DNA of 64,000 nucleotides, taken from assembly GCA_947630135.1 (NCBI GenBank), contig CANRGH010000010.1:1-64000 (forward strand), written 5' to 3'. Of the stretch, positions 1-64,000 are shown piece by piece; within the stretch, counting starts at the first letter, position 1; each line of letters begins with the position of its first letter. Source of the stretch: an uncultured Monoglobus sp. (GTDB taxonomy: Bacteria; Bacillota; Clostridia; Monoglobales; Monoglobaceae). The position numbers and the translations under genes were made by a program. The notes beneath the pieces were generated by a model. It was not told where the DNA came from and did no database searches. It saw only the letters and a program-made list of their open reading frames with translations.

Positions 1-95
1 ACAATCTCACTGAATTTCTGCACTTTTTCCTTGCTTTGATCAATGTTACATCTTTGTTAATAAATTAGATTGACGTGTCGGGGCGGGGTTCCGTA

Positions 96-124
96 TTGAC
101 TTTTTTGGGGGAATGTGGTATAAT
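96..124 (+). promoter_or_regulatory. sigma-A promoter of the methyltransferase gene
   Basis: TTGACT (96-101) and TATAAT (119-124) are separated by 17 bp. Transcription would begin near 131, giving a leader of about 80 nt. A 14-nt direct repeat that includes the -35 hexamer recurs at 129-142, but the second copy has no -10 box at the right distance. Confidence 0.75.
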
Positions 125-211
125 AAATCCGTATTGACTTTTGGTGGGCGTTTTATGCCCGAAAATCGCACTTTTTATATAATTTTTCGCTTATTACCCG
201 GAGGTTTTTAT

Positions 212-1096
212 ATGTTTATATCCCGATCATGGAAAGATTATGAGCTTATCGACGCGTCACGCGGAGAGAAGCTTGAGCGCTGGGGCGGCGTTATTTTAAG
301 GCGTCCCGATCCTCAAATTGTGTGGTCGGTGCCGGATCATGAAAAATCCGCGCTTTGGAGCAAAGCGGACGCGAGATATATCCGCAGCGCCAAGGGCGGC
401 GGAAGCTGGCGCACTTTCAAAAAAATCCCCGAAAGCTGGACGATCGGCTATAAAAATCTGAAATTCAGGATCACGCCCATGGGCTTTAAGCACACCGGGC
501 TGTTTCCGGAACAGGCGGCGAACTGGGACTGGTTTTCGGACATAATCAAAAGCAGCGGCAGGGCCCGTTCGGATGTCAGAGTGCTTAATCTTTTCGCCTA
601 CACCGGTGGGGCGTCTCTGGCGGCGCTTGAGGCAGGTGCCTCGGTCTGTCATGTGGACGCGGCCAAGGGCATGGTGGCGCGCGCCAAGGAAAACGCGTCG
701 CTGTCGGGGCTTTCGGAGCTGCCGATACGCTACATAGTTGACGACGTGAAGAAGTTTGTCGGGCGCGAGATAAGGCGCGGCCGCAAATACGAGGGGATTA
801 TCATGGATCCGCCGTCGTACGGCAGGGGCCCGGGCGGCGAGGTATGGAAGATCGAGGACGAGCTGTTTGAGCTGATCGAGCTCTGCGCCGAACTTTTGTC
901 CGACGATCCGATGTTCTTTTTGGTCAACACCTACACGACCGGACTTTCGGGAAGCGTGATGAAAAATATTTATGATCTGACATTGATGAAAAAATTCGGC
1001 GGCGATATTGATATTGACGAGATCGGACTGCCGATAACAAACGGAGAATTGCTGCTGCCCTGTGGCTATTCGGCAAGATGGCAGCGCAGTGATTGA
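212..1096 (+). CDS. class I SAM-dependent methyltransferase, RlmI/RlmK-like
   Basis: This 294-residue soluble protein is a class I (Rossmann-fold) SAM methyltransferase. The SAM-binding motif is LFAYTGGASLAALEAGA, followed by an acidic residue in CHVDAAK. The later DPPSYGRG motif is typical of nucleic-acid base methyltransferases of the RlmI/RlmK type, so rRNA is the likely substrate, but the exact base cannot be read from sequence. The start is the ATG at 212, 7 nt after GGAGG (200-204). An upstream in-frame ATG at 113 lies inside the promoter and is rejected. The gene has its own promoter and stands apart from the ecf operon. Confidence 0.8.
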   Translation: MFISRSWKDYELIDASRGEKLERWGGVILRRPDPQIVWSVPDHEKSALWSKADARYIRSAKGGGSWRTFKKIPESWTIGYKNLKFRITPMGFKHTGLFPEQAANWDWFSDIIKSSGRARSDVRVLNLFAYTGGASLAALEAGASVCHVDAAKGMVARAKENASLSGLSELPIRYIVDDVKKFVGREIRRGRKYEGIIMDPPSYGRGPGGEVWKIEDELFELIELCAELLSDDPMFFLVNTYTTGLSGSVMKNIYDLTLMKKFGGDIDIDEIGLPITNGELLLPCGYSARWQRSD

Positions 1097-1183
1097 TGAA
1101 AGGCTTTATTCCCGGGACCGCACGGCTGATTATTGATAACCGAGTTTGGTCAGACGCGGCGGGGATAGTTAATAAAATAAATT

Positions 1184-2056
1184 ATGGATAATATTGTAAT
1201 CATTAATAATCTGGTATTTGAATATAAAGACGAGGACACGGGCGAGAGGACGCGCGTGCTTGACGGCGTGAGCCTTGATGTGCGCCGCGGCGAGTTTCTG
1301 GCGGTCCTGGGCCACAACGGCTCGGGAAAATCGACTCTCGCCAAGCACATGAACGCGATACTCGTTCCCACTTCGGGAACGGTCACGGTTGACGGGCTTG
1401 ACACCGCTGATGACGGCAAACTGTTTGACATACGCCGCAGAGTGGGCATGGTGTTCCAGAACCCCGACACCCAGATGGTCGCCACGATCGTTGAGGAGGA
1501 TGTGGCGTTCGCGCCCGAAAATCTCGGCGTTCCGAGGGACGAGATCCGCCGCAGGGTGGACGAGGCTCTCGAGATCGTCGGCATGAGCGCATTTAAACGC
1601 CACGCGCCGCATATGCTGAGCGGCGGCCAGAAACAGCGCGTGGCGATCGCGGGAGCGCTTGCGATGCGGCCCGAGCTGCTTGTTATGGACGAGCCCACCG
1701 CTATGCTTGACCCGAGCGGCCGCGCCGAGGTTATCGAGACGGTCAAAAAGCTCAACCGCGAAAACGGCATGACGGTCGTCTTGATCACTCATTATATGGA
1801 CGAGGCTGTCCGCGCGGACAGGGTAATCATTCTCGACAGCGGCAGGATCGCCCTTGAGGGAACTCCGAAAGAGGTGTTCCCGCAGGTTGAAAAGCTTACC
1901 GCGCTCGGGCTTGACGTTCCCCAGTCCACATATCTGATATATATGCTCAACAAGCAGGGCCTCGGCCTTGACGCCACGGCTCTGAATGACGAGGAGTGCG
2001 CGGCCGAGCTGCTGCGGGCGCTTGAAAACCGCGGAAAGGGGGCGCGCGGATCATGA
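1184..2056 (+). CDS. ecfA1: ECF transporter ATPase EcfA1
   Basis: This is one of two ATPases that energise group II energy-coupling-factor vitamin and metal importers. The 290-residue protein has Walker A (GHNGSGKST), the ABC signature LSGGQKQR, Walker B ending LLVMDEPT, and the switch histidine in LITHYMDEAV. Its stop overlaps the start of ecfA2 by 4 nt (ATGA), and ecfT and truA follow, which is the standard Firmicutes module. No substrate-binding EcfS gene is nearby, as expected when the module is shared by dispersed S components. No strong ribosome site precedes this ATG, so the exact start is slightly uncertain. Confidence 0.93.
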   Translation: MDNIVIINNLVFEYKDEDTGERTRVLDGVSLDVRRGEFLAVLGHNGSGKSTLAKHMNAILVPTSGTVTVDGLDTADDGKLFDIRRRVGMVFQNPDTQMVATIVEEDVAFAPENLGVPRDEIRRRVDEALEIVGMSAFKRHAPHMLSGGQKQRVAIAGALAMRPELLVMDEPTAMLDPSGRAEVIETVKKLNRENGMTVVLITHYMDEAVRADRVIILDSGRIALEGTPKEVFPQVEKLTALGLDVPQSTYLIYMLNKQGLGLDATALNDEECAAELLRALENRGKGARGS

Positions 2057-2898
2057 TCAGGCTTGAAAACGTGAGCTATACCTATATGAGCGGCGGCCCG
2101 TTTGAGAAAAAGGCGCTTGATGATGTGAGCCTTAACATAAACGAGGGCGAGTTTGTCGGCGTTATCGGCCACACGGGCTCGGGAAAATCCACGATGATCC
2201 AGCTTTTGAACGGGCTTTTGAAGCCCGAAAGCGGCAAGGTGATTATCGACGGGACCGACCTTTCGGAAAAAGGTGTCAACATCCGCGACATAAGATTTAA
2301 GGTCGGTCTGTGCATGCAGTACCCCGAGTATCAGCTTTTTGAGGAGACGGTGCTCAAGGACATATGCTTCGGGCCGCTCAACATGGGTCTGTCTCAAAAA
2401 GAGGCGGAGGAGCGGGCGAAATTCGCGGCCAATATGACGGGCCTCCCCGAAGAGCTGCTTGACAAATCGCCGTTTGACTTATCGGGCGGCCAGAAGCGCC
2501 GCGCGGCGATCGCGGGCATACTCGCAATGGAGCCGAAGGTGCTGATACTTGACGAGCCCACCGCGGGCCTTGACCCCGCGGGCAGGGACGAGATATTGTT
2601 TAAGATCCGCGACATGCATAAGAGGATGAAGCTGACCGTCCTGCTTGTCTCGCACAGCATGGAGGACGTGGCCAAGCTCGCCGACAGGATACTTGTGTTA
2701 AACAGCGGCAGGGTCGAAATGTTCGGAACGCCAAGCGAGGTCTTTGCCCAAAGCGCGAGATTGCGCGAGATAGGCCTTAACGTGCCGCAGATCACTATGG
2801 TGGCCGACAGGCTCCGCGCCGCGGGCGCGGACATTCCCGAGGGAATATACACGGTCGGCGACTGCTACAGAATACTGCTGCCTATGCTGAAACGATAA
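2053..2898 (+). CDS. ecfA2: ECF transporter ATPase EcfA2
   Basis: This 281-residue protein is the second ATPase of the ECF module and pairs with EcfA1 under the membrane protein EcfT. Visible motifs are Walker A (GHTGSGKST), the signature LSGGQKRR, Walker B ending VLILDEPT, and the switch histidine in LLVSHSMEDV. The start ATG overlaps the ecfA1 stop, which implies translational coupling and a 1:1 ratio. The C-terminal 40 residues fit the extra domain through which EcfA proteins dimerise. Confidence 0.93.
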   Translation: MIRLENVSYTYMSGGPFEKKALDDVSLNINEGEFVGVIGHTGSGKSTMIQLLNGLLKPESGKVIIDGTDLSEKGVNIRDIRFKVGLCMQYPEYQLFEETVLKDICFGPLNMGLSQKEAEERAKFAANMTGLPEELLDKSPFDLSGGQKRRAAIAGILAMEPKVLILDEPTAGLDPAGRDEILFKIRDMHKRMKLTVLLVSHSMEDVAKLADRILVLNSGRVEMFGTPSEVFAQSARLREIGLNVPQITMVADRLRAAGADIPEGIYTVGDCYRILLPMLKR

Positions 2899-2916
2899 TA
2901 ACCGAAAGGCGGAACT

Positions 2917-3726
2917 ATGCTTAAAGATATAACATTGGGTCAATACTTTCCCGGTGACTCGTTTATTCACCGGCTCGACCCGCGGACCAAGATACTTATT
3001 ATAATCGCTTATGTGGTCATGGTGTTCCTGATACAGAACTTTGTCGGCTACATAGCGCTGGCTCTTTTCCTCGCGCTGTGCGTGGCGGTGTCGGGAATAT
3101 CCCCGAAATACTTGATCAGAGGCCTTAAGCCGATACTGGTTTTCATTGTGTTCACCGGAATATTCAATCTGTTTCTCACCCCGGGCGAGGAGATATGGAG
3201 ATGGGGATTTCTTAAGATCACCGTTGAGGGCGTGCGCTTCGCGGCGTTCATGGTGCTGAGGCTCGTGTTCCTGATTTTGGGGACCTCGCTGCTGACGCTG
3301 ACGACGTCGCCTATCGCGCTGACCGACGGAATGGAGCGGCTGCTTTCGCCGTTTAAAAAGGTGCACCTGCCCGCTCACGAGATAGCGATGATGATGACGA
3401 TCGCGCTGAGATTTATCCCGACGCTTCTTGACGAGACCGACAAGATAATGAAGGCGCAGTCGGCGCGCGGCGCGTCGATAGACAGCGGTAATATTTTCAG
3501 CCGCGCAAAGGCTATGGTGCCGATACTGATACCGCTGTTCATCAGCGCGTTCCGCAGAGCGGACGAGCTCGCGACCGCCATGGAGTGCCGATGCTACCGC
3601 GGCGGCGAGGGCAGGACAAGGCTTTACGAGCTCAAGTTCGGAGCGGTCGACGTTTTGGGATGGATATACATGGCGGCGCTACTTGCGGCGATAATCGGGA
3701 TCAACATGATTTTCGGGAAATTTTGA
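2917..3726 (+). CDS. ecfT: ECF transporter transmembrane protein EcfT
   Basis: This 269-residue integral membrane protein couples the ATPases to exchangeable S components. The N-terminus (GQYFPGDSFIHRLDPRTK) matches the family and is followed by several hydrophobic segments. The two cytoplasmic coupling helices carry the Ala-Arg-Gly-type motifs: SARGAS near residue 190 and the variant MECRCYRGGEGR near residue 225. AGGCGG lies 6-12 nt before the ATG. The gap to ecfA2 is 18 nt and truA starts 2 nt after the stop. Confidence 0.92.
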   Translation: MLKDITLGQYFPGDSFIHRLDPRTKILIIIAYVVMVFLIQNFVGYIALALFLALCVAVSGISPKYLIRGLKPILVFIVFTGIFNLFLTPGEEIWRWGFLKITVEGVRFAAFMVLRLVFLILGTSLLTLTTSPIALTDGMERLLSPFKKVHLPAHEIAMMMTIALRFIPTLLDETDKIMKAQSARGASIDSGNIFSRAKAMVPILIPLFISAFRRADELATAMECRCYRGGEGRTRLYELKFGAVDVLGWIYMAALLAAIIGINMIFGKF

Positions 3727-3728
3727 TT

Positions 3729-4463
3729 ATGAAAAATATAGCGATGAGAATAAGATATGACGGCAGCGCCTATCACGGCTGGCAGTTCCAGCTCAACGGC
3801 GTCACCGTTCAGGAGACAATCGAAAACGCGCTTTCGGATGCGTGCGGAGAGAGGATCCGCGTCACCGGCTGCAGCAGGACCGACGCCGGGGTCCACGCGC
3901 TTGACTATGTGCTGAACTTTAAGTCAGAGACCAAAATACCGGTCGAAAAGCTGCCCTACGCGTTAAACTATCGTCTGGGCGACGACATAACCGCGACGGA
4001 GGCGTGGGAGGTCCCGGCCAACTTCAACGCGAGATTTTCAGCCAAAGGAAAGCGGTATATTTATCTGATCCGCAACGACGTGTTCCGCGATCCCTTCATG
4101 AACCGCTACAGCTGGCACTTTCCGTATAAGCTTGACTTTGTGAGCATGGAAAAAGCCGCGGCGCATTTTGTCGGGACCCACGATTTCAAAGGCTTTATGG
4201 CCGGCGGCGGACAGCAAAAGACAACCGTCAGGACCGTGAGAAAGTGCTCGGTCGAGAAAAACGGCAGCGTGATAAAGATCACGGTTGAGGCCGACGCGTT
4301 TTTGTATAATATGGTAAGGATAATTGCGGGAACTCTCGTTTATGTGGGATGCGGCAAGATAAAAGAGAGCCGCCTACCCGCGATAATAGAAAGTGGAGAC
4401 AGAAAATCGGCGGGAATTACCGCGCCTCCCCAAGGATTATTTCTTGAAAAAGTTTTTATTTAG
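3729..4463 (+). CDS. truA: tRNA pseudouridine synthase A
   Basis: TruA converts uridines 38-40 of the tRNA anticodon arm to pseudouridine. The 244-residue protein has the catalytic aspartate in GCSRTDAGVHA and the family motifs YDGSAYHGWQ near the N-terminus and FLYNMVRIIAG near the C-terminus. The reading frame is open further upstream into ecfT, but the ATG at 3729 gives the family length and N-terminus. ecfT-truA adjacency is common in Firmicutes, so truA is probably co-transcribed with the transporter. The promoter of the next gene lies over its last codons. Confidence 0.95.
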   Translation: MKNIAMRIRYDGSAYHGWQFQLNGVTVQETIENALSDACGERIRVTGCSRTDAGVHALDYVLNFKSETKIPVEKLPYALNYRLGDDITATEAWEVPANFNARFSAKGKRYIYLIRNDVFRDPFMNRYSWHFPYKLDFVSMEKAAAHFVGTHDFKGFMAGGGQQKTTVRTVRKCSVEKNGSVIKITVEADAFLYNMVRIIAGTLVYVGCGKIKESRLPAIIESGDRKSAGITAPPQGLFLEKVFI

Positions 4464-4472
4464 GTGTATAAT
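4444..4472 (+). promoter_or_regulatory. sigma-A promoter of the DUF5711-cvpA-rho operon
   Basis: TTGAAA (4444-4449) and TATAAT (4467-4472) are 17 bp apart. The -35 box lies inside the last codons of truA. Another AT-rich TATAAT follows at 4476-4481. Confidence 0.7.
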
Positions 4473-4521
4473 AAATATAATGTGAAAAACAATCGCATAT
4501 ATAGAATAAGGATGAGTATAT

Positions 4522-5745
4522 ATGAAATTTGACATCAACAAGGAATTCAGCTTTTCGCAGATTTTTGATTTTCTGAAAGAGAAATCGGGTTCTTTTCGTG
4601 CCGCTGTGAAAAAACTTGACAGCGGAAGCGTTAAAAATTTAAACATCAAAGGCAGGGTCGTGCGCATAAACGCGCTGCGTTTGGGATTGCTCGCGGCGGT
4701 TTTGGCGATTTTGCTCGGGCTTTTCATTAACCTTGTGGTGTTGCCGAACACGGCTTACCGCCCGTATTCGGGAATAGAGTTCGACACCGGCGGCGATTAT
4801 GAGCAGATCGCCTTTGGTGATGACCTTCTTTTGCTTAACAAAAACGGTATCAAGCTGATCGACAACAAGGGCGGGTATATCTGGGAGGAGTCAATGACTC
4901 TCACCAACCCCACGGTTGACATTGCGGGAAAATACGCGCTGCTGGCCGACCTTGAGGGAAATTGCAGTCTTAATCTCTATAATCTCAAAGGAAAAAAACT
5001 TGTTACATATCCGATAAACACCGAAATTCTCTCCGCCAAGGTAAACAAGAGCGGAAAAGCCGCCGCGGCGGTAACGGCCGAGGGTTATAAGGGCGCCGCT
5101 GTGGTGTTTGACCGCAAGGGAAACGAGATTTTCAGATGGAACAGCGGAGAGGGATATATTATCGACCTTGACATATCAAGCGACGGAAAGTCGATCGCCG
5201 TGGCCCAGATGATGAGCGACGGAGCCGAGACTTATTCCAAAATCCACGTGATAAACATCTCAAGCGGGAACGAGTCGGGCAGCTATGTCTGCGAGGGCTC
5301 GCTTGTGGCGAGCGTGACCTTTGACGACAGCGGAAGGATCATAGCGGTGGCGCAGAACAAAGTGTACGGCCTGAATAAAAAGGGCGCGGAAAAATTCGTT
5401 ATCGACCTCGCTGGAAAATCGGCCGAGCGGTATGATGTGACCGGAGGAGAGCGCATGCTTTTCCTGTGCCGCGACAACCGCGGCGGGACCGTACTTGAAA
5501 TATATAATAAAAACGGCAAACAGACCGGCGTCTTTAACGGCTGTGACGATATTAAGAGAATAGCCTGCACCGGAGATACCATTGTGGTTTCAAACTCCCG
5601 CAGCGTTATGCGCGTAAGCGGTTGCGGCAGGCTGAGGCGGACCACCGAGATCGAGCACGACATTATGAGCGTCGGGGTTTACGGCAACGGCAGAAACGCT
5701 TTGGCGCTGGGCGGAAATTGCGCGGACATTGTGAGAATAAGATAG
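4522..5745 (+). CDS. DUF5711-like membrane-anchored beta-propeller protein
   Basis: This 407-residue protein has a cytoplasmic N-terminus of about 50 residues, one transmembrane segment (about residues 51-73), and a long extracytoplasmic part made of short repeats. Those repeats read like propeller blades, for example DNKGGYIW, NLKGKKLVTY, DRKGNEIFRW and NKNGKQTGVF. I recognise the layout as that of DUF5711 proteins of Clostridia, whose function is unknown. It is followed by cvpA after 34 nt, and this pairing suggests a cell-envelope role. A promoter lies directly upstream. Confidence 0.65.
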   Translation: MKFDINKEFSFSQIFDFLKEKSGSFRAAVKKLDSGSVKNLNIKGRVVRINALRLGLLAAVLAILLGLFINLVVLPNTAYRPYSGIEFDTGGDYEQIAFGDDLLLLNKNGIKLIDNKGGYIWEESMTLTNPTVDIAGKYALLADLEGNCSLNLYNLKGKKLVTYPINTEILSAKVNKSGKAAAAVTAEGYKGAAVVFDRKGNEIFRWNSGEGYIIDLDISSDGKSIAVAQMMSDGAETYSKIHVINISSGNESGSYVCEGSLVASVTFDDSGRIIAVAQNKVYGLNKKGAEKFVIDLAGKSAERYDVTGGERMLFLCRDNRGGTVLEIYNKNGKQTGVFNGCDDIKRIACTGDTIVVSNSRSVMRVSGCGRLRRTTEIEHDIMSVGVYGNGRNALALGGNCADIVRIR

Positions 5746-5779
5746 CCGCGCCGTTTGAGAAACAGGAGGACAGGATATA

Positions 5780-6424
5780 TTGATTGATATATTAACCGCG
5801 CTGATATTTGTGTTTTTTATAATGTGCGGATACAGAAACGGGTTTATGAAATCGGCATACCGCGCGGTCGCGTTTTTCGCCGCGTTGGTGCTGGCGTATC
5901 TGCTTTATCCCTATGTTCGCGATATAATATTGAAAAGCGGATTTGCCGCCGCGGTCCGCGCGCAAATTCTCGGCAATTTTGAAAGCTCGGGCGGCGAGGG
6001 GATTTTTTCCGCGCCTATGCTGCCGGGATATTTGCGGAGCATGGCGGCCAATGGACAGATCGCGCTTGCTGATGCGGTTTCGGGGTTTCTGACCGGAATG
6101 ACGGTGAACGTGGCGGCGTTTTTGATCGTGTTTATCGCGGCGAGGCTGCTTATCGCGCTTTTGGGAAAACTGTTGCATATCGTGTCAAGACTTCCGGTTA
6201 TCAGCTTTTTTGACCGGGGCTTGGGAGTGATAATGGGGCTTATGGAAAGCCTGTTGCTGATTTATCTTGTGTTGGCCGTGATATACGCTGCGGCTCCGCT
6301 CAGAAATAATCCGACCGTATATAAATATATATCAGAGTCAACGCTTACAAAAACAATGTATGAAAATAATCCGATTATAGAAATTGTGTCACCGACCGAT
6401 TACGAAAATCTTATAGGAGAGTGA
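5780..6424 (+). CDS. CvpA family membrane protein
   Basis: This 214-residue protein has about four hydrophobic helices and the CvpA-type N-terminus ([20 protein letters not shown]). CvpA relatives are needed for colicin V production in E. coli and for envelope integrity, but the molecular role is not established. The start is a TTG at 5780, placed 9 nt after a perfect AGGAGGA (5764-5770). Rho begins 4 nt after the stop, so the two are co-transcribed. Confidence 0.8.
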
Positions 6425-6428
6425 AAAT

Positions 6429-8024
6429 ATGAATATGGAAAAAATTCAGAACATGAAAATTCTTGAGCTTAAGGAATATGCGAAAACCTTGGGAATAAAG
6501 AGCGTGTATAAACTAAAGAAAAAAGAATTGCTCGAGGTGATCTCCGAGACCATGAACAAGGCGGAGCCCGAAAGCGCCTCGGCGCCGGATGTGAAACCCC
6601 AAGCGGTCGAAGAGCGGTCCGAGCACGCCGCCATTGTGACTGATTTGTCGGCTGACGCGGAAGGTTCACGGCAGTTTGGCGGATATGCGCCCCGTGAAAA
6701 CGGAGGTGTGCGGGATTACGCGCCGAGGAAAAATGACAGCGATACGAGAGGCTATGTGCCGAGACAAAATGACGGCGACACGAGAGGCTACGCGCCGAGA
6801 CAAAATGACGGCGGCCAGAGACAGTACGCGCCCAGACAGAACGATCCCAGAAGGCAATACGAGCCGCGCCAAAACAGGAGCCAGACGATCGATTACGCCG
6901 ATCCGGTCCACCGCTCAAATCCCGTTGAGGGAGTTCTTGAGGTAATGGAGGAAGGCTACGGATTTTTGAGGTCGAACAACTATCAAACCGGCCCCGACGA
7001 CGTGTACGTTCCGCAGACCCAGATAAGAAGGTTCCGTCTTAAAACAGGAGATTATATAAGCGGCCATGCCCGCATGCAGCATGAGGGCGAAAGGTTTCAG
7101 GCCCTGCTCTATGTTGAAAAGGTAAACGGCGACGGTGTTGACGTTTCCATACACAGAAGATCATTTGAGGATCTTGTTCCCATATATCCGACCGAAAGAA
7201 TTAAGCTCGAGACCGGCAGAATGGATTATTCCATGCGTCTGATCGACCTTATCGCGCCGGTCGGCAAGGGCCAGAGGGGAATAATCGTGGCACCGCCCAA
7301 GGCCGGCAAAACCACGCTTCTTAAAAATATCGCCAACAGCATAACAAAAAACAATCCCGAGGTTCAGCTTATCGTGCTGCTGATAGACGAGCGCCCCGAA
7401 GAGGTTACGGACATGCAGCGCAGCATCAAGGGCGACGTTATATTCTCAACCTTTGACGAGGAACCCCAGAACCACACCAAGGTCGCCGAGATCGTGCTTG
7501 AGCGCGCGAAGCGCTTGGTTGAGCACAAGAAGGATGTTGTTATATTGCTTGACAGCATCACCCGCCTTGCCAGAGCATACAATCTGACGATCGCGCCCAC
7601 CGGCAGAACGCTGTCGGGCGGTCTTGATCCGGGATCGCTGTATAAGCCGAAGCGGTTCTTCGGCGCGGCGAGAAACATTGAGGAGGGCGGCAGCCTGACA
7701 ATTCTTGCCACCGCGCTCATTGAAACGGGCAGCCGTATGGACGACATGATATACGAGGAGTTCAAAGGCACCGGAAACATGGAGGTCCACCTTGACAGAA
7801 AGCTTCAGGAGCGGCGCATATTCCCGGCGATAGACATAGCAAAGTCCGGAACAAGAAAAGAAGAGATGCTGCTTGAGCAGCACGAGCTTGAGGCGGTCTG
7901 GCGCATACGCCGTGCGCTGCTCGGCCAAAATCCCGCGGAAGTGACCGAAACCCTGCTCAGATATGTTATAGGCTCAAAAAGCAACAAAGAATTGATAAAC
8001 GTTATAGAAAAATCTTTTAAGTAA
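6429..8024 (+). CDS. rho: transcription termination factor Rho with a repeat-rich insertion
   Basis: Rho is the hexameric RNA helicase that ends transcription of untranslated RNA. The 531-residue protein has an N-terminal SAP-like helical domain (residues 1-45), then a low-complexity insertion (about 45-155) with six tandem copies of a [12 protein letters not shown]-like unit. The RNA-binding cold-shock-like domain starts around [17 protein letters not shown]. The ATPase core has Walker [11 protein letters not shown], Walker [17 protein letters not shown], and the Q/R-loop region [16 protein letters not shown]. The insertion is rich in Arg, Asn and Gln and is predicted to be disordered. Transcription comes from the DUF5711 promoter. 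Confidence 0.96.
6684..6890 (+). repeat. 33-36 bp in-frame tandem repeat inside rho (six units)
   Basis: Six consecutive units of 33 to 36 bp each begin with a Tyr codon and encode Y-[AVE]-P-R-[EKQ]-N followed by five or six variable residues. Units 2-4 are 36 bp and nearly identical at the DNA level, which points to recent slippage or recombination. The repeats never break the rho reading frame. Confidence 0.9.
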
Positions 8025-8052
8025 ATAATATATACGGGAGAATGAAATAAAT

Positions 8053-9138
8053 ATGAAAAAATTTACTCTGATTTTAGCCGCGGCGCTTATCCTTTCGGGT
8101 TTCACGCCGCTTCATGGCAATAACACGCTGAGTCCCGCCACACCGAGTCCGGTTCCAACGAGCTCCGCTCCGCCATCGGGAAAGGCTCCCGCATGGCTCC
8201 GGGGCCAGACCGCGACGGCTTCGCTCGCTCCGACCGAGACGCCGTCACCCGCGGCGGCATCGGCAGCGCCCGACGGTTCCGAGCCGACGCAGAGCGCCGA
8301 CCCGAACCAAAGCCCCGCGCCGGCCACGGCTTCACCGGTTCCGTCGCCGACGACAAAGCCGGGCTATGTCAAGGCGGGAACGCCCGAGGCCGAAACCGTC
8401 AAGGTGCCGATCCTGCTGTATCATCACATTTCCGAAGAGTTTGACCTGACCAACGCGATCTCGATCATATCGCCGCGGGATTTCAACCTGCACATGACGG
8501 CGATCAAAACGCAGTACACGCCGATAAGCCTCAAAGAATATGTCGACTTTGTTAACTGCAAGGACGGCAGCAAGACTCTGCCGACCAATCCGATAATCGT
8601 GACGTTTGACGACGGCTATCTTTCAAATTACGAGGTGGCCTATCCGATACTCAAAAAGCTCGAGATCCCCGCGACTATATTTATCGTCACCGACACGGTG
8701 GGCGAGATAGGCGGCAAGGGCAAGGTGAACTACAGCCACTTCACATGGGAGCAGGCCAAAGAGATGCAGGACAGCGGCCTGATCGACATTGAGTCTCACA
8801 CCAACGACCATATAAAGCTGGGCGAGACCGATATCGACACCGTGAACTATGAGCTCAGGAAGTCGAAGTACCTTATCGAAAAGAAGCTCGGCAAGACCTG
8901 CGACATGATAGCCTATCCCTACGGCTCATACACCGATGAGGCGATACAGGCCTCAAAGAAGGCGGGCTATAACGTGCAGTGCCTCGTGGGCGACGACGCC
9001 ACAAATATTGATTACGAGGTCAACATTCCCCGCGACGGCGTCATGAACCTGACAAGAATAACCGTCAGCGGAACCATGGGCAACGTCAACGTTATAGAGC
9101 TCGTGAGAAAGGCGATCGCGAACAAAAATATTGATTAA
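8053..9138 (+). CDS. exported polysaccharide deacetylase (NodB domain, CE4-type)
   Basis: This 361-residue protein has a signal peptide (about residues 1-22) and a Pro/Ser/Thr/Ala-rich linker (about 25-115) that would span the wall. A NodB homology domain follows. It shows the catalytic and metal-binding motifs: FDDGY near residue 183, SHTNDH carrying two histidines, and YPYGSYT. The family removes acetyl groups from peptidoglycan or other N-acetylated glycans outside the cell. It lies 28 nt after rho with no visible terminator between them. The substrate cannot be told from sequence. Confidence 0.85.
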   Translation: MKKFTLILAAALILSGFTPLHGNNTLSPATPSPVPTSSAPPSGKAPAWLRGQTATASLAPTETPSPAAASAAPDGSEPTQSADPNQSPAPATASPVPSPTTKPGYVKAGTPEAETVKVPILLYHHISEEFDLTNAISIISPRDFNLHMTAIKTQYTPISLKEYVDFVNCKDGSKTLPTNPIIVTFDDGYLSNYEVAYPILKKLEIPATIFIVTDTVGEIGGKGKVNYSHFTWEQAKEMQDSGLIDIESHTNDHIKLGETDIDTVNYELRKSKYLIEKKLGKTCDMIAYPYGSYTDEAIQASKKAGYNVQCLVGDDATNIDYEVNIPRDGVMNLTRITVSGTMGNVNVIELVRKAIANKNID

Positions 9139-9215
9139 CAAAAACCGCTTCGCCGCCGATACGGCATAAGCCGGTATGATCAATATTTCTATGATGAATA
9201 TAAAAAAGTGAGTAC

Positions 9216-9248
9216 AAAAGAGCGTATCGACAGATGATACGCTCTTTT
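9216..9248 (+). terminator. perfect 13-bp hairpin terminator
   Basis: The arms at 9216-9228 and 9236-9248 (AAAAGAGCGTATC and its complement) flank a 7-nt loop and end in TTTT. It lies 77 nt after the deacetylase gene and would end the rho-deacetylase transcript. Confidence 0.85.
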
Positions 9249-9328
9249 GAAATAAATATTCGTCGCAAAAAATGTTATAATGCCACACATTTTCGTTGTG
9301 ATTTATGTAAACGTATATCACATTTTCC

Positions 9329-9357
9329 TTGCAATTTTCGTGATCATATGTTATACT
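9329..9357 (+). promoter_or_regulatory. sigma-A promoter of the DUF4143 ATPase
   Basis: TTGCAA (9329-9334) and TATACT (9352-9357) are separated by 17 bp. The start codon lies about 30 nt downstream of the -10 box. Confidence 0.7.
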
Positions 9358-9388
9358 ATATGTATATTTTTTGCGGAGGTGGATGTCT

Positions 9389-10681
9389 GTGTATCGTATC
9401 GCGATCGAGAAGCTCTATCAATGGAAGGAGAGTAAGTACCGAAAACCTTTGATAATAGAGGGAGCAAGGCAGGTAGGAAAGACGTGGCTGATGAAAGAAT
9501 TCGGCAGACAGGCTTATGAGTCCGTCGTGTATATCAATTTTGACTCCAATTCAAGAATGACGGAACTGTTTGCCTCGGATTTGGATACGGATCGACTGAT
9601 TATGGGAATGGAGCTGTTTGTCGGGAAAAAGATTGATCCCGAAAACACTTTGCTGATTTTTGACGAGGTGCAGGAGGTGCCGAGAGCGCTTTCTTCGCTG
9701 AAATATTTTTATGAGAATGCGCCGCAGTATCATATTATTTGTGCCGGTTCGCTTTTGGGTATCGCGCTGCATGAGGGAACATCTTTTCCGGTGGGGAAGG
9801 TGGATTTCATGAAGCTTTATCCGCTATCGTTCAAGGAATTCTTGACGGCTGTCGCAGGGAAGCAGTATGCCGAATTGCTTGACAGGCGGGATTATTCTAT
9901 GATAACCGCGTTCAAGCAGACATATATCGACGCGCTGAAGCAATACTACTTTGTCGGCGGCATGCCGGAGGCGGTACGGAGCTTTGCCGAGGATAAGGAT
10001 TTTATAGAGGTTCGCGGAATTCAAAAGCGTATCCTTGAGGCCTACGAACAGGATTTTTCCAAGCACGCTCCCGCGTCTGTTGTGCCAAAGCTTCGAATGG
10101 TATGGAACAGCATTCCGTCTCAGCTCGCGAAGGAAAACAAAAAATTCATCTATGGTTTGATCCGCAAAGGCGGACGCGCGAAAGACTATGAAACAGCTAT
10201 CATGTGGCTGTGCGACTGCGGACTGGTCCACAAGGTCAGCCGCGTCAACGCTGCGGGTATTCCTTTAAAGGCGTACGAGGACCTGAAGGCTTTTAAGCTG
10301 TTTGTGGCGGATGTGGGGCTTTTGGGGTGTATGACCGGTTTGCATCAGCGGACTTTGCTTGACGGCAACAATCTGTTCATGGAATTCAAAGGGGCTTTGA
10401 CCGAGCAGTATGTCTGTCAGCAGCTCAAGACGATAGACGGGCTTAATCTGTATTATTATACAAATGACCGCGGCACGTGCGAGATTGATTTTATCGTTGA
10501 CACCGGCGAGGCAGTCGTTCCCGTAGAGGTGAAAGCAGAGTTGAATTTAAAAGCAAAAAGCCTCAAAACTTATCGTGAAAAATTCCGACCTACTCTTTCC
10601 GTCCGTACCTCGATGGCGGATTACAAAGAGGAGGAGGGGCTTGTTAATCTTCCGCTTTATGTCGTGGAAGAAATAATATGA
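9389..10681 (+). CDS. AAA-type ATPase with C-terminal DUF4143
   Basis: This 430-residue protein has a P-loop (GARQVGKTW), Walker B followed by FDEVQEVP, and the sensor-like AGSLLGIAL. A C-terminal DUF4143 region carries EIDFIVDTGEAVVPVEVKAE, which resembles a PD-(D/E)XK nuclease core. Such proteins are widespread in anaerobes and archaea, often as single accessory genes of unknown role. The GTG at 9389 sits 9 nt after GGAGG (9375-9379). An ATG at 9383 is only 3 nt from that site and is less likely. The gene has its own promoter and ends convergently with dtd. Confidence 0.85.
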   Translation: MYRIAIEKLYQWKESKYRKPLIIEGARQVGKTWLMKEFGRQAYESVVYINFDSNSRMTELFASDLDTDRLIMGMELFVGKKIDPENTLLIFDEVQEVPRALSSLKYFYENAPQYHIICAGSLLGIALHEGTSFPVGKVDFMKLYPLSFKEFLTAVAGKQYAELLDRRDYSMITAFKQTYIDALKQYYFVGGMPEAVRSFAEDKDFIEVRGIQKRILEAYEQDFSKHAPASVVPKLRMVWNSIPSQLAKENKKFIYGLIRKGGRAKDYETAIMWLCDCGLVHKVSRVNAAGIPLKAYEDLKAFKLFVADVGLLGCMTGLHQRTLLDGNNLFMEFKGALTEQYVCQQLKTIDGLNLYYYTNDRGTCEIDFIVDTGEAVVPVEVKAELNLKAKSLKTYREKFRPTLSVRTSMADYKEEEGLVNLPLYVVEEII

Positions 10682-10694
10682 TTTTGTGATGATT

Positions 10695-11144
10695 TTAAAG
10701 TCCGTTTCCGTCTTCGAGGATAACGGTGAAGGGGCCGTCGTTTGTGAGACTCACCTTCATGTCGGCGCCGAAAATTCCGTGCTCCACCTTTTTGAAAAAG
10801 TTCTTCGCGTACTCGATAAAATATTCATATAATTCTTTCGCGTGCTCGGGTGAACCCGCGCCGACAAAGCTCGGGCGGTTGCCCTTGCGGCAGTCCGCAA
10901 AGAGCGTGAACTGCGACACCGCGAGAATTTCGCCGCCGACGTCGGTGATCGAAAGATTGGTCTTGCCGCCTGCGTCCGAAAAAATTCTGAGCTTTGCGAT
11001 TTTTTGGACGGCTTTTTCAACCTTTTCCTTTGTGTCTTCATTTGAGACGCCCAGCAGAATAAGGTACCCCTTGCCGATCGCGCCGACGGTCTTGCCCTCG
11101 ACTTCGACCGAGGCGCTTGTCACTCTCTGAATTACAATTTTCAT
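10695..11144 (-). CDS. dtd: D-aminoacyl-tRNA deacylase
   Basis: Dtd hydrolyses D-amino acids, and glycine mischarged on tRNA-Ala, from tRNA. The 149-residue length is typical. Both family signatures are present: AVSQFTLFAD with the catalytic-site Ser-Gln, and the C-terminal NDGPFTV, where most members have NxGPVT. GGAGTG precedes the ATG. A palindrome separates it from the unknown gene upstream, and only 13 nt separate it from the convergent ATPase gene. Confidence 0.94.
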   Translation of the reverse strand: MKIVIQRVTSASVEVEGKTVGAIGKGYLILLGVSNEDTKEKVEKAVQKIAKLRIFSDAGGKTNLSITDVGGEILAVSQFTLFADCRKGNRPSFVGAGSPEHAKELYEYFIEYAKNFFKKVEHGIFGADMKVSLTNDGPFTVILEDGNGL

Positions 11145-11163
11145 AAACTCACTCCTAAAATTA

Positions 11164-11185
11164 AAGGGCTGCCGCGGCAGCCCTT
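11164..11185 (-). terminator. 22-nt perfect palindrome between dtd and the upstream gene
   Basis: AAGGGCTGCCG and its complement form a perfect dyad. On the minus strand it is followed by TTTAATTTT, so it could end part of the purA transcript before dtd. Read-through would still allow dtd expression. Confidence 0.6.
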
Positions 11186-11189
11186 GGTT

Positions 11190-11552
11190 TTACATATTTT
11201 TCGCGGCTTCCAGGGCCTGATCCAGCCAGAACATGCCAATATCAAAGGCTCTGTAAAGCCCGTCGCGCTCCGCCTGGCGCATCAGGCGCGAGGCCTTGCC
11301 CTCGTTGGTCTTAAGCTCGATAATGACCCTCTTCGATACCGTCAGGTCGCCTAGCTCCTCGTTGTCCTCAAGACGGAAGCAGACGATATACGGATCCTCG
11401 GCGTTGCCGTAGCGTATCTCGTTGCCGACTCTGACCAGCTTTTTGCCTTTATAGTCAAGATATTTGTTTCCCGTCATCGGTATTTTCTTTTTGGGAGCCG
11501 CTTTCTTTTTGGGCTTTGAACCGCCCGCGTCGCTTTTAACAATTTCAGCCAT
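11190..11552 (-). CDS. hypothetical protein downstream of purA
   Basis: I do not recognise this 120-residue protein. The first 30 residues are Lys/Ala/Pro-rich and likely disordered. The rest (from TGNKYLDYKGKKLVRVGNEIRYGN) looks like a small alpha/beta domain with a C-terminal helix ending LDQALEAAKNM. There is no signal peptide, membrane segment or metal motif. It starts 9 nt after purA with a good ribosome site (AGGTAGGT on the minus strand), so it is co-transcribed with purA. Confidence 0.7.
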   Translation of the reverse strand: MAEIVKSDAGGSKPKKKAAPKKKIPMTGNKYLDYKGKKLVRVGNEIRYGNAEDPYIVCFRLEDNEELGDLTVSKRVIIELKTNEGKASRLMRQAERDGLYRAFDIGMFWLDQALEAAKNM

Positions 11553-11561
11553 AACGAAAAC

Positions 11562-12839
<1,278 letters not shown>

Positions 12840-12865
12840 TCACTCCTTTTTAAACACACCTACAT

Positions 12866-12894
12866 ATAATAACACAAAATAACGGCAAATGCAA
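12866..12894 (-). promoter_or_regulatory. sigma-A promoter of purA
   Basis: On the minus strand, TTGCAT (12889-12894) and TATTAT (12866-12871) are 17 bp apart. The -35 hexamer lies within the stem of the apgM terminator. No purine-riboswitch-like structure is evident in the short leader. Confidence 0.65.
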
Positions 12895-12914
12895 GAAAAA
12901 TTTCTTGATTTGCC
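12884..12914 (-). terminator. terminator hairpin after apgM
   Basis: GGCAAAT-CAAGAAA (12884-12898, with one bulged G) pairs with TTTCTTGATTTGCC (12901-12914). On the minus strand it is followed by TTATTTTG. It overlaps the purA -35 box. Confidence 0.65.
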
Positions 12915-12928
12915 GCCGTTTGTTAAAA

Positions 12929-14131
12929 TTACTTCTCGAAAAGCTTGTTCGCCAGCGTGTATCCGTGCTCAACGAATGCGCCCGTTTTTTCCGCTTCGGC
13001 CTCGGTGAATGAGGAAACGCCGCTGTTTTTCTCGTTATCGCTCGAGAAAAGCATGTATGGTATCGGCGCTGAGGAATGTGTCATTGTGGCGAGAGGTGTG
13101 GGATGATCGGGCATGATAAGCACGCGGTAATCCTCGCCGCAGCTCTTTAAGTACTCAAGCACCGGAGCGGCGATCTTTTCGTCGATCAGCTCGATCGCCC
13201 TTACCTTGTTGTCGATCTCGTGCCTGTGGCCCGCCTCGTCGGGAGCCTCAAGGTGGATATATACAAAGTCGCTGTCGTTTTTGAGGGCGTTTATCGCGGC
13301 CTCGGCCTTGCCGTCAAAATTGGTGTTGATGTTTCCGGTCGCGCCTTCGATATCGGGAACGTTAAGTCCCGCGCAGAGGCCTATGCCCTTGATGAGATCG
13401 ACCGCTGACACGACGGTGCCCTTTATGCCGAAACGCTCGGCGTATGTCGTCAGGTTCGGCTTGGTTCCGTTTCCCCAGATCCAGATAGAGTTTGCGGGGT
13501 TCAGGCCGCGCTCGATCCTCGCCTTGTTTATCGGGTGATCCTTGAGAAGGTCATAGCTCTTTTTCATCAGGCCGAGTATAGTCTCGTCCTTCGGCAGATA
13601 CGGGCCGATTACCCGCCCCGAAATATCGTGGGGCGGCGTCAGCTCAAACTCGTTCTTTTTGTTGTGCCACACCATAAGGTGGCGGTAGCTGAACCCGCCG
13701 AAAAACTCATAGTCCTCGCAGCCGAGCTTGTCGTTGACGTATTTGATAAGCTCCCTCGCCTCGTCGGTGGAGATCTCGTCGGAGCTGTAGTCCACCATGG
13801 TCTTGTCGGCGTATTCCGGCTCGTCCGACAGAGTGACCACATTGGTACGGAATGTCGTGTCGGTCAGCTCGAGCGGCACGTTCATCGAGACCGCCTCAAG
13901 AGGCGAGCGGCCCGTGTAATATTCCTGCGGGTCATAGCCGAAAACGGCCAGATTTGCCACGTCGCTGCCGGGCGGCAGATTGCCGGGAACCGTCCTAACC
14001 ATTCCCACCTCCGAACGTTTCGCCAGAGCGTCAATATTGGGCTTTTTCGCGGCTTCGAGCGGAGTCTTGCCGCCGAGCTCCGCAACCGGAGTGTCCGCCG
14101 CGCCGTCGGTTAAAATAACAACATATTTCAT
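12929..14131 (-). CDS. apgM: cofactor-independent phosphoglycerate mutase, archaeal type (ApgM)
   Basis: This 400-residue alkaline-phosphatase-fold enzyme interconverts 3- and 2-phosphoglycerate. The metal-binding LTDGAADTP opens the protein (Asp9), and PPGSDVAN holds the serine (Ser56) that forms the phospho-enzyme in this family. RVLIMPDHPTP near the C-terminus supplies further metal ligands. Bacterial members of this subgroup have also been proposed to be homoserine kinases, so the role is not certain. GAGGTG precedes the ATG, and an essentially consensus promoter lies 45-73 nt upstream. Confidence 0.85.
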   Translation of the reverse strand: MKYVVILTDGAADTPVAELGGKTPLEAAKKPNIDALAKRSEVGMVRTVPGNLPPGSDVANLAVFGYDPQEYYTGRSPLEAVSMNVPLELTDTTFRTNVVTLSDEPEYADKTMVDYSSDEISTDEARELIKYVNDKLGCEDYEFFGGFSYRHLMVWHNKKNEFELTPPHDISGRVIGPYLPKDETILGLMKKSYDLLKDHPINKARIERGLNPANSIWIWGNGTKPNLTTYAERFGIKGTVVSAVDLIKGIGLCAGLNVPDIEGATGNINTNFDGKAEAAINALKNDSDFVYIHLEAPDEAGHRHEIDNKVRAIELIDEKIAAPVLEYLKSCGEDYRVLIMPDHPTPLATMTHSSAPIPYMLFSSDNEKNSGVSSFTEAEAEKTGAFVEHGYTLANKLFEK

Positions 14132-14175
14132 AATATAATCACCTCATGTGTTTCTTGTTTAATCATACTCGCTTA

Positions 14176-14204
14176 ATTATACAACTATTCGCGTTTGTTG
14201 TCAA
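14176..14204 (-). promoter_or_regulatory. consensus sigma-A promoter of apgM
   Basis: On the minus strand, TTGACA (14199-14204), a 17-bp spacer and TATAAT (14176-14181) match the sigma-A consensus at every hexamer position. This predicts strong constitutive expression. Confidence 0.85.
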
Positions 14205-14345
14205 CGCCGCGGCGGGGATTTGTGGAATTTTTAACAAATTTTAATGCGGTAAATTATTGAAAAATACAGTATTTATAAAATACCTTTTTGTTACAGTATA
14301 CAAAATTGCCGCGTAAACGGCATTTTGGCTTGCTTTTTAAATTAA

Positions 14346-14372
14346 TTTGGGGTAAACTTTAATGTGTATAAT
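14346..14372 (+). promoter_or_regulatory. probable promoter of pfkA
   Basis: TATAAT at 14367-14372, preceded by TGTG, is a good -10 region 41 nt before the start codon. The -35 match is poor (TTTGGG at 14346-14351, 15-bp spacer). The flanking ATGTG-TATAATGTTTT sequence resembles the rpmE -10 region. Together with the apgM promoter this fills the 282-nt divergent gap; nothing else is evident in it. Confidence 0.45.
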
Positions 14373-14413
14373 GTTTTTAGTTTCGGATTTACGGCTTTTA
14401 TGGAGGTTAAAGT

Positions 14414-15514
14414 ATGAGCGGAATTAAAAAAATCGGCGTTATGACCGCGGGCGGCGACTGTCCAGGGCTTAACGCGGTAATACGTGCGGTCGTCAAGACC
14501 GCGATACAGAAATATGATCTTGAGGTCGTCGGCATCAGGCACGGTTATCGCGGACTGTATTTGGGCGAGCAGGAGTTTGTTCCTCTCGGTCTGCATGATG
14601 TTTCGGGAATAATCTCAAAAGGCGGCACAATACTTTACAGCTCAAACAAAGATAATCTTTTTGACTACACATATGTTGACGAGCACGGACAGCAGCACAG
14701 GGGCGACGTTTCAGACGTTGGCGTTGAAAATCTTAAAAAGGCGGGCATTGACGCGCTGGTCGTGATCGGCGGCGACGGGACCCTGACCTCCGCGAGGGAT
14801 TTTTCACGCAAGGGAGTTAAGATAATCGGCGTTCCCAAGACGATCGACAACGATCTCGCCTCGACCGACACCACATTCGGATTTGACACGGCGGTCGCGA
14901 CTGCCACCGAGGCCATCGACAAGCTGAGGACAACCGCCGAGTCGCACAGCAGAACGATCGTGGTTGAGGTCATGGGCAGATACGCGGGCTTTATTGCCAT
15001 CGCGTCGGCCCTCGCGGGAGGCGCTGACGCGGCGCTCATCCCCGAAATACCCTATGACATTAATATCGTCGCGGACGCCATACGCGAAAATAGAGCCAGA
15101 GGCAAAAATTTCGCGCTCGTGGTCGTTGCCGAGGGCGCCAAGCCCAAGGACGGCGGCATGGTTATATCAAAAATCGTTGAGAACAGCCCCGACCCGATCC
15201 GTCTCGGCGGCATAGGCGAGGTCATAGCGGGCCAGCTCGAGCATTTGGCGGGCCTTGAGTGCCGCGCCACGATTTTGGGCCACACCCAGCGCGGGGGCAC
15301 GCCCACGGCCAACGACAGAATACTGTCCACGCGCTACGGCGCTTACGCGGTCGAGATGCTTATGAAGGGCAAATTCGGCAACATGGTGACGCTCGACGGC
15401 GCTAAGCTGAGCTATGACTCGCTTGAGAACGTTATTGGCAGGAACAAGTCGGTCGAGCCCGACGGTTATTGGGTAAAAGCCGCCCGCGCGGTCCATATGT
15501 GCCTCGGGGATTAA
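14414..15514 (+). CDS. pfkA: 6-phosphofructokinase, mixed-substrate group III
   Basis: Pfk phosphorylates fructose 6-phosphate, the committing step of glycolysis. The 366-residue protein has the phosphoryl-donor motif GGDGTLTS and the sugar-site motif PKTIDND with catalytic Asp. Classical ATP enzymes have Gly at both donor-selectivity positions (104 and 124), and PPi enzymes have Asp and Lys. This protein has Gly then Lys, the pattern of the long group III enzymes, whose tested members mostly use ATP. GGAGG lies 6 nt upstream of the ATG. rpmE follows from its own promoter. Confidence 0.93.
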   Translation: MSGIKKIGVMTAGGDCPGLNAVIRAVVKTAIQKYDLEVVGIRHGYRGLYLGEQEFVPLGLHDVSGIISKGGTILYSSNKDNLFDYTYVDEHGQQHRGDVSDVGVENLKKAGIDALVVIGGDGTLTSARDFSRKGVKIIGVPKTIDNDLASTDTTFGFDTAVATATEAIDKLRTTAESHSRTIVVEVMGRYAGFIAIASALAGGADAALIPEIPYDINIVADAIRENRARGKNFALVVVAEGAKPKDGGMVISKIVENSPDPIRLGGIGEVIAGQLEHLAGLECRATILGHTQRGGTPTANDRILSTRYGAYAVEMLMKGKFGNMVTLDGAKLSYDSLENVIGRNKSVEPDGYWVKAARAVHMCLGD

Positions 15515-15545
15515 TTTAAAAATTTTAAATTTTTTAAAAAAAGTG

Positions 15546-15574
15546 TTGCAATCGCAAAAATTATGTGTTATAAT
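15546..15574 (+). promoter_or_regulatory. sigma-A promoter of rpmE
   Basis: TTGCAA (15546-15551) and TATAAT (15569-15574) are separated by 17 bp. TG at 15566-15567 gives an additional extended -10 (TGTTATAAT). The leader is about 70 nt. Confidence 0.8.
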
Positions 15575-15651
15575 GTTTTGGTTGCAATTTAAGAATGTAA
15601 ATAATGGAGCGAAAGCTCTTGTCCATATCAAATTTGAAAGAGGTGAAAATA

Positions 15652-15855
15652 ATGAAGGAAGGAATTCATCCCAACTATCAGCAGACGCAAATCAAATGCG
15701 CTTGCGGCAACGTTATTGAGACGGGATCCACAAAGAAGGATATCCGCATAGAAATTTGCTCGAACTGCCATCCTTTCTATACCGGAAAGCAGAAGCTGGT
15801 TGACACCGGCGGCAGAGTTGACAAGTTCAGAAGACGTTACGGTCTTGACAAATAA
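15652..15855 (+). CDS. rpmE: 50S ribosomal protein L31 (zinc-binding form)
   Basis: This 67-residue ribosomal protein is of the C+ type. It keeps the zinc ligands CxC (KCACGN) and CxxC (CSNCHPF). The start is the ATG at 15652, 8 nt after GAGGTG; the frame is open 16 codons further up but without a ribosome site. Zinc-free paralogues often replace this form under zinc limitation, but none is in the window. Strong promoter and terminator isolate it as a single-gene unit. Confidence 0.95.
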
Positions 15856-15884
15856 TCGGGATCGCGTACATGATTTTAGAATTT

Positions 15885-15922
15885 AAAACCGCGGCTCGGT
15901 TTTTACCGAGCCGCGGTTTTTC
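15885..15922 (+). terminator. strong 16-bp hairpin terminator after rpmE
   Basis: AAAACCGCGGCTCGGT (15885-15900), a TTTT loop, and the exact complement (15905-15920) ending in a U-tract form a textbook intrinsic terminator. Confidence 0.92.
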
Positions 15923-15969
15923 CTATAAATAAAAAATTATATCAATTATATAACAAATAAAAAAAACAC

Positions 15970-15998
15970 TTGAAAAAAGCGAGGGTTTATATTATAAT
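15970..15998 (+). promoter_or_regulatory. sigma-A promoter of glyQS
   Basis: TTGAAA (15970-15975) and TATAAT (15993-15998) are 17 bp apart. The leader is about 75 nt, too short for a full T-box. Confidence 0.75.
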
Positions 15999-16026
15999 CT
16001 ATAATGATTGGTATTTTGGAGATTTA

Positions 16027-16053
16027 TCGGGCTCTGGCATTGTTTGAGCCCGA
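16027..16053 (+). promoter_or_regulatory. hairpin in the glyQS leader
   Basis: TCGGGCTC (16027-16034) pairs perfectly with GAGCCCGA (16046-16053) around an 11-nt loop and is followed by AAAAAT. It ends 26 nt before the start codon and lacks a U-tract, so it is more likely a stability or translational element than a terminator. Confidence 0.5.
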
Positions 16054-16079
16054 AAAATAGAAAAGAAAGGTTGATAAAA

Positions 16080-17462
16080 TTGCAGAACCAAGAAAAAACT
16101 ATGGAAAAGATCGTCGCATTGTGCAAGGGCAGGGGCTTTGTGTACCCCGGCTCGGATATATACGGGGGATTGGCTAACTCCTGGGACTACGGCCCTTTGG
16201 GCGTTGAGTTCAAGAACAACGTCAAGGACGCGTGGAGGAAGAAGTTCGTCCAGGAAAGCCCCTACAACGTGGGCCTTGACGCCGCGATCCTCATGAACCC
16301 CAAGGTTTGGGTCGCGTCGGGACATGTGGGTGGATTTTCGGACCCGCTTATGGACTGCAAGGAATGTAAGGCGCGCTTCCGCGCGGACAAGCTGATCGAG
16401 GACTTTTCGGGAGAGAACGCCGACGGCTGGAGCGACGAGCAGATGGTGAGCTATATCAAAGAGCACAACATTCCCTGCCCCGAGTGCGGCAAGCACAATT
16501 TCACCGATATAAGAAAGTTTAATCTGATGTTCAAGACGTTCCAGGGCGTCACCGAGGACAGCTCAAGCGAGATATACCTGCGTCCCGAGACCGCGCAGGG
16601 AATATTCGTGAACTTCAAGGCTGTTCAGAGAACCTCGAGAAAGAAGATCCCGTTCGGTATAGCCCAGGTGGGCAAGTCGTTCAGAAACGAGATCACGCCC
16701 GGAAACTTTATATTCAGAATAAGAGAGTTCGAGCAGATGGAGCTTGAGTTTTTCTGCAAGCCCGGCACCGACCTCGAGTGGTTCAAATACTGGAAGGACT
16801 ATTGTGAAAACTTCCTGCTGTCGCTCGGAATAAAGAAAGAGAACATCCGTCTGCGCGACCACAGTCCCGAGGAGCTGTCGCACTACTCAAATGCCACGAC
16901 CGACATTGAGTATCTGTTCCCGTTCGGCTGGGGCGAGCTGTGGGGCATTGCCGACAGAACCGATTTTGACTTAAAGCAGCACAGCGAGCACAGCGGCGAG
17001 AAAATGGAATACACCGACCCCGAAACGGGTGAGAAGTATATACCGTACTGCATTGAGCCCTCGCTGGGCGCCGACCGCGTCGCGCTGGCGTTCCTTGTCG
17101 AGGCGTATGACGAGGAAGTCGTTGACCCCGAGAAGAATGACACCCGCGTGGTTATGCACTTCCATCCGGCCATTGCCCCGATAAAGGCGGCGGTCCTGCC
17201 CCTTTCCAAGAAGCTTTCGGAAGAGGCGAGGGCGGTTTACGCCGATCTGTGCAAGGACTTCATGTGCGAGTATGACGAGGCGGGCTCGATCGGAAAGAGA
17301 TACCGCAGACAGGACGAGATCGGAACTCCGTTCTGCGTGACATACGACTTTGACTCCAAAGAGGACGGCTGCGTGACGGTGCGCCACCGCGACTCAATGG
17401 AGCAGGAGAGAATTAAGATAGAGGACCTTAAGGAATACATCGCGGAGAGAATTAAGTTTTAG
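16080..17462 (+). CDS. glyQS: glycyl-tRNA synthetase (dimeric, single-chain type)
   Basis: This class II synthetase charges tRNA-Gly. The N-terminus [20 protein letters not shown] is diagnostic of the alpha-2 dimeric family. Motif 2 contains SFRNEITPG and motif 3 contains [18 protein letters not shown] at 16080 is placed 9 nt after AAAGG and gives 460 residues, the usual family length. The first ATG (16101) lacks a ribosome site at proper distance. The CKEC and CPECGKHN pairs (residues 94-97 and 138-141) form a zinc-ribbon-like insertion. Confidence 0.95.
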
Positions 17463-17620
17463 GGGGAACCCCTCTCAGTCAGCGGGTGTTTCGCGCTCAA
17501 TCGTCGTAGGGCAGGCTGCGGCCGGAGCCGCGAAGCGGGTTCGTGGCACTATTGTATTCCGATTTTACGGATAAACGAGGCCACAAATAATTAACGATAT
17601 GCAGTATGAGCCCACAAGCC

Positions 17621-17651
17621 GCCGGCCGGATGTGGGCATCCGGCCCTACAA
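17621..17651 (+). repeat. palindromic module A, copy 1
   Basis: This 31-nt unit with a GGCCGGATG stem and a CCCTACAA end occurs as an exact reverse complement at 37344-37374. Confidence 0.9.
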
Positions 17652-17666
17652 ATTTTGGGGCGAGCC

Positions 17667-17692
17667 GGGACGTCGAGGGCGCCGTCCCCTAC
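17667..17692 (+). repeat. palindromic module B, copy 1
   Basis: This 26-nt unit with a GGGACG/CGTCCC stem and a CCCTAC end is identical to 37375-37400. A diverged relative with a GGACG/CGTCC stem lies at about 17710-17739. Confidence 0.9.
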
Positions 17693-17777
17693 AAGTTTTG
17701 GGGCGAGCCGGACGGGCTGCCGAGGTCGTCCGCCCCTACGACATTTTGCATATCCCCACGATATGCCGCAGAACCTT

Positions 17778-17801
17778 GTAGGGGCGGATATTATCCGCCC
17801 G
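17778..17801 (+). repeat. palindromic module D, copy 1
   Basis: This 24-nt unit with the stem GGGCGGATA/TATCCGCCC is identical to 37303-37326. Shortened forms lie at 30666-30687 and 37418-37434. Confidence 0.9.
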
Positions 17802-17852
17802 TGAAATCCCGCGGGAATATGCGAACTGTTTTTGACCAAAGTATTCCCGCGT

Positions 17853-17903
17853 ATTCGCTATTCACTAATCGCTAATCACTAATCACTATGTTCGCTAATC
17901 ACT
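17853..17903 (-). repeat. heptanucleotide array 1
   Basis: Read on the minus strand, seven 7-mers of the form AGNGANT (AGTGATT, AGCGAAC, AGTGATT, AGTGATT, AGCGATT, AGTGAAT, AGCGAAT) follow AACGT, with one 2-nt interruption. The array ends 8 nt before the ribosome site of the decarboxylase gene. Confidence 0.85.
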
Positions 17904-17924
17904 ACGTTGTTAGGAGTATTTGTT

Positions 17925-19325
17925 ATGTTTGAAAAAACACTGCTTGACGAGCTTGTCAAATTTTCAAAAAAGGACGCGGTGCGCGCGCATATGCCCGGCC
18001 ACAACGGCGGCGAGGGGCTTGACCCGAAGTTCAGACATAACGCCTTCCGCGTTGATGTCACGGAGTTTGACGCCACCGACAATCTTCAAGACCCCAAGGG
18101 GATACTGAAAAAAAGCCGCGAACGGGCCGCCAAAGCCTTCGGGGCCAAAGAGACGTTTTTTCTGGTAAACGGCTCCACCACGGGCATTCAGGCGGCGATA
18201 CTGGCCGCGGCGCCGCGGGGCAGCAAACTGATCGTTGACCGCTGCTGCCATAAATCGGTTATATCGGCCATGATCCTGGCCGGAGCCGAACCGGTGTTTA
18301 TCGAGCCCGAATTTTACCAAAGCCATGGAATTTACGGCGCGGTAACGCCGATCGCGGTCATGGACGCCATGCACGACAATCCTGACGCGGCGGGAGTGGT
18401 CATAACCTCTCCCACATATCACGGCGTTTGCGCGGATATTGAAAAACTGGCGCGGCACGTTCACAGCGCGGACATGTTCCTGCTGGTGGACGAGGCTCAC
18501 GGCGCTCACTTCGCGTTCAGCGACAGCCTGCCCAAAACCGCGCTGAGCCAAGGTGCCGACATGGTCGTGCAAAGCGCCCATAAAATGCTGCCCGCGCTCG
18601 GTCAGACCGCGCTTCTGCATCTGGGCGACAGCAAGCTTGTGTCGGCTGACAGGGTGCGGAAATGCGTGAACATGCTTCAGACCTCAAGTCCGTCATACAT
18701 GCTGCTGGCGTCGCTTGACATGGCGGTCCACCGCATGAGGGGCGACGGCGCCAAGCATCTTGAAAAGCTGATCGAGAGGATCACAGAGCTTAAATCAAAA
18801 ATCGGAGTGCTCAGCGGCGTGTCCTGCGTTGTCAGCAGCGGTCTTGAGAATGACTACGACATAATGAAAACCGTGATCGATTTTTCCGAGCTCGGAATAA
18901 CCGGATACGGCGCGGCGGAGCTGTTGCGCCGCGACTACGGGATATATCCAGAAATGGCCGACGAGCACAGCGTGCTGCTCTATTTCACGGTGGGAACCAC
19001 TCTAAAGGACCTTGAAAGGGCTGACCGCGCGATAACCGATATTTCAAAAACCGAGTTTAAGCCCCAGGCGCTCAAGAACGTGCCCAAGCTTCCGCCGATA
19101 CAGATGTCGGCCGGCGTGGGAAGATCGTTTTACGCCGACACGGAGAGAATTTATATCGGTGAGGCTGTCGGCAGGGTGTGTGCCGAGATCGTGAACTGCT
19201 GCCCGCCGTGCGTGCCTGTGGCGGTTCCGGGCCAGGTCGTTACAAACAGCGTTGTGGAATATTTGAGTGTGCACACCGATATCGAAACGATTGAGGTCGT
19301 CTCGGGCGGGGTGAGCGAAAGTTGA
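17925..19325 (+). CDS. Orn/Lys/Arg decarboxylase family PLP enzyme
   Basis: This 466-residue fold-type I PLP enzyme resembles the Firmicutes SpeA/YaaO group of basic amino-acid decarboxylases. It has the N-terminal AHMPGHNGG motif, the substrate-site NGSTTGIQA, the PLP aspartate in LLVDEAHGAHF and the Schiff-base lysine in QSAHKMLPALGQTA. Substrate (arginine, lysine or ornithine) cannot be told. The ATG at 17925 follows TAGGAG by 8 nt. Its stop overlaps the TTG of holB. In many Clostridia a thymidylate kinase gene sits between these two; here it is absent. Confidence 0.88.
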   Translation: MFEKTLLDELVKFSKKDAVRAHMPGHNGGEGLDPKFRHNAFRVDVTEFDATDNLQDPKGILKKSRERAAKAFGAKETFFLVNGSTTGIQAAILAAAPRGSKLIVDRCCHKSVISAMILAGAEPVFIEPEFYQSHGIYGAVTPIAVMDAMHDNPDAAGVVITSPTYHGVCADIEKLARHVHSADMFLLVDEAHGAHFAFSDSLPKTALSQGADMVVQSAHKMLPALGQTALLHLGDSKLVSADRVRKCVNMLQTSSPSYMLLASLDMAVHRMRGDGAKHLEKLIERITELKSKIGVLSGVSCVVSSGLENDYDIMKTVIDFSELGITGYGAAELLRRDYGIYPEMADEHSVLLYFTVGTTLKDLERADRAITDISKTEFKPQALKNVPKLPPIQMSAGVGRSFYADTERIYIGEAVGRVCAEIVNCCPPCVPVAVPGQVVTNSVVEYLSVHTDIETIEVVSGGVSES

Positions 19326-20308
19326 CGGGATATTTTGACGGCCTGTGGGGCCATGACGGCGTTAAGGCAATTCTTGAAAATGCCCTTGTGACCGAAAAGA
19401 TCGGCCACGCCTATATATTCTGTGGTCCGGCGGGCGTTGGCAGACGCACGGCGGCCGAGATGTTCGCACGCGCGGCTGTCGGAGCCTCAAAGGGAATGAA
19501 CCCCGACATAATAACCGTTTCAAACGAATGGTGCGGGGTCGAGAGCAGGTCGGACACAATTTTAGCCGACACGATAAACGAGATGCGCTCGGATATTTAT
19601 ATCAAACCTTACGGCGGCGGACGGAAATTCTATATTGTGCCAAAGGGCGACACGATGAACACCGCCTCGCAGAACAAGCTGCTTAAGGTGTTTGAGGAAC
19701 CGCCCGCGTATTGCACGATAATTCTCATTGCCGAGAACCTGAACCGTTTTCTGCCCACAATTTTGTCAAGGGCCTCGGTCATAAGATTTTCAGCGCTGCC
19801 GGACAGCGTTGTCGCGCGGTACCTTGAGGAAAATTTCGGAATGAGCGCCGACGAGGCGGCGGTCCGCGCCGTGATAAGCGGCGGAAGTATAGGAGCTGCC
19901 GCGGCGCTTAAGGACGATCCCGAGCCCGAGCGGCTCAGAAACGCGGCTATCGACGGGCTTGTTTCAATGGTTGAAAATAACAACGGAAACATGATCCTGT
20001 TTTCAAATTTTTTAAAATCCGAAAATAACGGGACCGATTTCATATTCTCGGTGCTTAAAAGCTTTTTAAGCGACCTGGTCTATATGAAGCTGGGCCTTGA
20101 GCAAAACATATTAAACAAAGACAAAACAAAGCAGCTCGGACGCTTGGCGGCTGCCGTTCCCGAAAGCGGGGCGGCGAGAATGCTTGACGTTGCCGTCAAA
20201 TACGAGCGCGTGAACAAAACAAACGCAAATTTTCGCATGACAATGTTCTGCATGGCATGCGAGCTTTGGGAGGAAATACATGGTAGAAATTATAGGAGTA
20301 CGATTTAA
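19322..20308 (+). CDS. holB: DNA polymerase III delta-prime subunit
   Basis: Delta-prime is the stator of the clamp loader. This 328-residue protein has the AAA+ N-terminus (GHDGVKAILENALVTEKIGH) and SRASVIRF in the sensor region. The P-loop reads GPAGVGRRT, with Arg where ATPases have Lys, and the four-Cys zinc module is missing. Both fit a delta-prime that does not hydrolyse ATP. The start is TTG at 19322, overlapping the preceding stop by 4 nt. It overlaps ricT by 29 nt. Confidence 0.88.
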   Translation: MTGYFDGLWGHDGVKAILENALVTEKIGHAYIFCGPAGVGRRTAAEMFARAAVGASKGMNPDIITVSNEWCGVESRSDTILADTINEMRSDIYIKPYGGGRKFYIVPKGDTMNTASQNKLLKVFEEPPAYCTIILIAENLNRFLPTILSRASVIRFSALPDSVVARYLEENFGMSADEAAVRAVISGGSIGAAAALKDDPEPERLRNAAIDGLVSMVENNNGNMILFSNFLKSENNGTDFIFSVLKSFLSDLVYMKLGLEQNILNKDKTKQLGRLAAAVPESGAARMLDVAVKYERVNKTNANFRMTMFCMACELWEEIHGRNYRSTI

Positions 20309-21395
20309 CAGTTCGGGAAAGGCGTATTACTTCGACCCCTGCGGTATGAAGCTTTCAATCGGAACAATGGTCGTGGTTGAGACCGCCCGAGGAGTGGAAA
20401 TGGGCAAGGTGTCTATCCCCAACCGCGAGGTGCCGGAGGAGGACATCAAGGCGCCGCTCAAAAAAATATTAAGAATAGCCAACGACGAGGACAAAAAGCA
20501 GGCTGAGGAAAACAAGATCAAAGAGAAGGAAGCCCGCGTTATAGCGGTTGATCTCATCCGTCAGCACGGTCTTGAGATGAAGCTTATCGACGTTGAGTAC
20601 ACGTTTGACCGCAGCAAGATATTGTTCTATTTCACGGCCGACGGCCGCGTGGATTTCCGCGAGCTCGTAAAGTCGCTCGCGGGCGTGTTCAGAACGCGCA
20701 TAGAGCTGCGTCAGATCGGCGTGCGCGACGAGGCGCGGCAGCTCGGCAGCATAGGCATCTGCGGCAGATTTTTGTGCTGCAGCACCTTCCTTGACGATTT
20801 CCGCCCCGTTTCGATCAAAATGGCGAAGGAGCAGGGCCTGTCCCTCAACCCGACCAAGATCTCGGGCGTGTGCGGAAGGCTCATGTGCTGCCTCCAGTAC
20901 GAGCAGGCGGCCTATGACGACGCGCTCAAGACCATGCCTCACAGAGGCGAGACGGTCGAGACCCCGGACGGCACGGGTATCGTGGCCGACACGAACACGT
21001 TAAAACAGCTTGTTTATGTCAAGATGGACGAGTCCCAGAGCCATAAATACGAGGTGTATAAGCCGGGCGAGTTTAATATCGTCGGAAAGACGCCCACCGT
21101 TTCGCTTGACGAGGTAAGGGAAAAGCGCGCGAAGGAGGCGAAGGAAAAAGAGCTTGAAAACGCCGTTCCTTACGCCACTTTGCCGACTGTCGACGAGGAG
21201 CCCGAGCCGCAGGAGGAGAGAAAACGCTCCGGGAACCGCCGCAGGCGGAACAGACGGAACGGCGGCGCGGAACGCGCGGCGGAAAAAGACGCGCCCGAAA
21301 GCCAATCAAACGGCGCGGAGGCGGCCCCGCGTAAAAACAGACGGCCGCGGAATAACAAGAAAAGACCCGCCAGGGGCGGATACGGCAATCAATAA
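20280..21395 (+). CDS. ricT: PSP1-domain protein RicT (YaaT)
   Basis: In Bacillus, RicT works with RicA and RicF in a complex that carries [4Fe-4S] clusters, promotes RNase Y-dependent mRNA maturation and affects sporulation. The 371-residue protein has the PSP1 core with the conserved cysteine pattern GICGRFLCCSTF and GVCGRLMCCLQYE. A C-terminal tail of about 75 residues is rich in Arg, Asn, Lys and Glu and likely binds RNA or is disordered. GGGAGG precedes the ATG, inside the 3' end of holB. Confidence 0.9.
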   Translation: MVEIIGVRFNSSGKAYYFDPCGMKLSIGTMVVVETARGVEMGKVSIPNREVPEEDIKAPLKKILRIANDEDKKQAEENKIKEKEARVIAVDLIRQHGLEMKLIDVEYTFDRSKILFYFTADGRVDFRELVKSLAGVFRTRIELRQIGVRDEARQLGSIGICGRFLCCSTFLDDFRPVSIKMAKEQGLSLNPTKISGVCGRLMCCLQYEQAAYDDALKTMPHRGETVETPDGTGIVADTNTLKQLVYVKMDESQSHKYEVYKPGEFNIVGKTPTVSLDEVREKRAKEAKEKELENAVPYATLPTVDEEPEPQEERKRSGNRRRRNRRNGGAERAAEKDAPESQSNGAEAAPRKNRRPRNNKKRPARGGYGNQ

Positions 21396-21397
21396 AA

Positions 21398-22141
21398 ATG
21401 AGAAGATTTTTCACCGAGCCCGATAACATAAAAGACGGGCTGATCGAGATAAAAGAGGACGCGGCGCACATTTCGCGGGTGCTGCGCATGGAGAAGGGCG
21501 ACACTATTGTTGTGTTCGACGGCAGCGGAGCGGAGTATGAAGCCGAGATCGTCGAAATCGACGGCGGGCTTATCCGCGCCGAGATCAAGGCGGAGCAAAG
21601 AACCGCGTGTGAACCGAAGATCCGCGTCACGCTTTTTCAGGGTATTCCGAAGGCGGGAAAGCTTGAGACCGTTGTCCAAAAGGCCGTGGAGCTCGGCGCC
21701 GCAGGGATCGTGCCTTTTCGGGCCGACCGCTCGGTGGCGAGGATCCCCGACGGCCCCAAGGGAGAGCAAAAAATCGCGCGGCTGAACAAAATCGCCCGCG
21801 AAGCCGCGAAACAGTGCGGACGCGGCGTGGTTCCTGAGGTCGCGGCGCCTGTCTCGACGGACGGAATGATCGACATGATAAAAAATCTTGATATGGCGGT
21901 AATGCTGTACGAGGAGCTCGGCCACGCGGGCGAGAAAAATCTCAAATCAGTACTGAGCCGCCCCGCGGTGAGTATAGGCGTCGTCATCGGTCCCGAGGGC
22001 GGATTTTCCGCCGCCGAGGCGGAAAGGCTCACCGCTCTTCCGAACGTTTACACGGCGGGATTGGGGCCGAGAATACTGAGGACCGAGACCGCGGGCATAG
22101 CGGCGCTGGCGGTGATCATGTATGAAAAAAACGAGATTTAG
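21398..22141 (+). CDS. rsmE: 16S rRNA (uracil-1498-N3)-methyltransferase
   Basis: RsmE methylates U1498 of 16S rRNA. The 247-residue SPOUT protein has the RNA-binding N-terminal domain and the knotted SAM site: IGPEGGFSAAEAERL and LGPRILRTETAGIAAL. It starts 2 nt after ricT and overlaps the radical SAM gene by 20 nt, so the operon is tightly packed. Confidence 0.94.
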   Translation: MRRFFTEPDNIKDGLIEIKEDAAHISRVLRMEKGDTIVVFDGSGAEYEAEIVEIDGGLIRAEIKAEQRTACEPKIRVTLFQGIPKAGKLETVVQKAVELGAAGIVPFRADRSVARIPDGPKGEQKIARLNKIAREAAKQCGRGVVPEVAAPVSTDGMIDMIKNLDMAVMLYEELGHAGEKNLKSVLSRPAVSIGVVIGPEGGFSAAEAERLTALPNVYTAGLGPRILRTETAGIAALAVIMYEKNEI

Positions 22142-23036
22142 TGCGGACGCGCTCAAAAGCTGCGCCCTCTGCCCCAGAGAATGCGGAGCCGACAGAACCG
22201 CGGGCGGACGCGGCTTTTGCGGCATGGACGACAGAATAAAAATCGCCAGATGCGCCCCGCACTATTGGGAGGAGCCGTGCGTCTCGGGCGAAAACGGTTC
22301 GGGAGCGATATTCTTTTCGGGCTGCACATTGGGCTGCGTATATTGCCAGAACGGCGAGATAAGCCGCGGACGCAAGGGATTTTATCTGACGCCGCGGGAG
22401 CTTTCGGAAAAAATGCTCGAGCTTCAGGGCTTGGGCGTTCATAACATAAATCTGGTCACGCCCACTCATCAAATTCCGATGATTGCCGAGGCGGTTTACG
22501 CGGCGAGGCAAAGCGGGCTCGATCTGCCGATCGTGTATAACTGCGGCGGCTATGAAAAGCCCGCAACCGTGCGGGCGCTTAACGGCCTCGCGGACGTTTA
22601 TTTACCAGATATGAAATATTATTCGGCTAAATATTCAAAAAAGTATTCTTATGCATATGACTATTTTGAATACGCCAAGGCCGCGATCGACGAGATGGTG
22701 AAGCAGACCGGCCCGTGCCGCTTTGACGGCGGCGGGATCATCACCCGCGGAGTGATAGTCCGCCACCTGATGCTGCCCGGACTGCTGTTTGACAGCAAAA
22801 AGGTAATCGAGTATTTATACAAAACATATAAAGACGATATTTATATAAGCCTTATGTGCCAGTACACGCCCGTCCGGCATGCCGCGGAGCGGTTCCCGGA
22901 GCTTGACCGGAAGCTGCCGCGATCGCATTACGAAGCGCTTGTTGAGCACTGCGTTTATCTGGGCATAAAAAATATGTATATTCAGGAGCCGGAGTCGGCG
23001 GACAGCCGCTACATACCGGAATTTTACGGAGAATAA
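22122..23036 (+). CDS. radical SAM protein, PflA-activase-like
   Basis: This 304-residue protein binds a [4Fe-4S] cluster through SGCTLGCVYCQN (Cx3Cx2C), the radical SAM signature. A preceding Cys-rich segment (CALCPRECGADR and GFCGM) may bind a second cluster or metal. It resembles the PflA-related group often annotated as pyruvate-formate-lyase activating-like, but no glycyl-radical enzyme gene is near, so its target is unknown. It is translationally coupled to rsmE. Confidence 0.82.
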   Translation: MKKTRFSADALKSCALCPRECGADRTAGGRGFCGMDDRIKIARCAPHYWEEPCVSGENGSGAIFFSGCTLGCVYCQNGEISRGRKGFYLTPRELSEKMLELQGLGVHNINLVTPTHQIPMIAEAVYAARQSGLDLPIVYNCGGYEKPATVRALNGLADVYLPDMKYYSAKYSKKYSYAYDYFEYAKAAIDEMVKQTGPCRFDGGGIITRGVIVRHLMLPGLLFDSKKVIEYLYKTYKDDIYISLMCQYTPVRHAAERFPELDRKLPRSHYEALVEHCVYLGIKNMYIQEPESADSRYIPEFYGE

Positions 23037-23049
23037 AGGGGGATATGCC

Positions 23050-24138
23050 ATGAAAACCTACACCAAAGAGCAGTACGAGGCACTCAAGCGCGAGATCGAG
23101 GGGATCGACTTCGCCGAGGTGAAGCTTGAGAACGAATGTGAGGAACGCGTGTGCTGCGACCTTAATTTATGGGACGGCCGAAATACCGTTCTGGGATATG
23201 CCGACGTCTCATGGTCAAGCAGCGAGCCGTCGTCTGTCTCGACCTCGGGAGAGGTAGTCTGCATGCCCGAGGAAAAGAGCGTCAAGATAACGGCCCACTT
23301 TTCATATCAGGACTATCCGGATATCGAGATCGATAAGTCGTTTGAGCTGACCGTGCTCAAGGGCAGCGGCGAGAGGAAAAAAGCCGCCAAAAGGACGGTT
23401 GACAGAAAAAACAGACCCGTTTTGTTTGTGATAGGCGACTCGACGGCGAGCCCCTATCCCCATTCCGGGGAGAACAACCGTTTTCCGCAGACAGGCTGGG
23501 CGCAGTATTTTGACAAGTATTTTGACGAGAGCAAGATACTGGTGCTTGACATAGCCATGAGCGGACGAAGCGCCAAGAGCTATATGACCGAGGACAATTT
23601 CAAATTTTTTAAATCGGAGATACGCGAAGGCGATTATTTGATCCTCCAATTCGGCCACAACGACTCAAAGGCGCAGGACCAAAACCGCTACGCTCCCGCA
23701 AGCGGCGGGATAGACGAGGAGGGCTCGTATAAGAACCTTATGAGCGAATACATAAAAATCGCGCGGGGCGCGGGTGCGAACCCGATATTGGCGACCTCGG
23801 TCAGCCGCAGAAAGCTGTCGGACGCGAGCCTTGAGGAATATGTGAACGCCGCCAAGGAGCTGGGAAAGGAGCTCGGCGTTCCGGTGCTTGATCTTTACGC
23901 GCGCGTCAACGGCTGGATAAACGAGGTCGGCCTTGAGGAAGCTAAGTCGCTCTATAAGATTATAAGGCCGCACGACGAGCGGTTCATGTATAATCCCGAG
24001 TTTTTAAACTCACAGTTCTACGAGCCGGGCGACAATGACGACACCCACCTTAACATTTTCGGCGCCGACAAGATTGCGGGCTGGGCGGCTGAGGAGATTA
24101 GACTCGAAGTACCCGAACTGGCAAAATATCTGAAATAA
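23050..24138 (+). CDS. SGNH esterase (rhamnogalacturonan acetylesterase-like) with N-terminal Ig-like domain
   Basis: This 362-residue hydrolase has the nucleophile in GDSTAS (Ser131), then SGRSAKSY, the block III FGHNDSK, and a C-terminal DDTHLN with Asp and His, as in CE12 acetylesterases that strip acetyl groups from pectin. Residues about 35-105 (WSSSEPSSVSTSGEV) resemble the atrophied bacterial Ig domain found on secreted glycan enzymes. Yet there is no signal peptide, so the protein appears cytoplasmic. AGGGGG lies 6-11 nt before the ATG. It closes the holB-rsmE run. Confidence 0.82.
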   Translation: MKTYTKEQYEALKREIEGIDFAEVKLENECEERVCCDLNLWDGRNTVLGYADVSWSSSEPSSVSTSGEVVCMPEEKSVKITAHFSYQDYPDIEIDKSFELTVLKGSGERKKAAKRTVDRKNRPVLFVIGDSTASPYPHSGENNRFPQTGWAQYFDKYFDESKILVLDIAMSGRSAKSYMTEDNFKFFKSEIREGDYLILQFGHNDSKAQDQNRYAPASGGIDEEGSYKNLMSEYIKIARGAGANPILATSVSRRKLSDASLEEYVNAAKELGKELGVPVLDLYARVNGWINEVGLEEAKSLYKIIRPHDERFMYNPEFLNSQFYEPGDNDDTHLNIFGADKIAGWAAEEIRLEVPELAKYLK

Positions 24139-24157
24139 AACTTTAATCAAAAAAATC

Positions 24158-24186
24158 TTGACAAATAAGTGTTTTTTTGAGATAAT
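24158..24186 (+). promoter_or_regulatory. sigma-A promoter of the ATP synthase operon
   Basis: Consensus TTGACA (24158-24163) and GATAAT (24181-24186) have a 17-bp spacer. The leader is about 90 nt. Confidence 0.8.
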
Positions 24187-24284
24187 ATGAAAGGTTGATA
24201 ATCAGAAAACAAAGAGGAAATCAATGATGATTGCTTGTCTGAGATTTTCTCTTTTGCTTTTGAACAAAACAGGAGGCGAAAACT

Positions 24285-24977
24285 GTGGAAGGCATAGCTT
24301 CGGAAATGTACAATTTGCTCAACGAGACAAAGATTGCGTTCACCGTGCCGATATTCGGCGGCATACCAATCCCCGAGTCGGTCGTTGTGACATGGGGAAT
24401 AATGGCGGTCGTGGTTTTATTCTGCGCGATTTTTGTGCGGGGCTTTGACGTTATGCCCGGGCGGCTCCAGACCGCGATCGAGATGTTTGTGGGCTGGATA
24501 TATGACTTCTTTACCGGAATTCTCGGCGAGAAGGGCAAAAGGTATATCCCGTACCTCGGTACGGTCCTGATATATATCGGCTGCGCCAATATTGTGGGTC
24601 TGTTCGGCCTCACGCCGCCAACCAAGGATCTGAACGTGACAGCGGGCCTCGCGATAATGAGCATCGTGCTGGTAGAGGCGGCGGGCATCCGCGCCAAGGG
24701 CGCGCGGGGCTGGCTCAAAAGCTTTAAGAGCCCCATGCCGGTTATGCTGCCGTTTAACATATTGGAGCTTGTGATAAAGCCGCTGTCGCTGTGCATGCGT
24801 CTTTTCGGAAACGTGCTGGGCGCGTTTGTTATCATGGAGCTTATCAAGGCGGTCGTGCCGCTGATCGTGCCGCTGCCGTTCAGCTTCTATTTTGACATAT
24901 TCGACGGCCTGCTTCAGGCGTACGTGTTCGTCTTCCTGACCGCGCTCTATATCAGCGAGGCTATGGACACGGAATGA
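24285..24977 (+). CDS. atpB: ATP synthase F0 subunit a
   Basis: Subunit a forms the half-channels that carry ions to and from the c-ring. The 230-residue membrane protein has the essential arginine in the helix LSLCMRLFGNVLGAF and the C-terminal helices (FDGLLQAYVFVFLTALYISEA). The start is GTG at 24285, 8 nt after a perfect AGGAGG. It begins the operon atpB-E-F-HA-G-D-C. No atpI precedes it. Confidence 0.95.
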   Translation: MEGIASEMYNLLNETKIAFTVPIFGGIPIPESVVVTWGIMAVVVLFCAIFVRGFDVMPGRLQTAIEMFVGWIYDFFTGILGEKGKRYIPYLGTVLIYIGCANIVGLFGLTPPTKDLNVTAGLAIMSIVLVEAAGIRAKGARGWLKSFKSPMPVMLPFNILELVIKPLSLCMRLFGNVLGAFVIMELIKAVVPLIVPLPFSFYFDIFDGLLQAYVFVFLTALYISEAMDTE

Positions 24978-25048
24978 CATGCCGCGCAGCGTGACAAGGT
25001 AAATAATTTTTCAAACATATATATAATGATAAAAGGAGATGCATATTT

Positions 25049-25273
25049 ATGGGAGCATTAATAGCAGTCGGTGCCGGCATTGCGGCGCTCACGGGACTCG
25101 GAGCGGGCATAGGAATAGGAATTGCCACATCCAAAGCGGCCGAGGCCATAGCGAGACAGCCCGAGGCGAAGGGCGATATTAACAAGACGCTGCTGCTGGG
25201 CTGCGCTCTGGCGGAGGCCACCGCGATCTACGGCTTCGTTATCGCTATCATGATCATACTGTTCCTCGGATAG
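25049..25273 (+). CDS. atpE: ATP synthase F0 subunit c
   Basis: This 74-residue hairpin protein forms the rotor ring. Helix 1 has GLGAGIGIGIATSK, the loop has ARQPEAKGD, and helix 2 carries the ion-binding glutamate (LAEATAIYGF, Glu56). The Gln and Ser that complete sodium-binding sites in sodium c-rings are replaced by Ile23 and Ala57, while Thr58 and Tyr61 remain. AAAGGAG before the ATG fits high expression. A TATAAT in the 71-nt gap after atpB might add an internal promoter. Confidence 0.95.
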   Translation: MGALIAVGAGIAALTGLGAGIGIGIATSKAAEAIARQPEAKGDINKTLLLGCALAEATAIYGFVIAIMIILFLG

Positions 25274-25317
25274 GACAGCGCGTGATCGGAAATCAGCAAT
25301 AACGGAGGTCGATAAAG

Positions 25318-25797
25318 ATGCTTAACTTAAACTGGAATATAATCTGGATCTTTGTGAACATAATCATCCTGTTCCTTTTGCTGCGTATTTTTCTCTATAA
25401 GCCGGTTATGAAGATACTGGACAAGCGCGCCGCCTCGATAAAAAAATCCCTGGACGACGCCGAGGATGCCAAAAAAGACGCGGCGGAGCTTAAGGCGAAA
25501 TACGCTTCGGAGCTTAAAAACGCCGGCGCCCGAGCTGACGCGATAATAAAAGAGGCCACCGACAATGCGAAGGTCCAGCGCGAAAAGATAATTGACAAGG
25601 CCAAAAACGACGCCGACAACATAATCAAAAGCGCCGAAAAGCAGGTCGAGCTTGACAGGGAGCAGGCCATGAAGGAAATGCGCTCCGAGATCGCCGACAT
25701 CGCTCTCAGGGCGGCGCACAAGGCCATGGAGCAGGGAGATGTTTCCGAGACCTCTATCAGCAGCTTTTTAAGACAGGTAGGTGAGAGCGATGATTAA
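25318..25797 (+). CDS. atpF: ATP synthase F0 subunit b
   Basis: This 159-residue peripheral-stalk subunit has one N-terminal membrane helix ([20 protein letters not shown]) and a long charged coiled coil rich in Ala, Lys, Glu and Asp. It ends in a region that should contact the delta domain of the next protein. GGAGG lies upstream, and it overlaps the atpHA gene by 8 nt. Confidence 0.94.
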
Positions 25798-27820
25798 GGT
25801 CACGAAAACCGCTATGCACTATGGCGAGGCCTTGTTTGACATCTGCCCCTATCTTGACAAGAGCGACTTCGCGCCGCTTGAGTCAAAGGAGCTCAGAGAG
25901 GCGCTCAGAAATCCCGCTGTCAGCAAGGCGCATAAGGACGCGGTGATAGACCAGCTTTTTAAAAACGGGTTTGAGAATATAATCCGCGAGATCTGCGAGC
26001 ACGACGATATGGACGTGTTCGACTCGCTTGAGGAGGCTTATTCGGCTGTCCGCAACCGCCGCAACTCGGTGGTCGAGGGAACGCTTGAATACGCCGATCC
26101 GCTGTCGGAGCGCGACATTGAGGAAACAAAGCGGACGCTGCTCCGCAAATACAAGGCGAAAAGCGTCAAGCTCAATCTTGTGGAGAACAAGAGCCTGCTC
26201 AAGGGCTACCGCCTGACGGTAAACGGCAAGGTTTTTGACAACAGCGCGCTGAACGCTCTTGAAAAGATGCGCCAGAAGCTCAAGCGCAGCGAGGCCAAAA
26301 GCCCCGATGTGGTGTCGGTCCTCAGAAAAGAGATAAACGATTTTGACGCCGAAATGGCGGTTGAGGACGTGGGAACGATCTCGTCGATGGGCGACGGCAT
26401 TGTTATCGTTTACGGGCTCAGCAATGCTATGTACGGCGAAATGGTGATATTTGAAACGGGAGTCAAGGGTATGGTCCAGGGTCTTGAGGAGTTCACGGTG
26501 AGCTGTGTGCTGCTCGGCAGCGACCACGGCCTGCACGAGGGCTCAAAGGTCAAGAGGTCGGGCCGCCCCGCCGGTGTGCCCGTGGGTAACGGACTGATTG
26601 GCCGCGTGGTTAACGCGATAGGCGAGCCGATCGACGGCGGAGGCGAGATAGTGAGGGATGATTTCTATCCGATCGAAAGCCCCGCGCCGAGAGTTATCGA
26701 CAGACAGCCGGTAACGGTGCCTATGGAGACAGGAATACTCACGATCGACAGCATGTTCCCGATAGGCCGCGGCCAGAGGGAGCTTATAATAGGCGACAGA
26801 CAGACCGGAAAGACCGCAATTGCCGTTGACACGATAGTCAACCAGAAGGGCAAGAACGTAATCTGCGTCTATGTCGCGATCGGACAGAAGGCTTCGACCG
26901 TGGCCAAGCTCGTTAACGACTTTGAAAAAACCGGAGCTATGGACTACACGATCGTCGTGTCGGCCTCGGCCAGCGATCCGGCGTCTCTGCAATACATCGC
27001 GCCCTACGCGGGCACCGCAATGGCGGAATATTTTATGCGCCGCGGCAGAGACGTGCTTATCGTCTATGACGATCTGTCAAAGCATGCCGTGGCGTACCGC
27101 GCTATGTCGCTGCTGCTCGAGAGGCCGCCCGGACGTGAGGCCTATCCCGGCGACGTGTTCTATCTGCACTCGAGACTGCTCGAGCGCTCCAGCCGCCTTG
27201 ACGAGGCTCACGGCGGCGGCTCGATCACCGCGCTGCCTATAATCGAGACGCAGGCGGGCGATGTTTCGGCCTATATCCCGACCAATGTTATCTCGATAAC
27301 CGACGGCCAGATATTTCTGGAAAGCTCGCTGTTTTTCGCGGGCATGCGCCCCGCGGTCAACGTGGGCCTGTCTGTGTCCCGCGTGGGCGGCGCCGCGCAG
27401 AGCAAGGCGATGAAAAAGGCGGCGGGCCACCTGCGCATAGATCTTGCGCAGTACCGCGAAATGGAAGTTTTCACGCAGTTCAGCTCTGACCTCGACCCGG
27501 CCACCAAAGAGCTTTTGGCGAACGGCGACCGTATTATGGAGCTTTTAAAGCAGCCGCTTTTAAATCCGCTGTCAATGACCGCGCAGGTTTTGCTGCTGGC
27601 GGCGAGCAAAAAGAGGGTGCTGCTTGACATGCCGGTCGAAAAGATAAGACAGTTCAGAGAGGAGTTCCCCGACTTCGCCGCTCTGCGCGACGCGGGGCTT
27701 GTCGCGTCGATCGAGGAAAGCGGCGAGATCACGGACGAGGCCGAGGACAGGATCGCCGAGCTCGGCAAAATGTTTATAGAGGAAAAATTCGGCGCGCCCG
27801 AGGACGCGGAACAGGAGTAG
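25790..27820 (+). CDS. atpHA: ATP synthase delta-alpha fusion
   Basis: One uninterrupted ORF joins two F1 subunits normally encoded separately. Residues 1 to about 170 are delta (OSCP): an N-terminal helical domain starting [17 protein letters not shown], and the C-terminal part [20 protein letters not shown]. Residues about 171-676 are a full-length alpha: crown region starting [14 protein letters not shown]-loop [21 protein letters not shown], and [10 protein letters not shown]. The ATG at 25790 has AGGTG 6 nt upstream; a GTG at 25781 is possible. No in-frame start with a ribosome site exists at the junction. Summed length (about 170 plus 506) matches two intact subunits. Confidence 0.93.
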
Positions 27821-27824
27821 AAAA

Positions 27825-28709
27825 ATGCCGAATATTCGCGAGATCAAGGAGCGCATGAGGAGCGTTAACGACATTATGAAAATAACGAACGCAATGTTCC
27901 TCATCGCCTCATCGAAAATGAAACAGGCGAAAAAGAAGCTCGACGACACCGAGCCTTATTTCTATACCCTTCAGGACACGATCGCGCATATTTTAAGGCA
28001 CACTCCCCACACAAGCAACCCGTATTTTCACCGCCGCGACGAGATCCCGAACGAAAAACGCAAAAAGGGATTTATAATCATCACGGGCGACAAGGGCATG
28101 GCTGGCGCGTATAACCATAACGTGCTGAAGCTTGCCGAGGAGGAAATGGCCAAGGGCGGCGAAATCAAGCTGTTTATCATAGGGCAGGTGGGAAGGATGT
28201 ATTTCGCCCGCAAAAAAATACCTTACGAGGGATATTTCAGATACACGGCCCAGAACCCGACCATGTACCGCGCCGAGGACATAACGCGGCTTATGCTTGA
28301 CAAATTCATCAAGGAGGAGCTTGACGATGTGTACGTTGTGTACACAGTCGAAATGGGCGGCGTAAAGGAAGAGGCGAAGGTGCTGCAGCTTTTGCCGTTC
28401 CGCAGGACCAAGTTCAGCGATCTTAAAAAAATGGGCGTGCATGAGATACATGCGGACGCGACGTTTGACCCGTCGCCCGAGGAGGTTATGATGAACCTCG
28501 TTCCGAGATACGCGAAAGGCATACTGTACGGAGCGATGGTGGAATCCTTCGCGGCGGAGCAGGCGGCGAGGATGAGGGCTATGGACTCGGCCACCAAGAG
28601 CGCCAATGACATGATCAAGGACCTTAACCTCTCGTTCAACCGTGCGCGTCAGGCGGCGATAACCCAGGAGATAACCGAGGTAGTGAGCGGAGCAAAGCAC
28701 AGGAAATAG
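27825..28709 (+). CDS. atpG: ATP synthase F1 subunit gamma
   Basis: Gamma is the central shaft that turns inside alpha-beta. The 294-residue protein has the N-terminal helix (IREIKERMRSVNDIMKITNA) and the C-terminal helix with FNRARQAAITQEITEVVSGA, both diagnostic. The ribosome site AGGAG and only 4 nt separate it from atpHA. A GC-rich hairpin follows before atpD. Confidence 0.95.
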   Translation: MPNIREIKERMRSVNDIMKITNAMFLIASSKMKQAKKKLDDTEPYFYTLQDTIAHILRHTPHTSNPYFHRRDEIPNEKRKKGFIIITGDKGMAGAYNHNVLKLAEEEMAKGGEIKLFIIGQVGRMYFARKKIPYEGYFRYTAQNPTMYRAEDITRLMLDKFIKEELDDVYVVYTVEMGGVKEEAKVLQLLPFRRTKFSDLKKMGVHEIHADATFDPSPEEVMMNLVPRYAKGILYGAMVESFAAEQAARMRAMDSATKSANDMIKDLNLSFNRARQAAITQEITEVVSGAKHRK

Positions 28710-30206
<1,497 letters not shown>

Positions 30207-30220
30207 CGCCGGAGGCGGAT

Positions 30221-30646
30221 ATGAGCGAAAACAAGACCTTTAAACTGAATATACTCGCCAGCGATCGTCCGTTTTATAACGGGCCGTGCGAGATGCTGGT
30301 GTTCCCCGGTCTTGACGGCGAGATGGGCGTGCTGCCCCGCCATGAGACAATGGTGACATGCACCAACGAGGGCGAGCTGCGCTATAAGATCGACGGCGAG
30401 TGGAACTACGCGGCGGTCAGCACGGGCATTATTGAGATAATGCCCGACCATGTCACGCTGCTCGCTGACACGGTTGAGCGCCCCGAGGAGATCGACGTTA
30501 AGCGGGCGCAGGCCGCCGAGGATCGGGCCAAGGAAGCGCTCCGCCAGAAGCAGAGCATAAAGGAATACTACCAGACCCAGGCCGCTCTCAACCGCGCCAT
30601 TTCCCGCCTGAAAGTGTCGGGACATAACACACAACGTAGGGACTAG
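30221..30646 (+). CDS. atpC: ATP synthase F1 subunit epsilon
   Basis: Epsilon connects gamma to the c-ring and can inhibit hydrolysis. The 141-residue protein has the N-terminal beta-sandwich (PCEMLVFPGLDGEMGVLPRHE) and a C-terminal pair of helices rich in Ala, Lys and Arg. Its last residues (HNTQRRD) and its stop codon are encoded by the first heptamer of an intergenic repeat array, so the native C-terminus seems to have been replaced. Confidence 0.93.
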   Translation: MSENKTFKLNILASDRPFYNGPCEMLVFPGLDGEMGVLPRHETMVTCTNEGELRYKIDGEWNYAAVSTGIIEIMPDHVTLLADTVERPEEIDVKRAQAAEDRAKEALRQKQSIKEYYQTQAALNRAISRLKVSGHNTQRRD

Positions 30647-30670
30647 GGAATAGGAACTAGGAACTAGGAG
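30638..30670 (+). repeat. heptanucleotide array 2 at the atpC stop
   Basis: AACGT is followed by AGGGACT, AGGGAAT, AGGAACT, AGGAACT and AGGAG. The atpC TAG stop (30644-30646) spans the first two heptamers. The array runs directly into palindrome D. Confidence 0.88.
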
Positions 30671-30687
30671 CGGATATTATCCGCCCG
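30666..30687 (+). repeat. palindromic module D, copy after atpC
   Basis: The core GCGGATATTATCCGC is a perfect palindrome and shares its right side (CCGCCCG) with the copies at 17778 and 37303. It differs by GGAG in place of GGGG at the left. Confidence 0.85.
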
Positions 30688-30711
30688 CTTATGTGAAAAT
30701 GAATAATAACG

Positions 30712-30745
30712 CAAAAACCCGTCTTTTTGAAAAGGCGGGTTTTTG
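30712..30745. terminator. bidirectional terminator between atpC and mscL
   Basis: Arms at 30712-30727 and 30730-30745 pair over up to 16 bp with one G-U pair. A-rich and T-rich ends on both sides let it serve the two convergent genes. Confidence 0.88.
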
Positions 30746-30756
30746 TTAAGCTGTAA

Positions 30757-31164
30757 TTATTTAACTTCGGATGTACAGTGAGGACATTTTGTGGCGTCCT
30801 TGTCGATCTCGCTCTTACAGTAAGGACATACCTTTGTTGTAACTTCCTCAACGACTTCTTCCTTCTTCTTGCCGAGGCTCATGACCTTGTTTACGGCCTT
30901 GACCATTAAGAAGATAATAACGGCCATAATAAGGAAGTTGATCACCGCGGTTATGAACGAGCCGTATTTAAGCTCAACGCCCGCGATCGTCACTGACAGA
31001 TCCGAGAAGTCAACGCCGCCGACAAATCCGAGGATAGGTGAGATGATGTCATTGGTCAGCGAGTCAACAATTGTCTTGAAGGCTCCGCCGATTATAACGC
31101 CGACTGCCAGGTCCATAACGTTGCCCTGAGCGATAAACTCCTTAAATTCCTTAATGATACCCAT
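30757..31164 (-). CDS. mscL: large-conductance mechanosensitive channel with C-terminal zinc ribbon
   Basis: MscL opens under membrane tension to release solutes during osmotic downshock. The 135-residue protein starts [20 protein letters not shown], has two transmembrane helices (about 15-40 and 65-90), and ends in a CxxC...CxxC zinc-ribbon-like tail ([16 protein letters not shown]) that many clostridial MscL proteins share. The ATG at 31162-31164 follows AAAGGAGGG by about 8 nt. The frame is open 22 codons further up without a ribosome site. Confidence 0.95.
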
Positions 31165-31215
31165 GAATTTCCCTCCTTTTTTGCGAATTTTGTAATATTT
31201 TGTTTCTAATTTCAT

Positions 31216-31244
31216 ATTATAGCATATCAACTTTCATATTACAA
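31216..31244 (-). promoter_or_regulatory. sigma-A promoter of mscL
   Basis: On the minus strand, TTGTAA (31239-31244), a 17-bp spacer and TATAAT (31216-31221). Confidence 0.75.
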
Positions 31245-31252
31245 GCTTTTTC

Positions 31253-31281
31253 TTGATAAACTTTGTATTTTGTGATAAAAT
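31253..31281 (+). promoter_or_regulatory. sigma-A promoter of the DUF445 gene
   Basis: TTGATA (31253-31258) and TAAAAT (31276-31281) have a 17-bp spacer, placed back to back with the mscL promoter. Confidence 0.65.
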
Positions 31282-31312
31282 TGTAAAAAACCGCAAAATG
31301 TGAGGTATCGCT

Positions 31313-32233
31313 ATGAATATTCAGCTTATCGCGGGCCCGATCATGGGCCTGATAATCGGTTATATTACAAACAGCATCGCGATTAAAATGCTGCTCCGTC
31401 CCTATGAGGCGAAATACATAGGCCGCTTCAAAATACCGTTCACGCCCGGCCTTATTCCCAAGGAGAAGGGCAGAATAGCGGGCACGATCGGCAAGGTCAT
31501 CAGCGGCGAGCTTTTAAGCGGCGCGACCCTGCGCGAGACTCTGCTCTCGGACAAGCTTATCGGCGGGATCAAAAACATGGTCGGCGGAGCGGTCGATCGG
31601 TTGAAAAACAGCAAAAACACGCTTCGTGAGTCGCTTTACGAAAAGACCGACAAGGAGCTCGTGGACAGCATGGCCGAGCGCATGACCGCCGACATCACGG
31701 GCCTTATTCACGACCGCTTATCAAAATTCAATTTCGGGGCGCAGATCGCAAAAAAGGTCATAACCTCGACCCGCGACAAGTACGTCGAGTCGGGCAGCCT
31801 GAAGGCGGTTTTCGCGAAGATGATCGACGACAGCATGAACGAAAGCATGGCCGAGCCGCTGGGTAAAACGATTGACAGACTGGTTTCCGAAAACTCCGAG
31901 GAGATCGTCGGCGGGGCGCTGGGCGGCGAGGTTGACCGCATCATGGACACCAAGCTTTCGGTCATCGGCGAAAGGCTGGACAGCGAAAAGCCGCGTCTTG
32001 AGCGGGCCGCCGTCGATATTTACAGACGGACAATCGAGAACGATCTGCCGAAAATCCTGGCGGCTGTTGACATAGCCAAAATAGTCGAGGACAAGATAAA
32101 CGGCTATGACGCGCGCAAGCTCGAGGAACTCGTGTTCTCGGTCATGAAAAAGGAGCTCAGCGCGATCGTGTGGCTGGGCGCCCTGCTGGGCTTTTTGATG
32201 GGATTTGTCAATGTGATGATCAGTTTTTTATAG
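31313..32233 (+). CDS. DUF445 family membrane protein
   Basis: This 306-residue protein has a hydrophobic hairpin at the N-terminus (IAGPIMGLIIGYITNSIAIKML) and another at the C-terminus (LGALLGFLMGFVNVMISF). Between them lies a long, charged, mostly helical domain. PFTPGLIPKEKGRIA is the conserved family motif. DUF445 proteins have no established biochemical function. It stands alone, with its own promoter and a 167-nt gap before the macroglobulin gene. Confidence 0.8.
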   Translation: MNIQLIAGPIMGLIIGYITNSIAIKMLLRPYEAKYIGRFKIPFTPGLIPKEKGRIAGTIGKVISGELLSGATLRETLLSDKLIGGIKNMVGGAVDRLKNSKNTLRESLYEKTDKELVDSMAERMTADITGLIHDRLSKFNFGAQIAKKVITSTRDKYVESGSLKAVFAKMIDDSMNESMAEPLGKTIDRLVSENSEEIVGGALGGEVDRIMDTKLSVIGERLDSEKPRLERAAVDIYRRTIENDLPKILAAVDIAKIVEDKINGYDARKLEELVFSVMKKELSAIVWLGALLGFLMGFVNVMISFL

Positions 32234-32330
32234 TCGGAATACGCGGCGCACGTGAAATTTTTTGTGCAGTATATACAAATTTTATAATGGTTTTTTGTGC
32301 AGGAATTTTTATTATTTTTGCAACTTTTTG

Positions 32331-32339
32331 TGGTATAAT
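32331..32339 (+). promoter_or_regulatory. extended -10 promoter of the macroglobulin gene
   Basis: TGGTATAAT is an extended -10 element. No good -35 is seen at the usual distance. The leader to the ATG at 32401 is about 55 nt and ends in AGGAGG. Confidence 0.55.
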
Positions 32340-32400
32340 CAAGTCTAAGATAATAGATGACAATTGTATTTCATTTTAAAACGGATAGGAGGACGATTAT

Positions 32401-35400
32401 ATGAAAAAAATTGTTTCGGTTTTATTGATCGCGGCGCTTATTGCCGCTGTTTTTGTTCCGGTCGGCGCTGTCGAGACGGCGTATCGAGGCGGCATGAGCC
32501 TCACGCCCGTCTCATATGACTCGACCGGAGTTATGCCCGACAGCGCCTATGTACTGACCGGCGCGGGCGCGGAGCCGTTGATCATGATTAACGACACGAT
32601 AACAACGACGGTCACGCCGAACGAAGACGGCTCTTTTTTGGTGACGCCCGACGCGCCTCTGACCTACAACAAGCTTTACACCTTCAGGCTTGAGGGCGAG
32701 GAGCCCGCGGTATGGACGTTCCAGACCGCCGAGAAATTCCGCGTTGAGAGCACTCTGCCCGGCGGCATGGCGGACGGCGTTCCGGTCAACACCGGAATTG
32801 AGATCGCGTTTTCGCACGATGATTTTGATTTAGAGCAGGTAAAAAACGGATTTGAAATAAAACCGAATGTTGCGGGAAATTGGGAGAAGCACGACAAAAC
32901 CGCCGTGTTTGTGCCGGACGTGCCGCTTGAGCGCGCCGCCGAGTACAGCGTTAAGCTTTCAAAGGACATCGCCCGCCAAAGCGGCGAGACTTTGGGAGAA
33001 TCCTGCCGCTTCACGTTCACCACCGAGGGAGAAGAGGAAGAAAAGAACAGCGGCGTATATCTTTCGGCCTATTCAAATTATGTTGAAGCTCCCACCGATA
33101 CCGCGCCGGTGCTGGCGGTTTACGCTCACCGCGAGGACGGAAAGGATATTGATATCGCGGTGAAGGTTTACGCTGTCTCCGCCGAAGACGCGGAGGCGCA
33201 TTTCGCCGAGGATATTAACATGACGCAGCTTTCGGAAAGGCGCGGAGCCGAGCTTATGAGCTTTTCGCAAAAGGCCGATAACGGGGAAAAGCGTTACGGC
33301 GCGACTTACATAAATCTGCCGCGCGCCCTTGAGAACGGATTTTATCTTGCCGAGCTCAGCGCGGAGGACAAAACCGAGCGCGTGCTGATACAGTCGACCG
33401 ACATCGGCGCGTATATTACAAAAGATAATGACGGGTACCTTATCTGGACGAACAATGTGAGCAGCGGCGGGCCCTGCGCGGGCGCTCGCTTCAGCTCTGA
33501 CGGTTTGGGCGAGGCGGTTTCCGACGCCTCGGGCCTCGCTTGGCTTGCCGCCGCGGACTCCGAGGATGAGGAAGTTCGGCTGATCAAAGCGGAGGCGGAC
33601 GGAGAGAGCGCCGTTTTCAGAGTTTATAATTATGATTTTTATAACAGAGAAAACAAATATTTTTCGGCTCTGGAGTTTGACCGTGACCTTTATATGCCCG
33701 ACGACACATTGTATTTCTGGGGCGCGGTCAAGGCGATCGCGGGAGAGGAGCCGAAAAGTGTTATCGCCGAGGTTTACAACAACAGTTATTATTCGGGCGG
33801 CAACACGCCTCTTGTCACGGTCAGCGCGGACTGCGAGGACGGCGTGTTCAGCGGCAGCCTGCCGCTGCCGGACTTAAACAGCGGCGGTTACGTTTTGCAG
33901 ATCAAAAACGGAGAGGATGTTATACGCTCTAAATACTTTAACGTTGACCAATACCAAAAGCCCGATTACACGCTTGAGCTGACGGCTGACAAAAAGGCGA
34001 TTTTTATCGGCGACAGCATAAATTACAGCGTCAAGACACTGTTCTTTGACGGCACCGCCGTGCCCGCCCTTGATGTGAAATTCAAGACCGAAAACGCTTT
34101 TTTCGCAGACGAAAGCGAAACGCTTGTCACCGACGCGCTCGGCGAGGCGTCGATCGGCGTGACTCCGACTCTCACGAAGGACAATAAGGCGGGTTATCAC
34201 AAAGCAAGCTATCGAGCGTCGGCCTATGCGAAAAGGCCCGAGCTAGGCGATATTTCCGACTCGGCTGTGACCGAGATCCTGCTTAATGACATCGGGATCG
34301 GCGTGAAGAGCGAGTTCAAGGACGGAACAAGCGTGATAAGCCTGCACTCCGATCTGCTCACGGTTGACAAGGTAAACGGCGGAGAGGGCGAGCGGATAAC
34401 CGGCGATGATTATATTTCGGGCCCCGACGCGGGCCGCGCGATCCGCTGCGAACTGAAATATAATTATTATGAGGAGCGTCAGACCGGGACCGGATATGAC
34501 TATATAAACAAAAAATCTTATCCGATTTATGAGTATGACGAAAAGACGGTCACGGCAGCGAGCTTTGACCTGACCACCGACAGCGAGGGAAACGCGGAGT
34601 ATTCGTTTAAACCCGACAGAAACGAGGGAAAGGGCGGGTATTACACTCTTGACATAAGCTGCGCCGACAATCGCGGCGGAACGTATGTTGACAACGACAA
34701 CTACATAAGGACGACCGAGCACCGCTTCAGCCCGTATTCATACGGTTATCGCCCCGACGGATATGACATAAGCTGCGACAAGGAGAGCTACGACATCGGC
34801 GAGAGCGTGAACGTCAGCGTGACAAAGGGCGGCGAGTCTGCGCCCGACGGCAGATTCCTGTTCTTGAAGGACTGCAGCGGCATAAAGGACGCGGCCGTGA
34901 CGACAAGCGGCAATTACGGCACGGTGTTTGACGGTCTGCCCGAGATATATATTTACTGCGTGATTTTTGATCCCGAAAGCGGATACACGAATATAGGCTT
35001 CGCGGAGGCGGAGTATGACACCGAAAAAAGCCGCATGAGCTTTGAAATATCCACAGATAAAGAGGAGTATGCCCCAGGTGAGAGCTGCGGGATCACGGTC
35101 AAGGTCTTCGGGCCCGACGGAACGCCCGCCGTGGCGAACGTTAATATCAGCGTTGTTGACGAGGCGCTGTTTGAGCTTTCGGACTATGTTCCGAACACGC
35201 TCGAGCAGCTTTATGGAAAGTTTTATTCAACGCTGAGCGAGGTCTACGTCTCGCACCAAATGCTCAAATACGAGTCGCCCATGGCGGCGGAGGCAACGTT
35301 CGCCACGGGCGGAGGAGGCTCAAACGACTCGGCGTCGAGCCGTGACGCGGCGCGCGTCCGCTCGGATTTTAAAGATACCGCGTCGTTTATAAGCCTTAAG

Positions 35401-37182
35401 ACCGACGAGAGCGGGACCGCCTCGGCGTCGTTCACACTGCCCGATAACATAACGTCGTGGCGCGCTACGGTGTCGGCTGTGACGGACGATATGGCGGCGG
35501 GCAACGACTCGCGCGCGATAAAGGTGACGATGCCCGCGTTTATCAGCTACACGATGAGCAAAACCTACATGGCTGGCGACTCTCCCATGATCGGCGTCAG
35601 CCTGTACGGCAGCGCGCTCGGCGGTGACGAGGATGTAGTGTTCACGGCCTATGACGGCGTTCAATATTCGACGGCCCAAGGCAAACCGTTTGAGCGCGTG
35701 TATATTCCGCTGAGCATGGACGGGACTTTGGGCCAGCGCGCGCTGATAATCTCAGCCGAGGTAAACGGCGCGGCCGTCGACAGTGTTCAGACCGCGTTTG
35801 AGGTGGTTGACACCTATAACATGACCGAGCAGGCGATTGAATACTCGTCACCATACGAGCCGATCATACCTCAATCCGACAGAAGCGTCAAAGTCATTTT
35901 CTCGGACGAGAGCCGCGCCTCGCTGCTGAACGATATTTATTATATGCGCTACCTTTGCGGCGACAGACTTGATCAGCGGGTTTCTATGACCAAGGCGCTT
36001 GAGCTGCTTAACAAATATTACGAGTACGAGTGCGAGATCCCCGATACCGACTGGAGCGCTTATCAGAGCGAGGACGGCGGGATCAAGCTGCTGCCCTACG
36101 GCGAAAGCGAGCCCGAGCTTACCGCGATGCTGACGCCGTATATTGAGGAGCATATTGACCGCGACAGGCTCTGCGAATATCTGGGCTCGATCGAGGGAAA
36201 CGCGAAGGTCCTGTATTCGCGCGCTGTCCTGCGCGAGCCGGTGCTTGACGAGATCGAGGCGATGTCCGCGGCTGACAACCTGAGCGCCGTTGAGTATTTG
36301 TATCTGGCGCTCGCGTACTGCGAGCTCGGCGAGCTTGACAAGGCCGCCGAGATATTTGAAAGCCGTGTTGAGGCCGCGGGCCTTATCGAGGACTACGGCA
36401 CAATGATGAGGATAAGGGGTGGCGAAACAGCGGATGAGATTTTGGAGAGCACTGCGGTTGGCGCGCTTGTCGCCCTGCGTCTGGGAATAGACGGCGCCGC
36501 GAAGCTCTACGGCTATACCGCCGCGAACTCGACCGACGATATATTGATCAACATTGAGCGCCTCGCGTATATCGCGGCGGCGGTCGAGACTCTGCCCGCC
36601 GAGAGCGGAAGCGTTTCGTATCAGCTTTACGGCCAGACCTTTGAAACCGAGCTTAGTGGTGGAGGCTGCCACACGGTCACGGTTCCCGCGGCGTTCCTGC
36701 CGGAGTTCAAAGTGCTCAGCGCCTCGGAGTCGATCAGGATGCTCTCGGTGTCCCGGGTCAAGATGAATATTGACGAGACCTTAAGCCCCGATGTGAGCGT
36801 TGAGAGGGTATATTCAAATTCCGCAAGCGGAGAGATAACCAACGCGTTTAACGAAAACGACATAGTAAAGGTCACGTTTAACGTTGAGTTCAGCGAGGCG
36901 GCTCCCGACGGCGGATATGTTATCACCGATTATCTGCCCTCGGGCCTGACCCCGATCTTAAACGGCAGGCGCGATACGGGCTCATTTATGTTCTTCTATG
37001 GCGGCGGCCAGCAGGTGCGGCTCTACGCCTATCCCGACAAAAACAACAAGGACACCTGCAGCTATTACGCCAGAGTCACAAGCCCCGGCAGCTTCACCGC
37101 CGACAGCGCGGTGATCCAAAACACACATTCAACAAATATAATAGCCGCCACAAGTAAAGACAACATAGTGATTAGTTATTAG
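32401..37182 (+). CDS. exported alpha-2-macroglobulin family protein
   Basis: This 1593-residue protein has a Sec signal peptide (about residues 1-24) without a lipobox. Ig-like MG domains follow, including a bacterial Ig-like domain near residues 115-210, and the A2M core segment DNITSWRATVSAVTDDM (about 1015-1035). An alpha-alpha toroid-like region with TPR-like helices follows (about 1170-1400). The place of the thioester motif CxEQ reads CGDRLDQ (Cys1186, Gln1192). Bacterial homologues trap host proteases, usually paired with a PBP1c; no such partner is here. The last codons and the stop lie in a heptamer array. Confidence 0.82.
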   Translation: MKKIVSVLLIAALIAAVFVPVGAVETAYRGGMSLTPVSYDSTGVMPDSAYVLTGAGAEPLIMINDTITTTVTPNEDGSFLVTPDAPLTYNKLYTFRLEGEEPAVWTFQTAEKFRVESTLPGGMADGVPVNTGIEIAFSHDDFDLEQVKNGFEIKPNVAGNWEKHDKTAVFVPDVPLERAAEYSVKLSKDIARQSGETLGESCRFTFTTEGEEEEKNSGVYLSAYSNYVEAPTDTAPVLAVYAHREDGKDIDIAVKVYAVSAEDAEAHFAEDINMTQLSERRGAELMSFSQKADNGEKRYGATYINLPRALENGFYLAELSAEDKTERVLIQSTDIGAYITKDNDGYLIWTNNVSSGGPCAGARFSSDGLGEAVSDASGLAWLAAADSEDEEVRLIKAEADGESAVFRVYNYDFYNRENKYFSALEFDRDLYMPDDTLYFWGAVKAIAGEEPKSVIAEVYNNSYYSGGNTPLVTVSADCEDGVFSGSLPLPDLNSGGYVLQIKNGEDVIRSKYFNVDQYQKPDYTLELTADKKAIFIGDSINYSVKTLFFDGTAVPALDVKFKTENAFFADESETLVTDALGEASIGVTPTLTKDNKAGYHKASYRASAYAKRPELGDISDSAVTEILLNDIGIGVKSEFKDGTSVISLHSDLLTVDKVNGGEGERITGDDYISGPDAGRAIRCELKYNYYEERQTGTGYDYINKKSYPIYEYDEKTVTAASFDLTTDSEGNAEYSFKPDRNEGKGGYYTLDISCADNRGGTYVDNDNYIRTTEHRFSPYSYGYRPDGYDISCDKESYDIGESVNVSVTKGGESAPDGRFLFLKDCSGIKDAAVTTSGNYGTVFDGLPEIYIYCVIFDPESGYTNIGFAEAEYDTEKSRMSFEISTDKEEYAPGESCGITVKVFGPDGTPAVANVNISVVDEALFELSDYVPNTLEQLYGKFYSTLSEVYVSHQMLKYESPMAAEATFATGGGGSNDSASSRDAARVRSDFKDTASFISLKTDESGTASASFTLPDNITSWRATVSAVTDDMAAGNDSRAIKVTMPAFISYTMSKTYMAGDSPMIGVSLYGSALGGDEDVVFTAYDGVQYSTAQGKPFERVYIPLSMDGTLGQRALIISAEVNGAAVDSVQTAFEVVDTYNMTEQAIEYSSPYEPIIPQSDRSVKVIFSDESRASLLNDIYYMRYLCGDRLDQRVSMTKALELLNKYYEYECEIPDTDWSAYQSEDGGIKLLPYGESEPELTAMLTPYIEEHIDRDRLCEYLGSIEGNAKVLYSRAVLREPVLDEIEAMSAADNLSAVEYLYLALAYCELGELDKAAEIFESRVEAAGLIEDYGTMMRIRGGETADEILESTAVGALVALRLGIDGAAKLYGYTAANSTDDILINIERLAYIAAAVETLPAESGSVSYQLYGQTFETELSGGGCHTVTVPAAFLPEFKVLSASESIRMLSVSRVKMNIDETLSPDVSVERVYSNSASGEITNAFNENDIVKVTFNVEFSEAAPDGGYVITDYLPSGLTPILNGRRDTGSFMFFYGGGQQVRLYAYPDKNNKDTCSYYARVTSPGSFTADSAVIQNTHSTNIIAATSKDNIVISY

Positions 37183-37194
37183 CGAATAGGGAAT
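37167..37194 (+). repeat. heptanucleotide array 3 at the macroglobulin stop
   Basis: AACAT is followed by AGTGATT, AGTTATT, AGCGAAT and AGGGAAT. The macroglobulin stop codon (37180-37182) lies between the second and third heptamers, so its last residues (VISY) are repeat-encoded. Confidence 0.87.
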
Positions 37195-37202
37195 AGGCCT
37201 CC

Positions 37203-37250
37203 CTCTCAGTCAGCTTCGCTGACAGCTCCCCCTCCTAAAGGAAGGGGAGC
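37203..37250. repeat. double-hairpin intergenic element (CTCAGTCAGC type)
   Basis: The first hairpin is GTCAGC-TTC-GCTGAC (37209-37223). The second is GCTCCCCCTCC-TAAA-GGAAGGGGAGC (37225-37250). Relatives are the CTCTCAGTCAGC fragment at about 17470 and the hairpin after rpoD at 59281-59307. Confidence 0.8.
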
Positions 37251-37302
37251 CTTTCGGGCGGCCGGAGTCGTCCGTCCATCAGGCGGTTAACGCGCCTGAT
37301 CC

Positions 37303-37326
37303 GTAGGGGCGGATATTATCCGCCCG
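37303..37326 (+). repeat. palindromic module D, copy 2
   Basis: Identical over 24 nt to 17778-17801. Confidence 0.9.
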
Positions 37327-37343
37327 GTCTGCCTCACCCAGCG

Positions 37344-37400
37344 TTGTAGGGCCGGATGCCCACATCCGGCCGGCGGGACGTCGAGGGCGCCGTCCCCTAC
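37344..37400. repeat. palindromic modules A (inverted) and B, fused
   Basis: 37344-37374 is the exact reverse complement of module A at 17621-17651. It joins directly to 37375-37400, which is identical to module B at 17667-17692. In the first locus the two modules are 15 nt apart and A is in the opposite orientation. Confidence 0.9.
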
Positions 37401-37417
37401 GAATTAGGGAACTTGAC

Positions 37418-37469
37418 GGGCGGATAATCCGCCCCTAGGCCCTAGTTCCTATTCTCTAGTCCCTACGTT
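37418..37469 (-). repeat. short module D plus heptanucleotide array 4
   Basis: On the minus strand AACGT is followed by AGGGACT, AGAGAAT, AGGAACT and AGGCCCT-complement AGGGCCT, then a shortened palindrome GGGCGGATTATCCGCCC (37418-37434). Array-then-palindrome order is the same as after atpC. Confidence 0.87.
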
Positions 37470-37470
37470 A

Positions 37471-37504
37471 AAAGACCTTCCTGTCAATTCAGGAAGGCCT
37501 TTTT
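37471..37504. terminator. bidirectional terminator between macroglobulin and GH3 genes
   Basis: AAAGACCTTCCTG (37471-37483) pairs with CAGGAAGGCCTTT (37490-37502) with one mismatch around a 6-nt loop. Poly-A and poly-T ends suit both convergent transcripts. Confidence 0.8.
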
Positions 37505-37573
37505 AATTGGGAAGAAATTATATTAATTAATTTTTTTCGGTTTGGGTAAGCCGAGGGGCGGAGCCCCTCGATT

Positions 37574-40500
37574 TTATTTAAGGTCGTTGATCGAGCCGGC
37601 GTTGTAGATGTTCTTAAAGCCCTGCTCTTTGGCGATCTCGGCCGCTTTGCCGGCGCGGTTGCCGGATGCGCAGTAAACGATGATCGTCTCGTTTTTGTCC
37701 TGTGTGCCGAGCCACTGCTCGAACTCATCGACCGGCACGTTAAGCGAGCCGTCTATGCTGTCCTCGGCGTATTCCTCGGCCGATCTCACGTCAACCGGCA
37801 GGGCGCCCGCTGCGATAAGCTCTTTGGCCGCGTCGGCCTTGATGTTCTCCTGCCGCGCGTCAGCGATCGCGATCTCGGCGTTTTCGCCGTCTCCGCTCAG
37901 ATAAAGCGTCTTGCCGTCGCTGCCTAACTCTTTGATGTCAAAATCGCATACCTTTTTGATCGTCGAGCACTTGGAGCAGGGGTTCATGGTTATCATGTAA
38001 CCCTCGTCGCAGCCCGCGTAAAGCTGATCGCCATCGGCCGCTATATCGTTGATAACCGGGGATGAGGGCGCGCCCTCATCCTTTTCGGCGTAGCTGTCGG
38101 GTGTCGCGTTGATCCACACAGAGCCCATAGCGCTGGTCAGCAGTTTTGAAGCGTCCGCGTTATTTTCCTGCGCCAGAGCGGTCACCATGCCGTTCCAATT
38201 GATCAGCTTTTCAAAGGTAACGTCGTCGCCGTATTCCTCGTTGTAATCTATGCTGTTTACCTCGCCGCTTGATTTGACCCGAGATGTAACCACGCTGCCT
38301 TGGGCGCTTATCTCGGCAAGATCGTTCTCCGCGGTCAGCGCGGCGGCGTCGGCCGAAGCCGATTTCGCCTTCGCGTAGGTAAAGTGCATAAAGTCAAGGT
38401 TGCCGCAGAATTTTCCGGTTGTGTTGAGCTTTACGAACAGGCCTTTATTGCCGCTGCTGTTGAATCTTATCGGATGATCGAAGTAGGTGTCCCAATTCTT
38501 GCCCGCGACAAGCGTCACTTTTCCGAGGCTGTTTTCCGCGGTCAAGAGCTTGTTTATGTCGGATACGCTTGCGGAGTCTATGTTCATGCCGGCAACATCG
38601 GCCGCGAAGAATTCCGCGGTCGCGGTTCCCGCGTCGTTTCTGATCGCCGCGTTCAGGTTGATCTCGGCCAAATTGTCAAATTCGCGTTCGCCGAAGTAGT
38701 AAACGTCATTGTTGCTTGTGTTTTCAACTATTGTGCTGCCGGTCTTGCTTGTGCCTTTTGTGCCGGTTCCCCAAACTTTGGTGAAGTCCTCAAACTGCAC
38801 GTCATACTGGGTTATAATGTCGGCCGGGTCAAACGGGTCGAATACCTGAGGAGTGGCTTGAGGCGCTTCCGTGGGCTTGGCATCGCCCGAGGGTTCCTCT
38901 CCGGTTTTGCCCGCTTCGAACAGAACCGCGTAGAGGTTCTTGTTGGAGCCGCCGCCGTAAACGTATACGGGAATGCCGCCTTTTACGTTCATCTGAACGC
39001 CGCATATGGTGTTGTCTCCGTACTTGGTCACAACTCTGCCGTCCTGCTCAATGTTCATGCATCTGTCATCGCTCGCCTTAAACACCGCGGTAACAACGCC
39101 GTCGGCCTCGGGCGTGAACCAAACTCTTCTCGCGCCTTCCTGGCCTTTGCCGCCCTTTAAGCTGCGCGTAAAGTTATAGGTTCTGTCGTTGTATTTAAAG
39201 CTGCCGCCCTTGTCGGTCTGCCAGCCGCCGTCTCCGTCCATTCCGAGACCGCTTGAGAGCTTCGCTCCCTCGGCCGTGTCAAAGAACGAGTCGAATGCCG
39301 AGTCGCTGAAGTTGTATACGTATATGTCTCTTGGTTTCGGCGTGTTATATGTGATGGTCTTGCTCTCGCCGCCAATCGAAATGTTGACCTCGTCTCCGTC
39401 TTTAAATCCGTCAAACTTATATGTTCCGGGCGCCGTGATCTCGGCTGTGCCCTTCTGCTCGCCGCCGACCGCGAGAGTTATCGTGCCGGACGCGAGGCTT
39501 GTGTTTACCGCTATCGTGCCGTTTGCCAGAGCCACGGGATCGATCGTGTCGTTGTTGTATTCAAGAGAGATGTAGTCAAGGTTAGCGGAGTTGGTCTGAA
39601 CGTAGATCGAGCCACAGCCGTTTTCGTCAAGCGACTTTTTGGCGAGCTCGCAGCGGTTGACGTCAGCCGTAACCTCGATCCAGTTGGTCCATGCTCCGGT
39701 GGCCTGAGCCGTGGCGGAGGCTATCGTCCAGTCGCTGTTCGGAAGCAGCGAAACATTGATGTTGCTGTCGCCCGACTCCTTGGAAACTCTGAGCTTGACC
39801 GCGGTCAGTCTGTCGAGCTTGACGCCGTCAAATCTCAGCCATTTTGCCGCCGTGTTGCCCGCGTTGAGTCCGTTGTTTGAAGCGCCGTCCTTAACATCGT
39901 TAAGCTTTGCGCCCGCGCCGTCGTCCGCGTTTTCGCCTTCTATCTGGAGGTTGGCGTAAACGATTGCCGAGCCGCGCTTCTTGTTGGTATAATCGCTTGC
40001 CGTTATCTTATAAATTCCGTTGGTGTAAAGCGTTACTTCGCCGGTTGTCAAATTAATTTCAGCGTTCTTTCTGGATGATCCGTCCAGTCTCTCGATCGAC
40101 CAAACAAGGTCGCCCGATACGGCGCTGTCGCCCGACGCGGCTTCCATAGCAAATTTCGCGGGATTGCTCTCGCTGATCGTGCCGTCTATTGTCGTCGTCG
40201 TGGCCGTAACAGTGCCTATTCCGTCCGCGTTATAGTTGATCACGCCGCCGGATATTATGTTCGGGTTAACCGAGCGTACGGTGTATTCATCCGCGAGCTC
40301 GATTTTCGGAACAGCCTGCATCGCGGCTATTGTGTCATTGAGGGCCAGCTCCAGACCGTTGTCCAGAAGCGACGCCTCAAGCACGGCGCGGAAAGTGGTG
40401 TAAATGCTTTCAAGCTCTGCCCAGTTCTCGGGAGTATAGGCGATCTCGGGACAATCGGCGTATGCCGCGTCAAGACGGGCGAGGTATTCGGCCTTTTTCG

Positions 40501-43500
40501 CCGGATCTATTCCCTCGCGGTATTGCGATACAACCGGGAACGAGAAGCTTGCGCTGCTGCCGTCCGCCTTGGAGGCTGTAACGGTGATCGTGGACGTGCC
40601 GTTGATCACGCCCGCGGTAACGTTTCCGCTTTCGTCAACGTTTGCGACATTTGTGTTGCTGCTTGAATATTTTACGCTTATTCCGTTAGCCGCGAAATCG
40701 GTTACGATCTTATCATTTTTAAGCGTCACGCTCGCGCCCGCTGTCAAAGTGTTAGCGGGAACATATACGGTGTCGGAATATACGTTTGAAATAGGCGTTA
40801 TGTTATCTGTTCCGTCCCAAATGAACGCTTTGATAACGCCGCCGTTTTGTTTGCTTACGTTGAGAGTCTGAGTTCCGCTGCCGTCGATCGGAACGGAGTC
40901 ATAAGCTGTCATGATCTGTTCGGACGAGTCGGTGTACGCAGCAGCAAAGAGCGTCGCCGTTTCGGGAGCTCCGTCCTTCTTTGAATAGGAAACGCTGAGC
41001 TTTCCGTCCGCGGGTTCCGCCGATGATATTGTGTAAGGATTGGAAGAGTCGATCTCGGCCGTTCCGTCGGTGTAGTATACTTTAATACCCGAGGGAATGG
41101 CGTAAACGCTGTCGATCGTCTCGGCGATGTCGCCGCTTACGCTGAACTTCACGGTGTGGCTTTCGGCGTCCGCCGAGCTTCCGCCGACTTTAGCGGTGTA
41201 CTCGCCGGGGATAACGTAGTTCTGCTGCTTTGTCTCGTCAAAGAAGAACACGTCCGAAAGATCAAGGATGAATGTAGCGGTCTTGGTTTCGCCGGGATTT
41301 AAGGTCAGTCTCTCAAAGCCCTTGAGCTGCTTTAAGGGCAGAGTCTTGCCATCCGCGCCGGGAATCGTGATATAGAGCTGAGCTACCTCGGTTCCCGCCG
41401 TGCTGCCTGTGTTCTTGACGTCGGCGGTGATCGTCACGGTGTCGTTGGCGTCTGCCGACGCTTTGTCGATCTTAACGTTTGAATATTCAAATGTGGTATA
41501 GCTCTTGCCGTAGCCGAACGGATAAACGGGTGTTCCGTTATAGTACTGGTAGGTTCTGCCCGGATAGTCGGCGTCCTTGTTGTTGATATCCGACGAGAGC
41601 TCATAGTTTGTGAAATTGTATTCCACGCCGTCGATTTTCTGCTTTTGCGAGCCTATCGGCATCTTGCCGAGGTCGGCGTTGGGGTACCATGTCGTCGAGA
41701 GCTTGCCCGAGGGGTTTACCGCGCCTGTCAGCACCTTGCCCAGAGCCTCGCCCTGCTTCTGGCCGTTGTATGACGTCCAGAGCATTGCGGCGCATTTGTC
41801 CTTAAAGTCCTCAACGTTTACCTGACCGACCGTCTGCAAAACAACGATCGTCTTATCGGGATAAGCGTCGCAGATCTGCTGAACGTGCGACTCGCTCGCG
41901 GGAAGGTTTATCGAGGCTCTGTCGTTTGACTCGCTCGAATCCGCGGTGGTCGTGCCGCCGTAGGCGATTATGTAATCCGCGGCGTCAAGCGAGGTCTTGT
42001 AATTCTCAACCGAGAATTCCGAGCTCGCGTTGATCGTGATATACATATCGGCTTTTTCCGTGTATCCGCCGGTAGCGCCGTTATATACACCGGTGTTTGT
42101 CTTGTAGTCGTCCGCGCCGCCTGTGCTTTGGATCTGAACGTTCGCCGCGTTCTGCGAGGCATTGCCGTAGCCTATCGCGACAGTCACGTTGGGCATTCCG
42201 GGCAGTGACGAGGCCTCGATTTGGATCTCCGAAACTCCGCCGAAGTCGACCCCGGGGATAACCGCTACCGCGGCTTTTGTTATATCCTTAAGCTCGCCGC
42301 CGTCCTTTTTGAGGTTAAGAGCGGTCGTCACCGTTGACAGATCGAGCTTTGTTGTTTTTCCGTCGCTTTTCACAAGCGTTATGCCTTTGATGTTAAACAG
42401 CGGAGTGGTGTCGCTGACGTTTCCGATCAGATTTACATTGGCGTTCGGATTGATCTTTTTGACCTCGCTTGTTATTCCGTCGATGGGCTTAACAAGCTCG
42501 GATTTCATCTGATCCATTTCGGCCGAATAGTCGCCGAGAACGACCTCGTTCGCGTGGCCTCCTACAACCGCGATATTCGACACGCTGTTTTTAAGCGGAA
42601 GAGCGTTGTTTTTATTCTCGAGCAGTACCCATGTCTCTTCGGCCGCTTCCTCGGCTTTGGCGACATGCTCGTCACATTCTATAAGATCGGGAGAAATTTT
42701 CTGATATTCAACATCGCTGTCAAACTCGCCTGTTTTCATGCGCTGCAGGAACAGCTCATAAACCATAACGTCAAGCGTGTCCTCGCTGATCAGGCCCTGC
42801 TGAACCGCGGTGAGGACCTGGCTTGTGCCGTTGCCGCCCGAGTTGCAGTCAAGGCTGGAGCCGGCGTTTACGATTTTGGAAACCGTCATGGCCGCGGTGA
42901 TATCGTCAAGCTTTGTGTCGGGATAGAGCTTCTGACGCAGAGGCGCTCTGCCGTACGCGTTGTCCCAGGCGCCGCAGTCGCCGACAACAAAGCCGCCGAA
43001 GCCGTAGGTGCGTCTTAAAAGGTCGTTTAAGAGATATGAGTTGGCGCTTGACGCGATATAGTCGATCTTCTGTCCGTCCATTGACGAGAGTATCTCGCCG
43101 TTTCTGTAAAGAGTGGTTCCGTTATACGAACTCATTGCCGCTCCGGGATCAACGTCTTTTACGATGTCGCGGAACGCTCTTGAATAATACTCGCGCATGG
43201 TGCGCTCGTTCATGATTGATGTTCCGGTCTGGCGCTCGCCCTCGCAGTTGTTGGCCGCGTAGTGCTTGAGGGTGGTTATTGTCTTTTTGTATTTTTCGTC
43301 GGTGCCCTCCATGCCGCGGGCCGCCGCGCCGCCGATCCGGGCCGTCAGATACGGGTCCTCGCCGTAGGTCTCCTCGTTTCTGCCCCAGCGCGGGTCGCGC
43401 GCCATGTTGATAGTGGGGTTCCAGTAGTTTAAGTCATACTTGTTGTTTTTGCCTCTCGCCTCGGTGGATGTGATGTCCATGGCGGCCTGCATCAGCTCGG

Positions 43501-43906
43501 GGTCCCATGTGTTTGACATGGCGAGGCTCGAGGGGAAGCTTGTGGCGCCTCCCTGACGGGCAACGCCGTGGATGCCCTCGCGCCAGTAGTAGTAATTGTG
43601 AACGCCCAGACGGCTGATGCCGGGCGTGCTCTTGGCCGCGGTCTGCGCCGCTTTTTCCTCAAGAGTCATGCGGGCAACCAGATCGGCGGCTCTTTCCTCA
43701 AAGCTGAGCGACTCGTCCTGATAGGGCAGCGGATCGGCCGCAGCCTGGGCTTCGGGTGCCTCGGGCTGAACCGTCTGTGTCTGCCCGGTTTGCGCCTGTT
43801 CCGGCTGCGCGCTGTCGTCCGTCGCCGCCAGAACAGCCGCGTTCGGAGCGCAGGTCAGCAGCATTGCAGCCGCCGCTAACGCTGAGATTGTTTTCCGTAC
43901 TTTCAT
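37574..43906 (-). CDS. secreted GH3 glycosidase (xylosidase/glucosidase type) with C-terminal rhodanese domain
   Basis: This 2110-residue exported enzyme has a signal peptide (1-28) and a GH3 N domain (about 65-400) with KH at 214-215 and nucleophile Asp310 in FVVGDCGAW. The GH3 C domain (about 420-750) holds a probable acid/base Glu659 in SSESNDR and is interrupted by a CBM-like insertion (about 500-635). A fibronectin-III-like domain follows (about 800-925). Ig-like (BIG2) and sugar-binding-like modules fill about 1080-1900, and a Cys-rich repeat region 1930-2010. Residues about 2020-2110 form a rhodanese domain with Cys2079 in YCASGNRAG. No sortase or S-layer anchor is present. AAGGAGG precedes the ATG. 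Confidence 0.88.
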   Translation of the reverse strand: MKVRKTISALAAAAMLLTCAPNAAVLAATDDSAQPEQAQTGQTQTVQPEAPEAQAAADPLPYQDESLSFEERAADLVARMTLEEKAAQTAAKSTPGISRLGVHNYYYWREGIHGVARQGGATSFPSSLAMSNTWDPELMQAAMDITSTEARGKNNKYDLNYWNPTINMARDPRWGRNEETYGEDPYLTARIGGAAARGMEGTDEKYKKTITTLKHYAANNCEGERQTGTSIMNERTMREYYSRAFRDIVKDVDPGAAMSSYNGTTLYRNGEILSSMDGQKIDYIASSANSYLLNDLLRRTYGFGGFVVGDCGAWDNAYGRAPLRQKLYPDTKLDDITAAMTVSKIVNAGSSLDCNSGGNGTSQVLTAVQQGLISEDTLDVMVYELFLQRMKTGEFDSDVEYQKISPDLIECDEHVAKAEEAAEETWVLLENKNNALPLKNSVSNIAVVGGHANEVVLGDYSAEMDQMKSELVKPIDGITSEVKKINPNANVNLIGNVSDTTPLFNIKGITLVKSDGKTTKLDLSTVTTALNLKKDGGELKDITKAAVAVIPGVDFGGVSEIQIEASSLPGMPNVTVAIGYGNASQNAANVQIQSTGGADDYKTNTGVYNGATGGYTEKADMYITINASSEFSVENYKTSLDAADYIIAYGGTTTADSSESNDRASINLPASESHVQQICDAYPDKTIVVLQTVGQVNVEDFKDKCAAMLWTSYNGQKQGEALGKVLTGAVNPSGKLSTTWYPNADLGKMPIGSQKQKIDGVEYNFTNYELSSDINNKDADYPGRTYQYYNGTPVYPFGYGKSYTTFEYSNVKIDKASADANDTVTITADVKNTGSTAGTEVAQLYITIPGADGKTLPLKQLKGFERLTLNPGETKTATFILDLSDVFFFDETKQQNYVIPGEYTAKVGGSSADAESHTVKFSVSGDIAETIDSVYAIPSGIKVYYTDGTAEIDSSNPYTISSAEPADGKLSVSYSKKDGAPETATLFAAAYTDSSEQIMTAYDSVPIDGSGTQTLNVSKQNGGVIKAFIWDGTDNITPISNVYSDTVYVPANTLTAGASVTLKNDKIVTDFAANGISVKYSSSNTNVANVDESGNVTAGVINGTSTITVTASKADGSSASFSFPVVSQYREGIDPAKKAEYLARLDAAYADCPEIAYTPENWAELESIYTTFRAVLEASLLDNGLELALNDTIAAMQAVPKIELADEYTVRSVNPNIISGGVINYNADGIGTVTATTTTIDGTISESNPAKFAMEAASGDSAVSGDLVWSIERLDGSSRKNAEINLTTGEVTLYTNGIYKITASDYTNKKRGSAIVYANLQIEGENADDGAGAKLNDVKDGASNNGLNAGNTAAKWLRFDGVKLDRLTAVKLRVSKESGDSNINVSLLPNSDWTIASATAQATGAWTNWIEVTADVNRCELAKKSLDENGCGSIYVQTNSANLDYISLEYNNDTIDPVALANGTIAVNTSLASGTITLAVGGEQKGTAEITAPGTYKFDGFKDGDEVNISIGGESKTITYNTPKPRDIYVYNFSDSAFDSFFDTAEGAKLSSGLGMDGDGGWQTDKGGSFKYNDRTYNFTRSLKGGKGQEGARRVWFTPEADGVVTAVFKASDDRCMNIEQDGRVVTKYGDNTICGVQMNVKGGIPVYVYGGGSNKNLYAVLFEAGKTGEEPSGDAKPTEAPQATPQVFDPFDPADIITQYDVQFEDFTKVWGTGTKGTSKTGSTIVENTSNNDVYYFGEREFDNLAEINLNAAIRNDAGTATAEFFAADVAGMNIDSASVSDINKLLTAENSLGKVTLVAGKNWDTYFDHPIRFNSSGNKGLFVKLNTTGKFCGNLDFMHFTYAKAKSASADAAALTAENDLAEISAQGSVVTSRVKSSGEVNSIDYNEEYGDDVTFEKLINWNGMVTALAQENNADASKLLTSAMGSVWINATPDSYAEKDEGAPSSPVINDIAADGDQLYAGCDEGYMITMNPCSKCSTIKKVCDFDIKELGSDGKTLYLSGDGENAEIAIADARQENIKADAAKELIAAGALPVDVRSAEEYAEDSIDGSLNVPVDEFEQWLGTQDKNETIIVYCASGNRAGKAAEIAKEQGFKNIYNAGSINDLK

Positions 43907-43955
43907 GATTTTTCCTCCTTATTTGAAAATTAACTGTGAATTTATAATTTCCTAC

Positions 43956-43984
43956 TTGAAATATACCACAAATCCTGCTATAAT
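43956..43984 (+). promoter_or_regulatory. promoter of the AraC gene, overlapping a possible GH3 promoter
   Basis: TTGAAA (43956-43961), 17 bp, TATAAT (43979-43984) drive the AraC gene. On the minus strand an extended -10 (TGGTATATT, -10 hexamer at 43960-43965) could serve the GH3 gene and overlaps the AraC -35 box. The two promoters would compete or be jointly regulated. Confidence 0.65.
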
Positions 43985-44042
43985 TAAAGTCATAAAGTAG
44001 ATAAAATGAGACAAAAAGTTGAGTAAGAGGAGTGAAAACGAG

Positions 44043-44849
44043 TTGCTGCCCATTTATGAGATAAGAGAAACCGATTTGACCGTCAAACGCAACAATTATG
44101 AGCTGAGTTATCCCGAGCATATGCACGAATATGTGGAAATAATTTATGTGTATAAGGGAGTTCAGCACATCCGCGTTGAAAATGTTGATTACGAGATCGA
44201 TCCGGGCTGCCTTGCCGCCGTCTTTCCCGACACGGTGCACTCGTTTTTCGCATCGGAAAATTCAGACAAAAAAGAAACAGAGGTCCTGATTTTGATGTGC
44301 GCGCCCAAGCTTTTCGGCGGGCTGTTTCCCGATCTCAGGGATTTCAGAGCCGACAGTCCGTTGGCGGACAAAAGCGCGGTCGGCGAGGATTTCCGCCGCG
44401 CTTTGAACAGCATAAGGCCCGGCGAGGACTTTGAGATCATGTTTTCGTGGGCGTGCGTCATAATGTCATACACGCTCAAGGCCTTTACCTTAAGCCGCAA
44501 GTCGTCCGGCCCCGTCACCGATCTGACGTATAAGATCGTCAAATATATCGAGCAGAATTTCGCGGAGCCGCTGACTCGCCGCTCTCTGGCGGAGCATTTT
44601 AATGTGAGCGAGTGCTATATATCATCTATTTTTACAACGAAGTTCAAGATGAATTTCAGGAGCTATCTCGGCCTTATCCGCGCCGAGTACGCCGCCGGGC
44701 TTATACGCTCCACCAACGAGAGCTTCACCTCGATAAGCCAGCAGGCGGGTTTTGACAGCCCGAGGACGTTTAACCGGATGTTCAAGGCGGCATACGGACA
44801 GACGCCCGGCGAGTACCGCAGGAACATAAGCCGCCTGATCAAAGATTGA
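44043..44849 (+). CDS. AraC family transcriptional regulator
   Basis: This 268-residue regulator has an N-terminal cupin sensing domain (LSYPEHMHEYVEIIYVYKG, with the His residues typical of sugar-sensing AraC proteins) and two C-terminal helix-turn-helix motifs (RSLAEHFNVSECYISSIF and SISQQAGFDSPRTFNRMF). It is divergent from the GH3 gene, separated by 136 nt, and probably controls it in response to a sugar. The likely start is TTG at 44043, 10 nt after AGAGGAG. A TTG at 44019 lacks a ribosome site. Confidence 0.88.
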   Translation: MLPIYEIRETDLTVKRNNYELSYPEHMHEYVEIIYVYKGVQHIRVENVDYEIDPGCLAAVFPDTVHSFFASENSDKKETEVLILMCAPKLFGGLFPDLRDFRADSPLADKSAVGEDFRRALNSIRPGEDFEIMFSWACVIMSYTLKAFTLSRKSSGPVTDLTYKIVKYIEQNFAEPLTRRSLAEHFNVSECYISSIFTTKFKMNFRSYLGLIRAEYAAGLIRSTNESFTSISQQAGFDSPRTFNRMFKAAYGQTPGEYRRNISRLIKD

Positions 44850-44860
44850 GCGGCGAATGA

Positions 44861-44905
44861 ACTGTACTTTGGTACGGTGACTGTCGTATTTTGTTGTGTT
44901 ATAAT
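44861..44905 (+). promoter_or_regulatory. promoter and dyad upstream of the LuxR gene
   Basis: TATAAT at 44900-44905 has an imperfect -35 (GTGACT, 44877-44882) at 17 bp. An inverted repeat ACTGTAC-TTTG-GTACGGT (44861-44878) touches the -35 box and may be an operator. Confidence 0.55.
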
Positions 44906-44925
44906 ATTATTGAGGGGGTACAAAT

Positions 44926-47301
44926 ATGGCTGGCGGCAAACTGATTGTCAGAACGCGCCTTATAAATAAGCTGAACAAAGAGCTCAGGAACAAAAAAATA
45001 GTGTATTTCGGAGCGCATATGGGTTGGGGAAAGACAACTGCCGTCAGGCAGTATCTTGACTCGAACAATTATCATTATTGTTATGTTTCCGCCCGCGAAA
45101 GCGGCTGGCGCGACGCGGCGCTAAGCGCCGTGAACGGAGGCGCGGAGCATATCGTGATCGATGATGTACATCTGGCATACTCTAAGGGCGGTGAAATATC
45201 CGCGCTTATATCATCATCGTCCCCCAACGCGACGTTTTACATTACCGGGCGCGCTTCGCTTCCACCATACCTAAAAGCGTTTTACAGCACCCGACAGCTC
45301 GTGGTTTACGATGAGACGCTCTTTGCTTGCGATGACGACGAGCTGAACGCTTTGGCAAGATTGTACCGCCTTGATTTAACCCCAAATACCCTGCACGAGA
45401 TTCGCGAGTTCACCGGCGGGTGGATACTCGGCCCGGTGTTCTTGTTCGAAAAGGGCGGAAACTTCAGCGCGGGATTTACGGAAGAGCAGAAACAACTGAT
45501 TAGCCTTGACATATATCAGTATGCGGATCACGCGTTCTTTTCTGAGCTTCCGCCCGAAGTGCAGGAGATACTTTTGAATGTGTCGCATATTGAAGAGTTC
45601 ACTCTTGCCCACGCGCAGATGCTTTGCGGAAACACCGACATAAAACCGTGGCTTGAGCGGGCTCTTAATTTAAGCTGCTTTTTGAGCTACATCCCTCCCG
45701 ATAAGTTTATTTTCAACAAATACGCCGCTCCGTATCTGAAGTGGAAGCAGAAAACAGAGCTCAGCGGTGACGCGCTGGCGAGACAGTACGAGATCTCGGC
45801 GCTCTATTATACGCTTCATGACGATATAAAAAGCGCGCTCAGATTTTACAAAATGGCGGGGAACACCCGAAAGATCGCCGAGCTGCTTTTAAAGAGCACG
45901 CGAAGCTGCTCAAGCATGAGCTTCTTTTATGATCTGCGCGAATACTTTTTCGCCCTTCCCGACGAGACGGTGGCGCAGTATCCCGAGCTTATCAGTATGA
46001 TTTCGATGATCTATTCCGGCATGTGCAATGTGGATGAGAGTGAGCGGTATTTTGACATGCTGGTCGGCATCGAAAATGATGAAAAAAGCGACGCGGCCCT
46101 GAAAAAGCGGGCGCGCGAGGAGATAGCCTATCTCACTATTTCGCTTCCGCACCGCGGCGCAAACAGCATCGTCAAGATCGTAAAGAGCCTGGCGGCGATC
46201 ATTTCCAGCCGCGATATGAGCCTAAACACCATGAGCGTTACCGGAGATATGCCCGGTCTTGTGAACGGAGGCAAGGATTTCAGCGAGTGGACAAAATCGG
46301 ACAAGTTCCTGTATAAAACCATGCGCATGCCCCTCCAGACGGTGGTCGGAAAAACCGCGCTGGGCCTCCCGGACATAGGTATCGGTGAAAGTCTGTTCCT
46401 GCATAACGCCGACGACAATTTCACCGAGGAGCTGACCTATCTCAGCCGCGGATTTTATGACGCGGAAAAATGCGGGAATATCCAGCTGCAGTTTGCGGCC
46501 CTGGCGGTCATGGCCAAGATACGCATGATCCGCGGAAACTTAAACGACGCGCTTGACCTGATTGACAGATTTGAAAAAAAAATACCAAAAACGGCGGAGA
46601 TCAGAAAAAACATGAGCGCGTTTCTGACGAATATCCGTATGCTTTCCGGAGAGGACGAGCCCATGATGAACTGGCTCAAAAACGAGGCGCCCGACGAGCT
46701 TGAGCCGTTCTGCATCAATTATCGTTACCGCTACATGACAAAGGTCAGGGTATACACCGCGCTTGAGAAATACGACGAGGCGTTGGCGCTGCTCGGCAGG
46801 TGCGACAAATACTTTACCGAGTATGACAGACCATATATGCATATCGAGGCGCTGATAATGCGGGCGGTGATCCTGAAGCGTCTGGGCGACGCGTCGTGGG
46901 ACGAGGCCTTTTCCGAGGCGCTGAAAATGTGCGAGGAATACCGTTTCGTGCGGATATTGTCAAATTTCGGCATGGCGGTCCTGGATTTGCTGCGCGCCAC
47001 AAAAGCCGACATCAATAAGCAGTTCAAAAAGTCGCTGCTCGAGTGTACCAAAAGGCAGGCGGTGCTTTATCCGAAATATTTACAGCCCGTGACCAAGATA
47101 GATTATAACCTGAGCGGGACCGAACGCATGGTGCTGAAATTATTGTGCGACGGGCTTTCAAACGAGGAAATAGGCAAAATAATGAATATATCTCTGCGCA
47201 CCGTGAAGTTTCATTTAACCAACATTTACGGCAAAATGAACGTCAAGAACCGCTTCGCTGCGATCCGCGAGGCGCAGATCAAAAAAATAATCACACAATA
47301 A
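44926..47301 (+). CDS. MalT-like LuxR family regulator (STAND ATPase)
   Basis: This 791-residue protein has a P-loop near the N-terminus (GAHMGWGKTT, about residues 29-38), an acidic Walker B region (IVIDDVHLAY), a long helical-repeat sensor domain, and a C-terminal LuxR helix-turn-helix (LSNEEIGKIMNISLRTVKFH). This is the MalT architecture, in which an inducer bound by the helical domain lets the ATPase oligomerise and activate promoters. It lies between the AraC gene and the pectate lyase gene and is the best candidate activator of the latter. Several paralogous proteins of this type occur in gut Clostridia. Confidence 0.85.
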   Translation: MAGGKLIVRTRLINKLNKELRNKKIVYFGAHMGWGKTTAVRQYLDSNNYHYCYVSARESGWRDAALSAVNGGAEHIVIDDVHLAYSKGGEISALISSSSPNATFYITGRASLPPYLKAFYSTRQLVVYDETLFACDDDELNALARLYRLDLTPNTLHEIREFTGGWILGPVFLFEKGGNFSAGFTEEQKQLISLDIYQYADHAFFSELPPEVQEILLNVSHIEEFTLAHAQMLCGNTDIKPWLERALNLSCFLSYIPPDKFIFNKYAAPYLKWKQKTELSGDALARQYEISALYYTLHDDIKSALRFYKMAGNTRKIAELLLKSTRSCSSMSFFYDLREYFFALPDETVAQYPELISMISMIYSGMCNVDESERYFDMLVGIENDEKSDAALKKRAREEIAYLTISLPHRGANSIVKIVKSLAAIISSRDMSLNTMSVTGDMPGLVNGGKDFSEWTKSDKFLYKTMRMPLQTVVGKTALGLPDIGIGESLFLHNADDNFTEELTYLSRGFYDAEKCGNIQLQFAALAVMAKIRMIRGNLNDALDLIDRFEKKIPKTAEIRKNMSAFLTNIRMLSGEDEPMMNWLKNEAPDELEPFCINYRYRYMTKVRVYTALEKYDEALALLGRCDKYFTEYDRPYMHIEALIMRAVILKRLGDASWDEAFSEALKMCEEYRFVRILSNFGMAVLDLLRATKADINKQFKKSLLECTKRQAVLYPKYLQPVTKIDYNLSGTERMVLKLLCDGLSNEEIGKIMNISLRTVKFHLTNIYGKMNVKNRFAAIREAQIKKIITQ

Positions 47302-47324
47302 AAAGCGCGAAACGCGCTTTTTTT
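47301..47324 (+). terminator. terminator after the LuxR gene
   Basis: AAAAGCGCG and CGCGCTTTT flank a 3-nt loop, followed by TTT. The stem begins at the stop codon. Confidence 0.85.
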
Positions 47325-47335
47325 GCTTTTAGGGC

Positions 47336-47364
47336 TTTAAATTACGAAAATTATATGTTATAAT
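47336..47364 (+). promoter_or_regulatory. promoter of the pectate lyase gene
   Basis: An extended -10 (TGTTATAAT, hexamer 47359-47364) lies 17 bp from a weak -35 (TTTAAA, 47336-47341). The weak -35 fits an activator-dependent promoter. Confidence 0.6.
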
Positions 47365-47396
47365 ATTCAATATATAACTTTTAAGGGGGTTTAAAC

Positions 47397-50300
47397 ATGA
47401 GACATTGCACAGGATTTAAAAGAATACTATGCGCTTGTATGGTGGCTATGCTTTTTGCGTTTTCACTGACCGCCGCCGTTATCGCCGAGGGAGAAACAGG
47501 CGGCGCGGCGTATTACGCGAAAGATCCGGTGATAAGCGGCGGAAAAACGGTCACTGCGGAGATCGTCAACGAAAGCGGCGAGAACGTTCTGTTTATTGCG
47601 GCCGCGTACGAGGACGGGGTCGTTGCGGACGCCGAAACTCAAACGATTTCGCCGGGAAGCGGAAGCGCCGAGGCGAGAGTCGAGTTTGACAAGGAGTATA
47701 CCGACATCAGGTGCTACCTTTGGTCCGAGAGCAGCATAGAGCCTTACGGCGACGTGACCGACGCGCTGCCCGATCTGCTGCCCGCGTTCCCGGGTGCCGA
47801 GGGCGGCGGAAAATTTTCTCCCGGAGCCAGGGGCGCGCTGCCCGGCGGCAAGCTTGAGGTCTATCATGTGACCAAATTGGACGACTCGGGCACAGGAAGC
47901 CTGCGCGACGCGGTCTCAAGATCCGGCAGGATCGTGGTGTTTGACATAAGCGGCACGATCGAGCTCAAAAGTGATATAAATATGAACAGGGATAACGTCA
48001 CTGTTCTGGGCCAGACCGCGCCCGGCGACGGCGTGACCGTCAGCGGCGGTTCGATCGTAACAGGCGACGGAGTTAAGAATATAATAATAAGATGCTTAAA
48101 GGTGCGCCCCACCGATAAAAACGGGCTTGAACCCGACGGAATAGGCGGCAGATACGGAACCGATATAATTTTTGACCATGTCAGCACCTCGTGGTGCGTT
48201 GACGAGCTGCTGACGCTTTACGCGGGTGCGGCTCAAGACGCGAAACCCGACAAGCCCGTGGGAAATCATCTGACGATCCAGAACACGATCGGAAGCGAGA
48301 GCCTGCGCATGAGCAACCACACCAAGGGCGCGCACGGCTACGGCGCGATCTGGGGCGGCACCTACGCCAGCTATCTGAACAACCTCCTGGCCCATCACGA
48401 CAGCCGCAGCCCCCGTCTTGACCGCCAGCTTGTCGCCACAGACGTCAGCAATAACGTAATATACAACTGGGGCCAGACCAACTCGGCCTACGGCGCCGAG
48501 CCGTATTCGAGCGCCAATGAGAAATCGACAGCCGACCAGAGGAACCCTTCAAACGTGAACTGGGTAGGAAACTATTACAAGTCTGGCCCGTCCACCAGAG
48601 CGATGCTCAAAACAAGGGTGTTCGACGTGACCGAGCCCCTGACCGCTGCCGACAGAAAATCGGTGTTCTATTTCGAGGATAACTATATCGACGGTATGGG
48701 AACGGTCAGCGACTACAAGAACAACAGCATAGTAAACAATTACATCGGCGCGGATTTCGCCGACAGCGAGATCGACATGGGCTATTACAAATACCGCCAG
48801 ACCTCGGCCGAGGAGGCCCTCGACCGTGTTCTGAGCACCGCGGGAGCGACCCTGCCCAGGCGTGACGCGAACGACGCCAGAGTGGTTAACGACGTTATAA
48901 ACGGCACGGGCAGAGTTATCAACAACGCGGGAGAGGTCGGCGGCTTGATACCCGTAGAGTCCGAGACGAGGAAATTTGAGATACCCGCCGATTGGCTGAA
49001 TAATAACGGCTATACCGGAATGGCCGAGACCGACATCACGGACAGCGGCTACACCGTTATCGAGGAATATGTCAACTACCTGACCGAGGAGATGAGCAAG
49101 ACTCCGCCGACCAACGCCAATATTGTTGTGCAGTCGCCCGCGATCGCGGCGCTCACCGATAACATAGAAGGCATGGAGGTCGACAACGGCGAATGGACGG
49201 TCATCACCGAGGGCGAGCCGCTGAGATATAAGGCGACGGCGATCGCGCGGGGCGGAAACGATGTAACCAAAATGGAGCTGTATGACCGCAACGCCAAGAT
49301 CGGTGATTATGACGGCTCTGCGATCGACGACGAGATCACTCTCGCCGCCGGAACCCATTATCTTACCTGCCGCGCGATAAACACCCGCGGCGAAAAGACC
49401 CAGAGCACGACTTCAATCGTGTATGTCAAGTCGGCGGCGGCCCCGGGCAGCTATTCATTTGAGGAAATAAAAGAAAGCGGCTACACCGGATATGCCGGCA
49501 AAGGCGGCGCCTCGATGGACGAAAAGGGCGTTTACACGATATACGGCTCCGGAAGGCTCACCACCGATTCAAGCGACAGCTGCGGATTTATGTATAAAGA
49601 GGTCAACGGCGATTTTGACGTGACCGTAAGGGTCGAGGAGATACCCAAGTTTGAGAACCAGCAGGTGAGCGGACTCATGGTGCGCTCGGGAATGAATCAA
49701 GGCGACATAATGGCTATGATAGGCGACGGCTGGGTAAAGAACGGCGAGAACGCCAGAATTCTGACCCGAAAGGCCGAGAAAGCCTCGGCGCAGGAAATAT
49801 ATTTCAAGGACAAGAGCGGCGCCGCAGTTGACAATTCCGACGACAAGCACAGCAAGAGCATGCCGAAATACATGAGGATCGAAAGAAAGGGCAACAGTTT
49901 GACGTTCAGCGTTTCCAACATGGGAATTGATTGGACAGACAACGACCGCCAGCCCGTGACGATCGAGTATGACAATCTGCCCGAAACCATGTATGTGGGC
50001 CTTGCGACCGACTCGGCAAACGGAGTCTCTGTGAAGGAGTATTTCTCGACCGCCAAGTTCAGCAATTTGGTATTAAACGGCGAGAGAGATGTCGAGCCTC
50101 CCGAGAAGGGCACGGTTCCGTTCTATGACGAGGCATTTGACAATGCCGAATGGTTCTTCCCGTCGGGCAGCGGCCCCAAGAGTCTGGCCGAAACGCCTCT
50201 CGGCGGAAACATAAGCGACGCGGCTCTGTTCTGGGGCCCATGCTCAAGAGACTTCAAGCCTCAGAGCGCGGGCGTTGTCAAGGCGACGGCGGACTTCTTC

Positions 50301-50720
50301 ACCAGGACCACGCCGAGGGTCGACCCGATGGCGGGAGCGAGATTTATGCTGCAGGGCATAAACGCCGCGGGCGAAACGGTCAAGATAAAGAGCGTCTACG
50401 CGCAGCATTCGCTGGGATTTTTCGAGGACTATGATGATACTCCGTCAAATCCGACACTCACACCGACGTCCGACGCAAAGTATGAGATCGAAAAATGGTA
50501 CAAGGTCGAGATGACTCTTGACTATAACACCGGCAAAGGAACGTATTCGTTTAAACCCTATACCGAATATAACTCGTCAACCGGAAAGTATGAGACGGGC
50601 GCCTCGATATTCGACCTCACGTTTGACTTTGACACAAGCGTGGCGGTCAGCCAGCTCCATTTTGAGCGGCGCGGCGGCTTTGAGATGTATCTCGACAACG
50701 TCGGCGTAAGCGTTGAATAA
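47397..50720 (+). CDS. secreted PL1-type pectate lyase with carbohydrate-binding modules
   Basis: This 1107-residue protein has a signal peptide (about 1-31) and a beta-helix lyase domain (about 125-515). The lyase begins FPGAEGGGKFSPGARG, continues IVVFDISGTIELKSDINM, and has the substrate-site HHDSRSPRLDR. A short Ig-like domain (about 590-680) and two concanavalin-like regions (about 690-900 and 930-1107) probably bind glycans. PL1 lyases cleave polygalacturonan by calcium-dependent beta-elimination. AAGGGGG precedes the ATG, the promoter is weak, and the MalT-like regulator lies next door. Confidence 0.88.
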   Translation: MRHCTGFKRILCACMVAMLFAFSLTAAVIAEGETGGAAYYAKDPVISGGKTVTAEIVNESGENVLFIAAAYEDGVVADAETQTISPGSGSAEARVEFDKEYTDIRCYLWSESSIEPYGDVTDALPDLLPAFPGAEGGGKFSPGARGALPGGKLEVYHVTKLDDSGTGSLRDAVSRSGRIVVFDISGTIELKSDINMNRDNVTVLGQTAPGDGVTVSGGSIVTGDGVKNIIIRCLKVRPTDKNGLEPDGIGGRYGTDIIFDHVSTSWCVDELLTLYAGAAQDAKPDKPVGNHLTIQNTIGSESLRMSNHTKGAHGYGAIWGGTYASYLNNLLAHHDSRSPRLDRQLVATDVSNNVIYNWGQTNSAYGAEPYSSANEKSTADQRNPSNVNWVGNYYKSGPSTRAMLKTRVFDVTEPLTAADRKSVFYFEDNYIDGMGTVSDYKNNSIVNNYIGADFADSEIDMGYYKYRQTSAEEALDRVLSTAGATLPRRDANDARVVNDVINGTGRVINNAGEVGGLIPVESETRKFEIPADWLNNNGYTGMAETDITDSGYTVIEEYVNYLTEEMSKTPPTNANIVVQSPAIAALTDNIEGMEVDNGEWTVITEGEPLRYKATAIARGGNDVTKMELYDRNAKIGDYDGSAIDDEITLAAGTHYLTCRAINTRGEKTQSTTSIVYVKSAAAPGSYSFEEIKESGYTGYAGKGGASMDEKGVYTIYGSGRLTTDSSDSCGFMYKEVNGDFDVTVRVEEIPKFENQQVSGLMVRSGMNQGDIMAMIGDGWVKNGENARILTRKAEKASAQEIYFKDKSGAAVDNSDDKHSKSMPKYMRIERKGNSLTFSVSNMGIDWTDNDRQPVTIEYDNLPETMYVGLATDSANGVSVKEYFSTAKFSNLVLNGERDVEPPEKGTVPFYDEAFDNAEWFFPSGSGPKSLAETPLGGNISDAALFWGPCSRDFKPQSAGVVKATADFFTRTTPRVDPMAGARFMLQGINAAGETVKIKSVYAQHSLGFFEDYDDTPSNPTLTPTSDAKYEIEKWYKVEMTLDYNTGKGTYSFKPYTEYNSSTGKYETGASIFDLTFDFDTSVAVSQLHFERRGGFEMYLDNVGVSVE

Positions 50721-50828
50721 GAGCGACAGCGCGGTGGTTGCGCTCGATCGTTTTTGAGACGTTTACTGCGATTATCAGCTTATCGGAAGTTTAATTAACG
50801 GTATGCGGCATAGAATTTCGGAGGATTT

Positions 50829-52175
50829 ATGAACAAAAATTTCACCGAGGGGAAAATCCTTCGTCAGCTTATAGGCTTCGCGCTGCCGATGCTGCTGGCG
50901 CTTTTCCTTCAAGCGATGTACGGCGCGATAGATCTGCTGGTTGTGGGCCGCTTCGGAGTCCCCGCCGATGTCTCGGCGGTTTCCACCGGCAGCCAGATCA
51001 TGCAGACGATAACCTTTATGATCGAGGGCGTTTCGATGGGAATAACCGTTCTCGCGGGCCACAGAATAGGCGAGGGCAACAACAAAGAGGCCGGAAGAGT
51101 GATAGGCAGCGGCATCGCGCTGTTCGGGATTATCGCCGTTTTGGCGACGGCGCTCATGCTGTCCTGCGCCCGCCCGCTGGCCGCGCTTATGCGCGCGCCC
51201 GCGGAGGCTTTTGATTTGACCGTGACATATATTTTTTGGTGCTCGGCAGGAATGATCTTTATCGTTGCCTATAACCTGCTGGGCAGCATTTTCCGCGGCG
51301 TTGGCAACTCAAAGATCCCGCTCATGACCGTGGCGATTGCCTGCGCGTTTAACATAATCGGCGATTTGGTTTTTGTCGCGGGCTTTAAAATGGGCGTGGC
51401 GGGAGCGGCGCTTGCCACCGTTATGGCTCAGGGCGTCAGCGTCCTGCTGTCGCTTGTAATAATCCGGCGGATGAAAATGCCGTTTAAGCTCGCCCGCCGC
51501 GATATTCGTTTGCGGAAAAGGATAGTAAAGCGGATATTGTTTCTGGGTGTTCCGATCGCTCTGCAGGACCTTCTGGTCAGCATATCGTTTCTGGTTATCC
51601 TCGCCATTGTGAACTCTCTGGGCCTTGTGGCCTCGGCCGGAGTGGGCGTGGCCGAAAAGCTTTGCGCGTTTATCATGCTGGTTCCGTCGGCGTATATGCA
51701 GTCAATGTCCGCGTTTGTGGCGCAGAACATAGGCGCCGAGAAGTATGACCGCGCCAAAAGAGCGCTGCTCTGCGGGATTTTGTCGTCATTGGCGGTTGGC
51801 GTTGTGATGTTTTACATATCCTTTTTTCAGGGGGATGTTCTGTCAACGATATTCACAAGCGACCCCAAAGTCGTGTCGGCCGCAGCGAGCTATCTTAAGG
51901 CGTATTCTTTTGACTGTATATTGACGTCGTTCCTGTTCTGCTTCAGCGGCTATTTCAACGGCTGCGGGCGGACGATGTTCAACATGCTCCAAGGCGTGGC
52001 GGGCGCGTTCTGCGTCCGTATCCCCGTCTCGTATTTTGTGAGTCGGATAGCGGGTGTGTCTCTGTTTTATATCGGCCTCGCGACGCCGTGCTCGACCGTG
52101 GTTCAGATCATTCTGTGTTTGACTTATTTTATAATTACCGAAAGAAAAGCCCGCGCGCTGCGGGCGAAAATTTGA
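50829..52175 (+). CDS. MATE family efflux transporter
   Basis: This 448-residue protein has about 12 hydrophobic segments in two related halves. It shows MATE features at the start (LIGFALPMLLALFLQAMYGAIDLLVVGRF) split as LIGFALPMLL and AIDLLVVGRFG, and in the second half GVAEKLCAF and AFVAQNIGA. MATE proteins export cationic drugs or metabolites using Na+ or H+ gradients. The substrate is unknown. GGAGG precedes the ATG. The SGNH gene starts 9 nt after its stop. Confidence 0.9.
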   Translation: MNKNFTEGKILRQLIGFALPMLLALFLQAMYGAIDLLVVGRFGVPADVSAVSTGSQIMQTITFMIEGVSMGITVLAGHRIGEGNNKEAGRVIGSGIALFGIIAVLATALMLSCARPLAALMRAPAEAFDLTVTYIFWCSAGMIFIVAYNLLGSIFRGVGNSKIPLMTVAIACAFNIIGDLVFVAGFKMGVAGAALATVMAQGVSVLLSLVIIRRMKMPFKLARRDIRLRKRIVKRILFLGVPIALQDLLVSISFLVILAIVNSLGLVASAGVGVAEKLCAFIMLVPSAYMQSMSAFVAQNIGAEKYDRAKRALLCGILSSLAVGVVMFYISFFQGDVLSTIFTSDPKVVSAAASYLKAYSFDCILTSFLFCFSGYFNGCGRTMFNMLQGVAGAFCVRIPVSYFVSRIAGVSLFYIGLATPCSTVVQIILCLTYFIITERKARALRAKI

Positions 52176-52184
52176 GGAGGGAAT

Positions 52185-53126
52185 ATGATCAACGTTTATT
52201 TGCTCGGAGACTCGATCGTGACGGCTTACGGCGGCGACTCCGAGAACATTATCGGCGGATGGGGCGACCATCTGGGCTGCTTTTTTGACGGCGGCATCAA
52301 TGTGATCTCATGTGCCGAGGGCGGAAAAAGCACCCGCAGCTATTTAAACGACGGAAGATTTATCGACAACGGAAGGTTTACAAAGGATATGTTCCCTTAT
52401 GGTGTCGGACCGTGCCTGAACCTTATCGGGAAAGGGGATTTCGCGCTGATCGAGTTTTGCCATAATGACGATGACTCCGCGAGGGGCGAGAAGCGCGAAC
52501 TCCGCCACACGCCGCTCGGCGAGCCCGATCGCGACGGCGTCTACCCGAGCGTGCTTCCGGAGGGCGGAACACCCTACGCGTTTGACTGCGGAGCCACCTA
52601 TAAAGGCTTTTTAAAATTCTACATAAGAAAGATAAAGGAAAAGGGCGCGAACCCCGTGCTTGTGACCCCGCCGCCCAGAGGATATTTTAAGAACGGAAAA
52701 ATCGCCTCAGTCCCCGGAAACCACGGCGGCAGCGATAAATTCGGTGATTACGCCTATGTCCGAGCCATGCGTCAAGCGGCGGAGGAGGAAGACGTTCCGC
52801 TGATCGAGCTGTTTGACAGGGCGAAAGCGTATATTGACGGGCTCGGCGAGGAAAAGTTCAAATATCTCCAGTCGATCAAAGATGAGGAAGGCAAAACCAT
52901 AGGAGAGGCACGCTTCGGCAGACCCAAACGCTGGCCCGGGGATTATGATGAGATCATGGAGAGCGGAACCTTCGCAGAGACCGACAACACCCACCAGAAC
53001 CGCTATGGCTCTTTTGTGTACGCCTCGTTTATAGCCGATGAGATAAAACAAAAGCTCCCCGCCTTGGCCGGGCATATTTTGGACGTTCCCGCAAAGACGG
53101 TGCCCCCTCCAAAAGGATTGATATAA
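52185..53126 (+). CDS. SGNH hydrolase, rhamnogalacturonan acetylesterase-like
   Basis: This 313-residue protein has the nucleophile in LLGDSIV (Ser9), CAEGGKSTRSY, the block with FCHNDDDS, and a C-terminal DNTHQNRYG with the Asp/His pair, as in YesT/RhgT-type acetylesterases. These deacetylate rhamnogalacturonan, often on imported oligomers. It has no signal peptide, so it acts inside the cell. It is coupled to the MATE gene and is the second cytoplasmic SGNH esterase in the window (the first is at 23050). Confidence 0.85.
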   Translation: MINVYLLGDSIVTAYGGDSENIIGGWGDHLGCFFDGGINVISCAEGGKSTRSYLNDGRFIDNGRFTKDMFPYGVGPCLNLIGKGDFALIEFCHNDDDSARGEKRELRHTPLGEPDRDGVYPSVLPEGGTPYAFDCGATYKGFLKFYIRKIKEKGANPVLVTPPPRGYFKNGKIASVPGNHGGSDKFGDYAYVRAMRQAAEEEDVPLIELFDRAKAYIDGLGEEKFKYLQSIKDEEGKTIGEARFGRPKRWPGDYDEIMESGTFAETDNTHQNRYGSFVYASFIADEIKQKLPALAGHILDVPAKTVPPPKGLI

Positions 53127-53206
53127 AGCAGACCCGCCTGTATCGGCGGGGTTATTTCTGATATTCTATATGAAAAAAATAATTTAAAATAAACTCCTTT
53201 CTAATT

Positions 53207-53227
53207 ATGACATTTAGTAAATGTCAT
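53207..53227. promoter_or_regulatory. operator 1 (perfect dyad) of the HTH gene
   Basis: A 21-nt perfect palindrome with half-sites TGACA and TGTCA 9 nt apart, centred at 53217. Confidence 0.75.
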
Positions 53228-53260
53228 ATTCTCTCTGATTATATCATAAAATATTTGATA

Positions 53261-53279
53261 TGACAAGCACTGAATGTCA
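53261..53279. promoter_or_regulatory. operator 2 of the HTH gene
   Basis: TGACA-N9-TGTCA repeats the half-sites and spacing of operator 1, centred at 53270, which is 53 bp or five helical turns away. It lies just before the ribosome site. Confidence 0.72.
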
Positions 53280-53295
53280 AAAAGAAGGTGTTGTT

Positions 53296-53541
53296 ATGTT
53301 TAAAAATAAAGCGGATAACGTAAAGCTCAATTTATGCGGTGAAAATGTGGCAAGGTTTAGAGCGAGGATCTTGCCGAAAATGTCGCAGAGGGCGCTTGCC
53401 GATAAACTGCAGTTATCGGGTATTGATCTTGATAAAAACGCTGTACAGCGTATTGAGTGCGGCAAACGATTTGTGACGGATATTGAGCTTGCCGCCTTAG
53501 CCGAAGCCCTTGACGTTACAATCGAGGATTTGATAAAATAA
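53296..53541 (+). CDS. small XRE-type helix-turn-helix regulator
   Basis: This 81-residue protein is nearly all one HTH domain: MSQRALADKLQLSG, then KNAVQRIECGKRFVTDIELAALAEALDV. The ATG at 53296 follows AGAAGG by 7 nt; a start at 53260 would cover operator 2 and lacks a ribosome site. Two identical-spacing dyads directly upstream imply autoregulation. It has no obvious partner gene and ends at a strong terminator. Confidence 0.85.
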   Translation: MFKNKADNVKLNLCGENVARFRARILPKMSQRALADKLQLSGIDLDKNAVQRIECGKRFVTDIELAALAEALDVTIEDLIK

Positions 53542-53554
53542 GACTGCATAATTA

Positions 53555-53581
53555 AAGATCCGCGGCGCCGCCGCGGATCTT
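53555..53581. terminator. 12-bp hairpin between the HTH gene and nif3
   Basis: AAGATCCGCGGC, a 3-nt loop, and the exact complement, flanked by TAATTA on the left and TGCTTTT on the right. It can serve both convergent genes. Confidence 0.85.
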
Positions 53582-53585
53582 GCTT

Positions 53586-54386
53586 TTATCTTTTTTTATA
53601 TGGTTCGGCAGAGGATTTGTGTATTATTAAGTCGGGGAATTCTTCTTTTAAATATTCCTCCATGAAATCGCGGATTATGTTTTCGGTCTCAAAATGTCCC
53701 GCGTCGATCAGGTTTATTCCGAGCTCAAGCGCAAGCTGGGCCTCGTGGTGCTTTATTTCCGAGGTAATGTAAACGTCGGCGCCCGCGTTGTAGGCGCAGT
53801 AGATCAAGTCGCCGCCGCTGCCGCTGCACACTGCCGCTGTGGTTATAACGTCCGACGGATCGCCTGTGTATGAGATCGCGGCGCAGCCGAGAACGTTTTT
53901 CACATAGTCAACGTAGTCCGCCATTTCGGTCGGCGTGTCAAGCCTTCCGACGCGGCCTATGTTGTCAAGCGGCTTTCCGCTTCCGTCAACACATTCAAGG
54001 TCGTCAAAATGACGGGTGTCCACAATGTCGAGCTTGTCACAGAGAATGTCGTTCATGCCTCCGTCGGCGATGTCAAAATTGGTGTGGGCGCTGTACAGCG
54101 CGATGTCGTTTTTTATCAGATTTATGATCACGCTGCCCGTGACGTCCTGCTCGATCACGCGGCTTACGGATGTGAAAATCAGCGGATGGTGGGTTATTAT
54201 TATATCCGCGCCCAGGGCGATCGCCTCGCGGACGTTTCGGCTGGTGCCGTCAAGCGCGATATAGACCGAGCTTACCTCCTTGTCCATGTCCCCGACCATA
54301 AGGCCCGGATTGTCCCACGGCTCGGCCAGCCCGAGCGGGGCCAGACGCTCGATATGGTCGGCTATTTGTTTAACGGTAACACGCAT
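53586..54386 (-). CDS. Nif3-like dinuclear metal centre protein
   Basis: This 266-residue protein is a member of the Nif3/YqfO family, hexamers with a two-metal site. Metal ligands are seen in ITHHPLIF, SAHTNFD, and the C-terminal DAGHFETE. Molecular function is debated (GTP cyclohydrolase I type 2-like). The ATG at 54384-54386 follows AGGAGTG. It starts 4 nt after trmK, a conserved Firmicutes pair. Confidence 0.9.
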   Translation of the reverse strand: MRVTVKQIADHIERLAPLGLAEPWDNPGLMVGDMDKEVSSVYIALDGTSRNVREAIALGADIIITHHPLIFTSVSRVIEQDVTGSVIINLIKNDIALYSAHTNFDIADGGMNDILCDKLDIVDTRHFDDLECVDGSGKPLDNIGRVGRLDTPTEMADYVDYVKNVLGCAAISYTGDPSDVITTAAVCSGSGGDLIYCAYNAGADVYITSEIKHHEAQLALELGINLIDAGHFETENIIRDFMEEYLKEEFPDLIIHKSSAEPYKKR

Positions 54387-54390
54387 AAAA

Positions 54391-55098
54391 TCACTCCTTA
54401 ATTTCTTTTGTTTGTTCGCTAAGCGCCGCGATGATCCCGCGGGTGCGTTCAAGCTCGGCCCGCGCCTCGGGCGAGGCCGAGCGGGCGAGACCGTCCGCTT
54501 TGGCGCTTAGCGCGTTTGTCAGATTTTTAATATATTTGTCGAAATGCTCTGGCCTGCGCTCAAGCAGATCCCTTCCCGCGAGGCGCTCGTGCGGCGCGAG
54601 CGGCTTGTGCTTTTCGCTCCCGGGCGACATGGAAATAATGTTATATATCTTGTCTCCCTCTTCGGCGAGGCATTCGCGGATGTTTTTAAAGCCGCGCCCG
54701 TAAATATAATCCCTGAGCTCCGGCGCGGACGACATGGGCTGAACTATGATAAGCTCCGCGCGGCTCACAACGCTCGGAGAATTTTCTAAAATCGCCGCGA
54801 TCGTCTCGCCGCCCATTCCGGCGATCACGATCGTGTCGGCGCCGTCGGAGGGCGTTATAGTCTCAAGCCCAGCGCCGAGCCGCAGCGATATCCTGCTCTC
54901 AAGGCCGGCGGCGCGGACGGTGTCGGCCGCCCTTTTGAGCGGACCCTCGTTTATGTCCGAAGCGACAGCCCGCTCCGCTTTGCCGCGTTCGATAAGCGCG
55001 GCGGGCAGGTAAGCGTGGTCGGTGCCTATATCCGCGGTCAGTCTTGAGTTTTCGATGAGGCCCGCGATTTTTTCGAGCCTCGGCGTAAGCTTTATCAT
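54391..55098 (-). CDS. trmK: tRNA (adenine-22-N1)-methyltransferase
   Basis: TrmK adds m1A at position 22 of tRNA. The 235-residue protein has the SAM motif ADIGTDHAYLP and the catalytic-region IVIAGMGGETIA. The ATG at 55096-55098 follows AAGGA by 8 nt; an ATG 21 nt upstream lacks a ribosome site. It is transcribed away from dgt, whereas in many relatives trmK follows rpoD on the same strand. Confidence 0.92.
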   Translation of the reverse strand: MIKLTPRLEKIAGLIENSRLTADIGTDHAYLPAALIERGKAERAVASDINEGPLKRAADTVRAAGLESRISLRLGAGLETITPSDGADTIVIAGMGGETIAAILENSPSVVSRAELIIVQPMSSAPELRDYIYGRGFKNIRECLAEEGDKIYNIISMSPGSEKHKPLAPHERLAGRDLLERRPEHFDKYIKNLTNALSAKADGLARSASPEARAELERTRGIIAALSEQTKEIKE

Positions 55099-55131
55099 AT
55101 CGGTTATCCTTATACACATAAATATATATAA

Positions 55132-55160
55132 ATTTTATATTTAATAATATTATTTGTCAA
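55132..55160 (-). promoter_or_regulatory. sigma-A promoter of trmK-nif3
   Basis: On the minus strand TTGACA (55155-55160), 17 bp, TAAAAT (55132-55137). Confidence 0.75.
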
Positions 55161-55214
55161 TACAAAAAAGGAAAAAAGGATTTTTTGTAGAATAATAAAA
55201 ACAGGAGTGATTTT

Positions 55215-56213
55215 ATGAATGTCAGAGAAATGATAGAAGAGCGCGAGCGTGAGTATCTGTCCGAGCGGGCAGCGCTCAGTGAAAACTCCGCGGGCAGACG
55301 CGAAAATGAGGAACCGTGCGAGCTCAGGACCTGCTTCCAGCGCGACCGCGACAGGATAATCCACTCAAAGGCGTTCCGCAGGCTGAAGCACAAGACGCAG
55401 GTGTTTCTGTCGCCTCAGGGCGACCACTATCGGACCCGCCTGACGCACACTCTTGAAGTCGCGCAGATCGCCAGAACGATCGCGCGCTCGCTCTGCCTGA
55501 ACGAGGATCTGACCGAGGCGATAGCGCTCGGCCACGACCTTGGCCACACGCCGTTCGGTCACATGGGCGAGAGGGTATTGAGCGAGATTTGCCCCGGCGG
55601 CTTTGAGCACAACAAACAGAGCCTGAGGGTGGTTGACGTGCTCGAAAACGGAAAGGGCCTCAACCTGACATATGAGGTTCGGGACGGTATTTTGAACCAT
55701 ACCGGAGCCGAAAGAGCAAAAACTCTTGAGGGCAGAATTGTGGCTTTATCCGACAGGATAGCTTACATAAATCACGATATTGACGACGCGGTAAGGGGCG
55801 GAGTGCTTGACGAGCGCGATATACCGTCGGCGTTCGTCTCGGTTCTGGGCGAGCGGAGCTCGGTCAGGATCGATACCATGATCAAGGCTGTGATCTCGGC
55901 AAGCGGCGATGACATAGCCATGGAGCCGGAGGTTCACGCGGCCATGATGGGGCTCAGGCAGTTTTTGTTCGATCGAGTGTATTTGAACCCCGAGCTTGAG
56001 ATCGCGGTCGAGGAGAACAAAGCGAAGCTTATTATAGAAAGTCTTTATAAAAGGTTTTTGGATGATATTGATTTAATTCCGAAGGAGGCGCGGGACAACA
56101 GCCGCACCGACGATAAATACGTTATCGCGGCGGATTACATCGCGGGAATGAGCGATCCGTTCGCCGTGGCGTGCTATCAGGAGCTGTTTGTGCCGAGGTT
56201 TTGGGTGAAATAG
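55215..56213 (+). CDS. dgt: dGTPase-like HD-domain triphosphohydrolase
   Basis: This 332-residue protein has the metal-binding HD motif in ALGHDLGHTPFGHMGE and an upstream histidine in RLTHTLEVAQ. The family converts dGTP, or other dNTPs, to the nucleoside and triphosphate, controlling dNTP pools. AGGAGTG precedes the ATG. It leads the dgt-dnaG-rpoD operon common in Clostridia. I found no clear promoter upstream, possibly one around a TAGAAT at 55188. Confidence 0.9.
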   Translation: MNVREMIEEREREYLSERAALSENSAGRRENEEPCELRTCFQRDRDRIIHSKAFRRLKHKTQVFLSPQGDHYRTRLTHTLEVAQIARTIARSLCLNEDLTEAIALGHDLGHTPFGHMGERVLSEICPGGFEHNKQSLRVVDVLENGKGLNLTYEVRDGILNHTGAERAKTLEGRIVALSDRIAYINHDIDDAVRGGVLDERDIPSAFVSVLGERSSVRIDTMIKAVISASGDDIAMEPEVHAAMMGLRQFLFDRVYLNPELEIAVEENKAKLIIESLYKRFLDDIDLIPKEARDNSRTDDKYVIAADYIAGMSDPFAVACYQELFVPRFWVK

Positions 56214-56255
56214 GAAATTTGCGGCAAAGAATTTGTTTGAAAAGAGGCGGGGCCG

Positions 56256-58040
56256 ATGGCAAATCAGGATTTTCAGAGCTTTCTTGACGAGGTCGTGATG
56301 AAAAACGACATTGTCGAGATCATATCGGGCTTCACCACGCTCAAGCGCAGCGGCAGCGGCCTTATGGGTCTTTGCCCGCTGCACAACGACAAAAAATCGC
56401 CCTCGCTGTCTGTCTCGCCCGACAAGCAGATTTTTCACTGCTTCGGCTGCGGCGCGGGAGGCAGCGTAATTCAGTTCGTCGAGGCCGCCATGAATTTGGA
56501 TTTTATGGACGCGGTAAAATATCTGGCCGACAGGGTACATATAGAAATGCCGAATACCCGCGGCGGCGGGGACAAGCAGAGACAGCTTATCCTGTCGCGG
56601 AAAAAGGAGCGGCTCTATCAGATCAACGCTCTCGCCGCGCGGTATTATTTTGAGCGGCTGTCGGAGCCGGAGGGCAGACCGGGACTTGAGTACTTAAGAA
56701 ACAGAAAAATTTCAAACTCGACTATAAAAAAATTCGGCATAGGCTACGCGCCCAAAGGCTGGTCAAACCTTATTGACCACCTTAAAATGCAGGGCTGTTC
56801 CGAAAGCGATATGTATGACGCGGGCCTCACCAGAAAACGCGAAAACGGAACGTATTACGACGCGTTTTACGACGGCAGAGTCGTGTTCCCGATAATCGAC
56901 GTCCGCGGCAGAGTCATCGCCTTCGGCGGCAGGATAATCCGCGACGGAACGGACGCTCCGAAATACTGGAATACGCCCGAGACAATGATCTTTAAAAAGA
57001 AGGACAACCTTTTCGGCCTTAACCTTGCCAAGAATGACAAGTCGGGCAGACTGCTGCTGATGGAGGGCTATATGGACGTTGTGGCGCTGCATCAGAGCGG
57101 CTTCGGGAACGCGGTCGCGTCGCTTGGCACTTCGTTCACGTCCGAGCAGGCGAGGCTTGTCAAGCGTTACGCTCCGAGGGCCGTGTTGTGCTATGACAAT
57201 GACGAGGCAGGAAAAAAGGCTACGCTGCGCGCGGGCGATATTTTGTTTGACGAGGGCGTCAAGGTGCGCGTCCTGACCGTCACCGACGGAAAGGACCCCG
57301 ACGAGTTTATCAAAAACAAAGGGCCCGATATGTTCGCGGTGCTTATTGAAAAGGCTGAACCGCTAATTGAGTATAAAATTAACGAGATAAGAGAAAAATA
57401 TAACCTAAATGATGTGGACGACAAAGTGGACTTTACGCGCGAGGCTTCGGCGGTTCTGGCGAGGGTGAAAAATCCCGCTCAGCGCGAGATATACGTCAGC
57501 AGGCTCGCGGACGAGCTTAAGATAAGCGCGGGAAGCATAATGGCGGGAATTACCGAGTTCGAGCGCGCCAACGCCCGTATTGAAGCGCGGCGCGTTGAGA
57601 ATGAGAGGGTCAGACAAACCGTCAGGCGCGAGCGCGTCGGAACCGAAAACGCGCGGGGCCTTTATTGGGCGGAGCGGCTCCTCCTCAACCAGATGTGCGA
57701 CAAGCGGGTCATGAAGCGGGTCAGGGAATGCGGCATAACGCCGGACGATTTTACCTGCGATCCCGTTCACAGGCGTTTGGCCGCGCTGCTGTTTGAGCTG
57801 AGCGATAAGGGCGTCCGGCCCGAGCCGGCGGACATAATAAGCAGGAGCCTGCCCGAGGACGCGGGGCCCGTGTCCGATATACTTATGAGCGACAAAAATA
57901 TAGAGGATAAATTGTCGGCCAGCATCGGTCCGACGGAGACGATAATGAAAGCGAAGGAGGAACGCCTGATCGCGGGCGGAGCCTATGACGACGAGCAGCT
58001 TATGCGGCTGTTTGAGAAGAAAAAGCAGAGAAAATTGTGA
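56256..58040 (+). CDS. dnaG: DNA primase
   Basis: Primase makes RNA primers for lagging-strand synthesis. The 594-residue protein has the CHC2 zinc finger ([11 protein letters not shown] and HCFGCGAGG), the catalytic core, the Toprim motifs [12 protein letters not shown] and [11 protein letters not shown], and a helical helicase-binding C-terminus. GAGGCGGGG lies before the ATG. A 16-nt gap leads to rpoD. Confidence 0.96.
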
Positions 58041-58056
58041 GCGGAGGTTGATAATT

Positions 58057-59202
58057 ATGAGCACTAAAAAAGAGGACGCAAACAAGAAGACCGCCGAGGT
58101 GAAAGCGGCCGAGATGAATGTCGCCAAAAAGAAGGCGCAGATCATTCAGGGCCTTCTGGACGAGGGCAAAAAGCTCGGCATGCTTGAATACAAGACCGTG
58201 GCGGACAAGCTTGAGGAGCTTGAGCTTGAAGCCGATCAGATGGATCGGATCTATGAGATCATTGAGAAGCAGGGCATCGAGATCGTCGGAAGTATCGACC
58301 CCGAGCCCGTGGTTGATGAATCCGAGCAGGTGACCGAGGAAGAGCTTGAGGATATGTCGGTTCCGGACGGCGTCAGCATTGACGATCCGGTGCGCATGTA
58401 TCTTAAGGAGATAGGAAAGGTAAACCTGCTCACCGGCGAGGAGGAAGCGGAGCTTGCCAAAAGAATGAGCGAGGGCGACGTTATGGCCAAGCGCAAGCTG
58501 GCCGAGGCCAATCTGCGCCTGGTTGTCAGCATCGCGAAGCGCTATGTGGGCCGCGGAATGCTGTTCCTCGACCTTATTCAGGAGGGAAACCTCGGCCTCA
58601 TCAAGGCGGTTGAAAAGTTTGATTACACCAAAGGATATAAATTTTCGACCTACGCCACATGGTGGATAAGACAGGCTATCACAAGGGCGATCGCCGACCA
58701 GGCGAGGACGATAAGGATTCCTGTCCACATGGTAGAGACGATAAACAAGCTCGTGAGAGTTTCGCGCCAGCTCGTTCAGGAGCTCGGCAGGGATCCGCTG
58801 CCCGAGGAGGTCGCGAGAGAGCTCAACATGCCGGTCGACAAGGTGGGCGAGATCTTAAAGATCGCGCAGGAGCCGGTGTCGCTTGAGACTCCGATAGGCG
58901 AGGAGGAGGACAGCCATCTGGGCGACTTTATCCGCGACGACGACGCTCCCGCGCCGTCCGACGCGGCAACGTTCACTCTGCTTAAGGAGCAGCTTGTGGA
59001 CGTGCTCAGCACTCTGACCCCGAGAGAGGAAAAGGTCCTGCGTCTGCGGTTCGGTCTGGACGACGGCAGGGCCAGAACGCTCGAGGAGGTCGGCAGAGAG
59101 TTTAACGTCACCCGCGAGAGGATACGCCAGATCGAGGCGAAGGCTCTCAGAAAGCTGCGCCACCCGAGCCGCAGCAAGAAGCTGAAAGATTATCTGGAAT
59201 AG
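58057..59202 (+). CDS. rpoD: RNA polymerase primary sigma factor
   Basis: Sigma-A recognises most promoters found in this window. The 381-residue protein has a shortened region 1.1, region 1.2 ([12 protein letters not shown]), region 2 ([15 protein letters not shown]), region 3, and region 4 ([20 protein letters not shown]). The ATG at 58057 follows GGAGG by 9 nt; the frame is open into dnaG but no start site is there. It is the last gene of the macromolecular synthesis operon. Confidence 0.97.
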
Positions 59203-59280
59203 TTTTTTAAAATTTAGGAACAAAATATAATTTTTCGGCATACATAAACATAGGAACATATATAAGCTGATCTTAAGGCC

Positions 59281-59307
59281 GGCTCCCCTCCTGTCGGAAG
59301 GGGAGCC
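59281..59307 (+). repeat. GGCTCCCCTCC hairpin after rpoD
   Basis: GGCTCCCCTCC pairs with GGAAGGGGAGCC around a short loop. It belongs to the same family as the second hairpin at 37225-37250. No U-tract follows, so its role in termination is uncertain. Confidence 0.7.
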
Positions 59308-59360
59308 GCCTGTGACAGCGCGCGGTATTACGCGAAAACATGAGCAATGGGGGTGGGAAG

Positions 59361-60245
59361 TTGGAAAATCCCAAAAAGACGATCATGCACGTTTCAAACG
59401 TCAGCATAGTGATAAATATTCTGCTGTCCGCCGTGAAGCTGGTGGCCGGCTTTGCGGCGAACTCGGGCGCCATGGTCAGCGACGCCATTCATTCCGCGTC
59501 GGATGTTTTCAGCACGGTGATCGTTATGATAGGCGCGGGCGCCGCCGCCAAAAAGGCGGATCACGATCACCCGTACGGCCATGAGCGCATGGAGTGCATT
59601 GCGGCGGTTATTCTGTCGGCGGTGCTGTTTGTAACCGGCCTCGGCATCGGATTTGAGGGCCTGAAAAAAATTATCGGCGGGCACTATGAGCAGCTTGCGG
59701 TTCCGGGCATGCTCGCTCTGGGAGCCGCGGTGCTTTCGATCGCGGTCAAGGAGCTGATGTTCTGGTACACGAGGTATTACGGCAAAAAGGTCGATTCCAC
59801 CGCGCTTATGGCGGACGCGTGGCACCACCGCAGCGACGCTCTCTCGTCGATCGGCTCGCTTGCCGGAATTATCGGCGCGAGACTGGGATTTCCGATCTGC
59901 GACCCGCTGGCAAGCGTGGTCATATGCGTGTTTATTTTAAAAGCGGCGTATGACATCTGCAAGGAGGCGCTCGACAAAATGGTCGATAAATCCTGCGACG
60001 ATGAGACCGAGCGCGAGATGGCCGAGATAATCAAGCTTCAGGACGGGGTGAAAAGCCTTGACCTGCTGATGACAAGAATGTTCGGCTCAAAGATCTATGT
60101 GGACGTTGAGATCTCGGCTGACGGGAACATCAGCCTGGTCAATGCCCACGAAATAGCCGAGGACGTCCACCACGCCATAGAGCGGAGCTTCCCCAAAGTA
60201 AAGCACTGCATGGTCCACGTCAACCCCTACATAGAGAAAAAATAA
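59361..60245 (+). CDS. cation diffusion facilitator family transporter
   Basis: This 294-residue exporter uses the proton gradient to remove divalent metals (Zn, Fe, Mn or Co). It has about six transmembrane helices, the two HxxxD metal-site motifs (HSASD and HHRSD), and a C-terminal cytoplasmic domain that binds metal. A TTG at 59361 has GGGGGTGGG at suitable distance, whereas the ATG at 59340 lacks a ribosome site; the extra seven residues cannot be excluded. Metal specificity is not clear. Confidence 0.9.
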   Translation: MENPKKTIMHVSNVSIVINILLSAVKLVAGFAANSGAMVSDAIHSASDVFSTVIVMIGAGAAAKKADHDHPYGHERMECIAAVILSAVLFVTGLGIGFEGLKKIIGGHYEQLAVPGMLALGAAVLSIAVKELMFWYTRYYGKKVDSTALMADAWHHRSDALSSIGSLAGIIGARLGFPICDPLASVVICVFILKAAYDICKEALDKMVDKSCDDETEREMAEIIKLQDGVKSLDLLMTRMFGSKIYVDVEISADGNISLVNAHEIAEDVHHAIERSFPKVKHCMVHVNPYIEKK

Positions 60246-60264
60246 TATAATTGAATTAAAATGC

Positions 60265-60293
60265 TTGCAATTTGCGTCAATTTGCGCTATAAT
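60265..60293 (+). promoter_or_regulatory. promoter and direct-repeat operator of the toxin-antitoxin operon
   Basis: TTGCAA (60265-60270), 17 bp, TATAAT (60288-60293). Two copies of CAATTTGCG (60268-60276, 60278-60286) with a 10-bp period fill the spacer, a good site for antitoxin-toxin autorepression. Confidence 0.8.
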
Positions 60294-60335
60294 TGATTTA
60301 AACCGAAGCAATCATAATATAAAGAGGTGAATTGT

Positions 60336-60605
60336 ATGACGACGGTCAGCATTCGTTTGGACGATGATATGAAGAAGGATTTGGACAGCATGTGCAGTGA
60401 AATGGGCATGAATATAACAACCTTTTTCATGATATACGCGAAAAAGGCCCTGAGAGACAGAAAAATCCCGTTTGAGATCACCGCTGTCGAACCGTTTTAT
60501 TCGGATAAAAACCTTGAGCATATTGAGGCGGCGAAACAGCAGGTCAGGGACGGCAGAGTTGTTGTAAAATCCATGAGCGAACTGGAGGCAATGGAAGTTG
60601 AGTAG
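60336..60605 (+). CDS. RelB/DinJ family antitoxin
   Basis: This 89-residue protein has an N-terminal ribbon-helix-helix domain (TTVSIRLDDDMKKDLDSMCS) that binds DNA as a dimer, and a C-terminal toxin-neutralising helix (SMSELEAMEVE). AGAGGTG ends 6 nt before the ATG at 60336. It overlaps the toxin gene by 8 nt. RelB-type antitoxin with a YoeB-type toxin is a common swap. Confidence 0.88.
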   Translation: MTTVSIRLDDDMKKDLDSMCSEMGMNITTFFMIYAKKALRDRKIPFEITAVEPFYSDKNLEHIEAAKQQVRDGRVVVKSMSELEAMEVE

Positions 60606-60858
60606 TATCACATTTGCCGAGGACGCGTGGGATGAGTATTTATATTGGCAGCGGCAGGATAAGAAGACCTTGAAAAAGATAAATTCCCTGCTTAAGGAAA
60701 TTCAGAGACAGCCTTTTGTCGGCACAGGCAAGCCGGAGCCGCTCAAAGGCAGTGACGGTTGCTGGAGCCGCAGGATAAACGAAAAGGACAGACTGGTATA
60801 TTTCGTAGAGGACAATAAGGTTATTGTTGTCCAATGTAAAGGACATTATGATGAATAA
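60598..60858 (+). CDS. Txe/YoeB family mRNA interferase toxin
   Basis: This 86-residue toxin cleaves mRNA in the ribosome A site. The YoeB fold is clear from WDEYLYWQRQDKKTLKKIN and GKPEPLKG. The catalytic set is present: Glu47, Arg65, His83 and Tyr84. Two residues are missing from the loop after LKG compared with E. coli YoeB. The start is TTG at 60598, inside the antitoxin 3' end, which keeps toxin yield low. Confidence 0.88.
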   Translation: MSSITFAEDAWDEYLYWQRQDKKTLKKINSLLKEIQRQPFVGTGKPEPLKGSDGCWSRRINEKDRLVYFVEDNKVIVVQCKGHYDE

Positions 60859-60920
60859 AAAAGAGCCCGGGGCCAAAGTCATTCTTCACTTAATGACATT
60901 GAGCCCGGGGCTCTTTTTTT
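60857..60920 (+). terminator. terminator of the toxin-antitoxin operon
   Basis: AAAAAAGAGCCCGGGGC (60857-60873) pairs with GCCCGGGGCTCTTTTTTT (60903-60920) apart from one mismatch, with an inner GTCATT/AATGAC stem. Its right end is shared with the duplicated oadA 3' flank. Confidence 0.8.
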
Positions 60921-61056
60921 ATATCGGGTGGGTCATGTCGTTATAATCCACCATGTCTTGGTCTATTTTGTATTTCTCGGCTTTTCGCCGGCAACCTGAT
61001 ATTTGAGCGTGTTGATGTCAACGCCCGGAATCTTAGTGTCAAACAGGCTGCTCGCT
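60919..61056 (-). pseudogene. decayed partial copy of oadA
   Basis: 60909-60985 matches 62775-62851 (the oadA 3' end and its flank) with few changes, and 60986-61056 matches 63279-63349. The intervening 427 bp are deleted, which shifts the frame. On the minus strand the fragments encode LFDTKIPGVDINTLKYQV and KYKIDQDMVDYNDMTHPI, relatives of the intact gene 1.9 kb away. Confidence 0.88.
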
Positions 61057-61189
61057 GCGACCGTATTTATCCGGCAATAATTTATATGACAATATTATTC
61101 CAAGTACCGTGCCGTCGGCAAGCGTGATCATATATCCGTTATAATTGATCGTACCGTTGTTTCAAGCTGAGTGACGGTCTTATATTAAG
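61057..61189 (-). pseudogene. unidentified coding remnant joined to the oadA fragment
   Basis: Minus-strand reading gives TINYNGYMITLADGTVLGII and then LSYKLLPDKYG with stops in front and behind, and no start codon or ribosome site. It looks like a fragment of another gene, possibly frameshifted, but I cannot identify it. It fills the gap between the oadA remnant and the sigma gene. Confidence 0.4.
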
Positions 61190-61960
61190 TCAAAGAATGT
61201 AATCCGTGATACAATCGTACCAATGAACATAGGTTGTGCCGTTTACGGTAAGTCTTTCATTATTCGGCAGCAGTTCGCTCCATTTTTTCTTATAACGCTT
61301 AATGCTCCAGTCATCACGATTAAATCTGCGCCAAAGAATTGTTCTGCCGCTCTTGTCAAGAAACTGCTCGGACACTACTCCGCAATTATAGGTTTCGATA
61401 TTCATGACGCAAACAGTATCGTAGCTTTTGCTGCCGATCGTAACTGTATATCGTCCCACAATATCAAGCAGAAAGTCGTTGTTAACACAAGTAACAACTT
61501 GGCCGGTTCTTTTGATATCGCCTTTCATTTTCAGATTTGTTTCATTTCCGCAGTTATCTTCGCCAAATCCCCAATTATGCAGAAATTCATCACCGTCAAG
61601 AAATGTAATAAAACTGCGAACATCGCCGTCATTTTGGATTGTCGCCAAATAGCGGCAGTGTGTATCTGTCAGTTGAGCAATAAAGCTGCGGCGTATTATA
61701 TCAGACTTATCCGAATAAGATGTTTCTTTTGCTGTTATTTCTACGCCCTCTATACCGTGAACCCTCGCTTTGCCGATAACCTGCATATCAAAAGTGTGGC
61801 TGCATTTTCCGGCCGGAATATCATACATGCCCCAAGACAGCTTTTCGCCGAGCTTTGGAACCAAGAACCATCCCATCAGTTCCTCCCATTTTACCGCGAA
61901 CGGGGCTTCGTTACTCACTTCAATATTATATTTGGGAATAAATTCGGGTAACTTTTTCAT
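61190..61960 (-). CDS. possible separate product: C-terminal domain of the ECF sigma gene
   Basis: The ATG at 61958-61960 (residue 168 of the full protein) lies 8 nt after a perfect AAAGGAG (61969-61975 on the plus strand as CTCCTTT). It would give a 256-residue free domain starting MKKLPEFIPKYNIEVSN. Position at the exact domain border suggests that the domain is made both fused and free, or that a fusion of two former genes is recent. Confidence 0.55.
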   Translation of the reverse strand: MKKLPEFIPKYNIEVSNEAPFAVKWEELMGWFLVPKLGEKLSWGMYDIPAGKCSHTFDMQVIGKARVHGIEGVEITAKETSYSDKSDIIRRSFIAQLTDTHCRYLATIQNDGDVRSFITFLDGDEFLHNWGFGEDNCGNETNLKMKGDIKRTGQVVTCVNNDFLLDIVGRYTVTIGSKSYDTVCVMNIETYNCGVVSEQFLDKSGRTILWRRFNRDDWSIKRYKKKWSELLPNNERLTVNGTTYVHWYDCITDYIL

Positions 61961-62461
61961 ACTGTGTACTCCTTTCGTTAAATCGGCGCGATATGGATAA
62001 TTATTTTTGAAATTCTGTTTCGCGGTGTGCAATCGGCTTTTTACTGTTCCCAAAGGTATACTAAGCTTTTTTGCGATTTCTGATTGTGGCAGTTCCTTCC
62101 AAAAGAAAAGGTAAAGGATCTGTTTATCTTTTTCACCGAGCATATCGAGAGTTTCTCTTACCGTATGAACTTCGGAAACGCCGTATCTGCTGTCTGATAA
62201 CTCTTTTTCGATCAAGAAATCAATCGGAATCTCATACCGTATTGATTTTTTTCTAAAATAATCATTGCATTTATTCCGCGCAATGCTGATGATCCACGCT
62301 TTAAACGACCCCTTATTCTTTAGTTGAGGAAAGCTTTGATAAGCTTTAATAAATACCTCCTGCAAAACGTCGTCCGCATCCGGTTTAGAGTTGATCCGAA
62401 ATCTTACAAAACGTTCAACCGATAATCTTTCCGCATTCAGCAAGTCCTCAAATTTTTCCAC
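61190..62461 (-). CDS. ECF-type RNA polymerase sigma factor with large C-terminal domain
   Basis: This 423-residue protein begins with a complete ECF sigma factor: region 2 (DADDVLQEVFIKAYQSFPQL, residues 28-47) and region 4 (LPQSEIAKKLSIPLGTVKSR, 124-143). Residues 168-423 form one soluble domain with no membrane segment (GWFLVPKLGEKLSWGMYD, QLTDTHCRYLATI, GRYTVTIGSKSYDTV, ending THVHW-like YVHWYDCITDYIL). I cannot name a function for it; sensing or anti-sigma control is a guess. The start is GTG at 62461, after AAAGGAGGTG. A strong internal start exists at 61960. Confidence 0.85.
   Translation of the reverse strand: MEKFEDLLNAERLSVERFVRFRINSKPDADDVLQEVFIKAYQSFPQLKNKGSFKAWIISIARNKCNDYFRKKSIRYEIPIDFLIEKELSDSRYGVSEVHTVRETLDMLGEKDKQILYLFFWKELPQSEIAKKLSIPLGTVKSRLHTAKQNFKNNYPYRADLTKGVHSMKKLPEFIPKYNIEVSNEAPFAVKWEELMGWFLVPKLGEKLSWGMYDIPAGKCSHTFDMQVIGKARVHGIEGVEITAKETSYSDKSDIIRRSFIAQLTDTHCRYLATIQNDGDVRSFITFLDGDEFLHNWGFGEDNCGNETNLKMKGDIKRTGQVVTCVNNDFLLDIVGRYTVTIGSKSYDTVCVMNIETYNCGVVSEQFLDKSGRTILWRRFNRDDWSIKRYKKKWSELLPNNERLTVNGTTYVHWYDCITDYIL
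61969..61975 (-). promoter_or_regulatory. internal Shine-Dalgarno inside the sigma gene
   Basis: AAAGGAG on the minus strand, 8 nt before an in-frame ATG at the border between sigma region 4 and the C-terminal domain. Confidence 0.75.
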
Positions 62462-62542
62462 ATCACCACCTCCTTTGTTTTAAGCGGAAGGTCAAATTTG
62501 AGCATCCCGATTTATGAATGAATAAAACCGGTTTCACTTATA

Positions 62543-62570
62543 TAGACGGATATATAAACCGAAAGGTTCA
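62543..62570 (-). promoter_or_regulatory. ECF-type promoter upstream of the sigma gene
   Basis: On the minus strand TGAACC (62565-62570), 16 bp, CGTCTA (62543-62548). GAAC and CGTC are the typical -35 and -10 cores of ECF sigma factors, so the gene is probably autoregulated. The leader is about 75 nt. The rest of the 323-nt gap up to oadA is AT-rich, with only the hairpins below. Confidence 0.72.
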
Positions 62571-62724
62571 TTTTAGATATAAATTTATCACCGTTTTTAT
62601 ATATATCAAAATTATCATATAACGTTCCACTGTAATAATCCGGTAACAGAGCCTGAAGTAGTGTTATATGCATAAAAGGATTAAATTTCCACTATATTTT
62701 TTATTTCCTGTTTTTTGCATAAAA

Positions 62725-62764
62725 ATATGCACCTCCAAAAGTGTCTGACTTTTGGGGTGCATAT
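62725..62764 (-). terminator. terminator of oadA
   Basis: ATATGCACCTCCAAAAG pairs with CTTTTGGGGTGCATAT (one bulge) around 7 nt, followed on the minus strand by TTTT. A second hairpin AGAGCCTCAGGCTCT with a T-tract (62766-62786) faces the plus strand. Confidence 0.72.
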
Positions 62765-62784
62765 CAGAGCCTCAGGCTCTTTTT

Positions 62785-64000
62785 TTATATCGGGTGGGTC
62801 ATGTCGTTATAATCCACCATGTCCTGGTCTATTTTGTATTTCTCGGCTTTTCTCTGCTCGAAGAACTTCACCGCCACCTGCTCGAACAGCGCGTATGACA
62901 GCACGTCCTCAGGCTGCTCCGTCCACTCGGCACATTCCTTTTTGAGCTTTTTGAGCTCGGGCTTTATCAGGTCGGCCGGGCGGCACTTGATAGCCTTCTC
63001 GTTTCCGATGATCTTTTTTCTGAATTTCTCGTCAATTGGCACCGGCGTTTTGCCGTACTCGCCCTTGCAGATGCCCTTGGTCTCTTTGGTGACCATTTTG
63101 TATCTCTCGCCCATAAGCACGTTGAGCACCGCCTGAGTGCCGACGATCTGGCTCGTGGGAGTGACAAGCGGGGGATAGCCAAGGTCTTTGCGAACCTCGG
63201 GAACCTCCTTGAGCACTTCGTCAAGCTTATCCTCCTTGCCCTGCTGCTTGAGCTGCGACACTAAGTTTGACAGCATTCCGCCGGGGACCTGATACTTGAG
63301 CGTGTTGATGTCAACGCCCAGAACTTTGGTGTCAAGCAGGCCGCTCGCGAGATATTTTTCGCGCAGGGGCTTGAAATACTCGGCGATCTCGGTCAGCAGA
63401 TTGAGGTCGATGCCGGTGTCGTACTCGGTGCCCTGGAGCGTGGCGACCAGCGGTTCGGTTGGCGGCTGGGATGTGCCCAGAGCCATAGGCGACAGCGCGG
63501 TGTCAACCACGTCAACGCCCGCCTCGATCGCCTTAAGATACGTCATTGAGGCCACGCCGCTTGTGTAATGCGTGTGGAGCTGTATCGGAACTTTTACCGC
63601 TTTTTTAAGCTTTTTGACCAGCTCGTAGGCGTTATAGGGCGTCAGAAGACCCGCCATGTCTTTTATGCAGATAGAGTCCGCGCCGCAGTTTTCGTATTCC
63701 TTGGCAAGCTTCACAAAGTAGTCGTTGTTGTGGACCGGGCTGATCGTGTACGAGATCGCCGCCTGAACGTGGCCTTTCTCCTTTTTTGTGGCGTTGATCG
63801 CCGTCTGGAGATTGCGCACGTCGTTTAAGGCGTCGAATATTCTGATTATATCAATGCCGTTTGCGATCGACTTCTGCACGAAGTATTCAACCACGTCGTC
63901 CGCGTAGTGGCGGTAGCCCAGCACGTTCTGGCCGCGGAACAGCATTTGAAGCTTTGTCTTGGGCGCGGCCTTTCTGATTTTTCTGAGGCGGTCCCACGGG
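62785..64000 (-). CDS. oxaloacetate decarboxylase alpha / pyruvate carboxylase B carboxyltransferase subunit (5' end outside window)
   Basis: The frame is open to the window edge, so the gene continues beyond 64000 and about 405 codons are visible. Sequences such as LQMLFRGQNVLGYRHYADDV, SICIKDMAGLL and LHTHYTSGVA belong to the carboxyltransferase TIM barrel, with metal ligands Asp and HxH. A helical PYC_OADA domain follows. The protein ends at DYNDMTHPI without a biotinyl domain, so a separate biotin carrier protein is expected. It acts in Na+-pumping decarboxylation or in pyruvate carboxylation; upstream genes would decide which. Confidence 0.9.
   Translation of the reverse strand, partial: PWDRLRKIRKAAPKTKLQMLFRGQNVLGYRHYADDVVEYFVQKSIANGIDIIRIFDALNDVRNLQTAINATKKEKGHVQAAISYTISPVHNNDYFVKLAKEYENCGADSICIKDMAGLLTPYNAYELVKKLKKAVKVPIQLHTHYTSGVASMTYLKAIEAGVDVVDTALSPMALGTSQPPTEPLVATLQGTEYDTGIDLNLLTEIAEYFKPLREKYLASGLLDTKVLGVDINTLKYQVPGGMLSNLVSQLKQQGKEDKLDEVLKEVPEVRKDLGYPPLVTPTSQIVGTQAVLNVLMGERYKMVTKETKGICKGEYGKTPVPIDEKFRKKIIGNEKAIKCRPADLIKPELKKLKKECAEWTEQPEDVLSYALFEQVAVKFFEQRKAEKYKIDQDMVDYNDMTHPI

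Follow-up and report, generated by a model that had tools for sequence, protein, structure and literature searches.

The window, by which we mean the whole 64,000-nucleotide stretch of DNA that was analysed, carries on its reverse strand a gene for an extracytoplasmic function (ECF) type sigma factor joined to a large C-terminal domain (CTD). The gene and the signals that accompany it are as follows:

61190-62461, minus strand: full-length product, ECF sigma factor plus CTD, 423 aa, GTG start
62015-62422, minus strand: sigma region 2 (residues 14-73) and region 4 (residues 101-149), Pfam PF04542 and PF08281, above cut-offs
62469-62476, minus strand: Shine-Dalgarno AAAGGAGG of the full-length product, read from the sequence
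61969-61975, minus strand: internal Shine-Dalgarno AAAGGAG, with an 8-nt spacer to the internal ATG
61190-61960, minus strand: putative free CTD of 256 aa, starting at the internal ATG; its family has not been described before, and its beta fold tentatively resembles LolA/RseB/VioE
62523-62536, minus strand: palindromic operator-like element TGAAACCGGTTTTA over the presumed transcription start, with covarying arms
62543-62570, minus strand: the gene's own ECF-type promoter, with TGAACC (62570-62565), CGTCTA (62548-62543), and a spacer of 16 nt when counted from the end of AACC; homologues have it in the same position

The original prediction described an ECF sigma factor fused to a large C-terminal domain, and the open reading frame and Pfam bear this out, the Pfam matches falling in the sigma regions only. 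The sigma part scores 56 bits against PF04542, 42 bits against PF08281, and 85.7 bits against TIGR02937 (cut-off 42.9), and it has regions 2 and 4 without regions 1.1 or 3, as expected of an ECF factor. Residues 168-423, which make up the CTD, gave zero matches in sequence searches of Pfam, NCBIfam, and the PDB, whether as a single sequence or as a profile. The prediction also placed AAAGGAG, with 8-nt spacing, before an in-frame ATG at codon 168, and this description is exact: the ATG occupies 61960-61958 and opens a frame of 256 aa to the stop. Similarly, an anti-sigma gene was said not to be adjacent, and the flanks agree. Upstream, on the same strand, is an oadA/pycB-like gene (62785-64000); downstream is a convergent pair of small genes (60327-60858), which we take to resemble a RelB/DinJ-type antitoxin and a Txe/YoeB-type toxin.

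Relatives were collected with the CTD as query, both from species genomes (80 of 309 kept) and from whole-genome surveys. In the first 80 loci the CTD always lies in an open frame with upstream sequence, and an AAAGGAG-like site precedes the CTD methionine in nearly all of them. A larger set of 132 comprises all distinct open reading frames in which the CTD is preceded by 150 aa or more. Every one of these 132 distinct homologues has a start codon with a strong Shine-Dalgarno (energy of -8 kcal/mol or lower) at the sigma-CTD junction, AAAGGAG itself being present in 108, and only 6.7% of control windows from the same genes reach this threshold in the same search. The mean energy of the anti-Shine-Dalgarno duplex is approximately -12 kcal/mol at the internal methionine versus -4.3 at 582 other in-frame ATGs; mRNA accessibility at the internal site is barely higher than in the control. 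We looked for loss of the internal Shine-Dalgarno among homologues, the outcome that would speak against a second product, and saw none: all sigma-fused homologues retain the site.

Because the linker often reads Lys-Gly-Glu, conservation of the protein had to be told apart from conservation of the DNA. Lys-Gly in the linker is encoded as AAA-GGA in 72 of 75 cases, versus 7 of the 94 such pairs that lie outside the linker in these genes, and a synonymous-codon permutation gave z = -14.5 over 97 rows, two of which (L120 and L136, both with AAAGGAG and ATG present) are mis-registered and can only weaken the value. Five homologues (L022, L048, L065, L066, and L080) keep the Shine-Dalgarno in another codon phase and over other residues, and in L043 and L067 the ATG has become GTG and TTG, respectively, so that the start codon is kept and the residue is changed. 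In L075 an insertion after the ATG separates off the CTD, and the Shine-Dalgarno and ATG still stand upstream of the insertion. Relatives at 44-56% identity (L124 and L137-L141) retain the internal site, and no part of the protein varies more than the linker, at 36% identity (sigma 68%, CTD 76%). Together, the codon bias, the phase shifts, the alternative start codons, the L075 insertion, the divergent relatives, and the variable linker are hard to explain other than by selection for internal initiation, and so comparison across the family indicates that initiation at codon 168 is almost certainly real. The proposal that one gene makes the CTD both fused and free has, in this way, gained strong comparative support.

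A promoter had been proposed at 62543-62570, and its motif, TGAACC-N16-CGTCTA, proves to be conserved in homologues. The form TGAACCTTT-N12/13-CGTCTAT, or a CGACTAT variant, lies upstream of nearly all those with enough upstream sequence, and an automatic pattern finds it in 106 of 132. Of 12 carriers whose genomes were scanned, 11 have a single copy of the strict motif, which lies at this gene; the twelfth, G802, has a TGTCT variant at the gene and no strict motif. Three genus relatives that do not carry the gene gave zero matches. With one mismatch allowed, the gene's own genome has 5 sites versus 5 for the reversed control, and a longer motif with two mismatches gave no excess over control, bar one strong site in G801, which precedes a second family member, of the CGAC variant. 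A wider regulon was rejected on these grounds, since both exact and relaxed searches stay at control level except for another family member in G801. By this evidence, the only recognisable target of the sigma factor in the genomes scanned would be its own gene; looser targets, invisible to a motif search, may exist.

The two family members of G801 (L026/L190 and L165/L234) have different -10 elements, CGTCTAT versus CGACTAT, and are possibly mutually insulated loops. There is an apparent link between the -10 variant (CGTC or CGAC) and sigma residues 121 and 59, which is no more than suggestive, the sequences being related.

An inverted repeat, GAAANCG-NTTTC, follows the -10 element on its downstream side and forms a covarying palindrome, GAAANCGNTTTC, near the transcription start. 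The distance from its centre to the -10 element is fixed, at the same nucleotide in 78 of 106 promoters and one further in 17. The centres read CCGG, TCGA, ACGT, or GCGC, and the observed pairing was reached by 0 of 5000 shuffles (z 14.5, a value that kinship among the sequences can inflate; the changes nevertheless recur in distant members). An RNA hairpin was considered and rejected, because the two innermost pairs covary yet cannot form in a hairpin, and a DNA site for a dimeric protein is therefore preferred. The palindrome also resembles the cre consensus TGWAANCGNTNWCA, with at most one mismatch in 45 of 89 promoters. Control by CcpA or another LacI-family regulator was dropped despite this match, since four carriers, namely this genome (G000, 99.5% complete), G010, G008, and G801, gave no LacI-family/CcpA protein in a search whose control was positive in 9 of 14 known genomes. 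One candidate for the protein bound there is the gene's own product. As a separate observation, it seems unusual for a gut clostridium of 2.35 Mb, such as G000, to have no detectable LacI-family regulator.

In a tightly related set, 54 of 55 homologues show higher conservation in the CTD than in the sigma part (76% vs. 68%). Even in a divergent set, H68, R103, N136, D166, R170, R212, and W247-Y248-D249-C250 are invariant, many of the invariant positions being polar or aromatic. AlphaFold2 predicts an all-beta domain (pLDDT 81, pTM 0.80), for which the best structural matches are YmcC-like lipoproteins, RseB/MucB, ependymin-related proteins (EPDR1), VioE, and LolA. The best single entry, 3fzx, gives Z 8.2 over 149 aligned residues at 4.3 A, with RseB at 7.4 and VioE at 6.3; models that have no clear match typically reach a best Z of about 8.2, and the fold match is marginal. 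Foldseek returned one match below E 0.001, again 3fzx (3.8e-4). The model thus suggests a fold of the kind that binds hydrophobic ligands, with a similarity at the edge of significance.

The CTD also appears in other company. At L215 and L216, in genomes G1636 and G1596 (both of which have sigma-CTD fusions as well), a distant CTD relative (E approximately 1e-50) has in front of it, in place of a sigma factor, a domain of the CD3324 family (NF040785; score 86.7 bits, cut-off 65), with AAGGAG, 6 nt, and ATG at the junction. Our reading of the sequence is that this CD3324-type domain would have helix-turn-helix (HTH) character. At one further locus, L121, the CTD frame is intact without a sigma factor.

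Two known regulators provide the closest parallel. In TipA, a minimal and autoregulated system for resistance, there are two start codons, and the short form predominates and sequesters the drug (PMC7762955); AlbA has been proposed to work like TipA (PMC6078987). We give an even chance to a self-activating one-gene switch that follows the logic of TipAL/TipAS, in which the fusion would act as the sensor and the free CTD as the working output. We infer the following steps. The long form would be an ECF sigma factor with the CTD as its built-in sensor; the CTD would hold its signal, probably a small compound of amphipathic or hydrophobic nature, in the LolA/RseB/VioE-like beta fold; on this signal, the sigma part would transcribe its own gene from TGAACC-N16-CGTCTA, its sole clearly recognisable target; the strong internal ribosome site would then yield free CTD, probably in excess; and the free CTD would capture or process the ligand, thereby also ending the response. 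The ribosome site of the full-length start is also strong (mean -15.8 kcal/mol), though the start is often GTG or TTG (37 of 81 members), and so we infer, rather than compute, the excess of free CTD.

That the gene is a one-gene switch working without an anti-sigma factor was part of the original prediction, and the solitary gene, the self-directed promoter, and the lack of conserved neighbours support it. A TipA-type design, with free CTD as the output, fits the evidence at least as well as titration. Conservation is higher in the CTD than in the sigma part, the CTD occurs at least once without sigma, and it has a relative on a non-sigma domain. The palindrome at the transcription start implies a further dimeric DNA-binding factor, which lies outside the TipA-like model.

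Titration was the mechanism first put forward: the CTD would inhibit sigma in cis, and free CTD would inhibit or titrate it in trans, with the result that the response is a pulse or the positive loop is buffered. We hold this to be possible, with a limited chance of being right. An anti-sigma gene is absent nearby, ECF41 sigma factors are inhibited by a fused C-terminal domain according to the review PMC8999054, and the internal start present in 132 of 132 homologues suits this scheme too. However, a relative of the CTD sits on a non-sigma domain with the internal start kept, and L121 has an intact CTD without any sigma factor, both of which are unexpected for a dedicated sigma inhibitor. In addition, the AlphaFold2 model of the full-length product (pTM 0.56) shows no confident sigma-CTD arrangement.

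Alternatively, the free CTD could be an enzyme, and the fused copy could report the presence of substrate to RNA polymerase. The many invariant polar residues, found in the divergent set as well, and the presence of an enzyme, VioE, among the fold matches are consistent with this, but the matches are weak and mostly to carriers or sensors of lipids and other ligands (LolA, RseB/MucB, EPDR1), and the genomic context offers no pathway; we regard it as unlikely. Lower still we place self-repression, in which a dimer of the free CTD, or of the fusion, would also occupy the palindrome and repress the promoter of its gene. It draws on the covariation of the palindrome and its fixed spacing from the -10 element, on the fact that promoter and gene alone travel together, and on the LacI/CcpA-like sites in genomes (G000, G010, G008, and G801) that have no detected LacI-family protein. 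An all-beta LolA-like fold would be unusual for DNA binding, however, and an unrelated host repressor could occupy the palindrome, which makes self-repression improbable. Least probable of all is that AAAGGAG is a ribosome pause aiding the folding of two domains, or a by-product of the KGE peptide found in the linker of most homologues, with free CTD absent, because the spacing to the start codon is conserved, a few homologues swap ATG for GTG or TTG, and the site persists in other phases, past the L075 insertion, and at the junction with a different N-terminal domain.

Returning to the TipA-like reading, the likeness to TipAL/TipAS (MerR family, Streptomyces) and the AlbA group lies in one gene with two in-frame starts giving a long regulator and a short form that binds the ligand or, here, would bind it (PMC7762955, PMC6078987), and in a minimal system whose promoter, in the present case, is putatively autoregulated; here, the short form is predicted from comparison. 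The in-frame internal start for a free domain that characterises TipA is found in 132 of 132 homologues, as judged from their sequences. The systems differ in that an ECF sigma factor here takes the place of the MerR DNA-binding domain, in that the CTD has no match to TipAS (PF07739) and is predicted to be all-beta, and in that the palindrome overlaps the transcription start.

Among ECF factors with a fused C-terminal extension, as covered by PMC8999054, the shared traits are the absence of an anti-sigma gene and, presumably, regulation by the extension; the SnoaL, TPR, and cysteine-rich domains of the known extensions are all absent here. The SnoaL-like domain of ECF41/ECF56 is not present, in that the CTD has no Pfam match, singly or over 57 members, and differs in predicted size and topology. 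Similarly, residues 74-100 contain no cysteine and so lack the CXC that ECF238 (CorE-like) factors have between regions 2 and 4, and the cysteines of the CTD are scattered rather than forming an ECF238-type cysteine-rich C-terminus. RseB/MucB and LolA share a weak fold resemblance with the CTD, and RseB/MucB also regulate an ECF sigma pathway; they are, however, separate periplasmic proteins acting on an anti-sigma factor, whereas the present domain is fused to sigma, and no sequence similarity to the CTD was detected. For the cre operators of CcpA and the LacI family, the likeness is the match of the palindrome and the difference is that four carrier genomes gave no LacI-family protein.

ECF factors with regulatory extensions and two-product regulators are already known. 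Literature searches and the consulted passages of the ECF review PMC8999054 yielded neither the combination of the two, nor this family of CTDs, nor its conserved internal start, and those passages do not mention a conserved internal ribosome site for a free extension. The review counts 15 ECF groups that have extensions of unstudied mechanism. In the published ECF classification, the sigma group may already be numbered (ECF262, ECF264, and ECF288 are extension groups of unknown mechanism).

The gene is best read as horizontally mobile. In G008, a relative in the genus, the shared DNA is restricted to 62590-61156, that is, promoter and gene, at a different location. Occurrence is patchy, with carriers in 3 of 38 family genomes, 14 of 391 class genomes including fragments, and 49 of 394 genomes in the order of G803. 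Carrier genomes with titles belong to Clostridia and close relatives and are mostly MAGs from animal guts; a carrier that has been cultured is Acetatifactor muris DSM 23669 (L033). No neighbours are conserved across homologue loci; the most frequent neighbour family, ABC transporters, occurs at 13 of approximately 80 loci, which we judged informally to be near a random gene sample. A resistance, transport, or pathway context was not seen around the gene. Carriage on plasmids, phages, or viral contigs was rejected, as zero CTD copies were found there, and a role in anti-phage defence was set aside because the PADLOC match is at chance level only.

We propose, tentatively and at less than even confidence, a class of solitary mobile regulatory genes in gut Clostridia. 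An ECF sigma factor would target its own promoter only; its modular sensor, always co-produced in free form, would be the true effector, by ligand capture or as an enzyme; the palindrome would be bound by the gene's own product; and the domain would have been re-wired to a CD3324-type regulator with the two-product design kept. If this is true, a one-gene mode like that of TipA exists among ECF sigma factors: one cistron supplies the sensor, the amplifier, and the bulk effector, and internal translation is a built-in part of the switch. For at least one family of extended ECF factors, the present proteins offer an answer that can be tested. In addition, their sharp promoter, with the CGTC/CGAC variant in co-resident paralogues, and the unit size of approximately 1.4 kb would suit synthetic switches, and identifying the ligand could bring to light a chemical signal, or a toxic compound, that gut Clostridia encounter.

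Some further observations concern the DNA of these loci. In the window, an 86-bp piece, corresponding to the 3' end of the oadA/pycB-like gene and its terminator, is present on both sides of the sigma gene (60901-60986 and 62767-62852, 95% identical), and a second short piece, at approximately 60986-61055, resembles the interior of the oadA/pycB-like gene. These flanking pieces are the remains of a duplication or insertion event. Elsewhere, decayed or internally deleted copies were seen at L090, L091, L094, and L127, the one at L094 having residues 1-101 in frame with the last 23 residues. L019 and L036 combine a sigma region 2 from a different lineage with an otherwise typical region 4 and/or CTD, and have a matching AACGTT palindrome upstream; recombination seems to have moved promoter and sigma N-terminus together. 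Finally, long imperfect inverted repeats flank the CD3324-CTD gene at L215 (702-974 and 2156-2427) and L216 (1273-1541 and 2726-2991), with arms of 60-135 nt that are 82-91% complementary, resembling a foldback or MITE-like element with a regulator gene.
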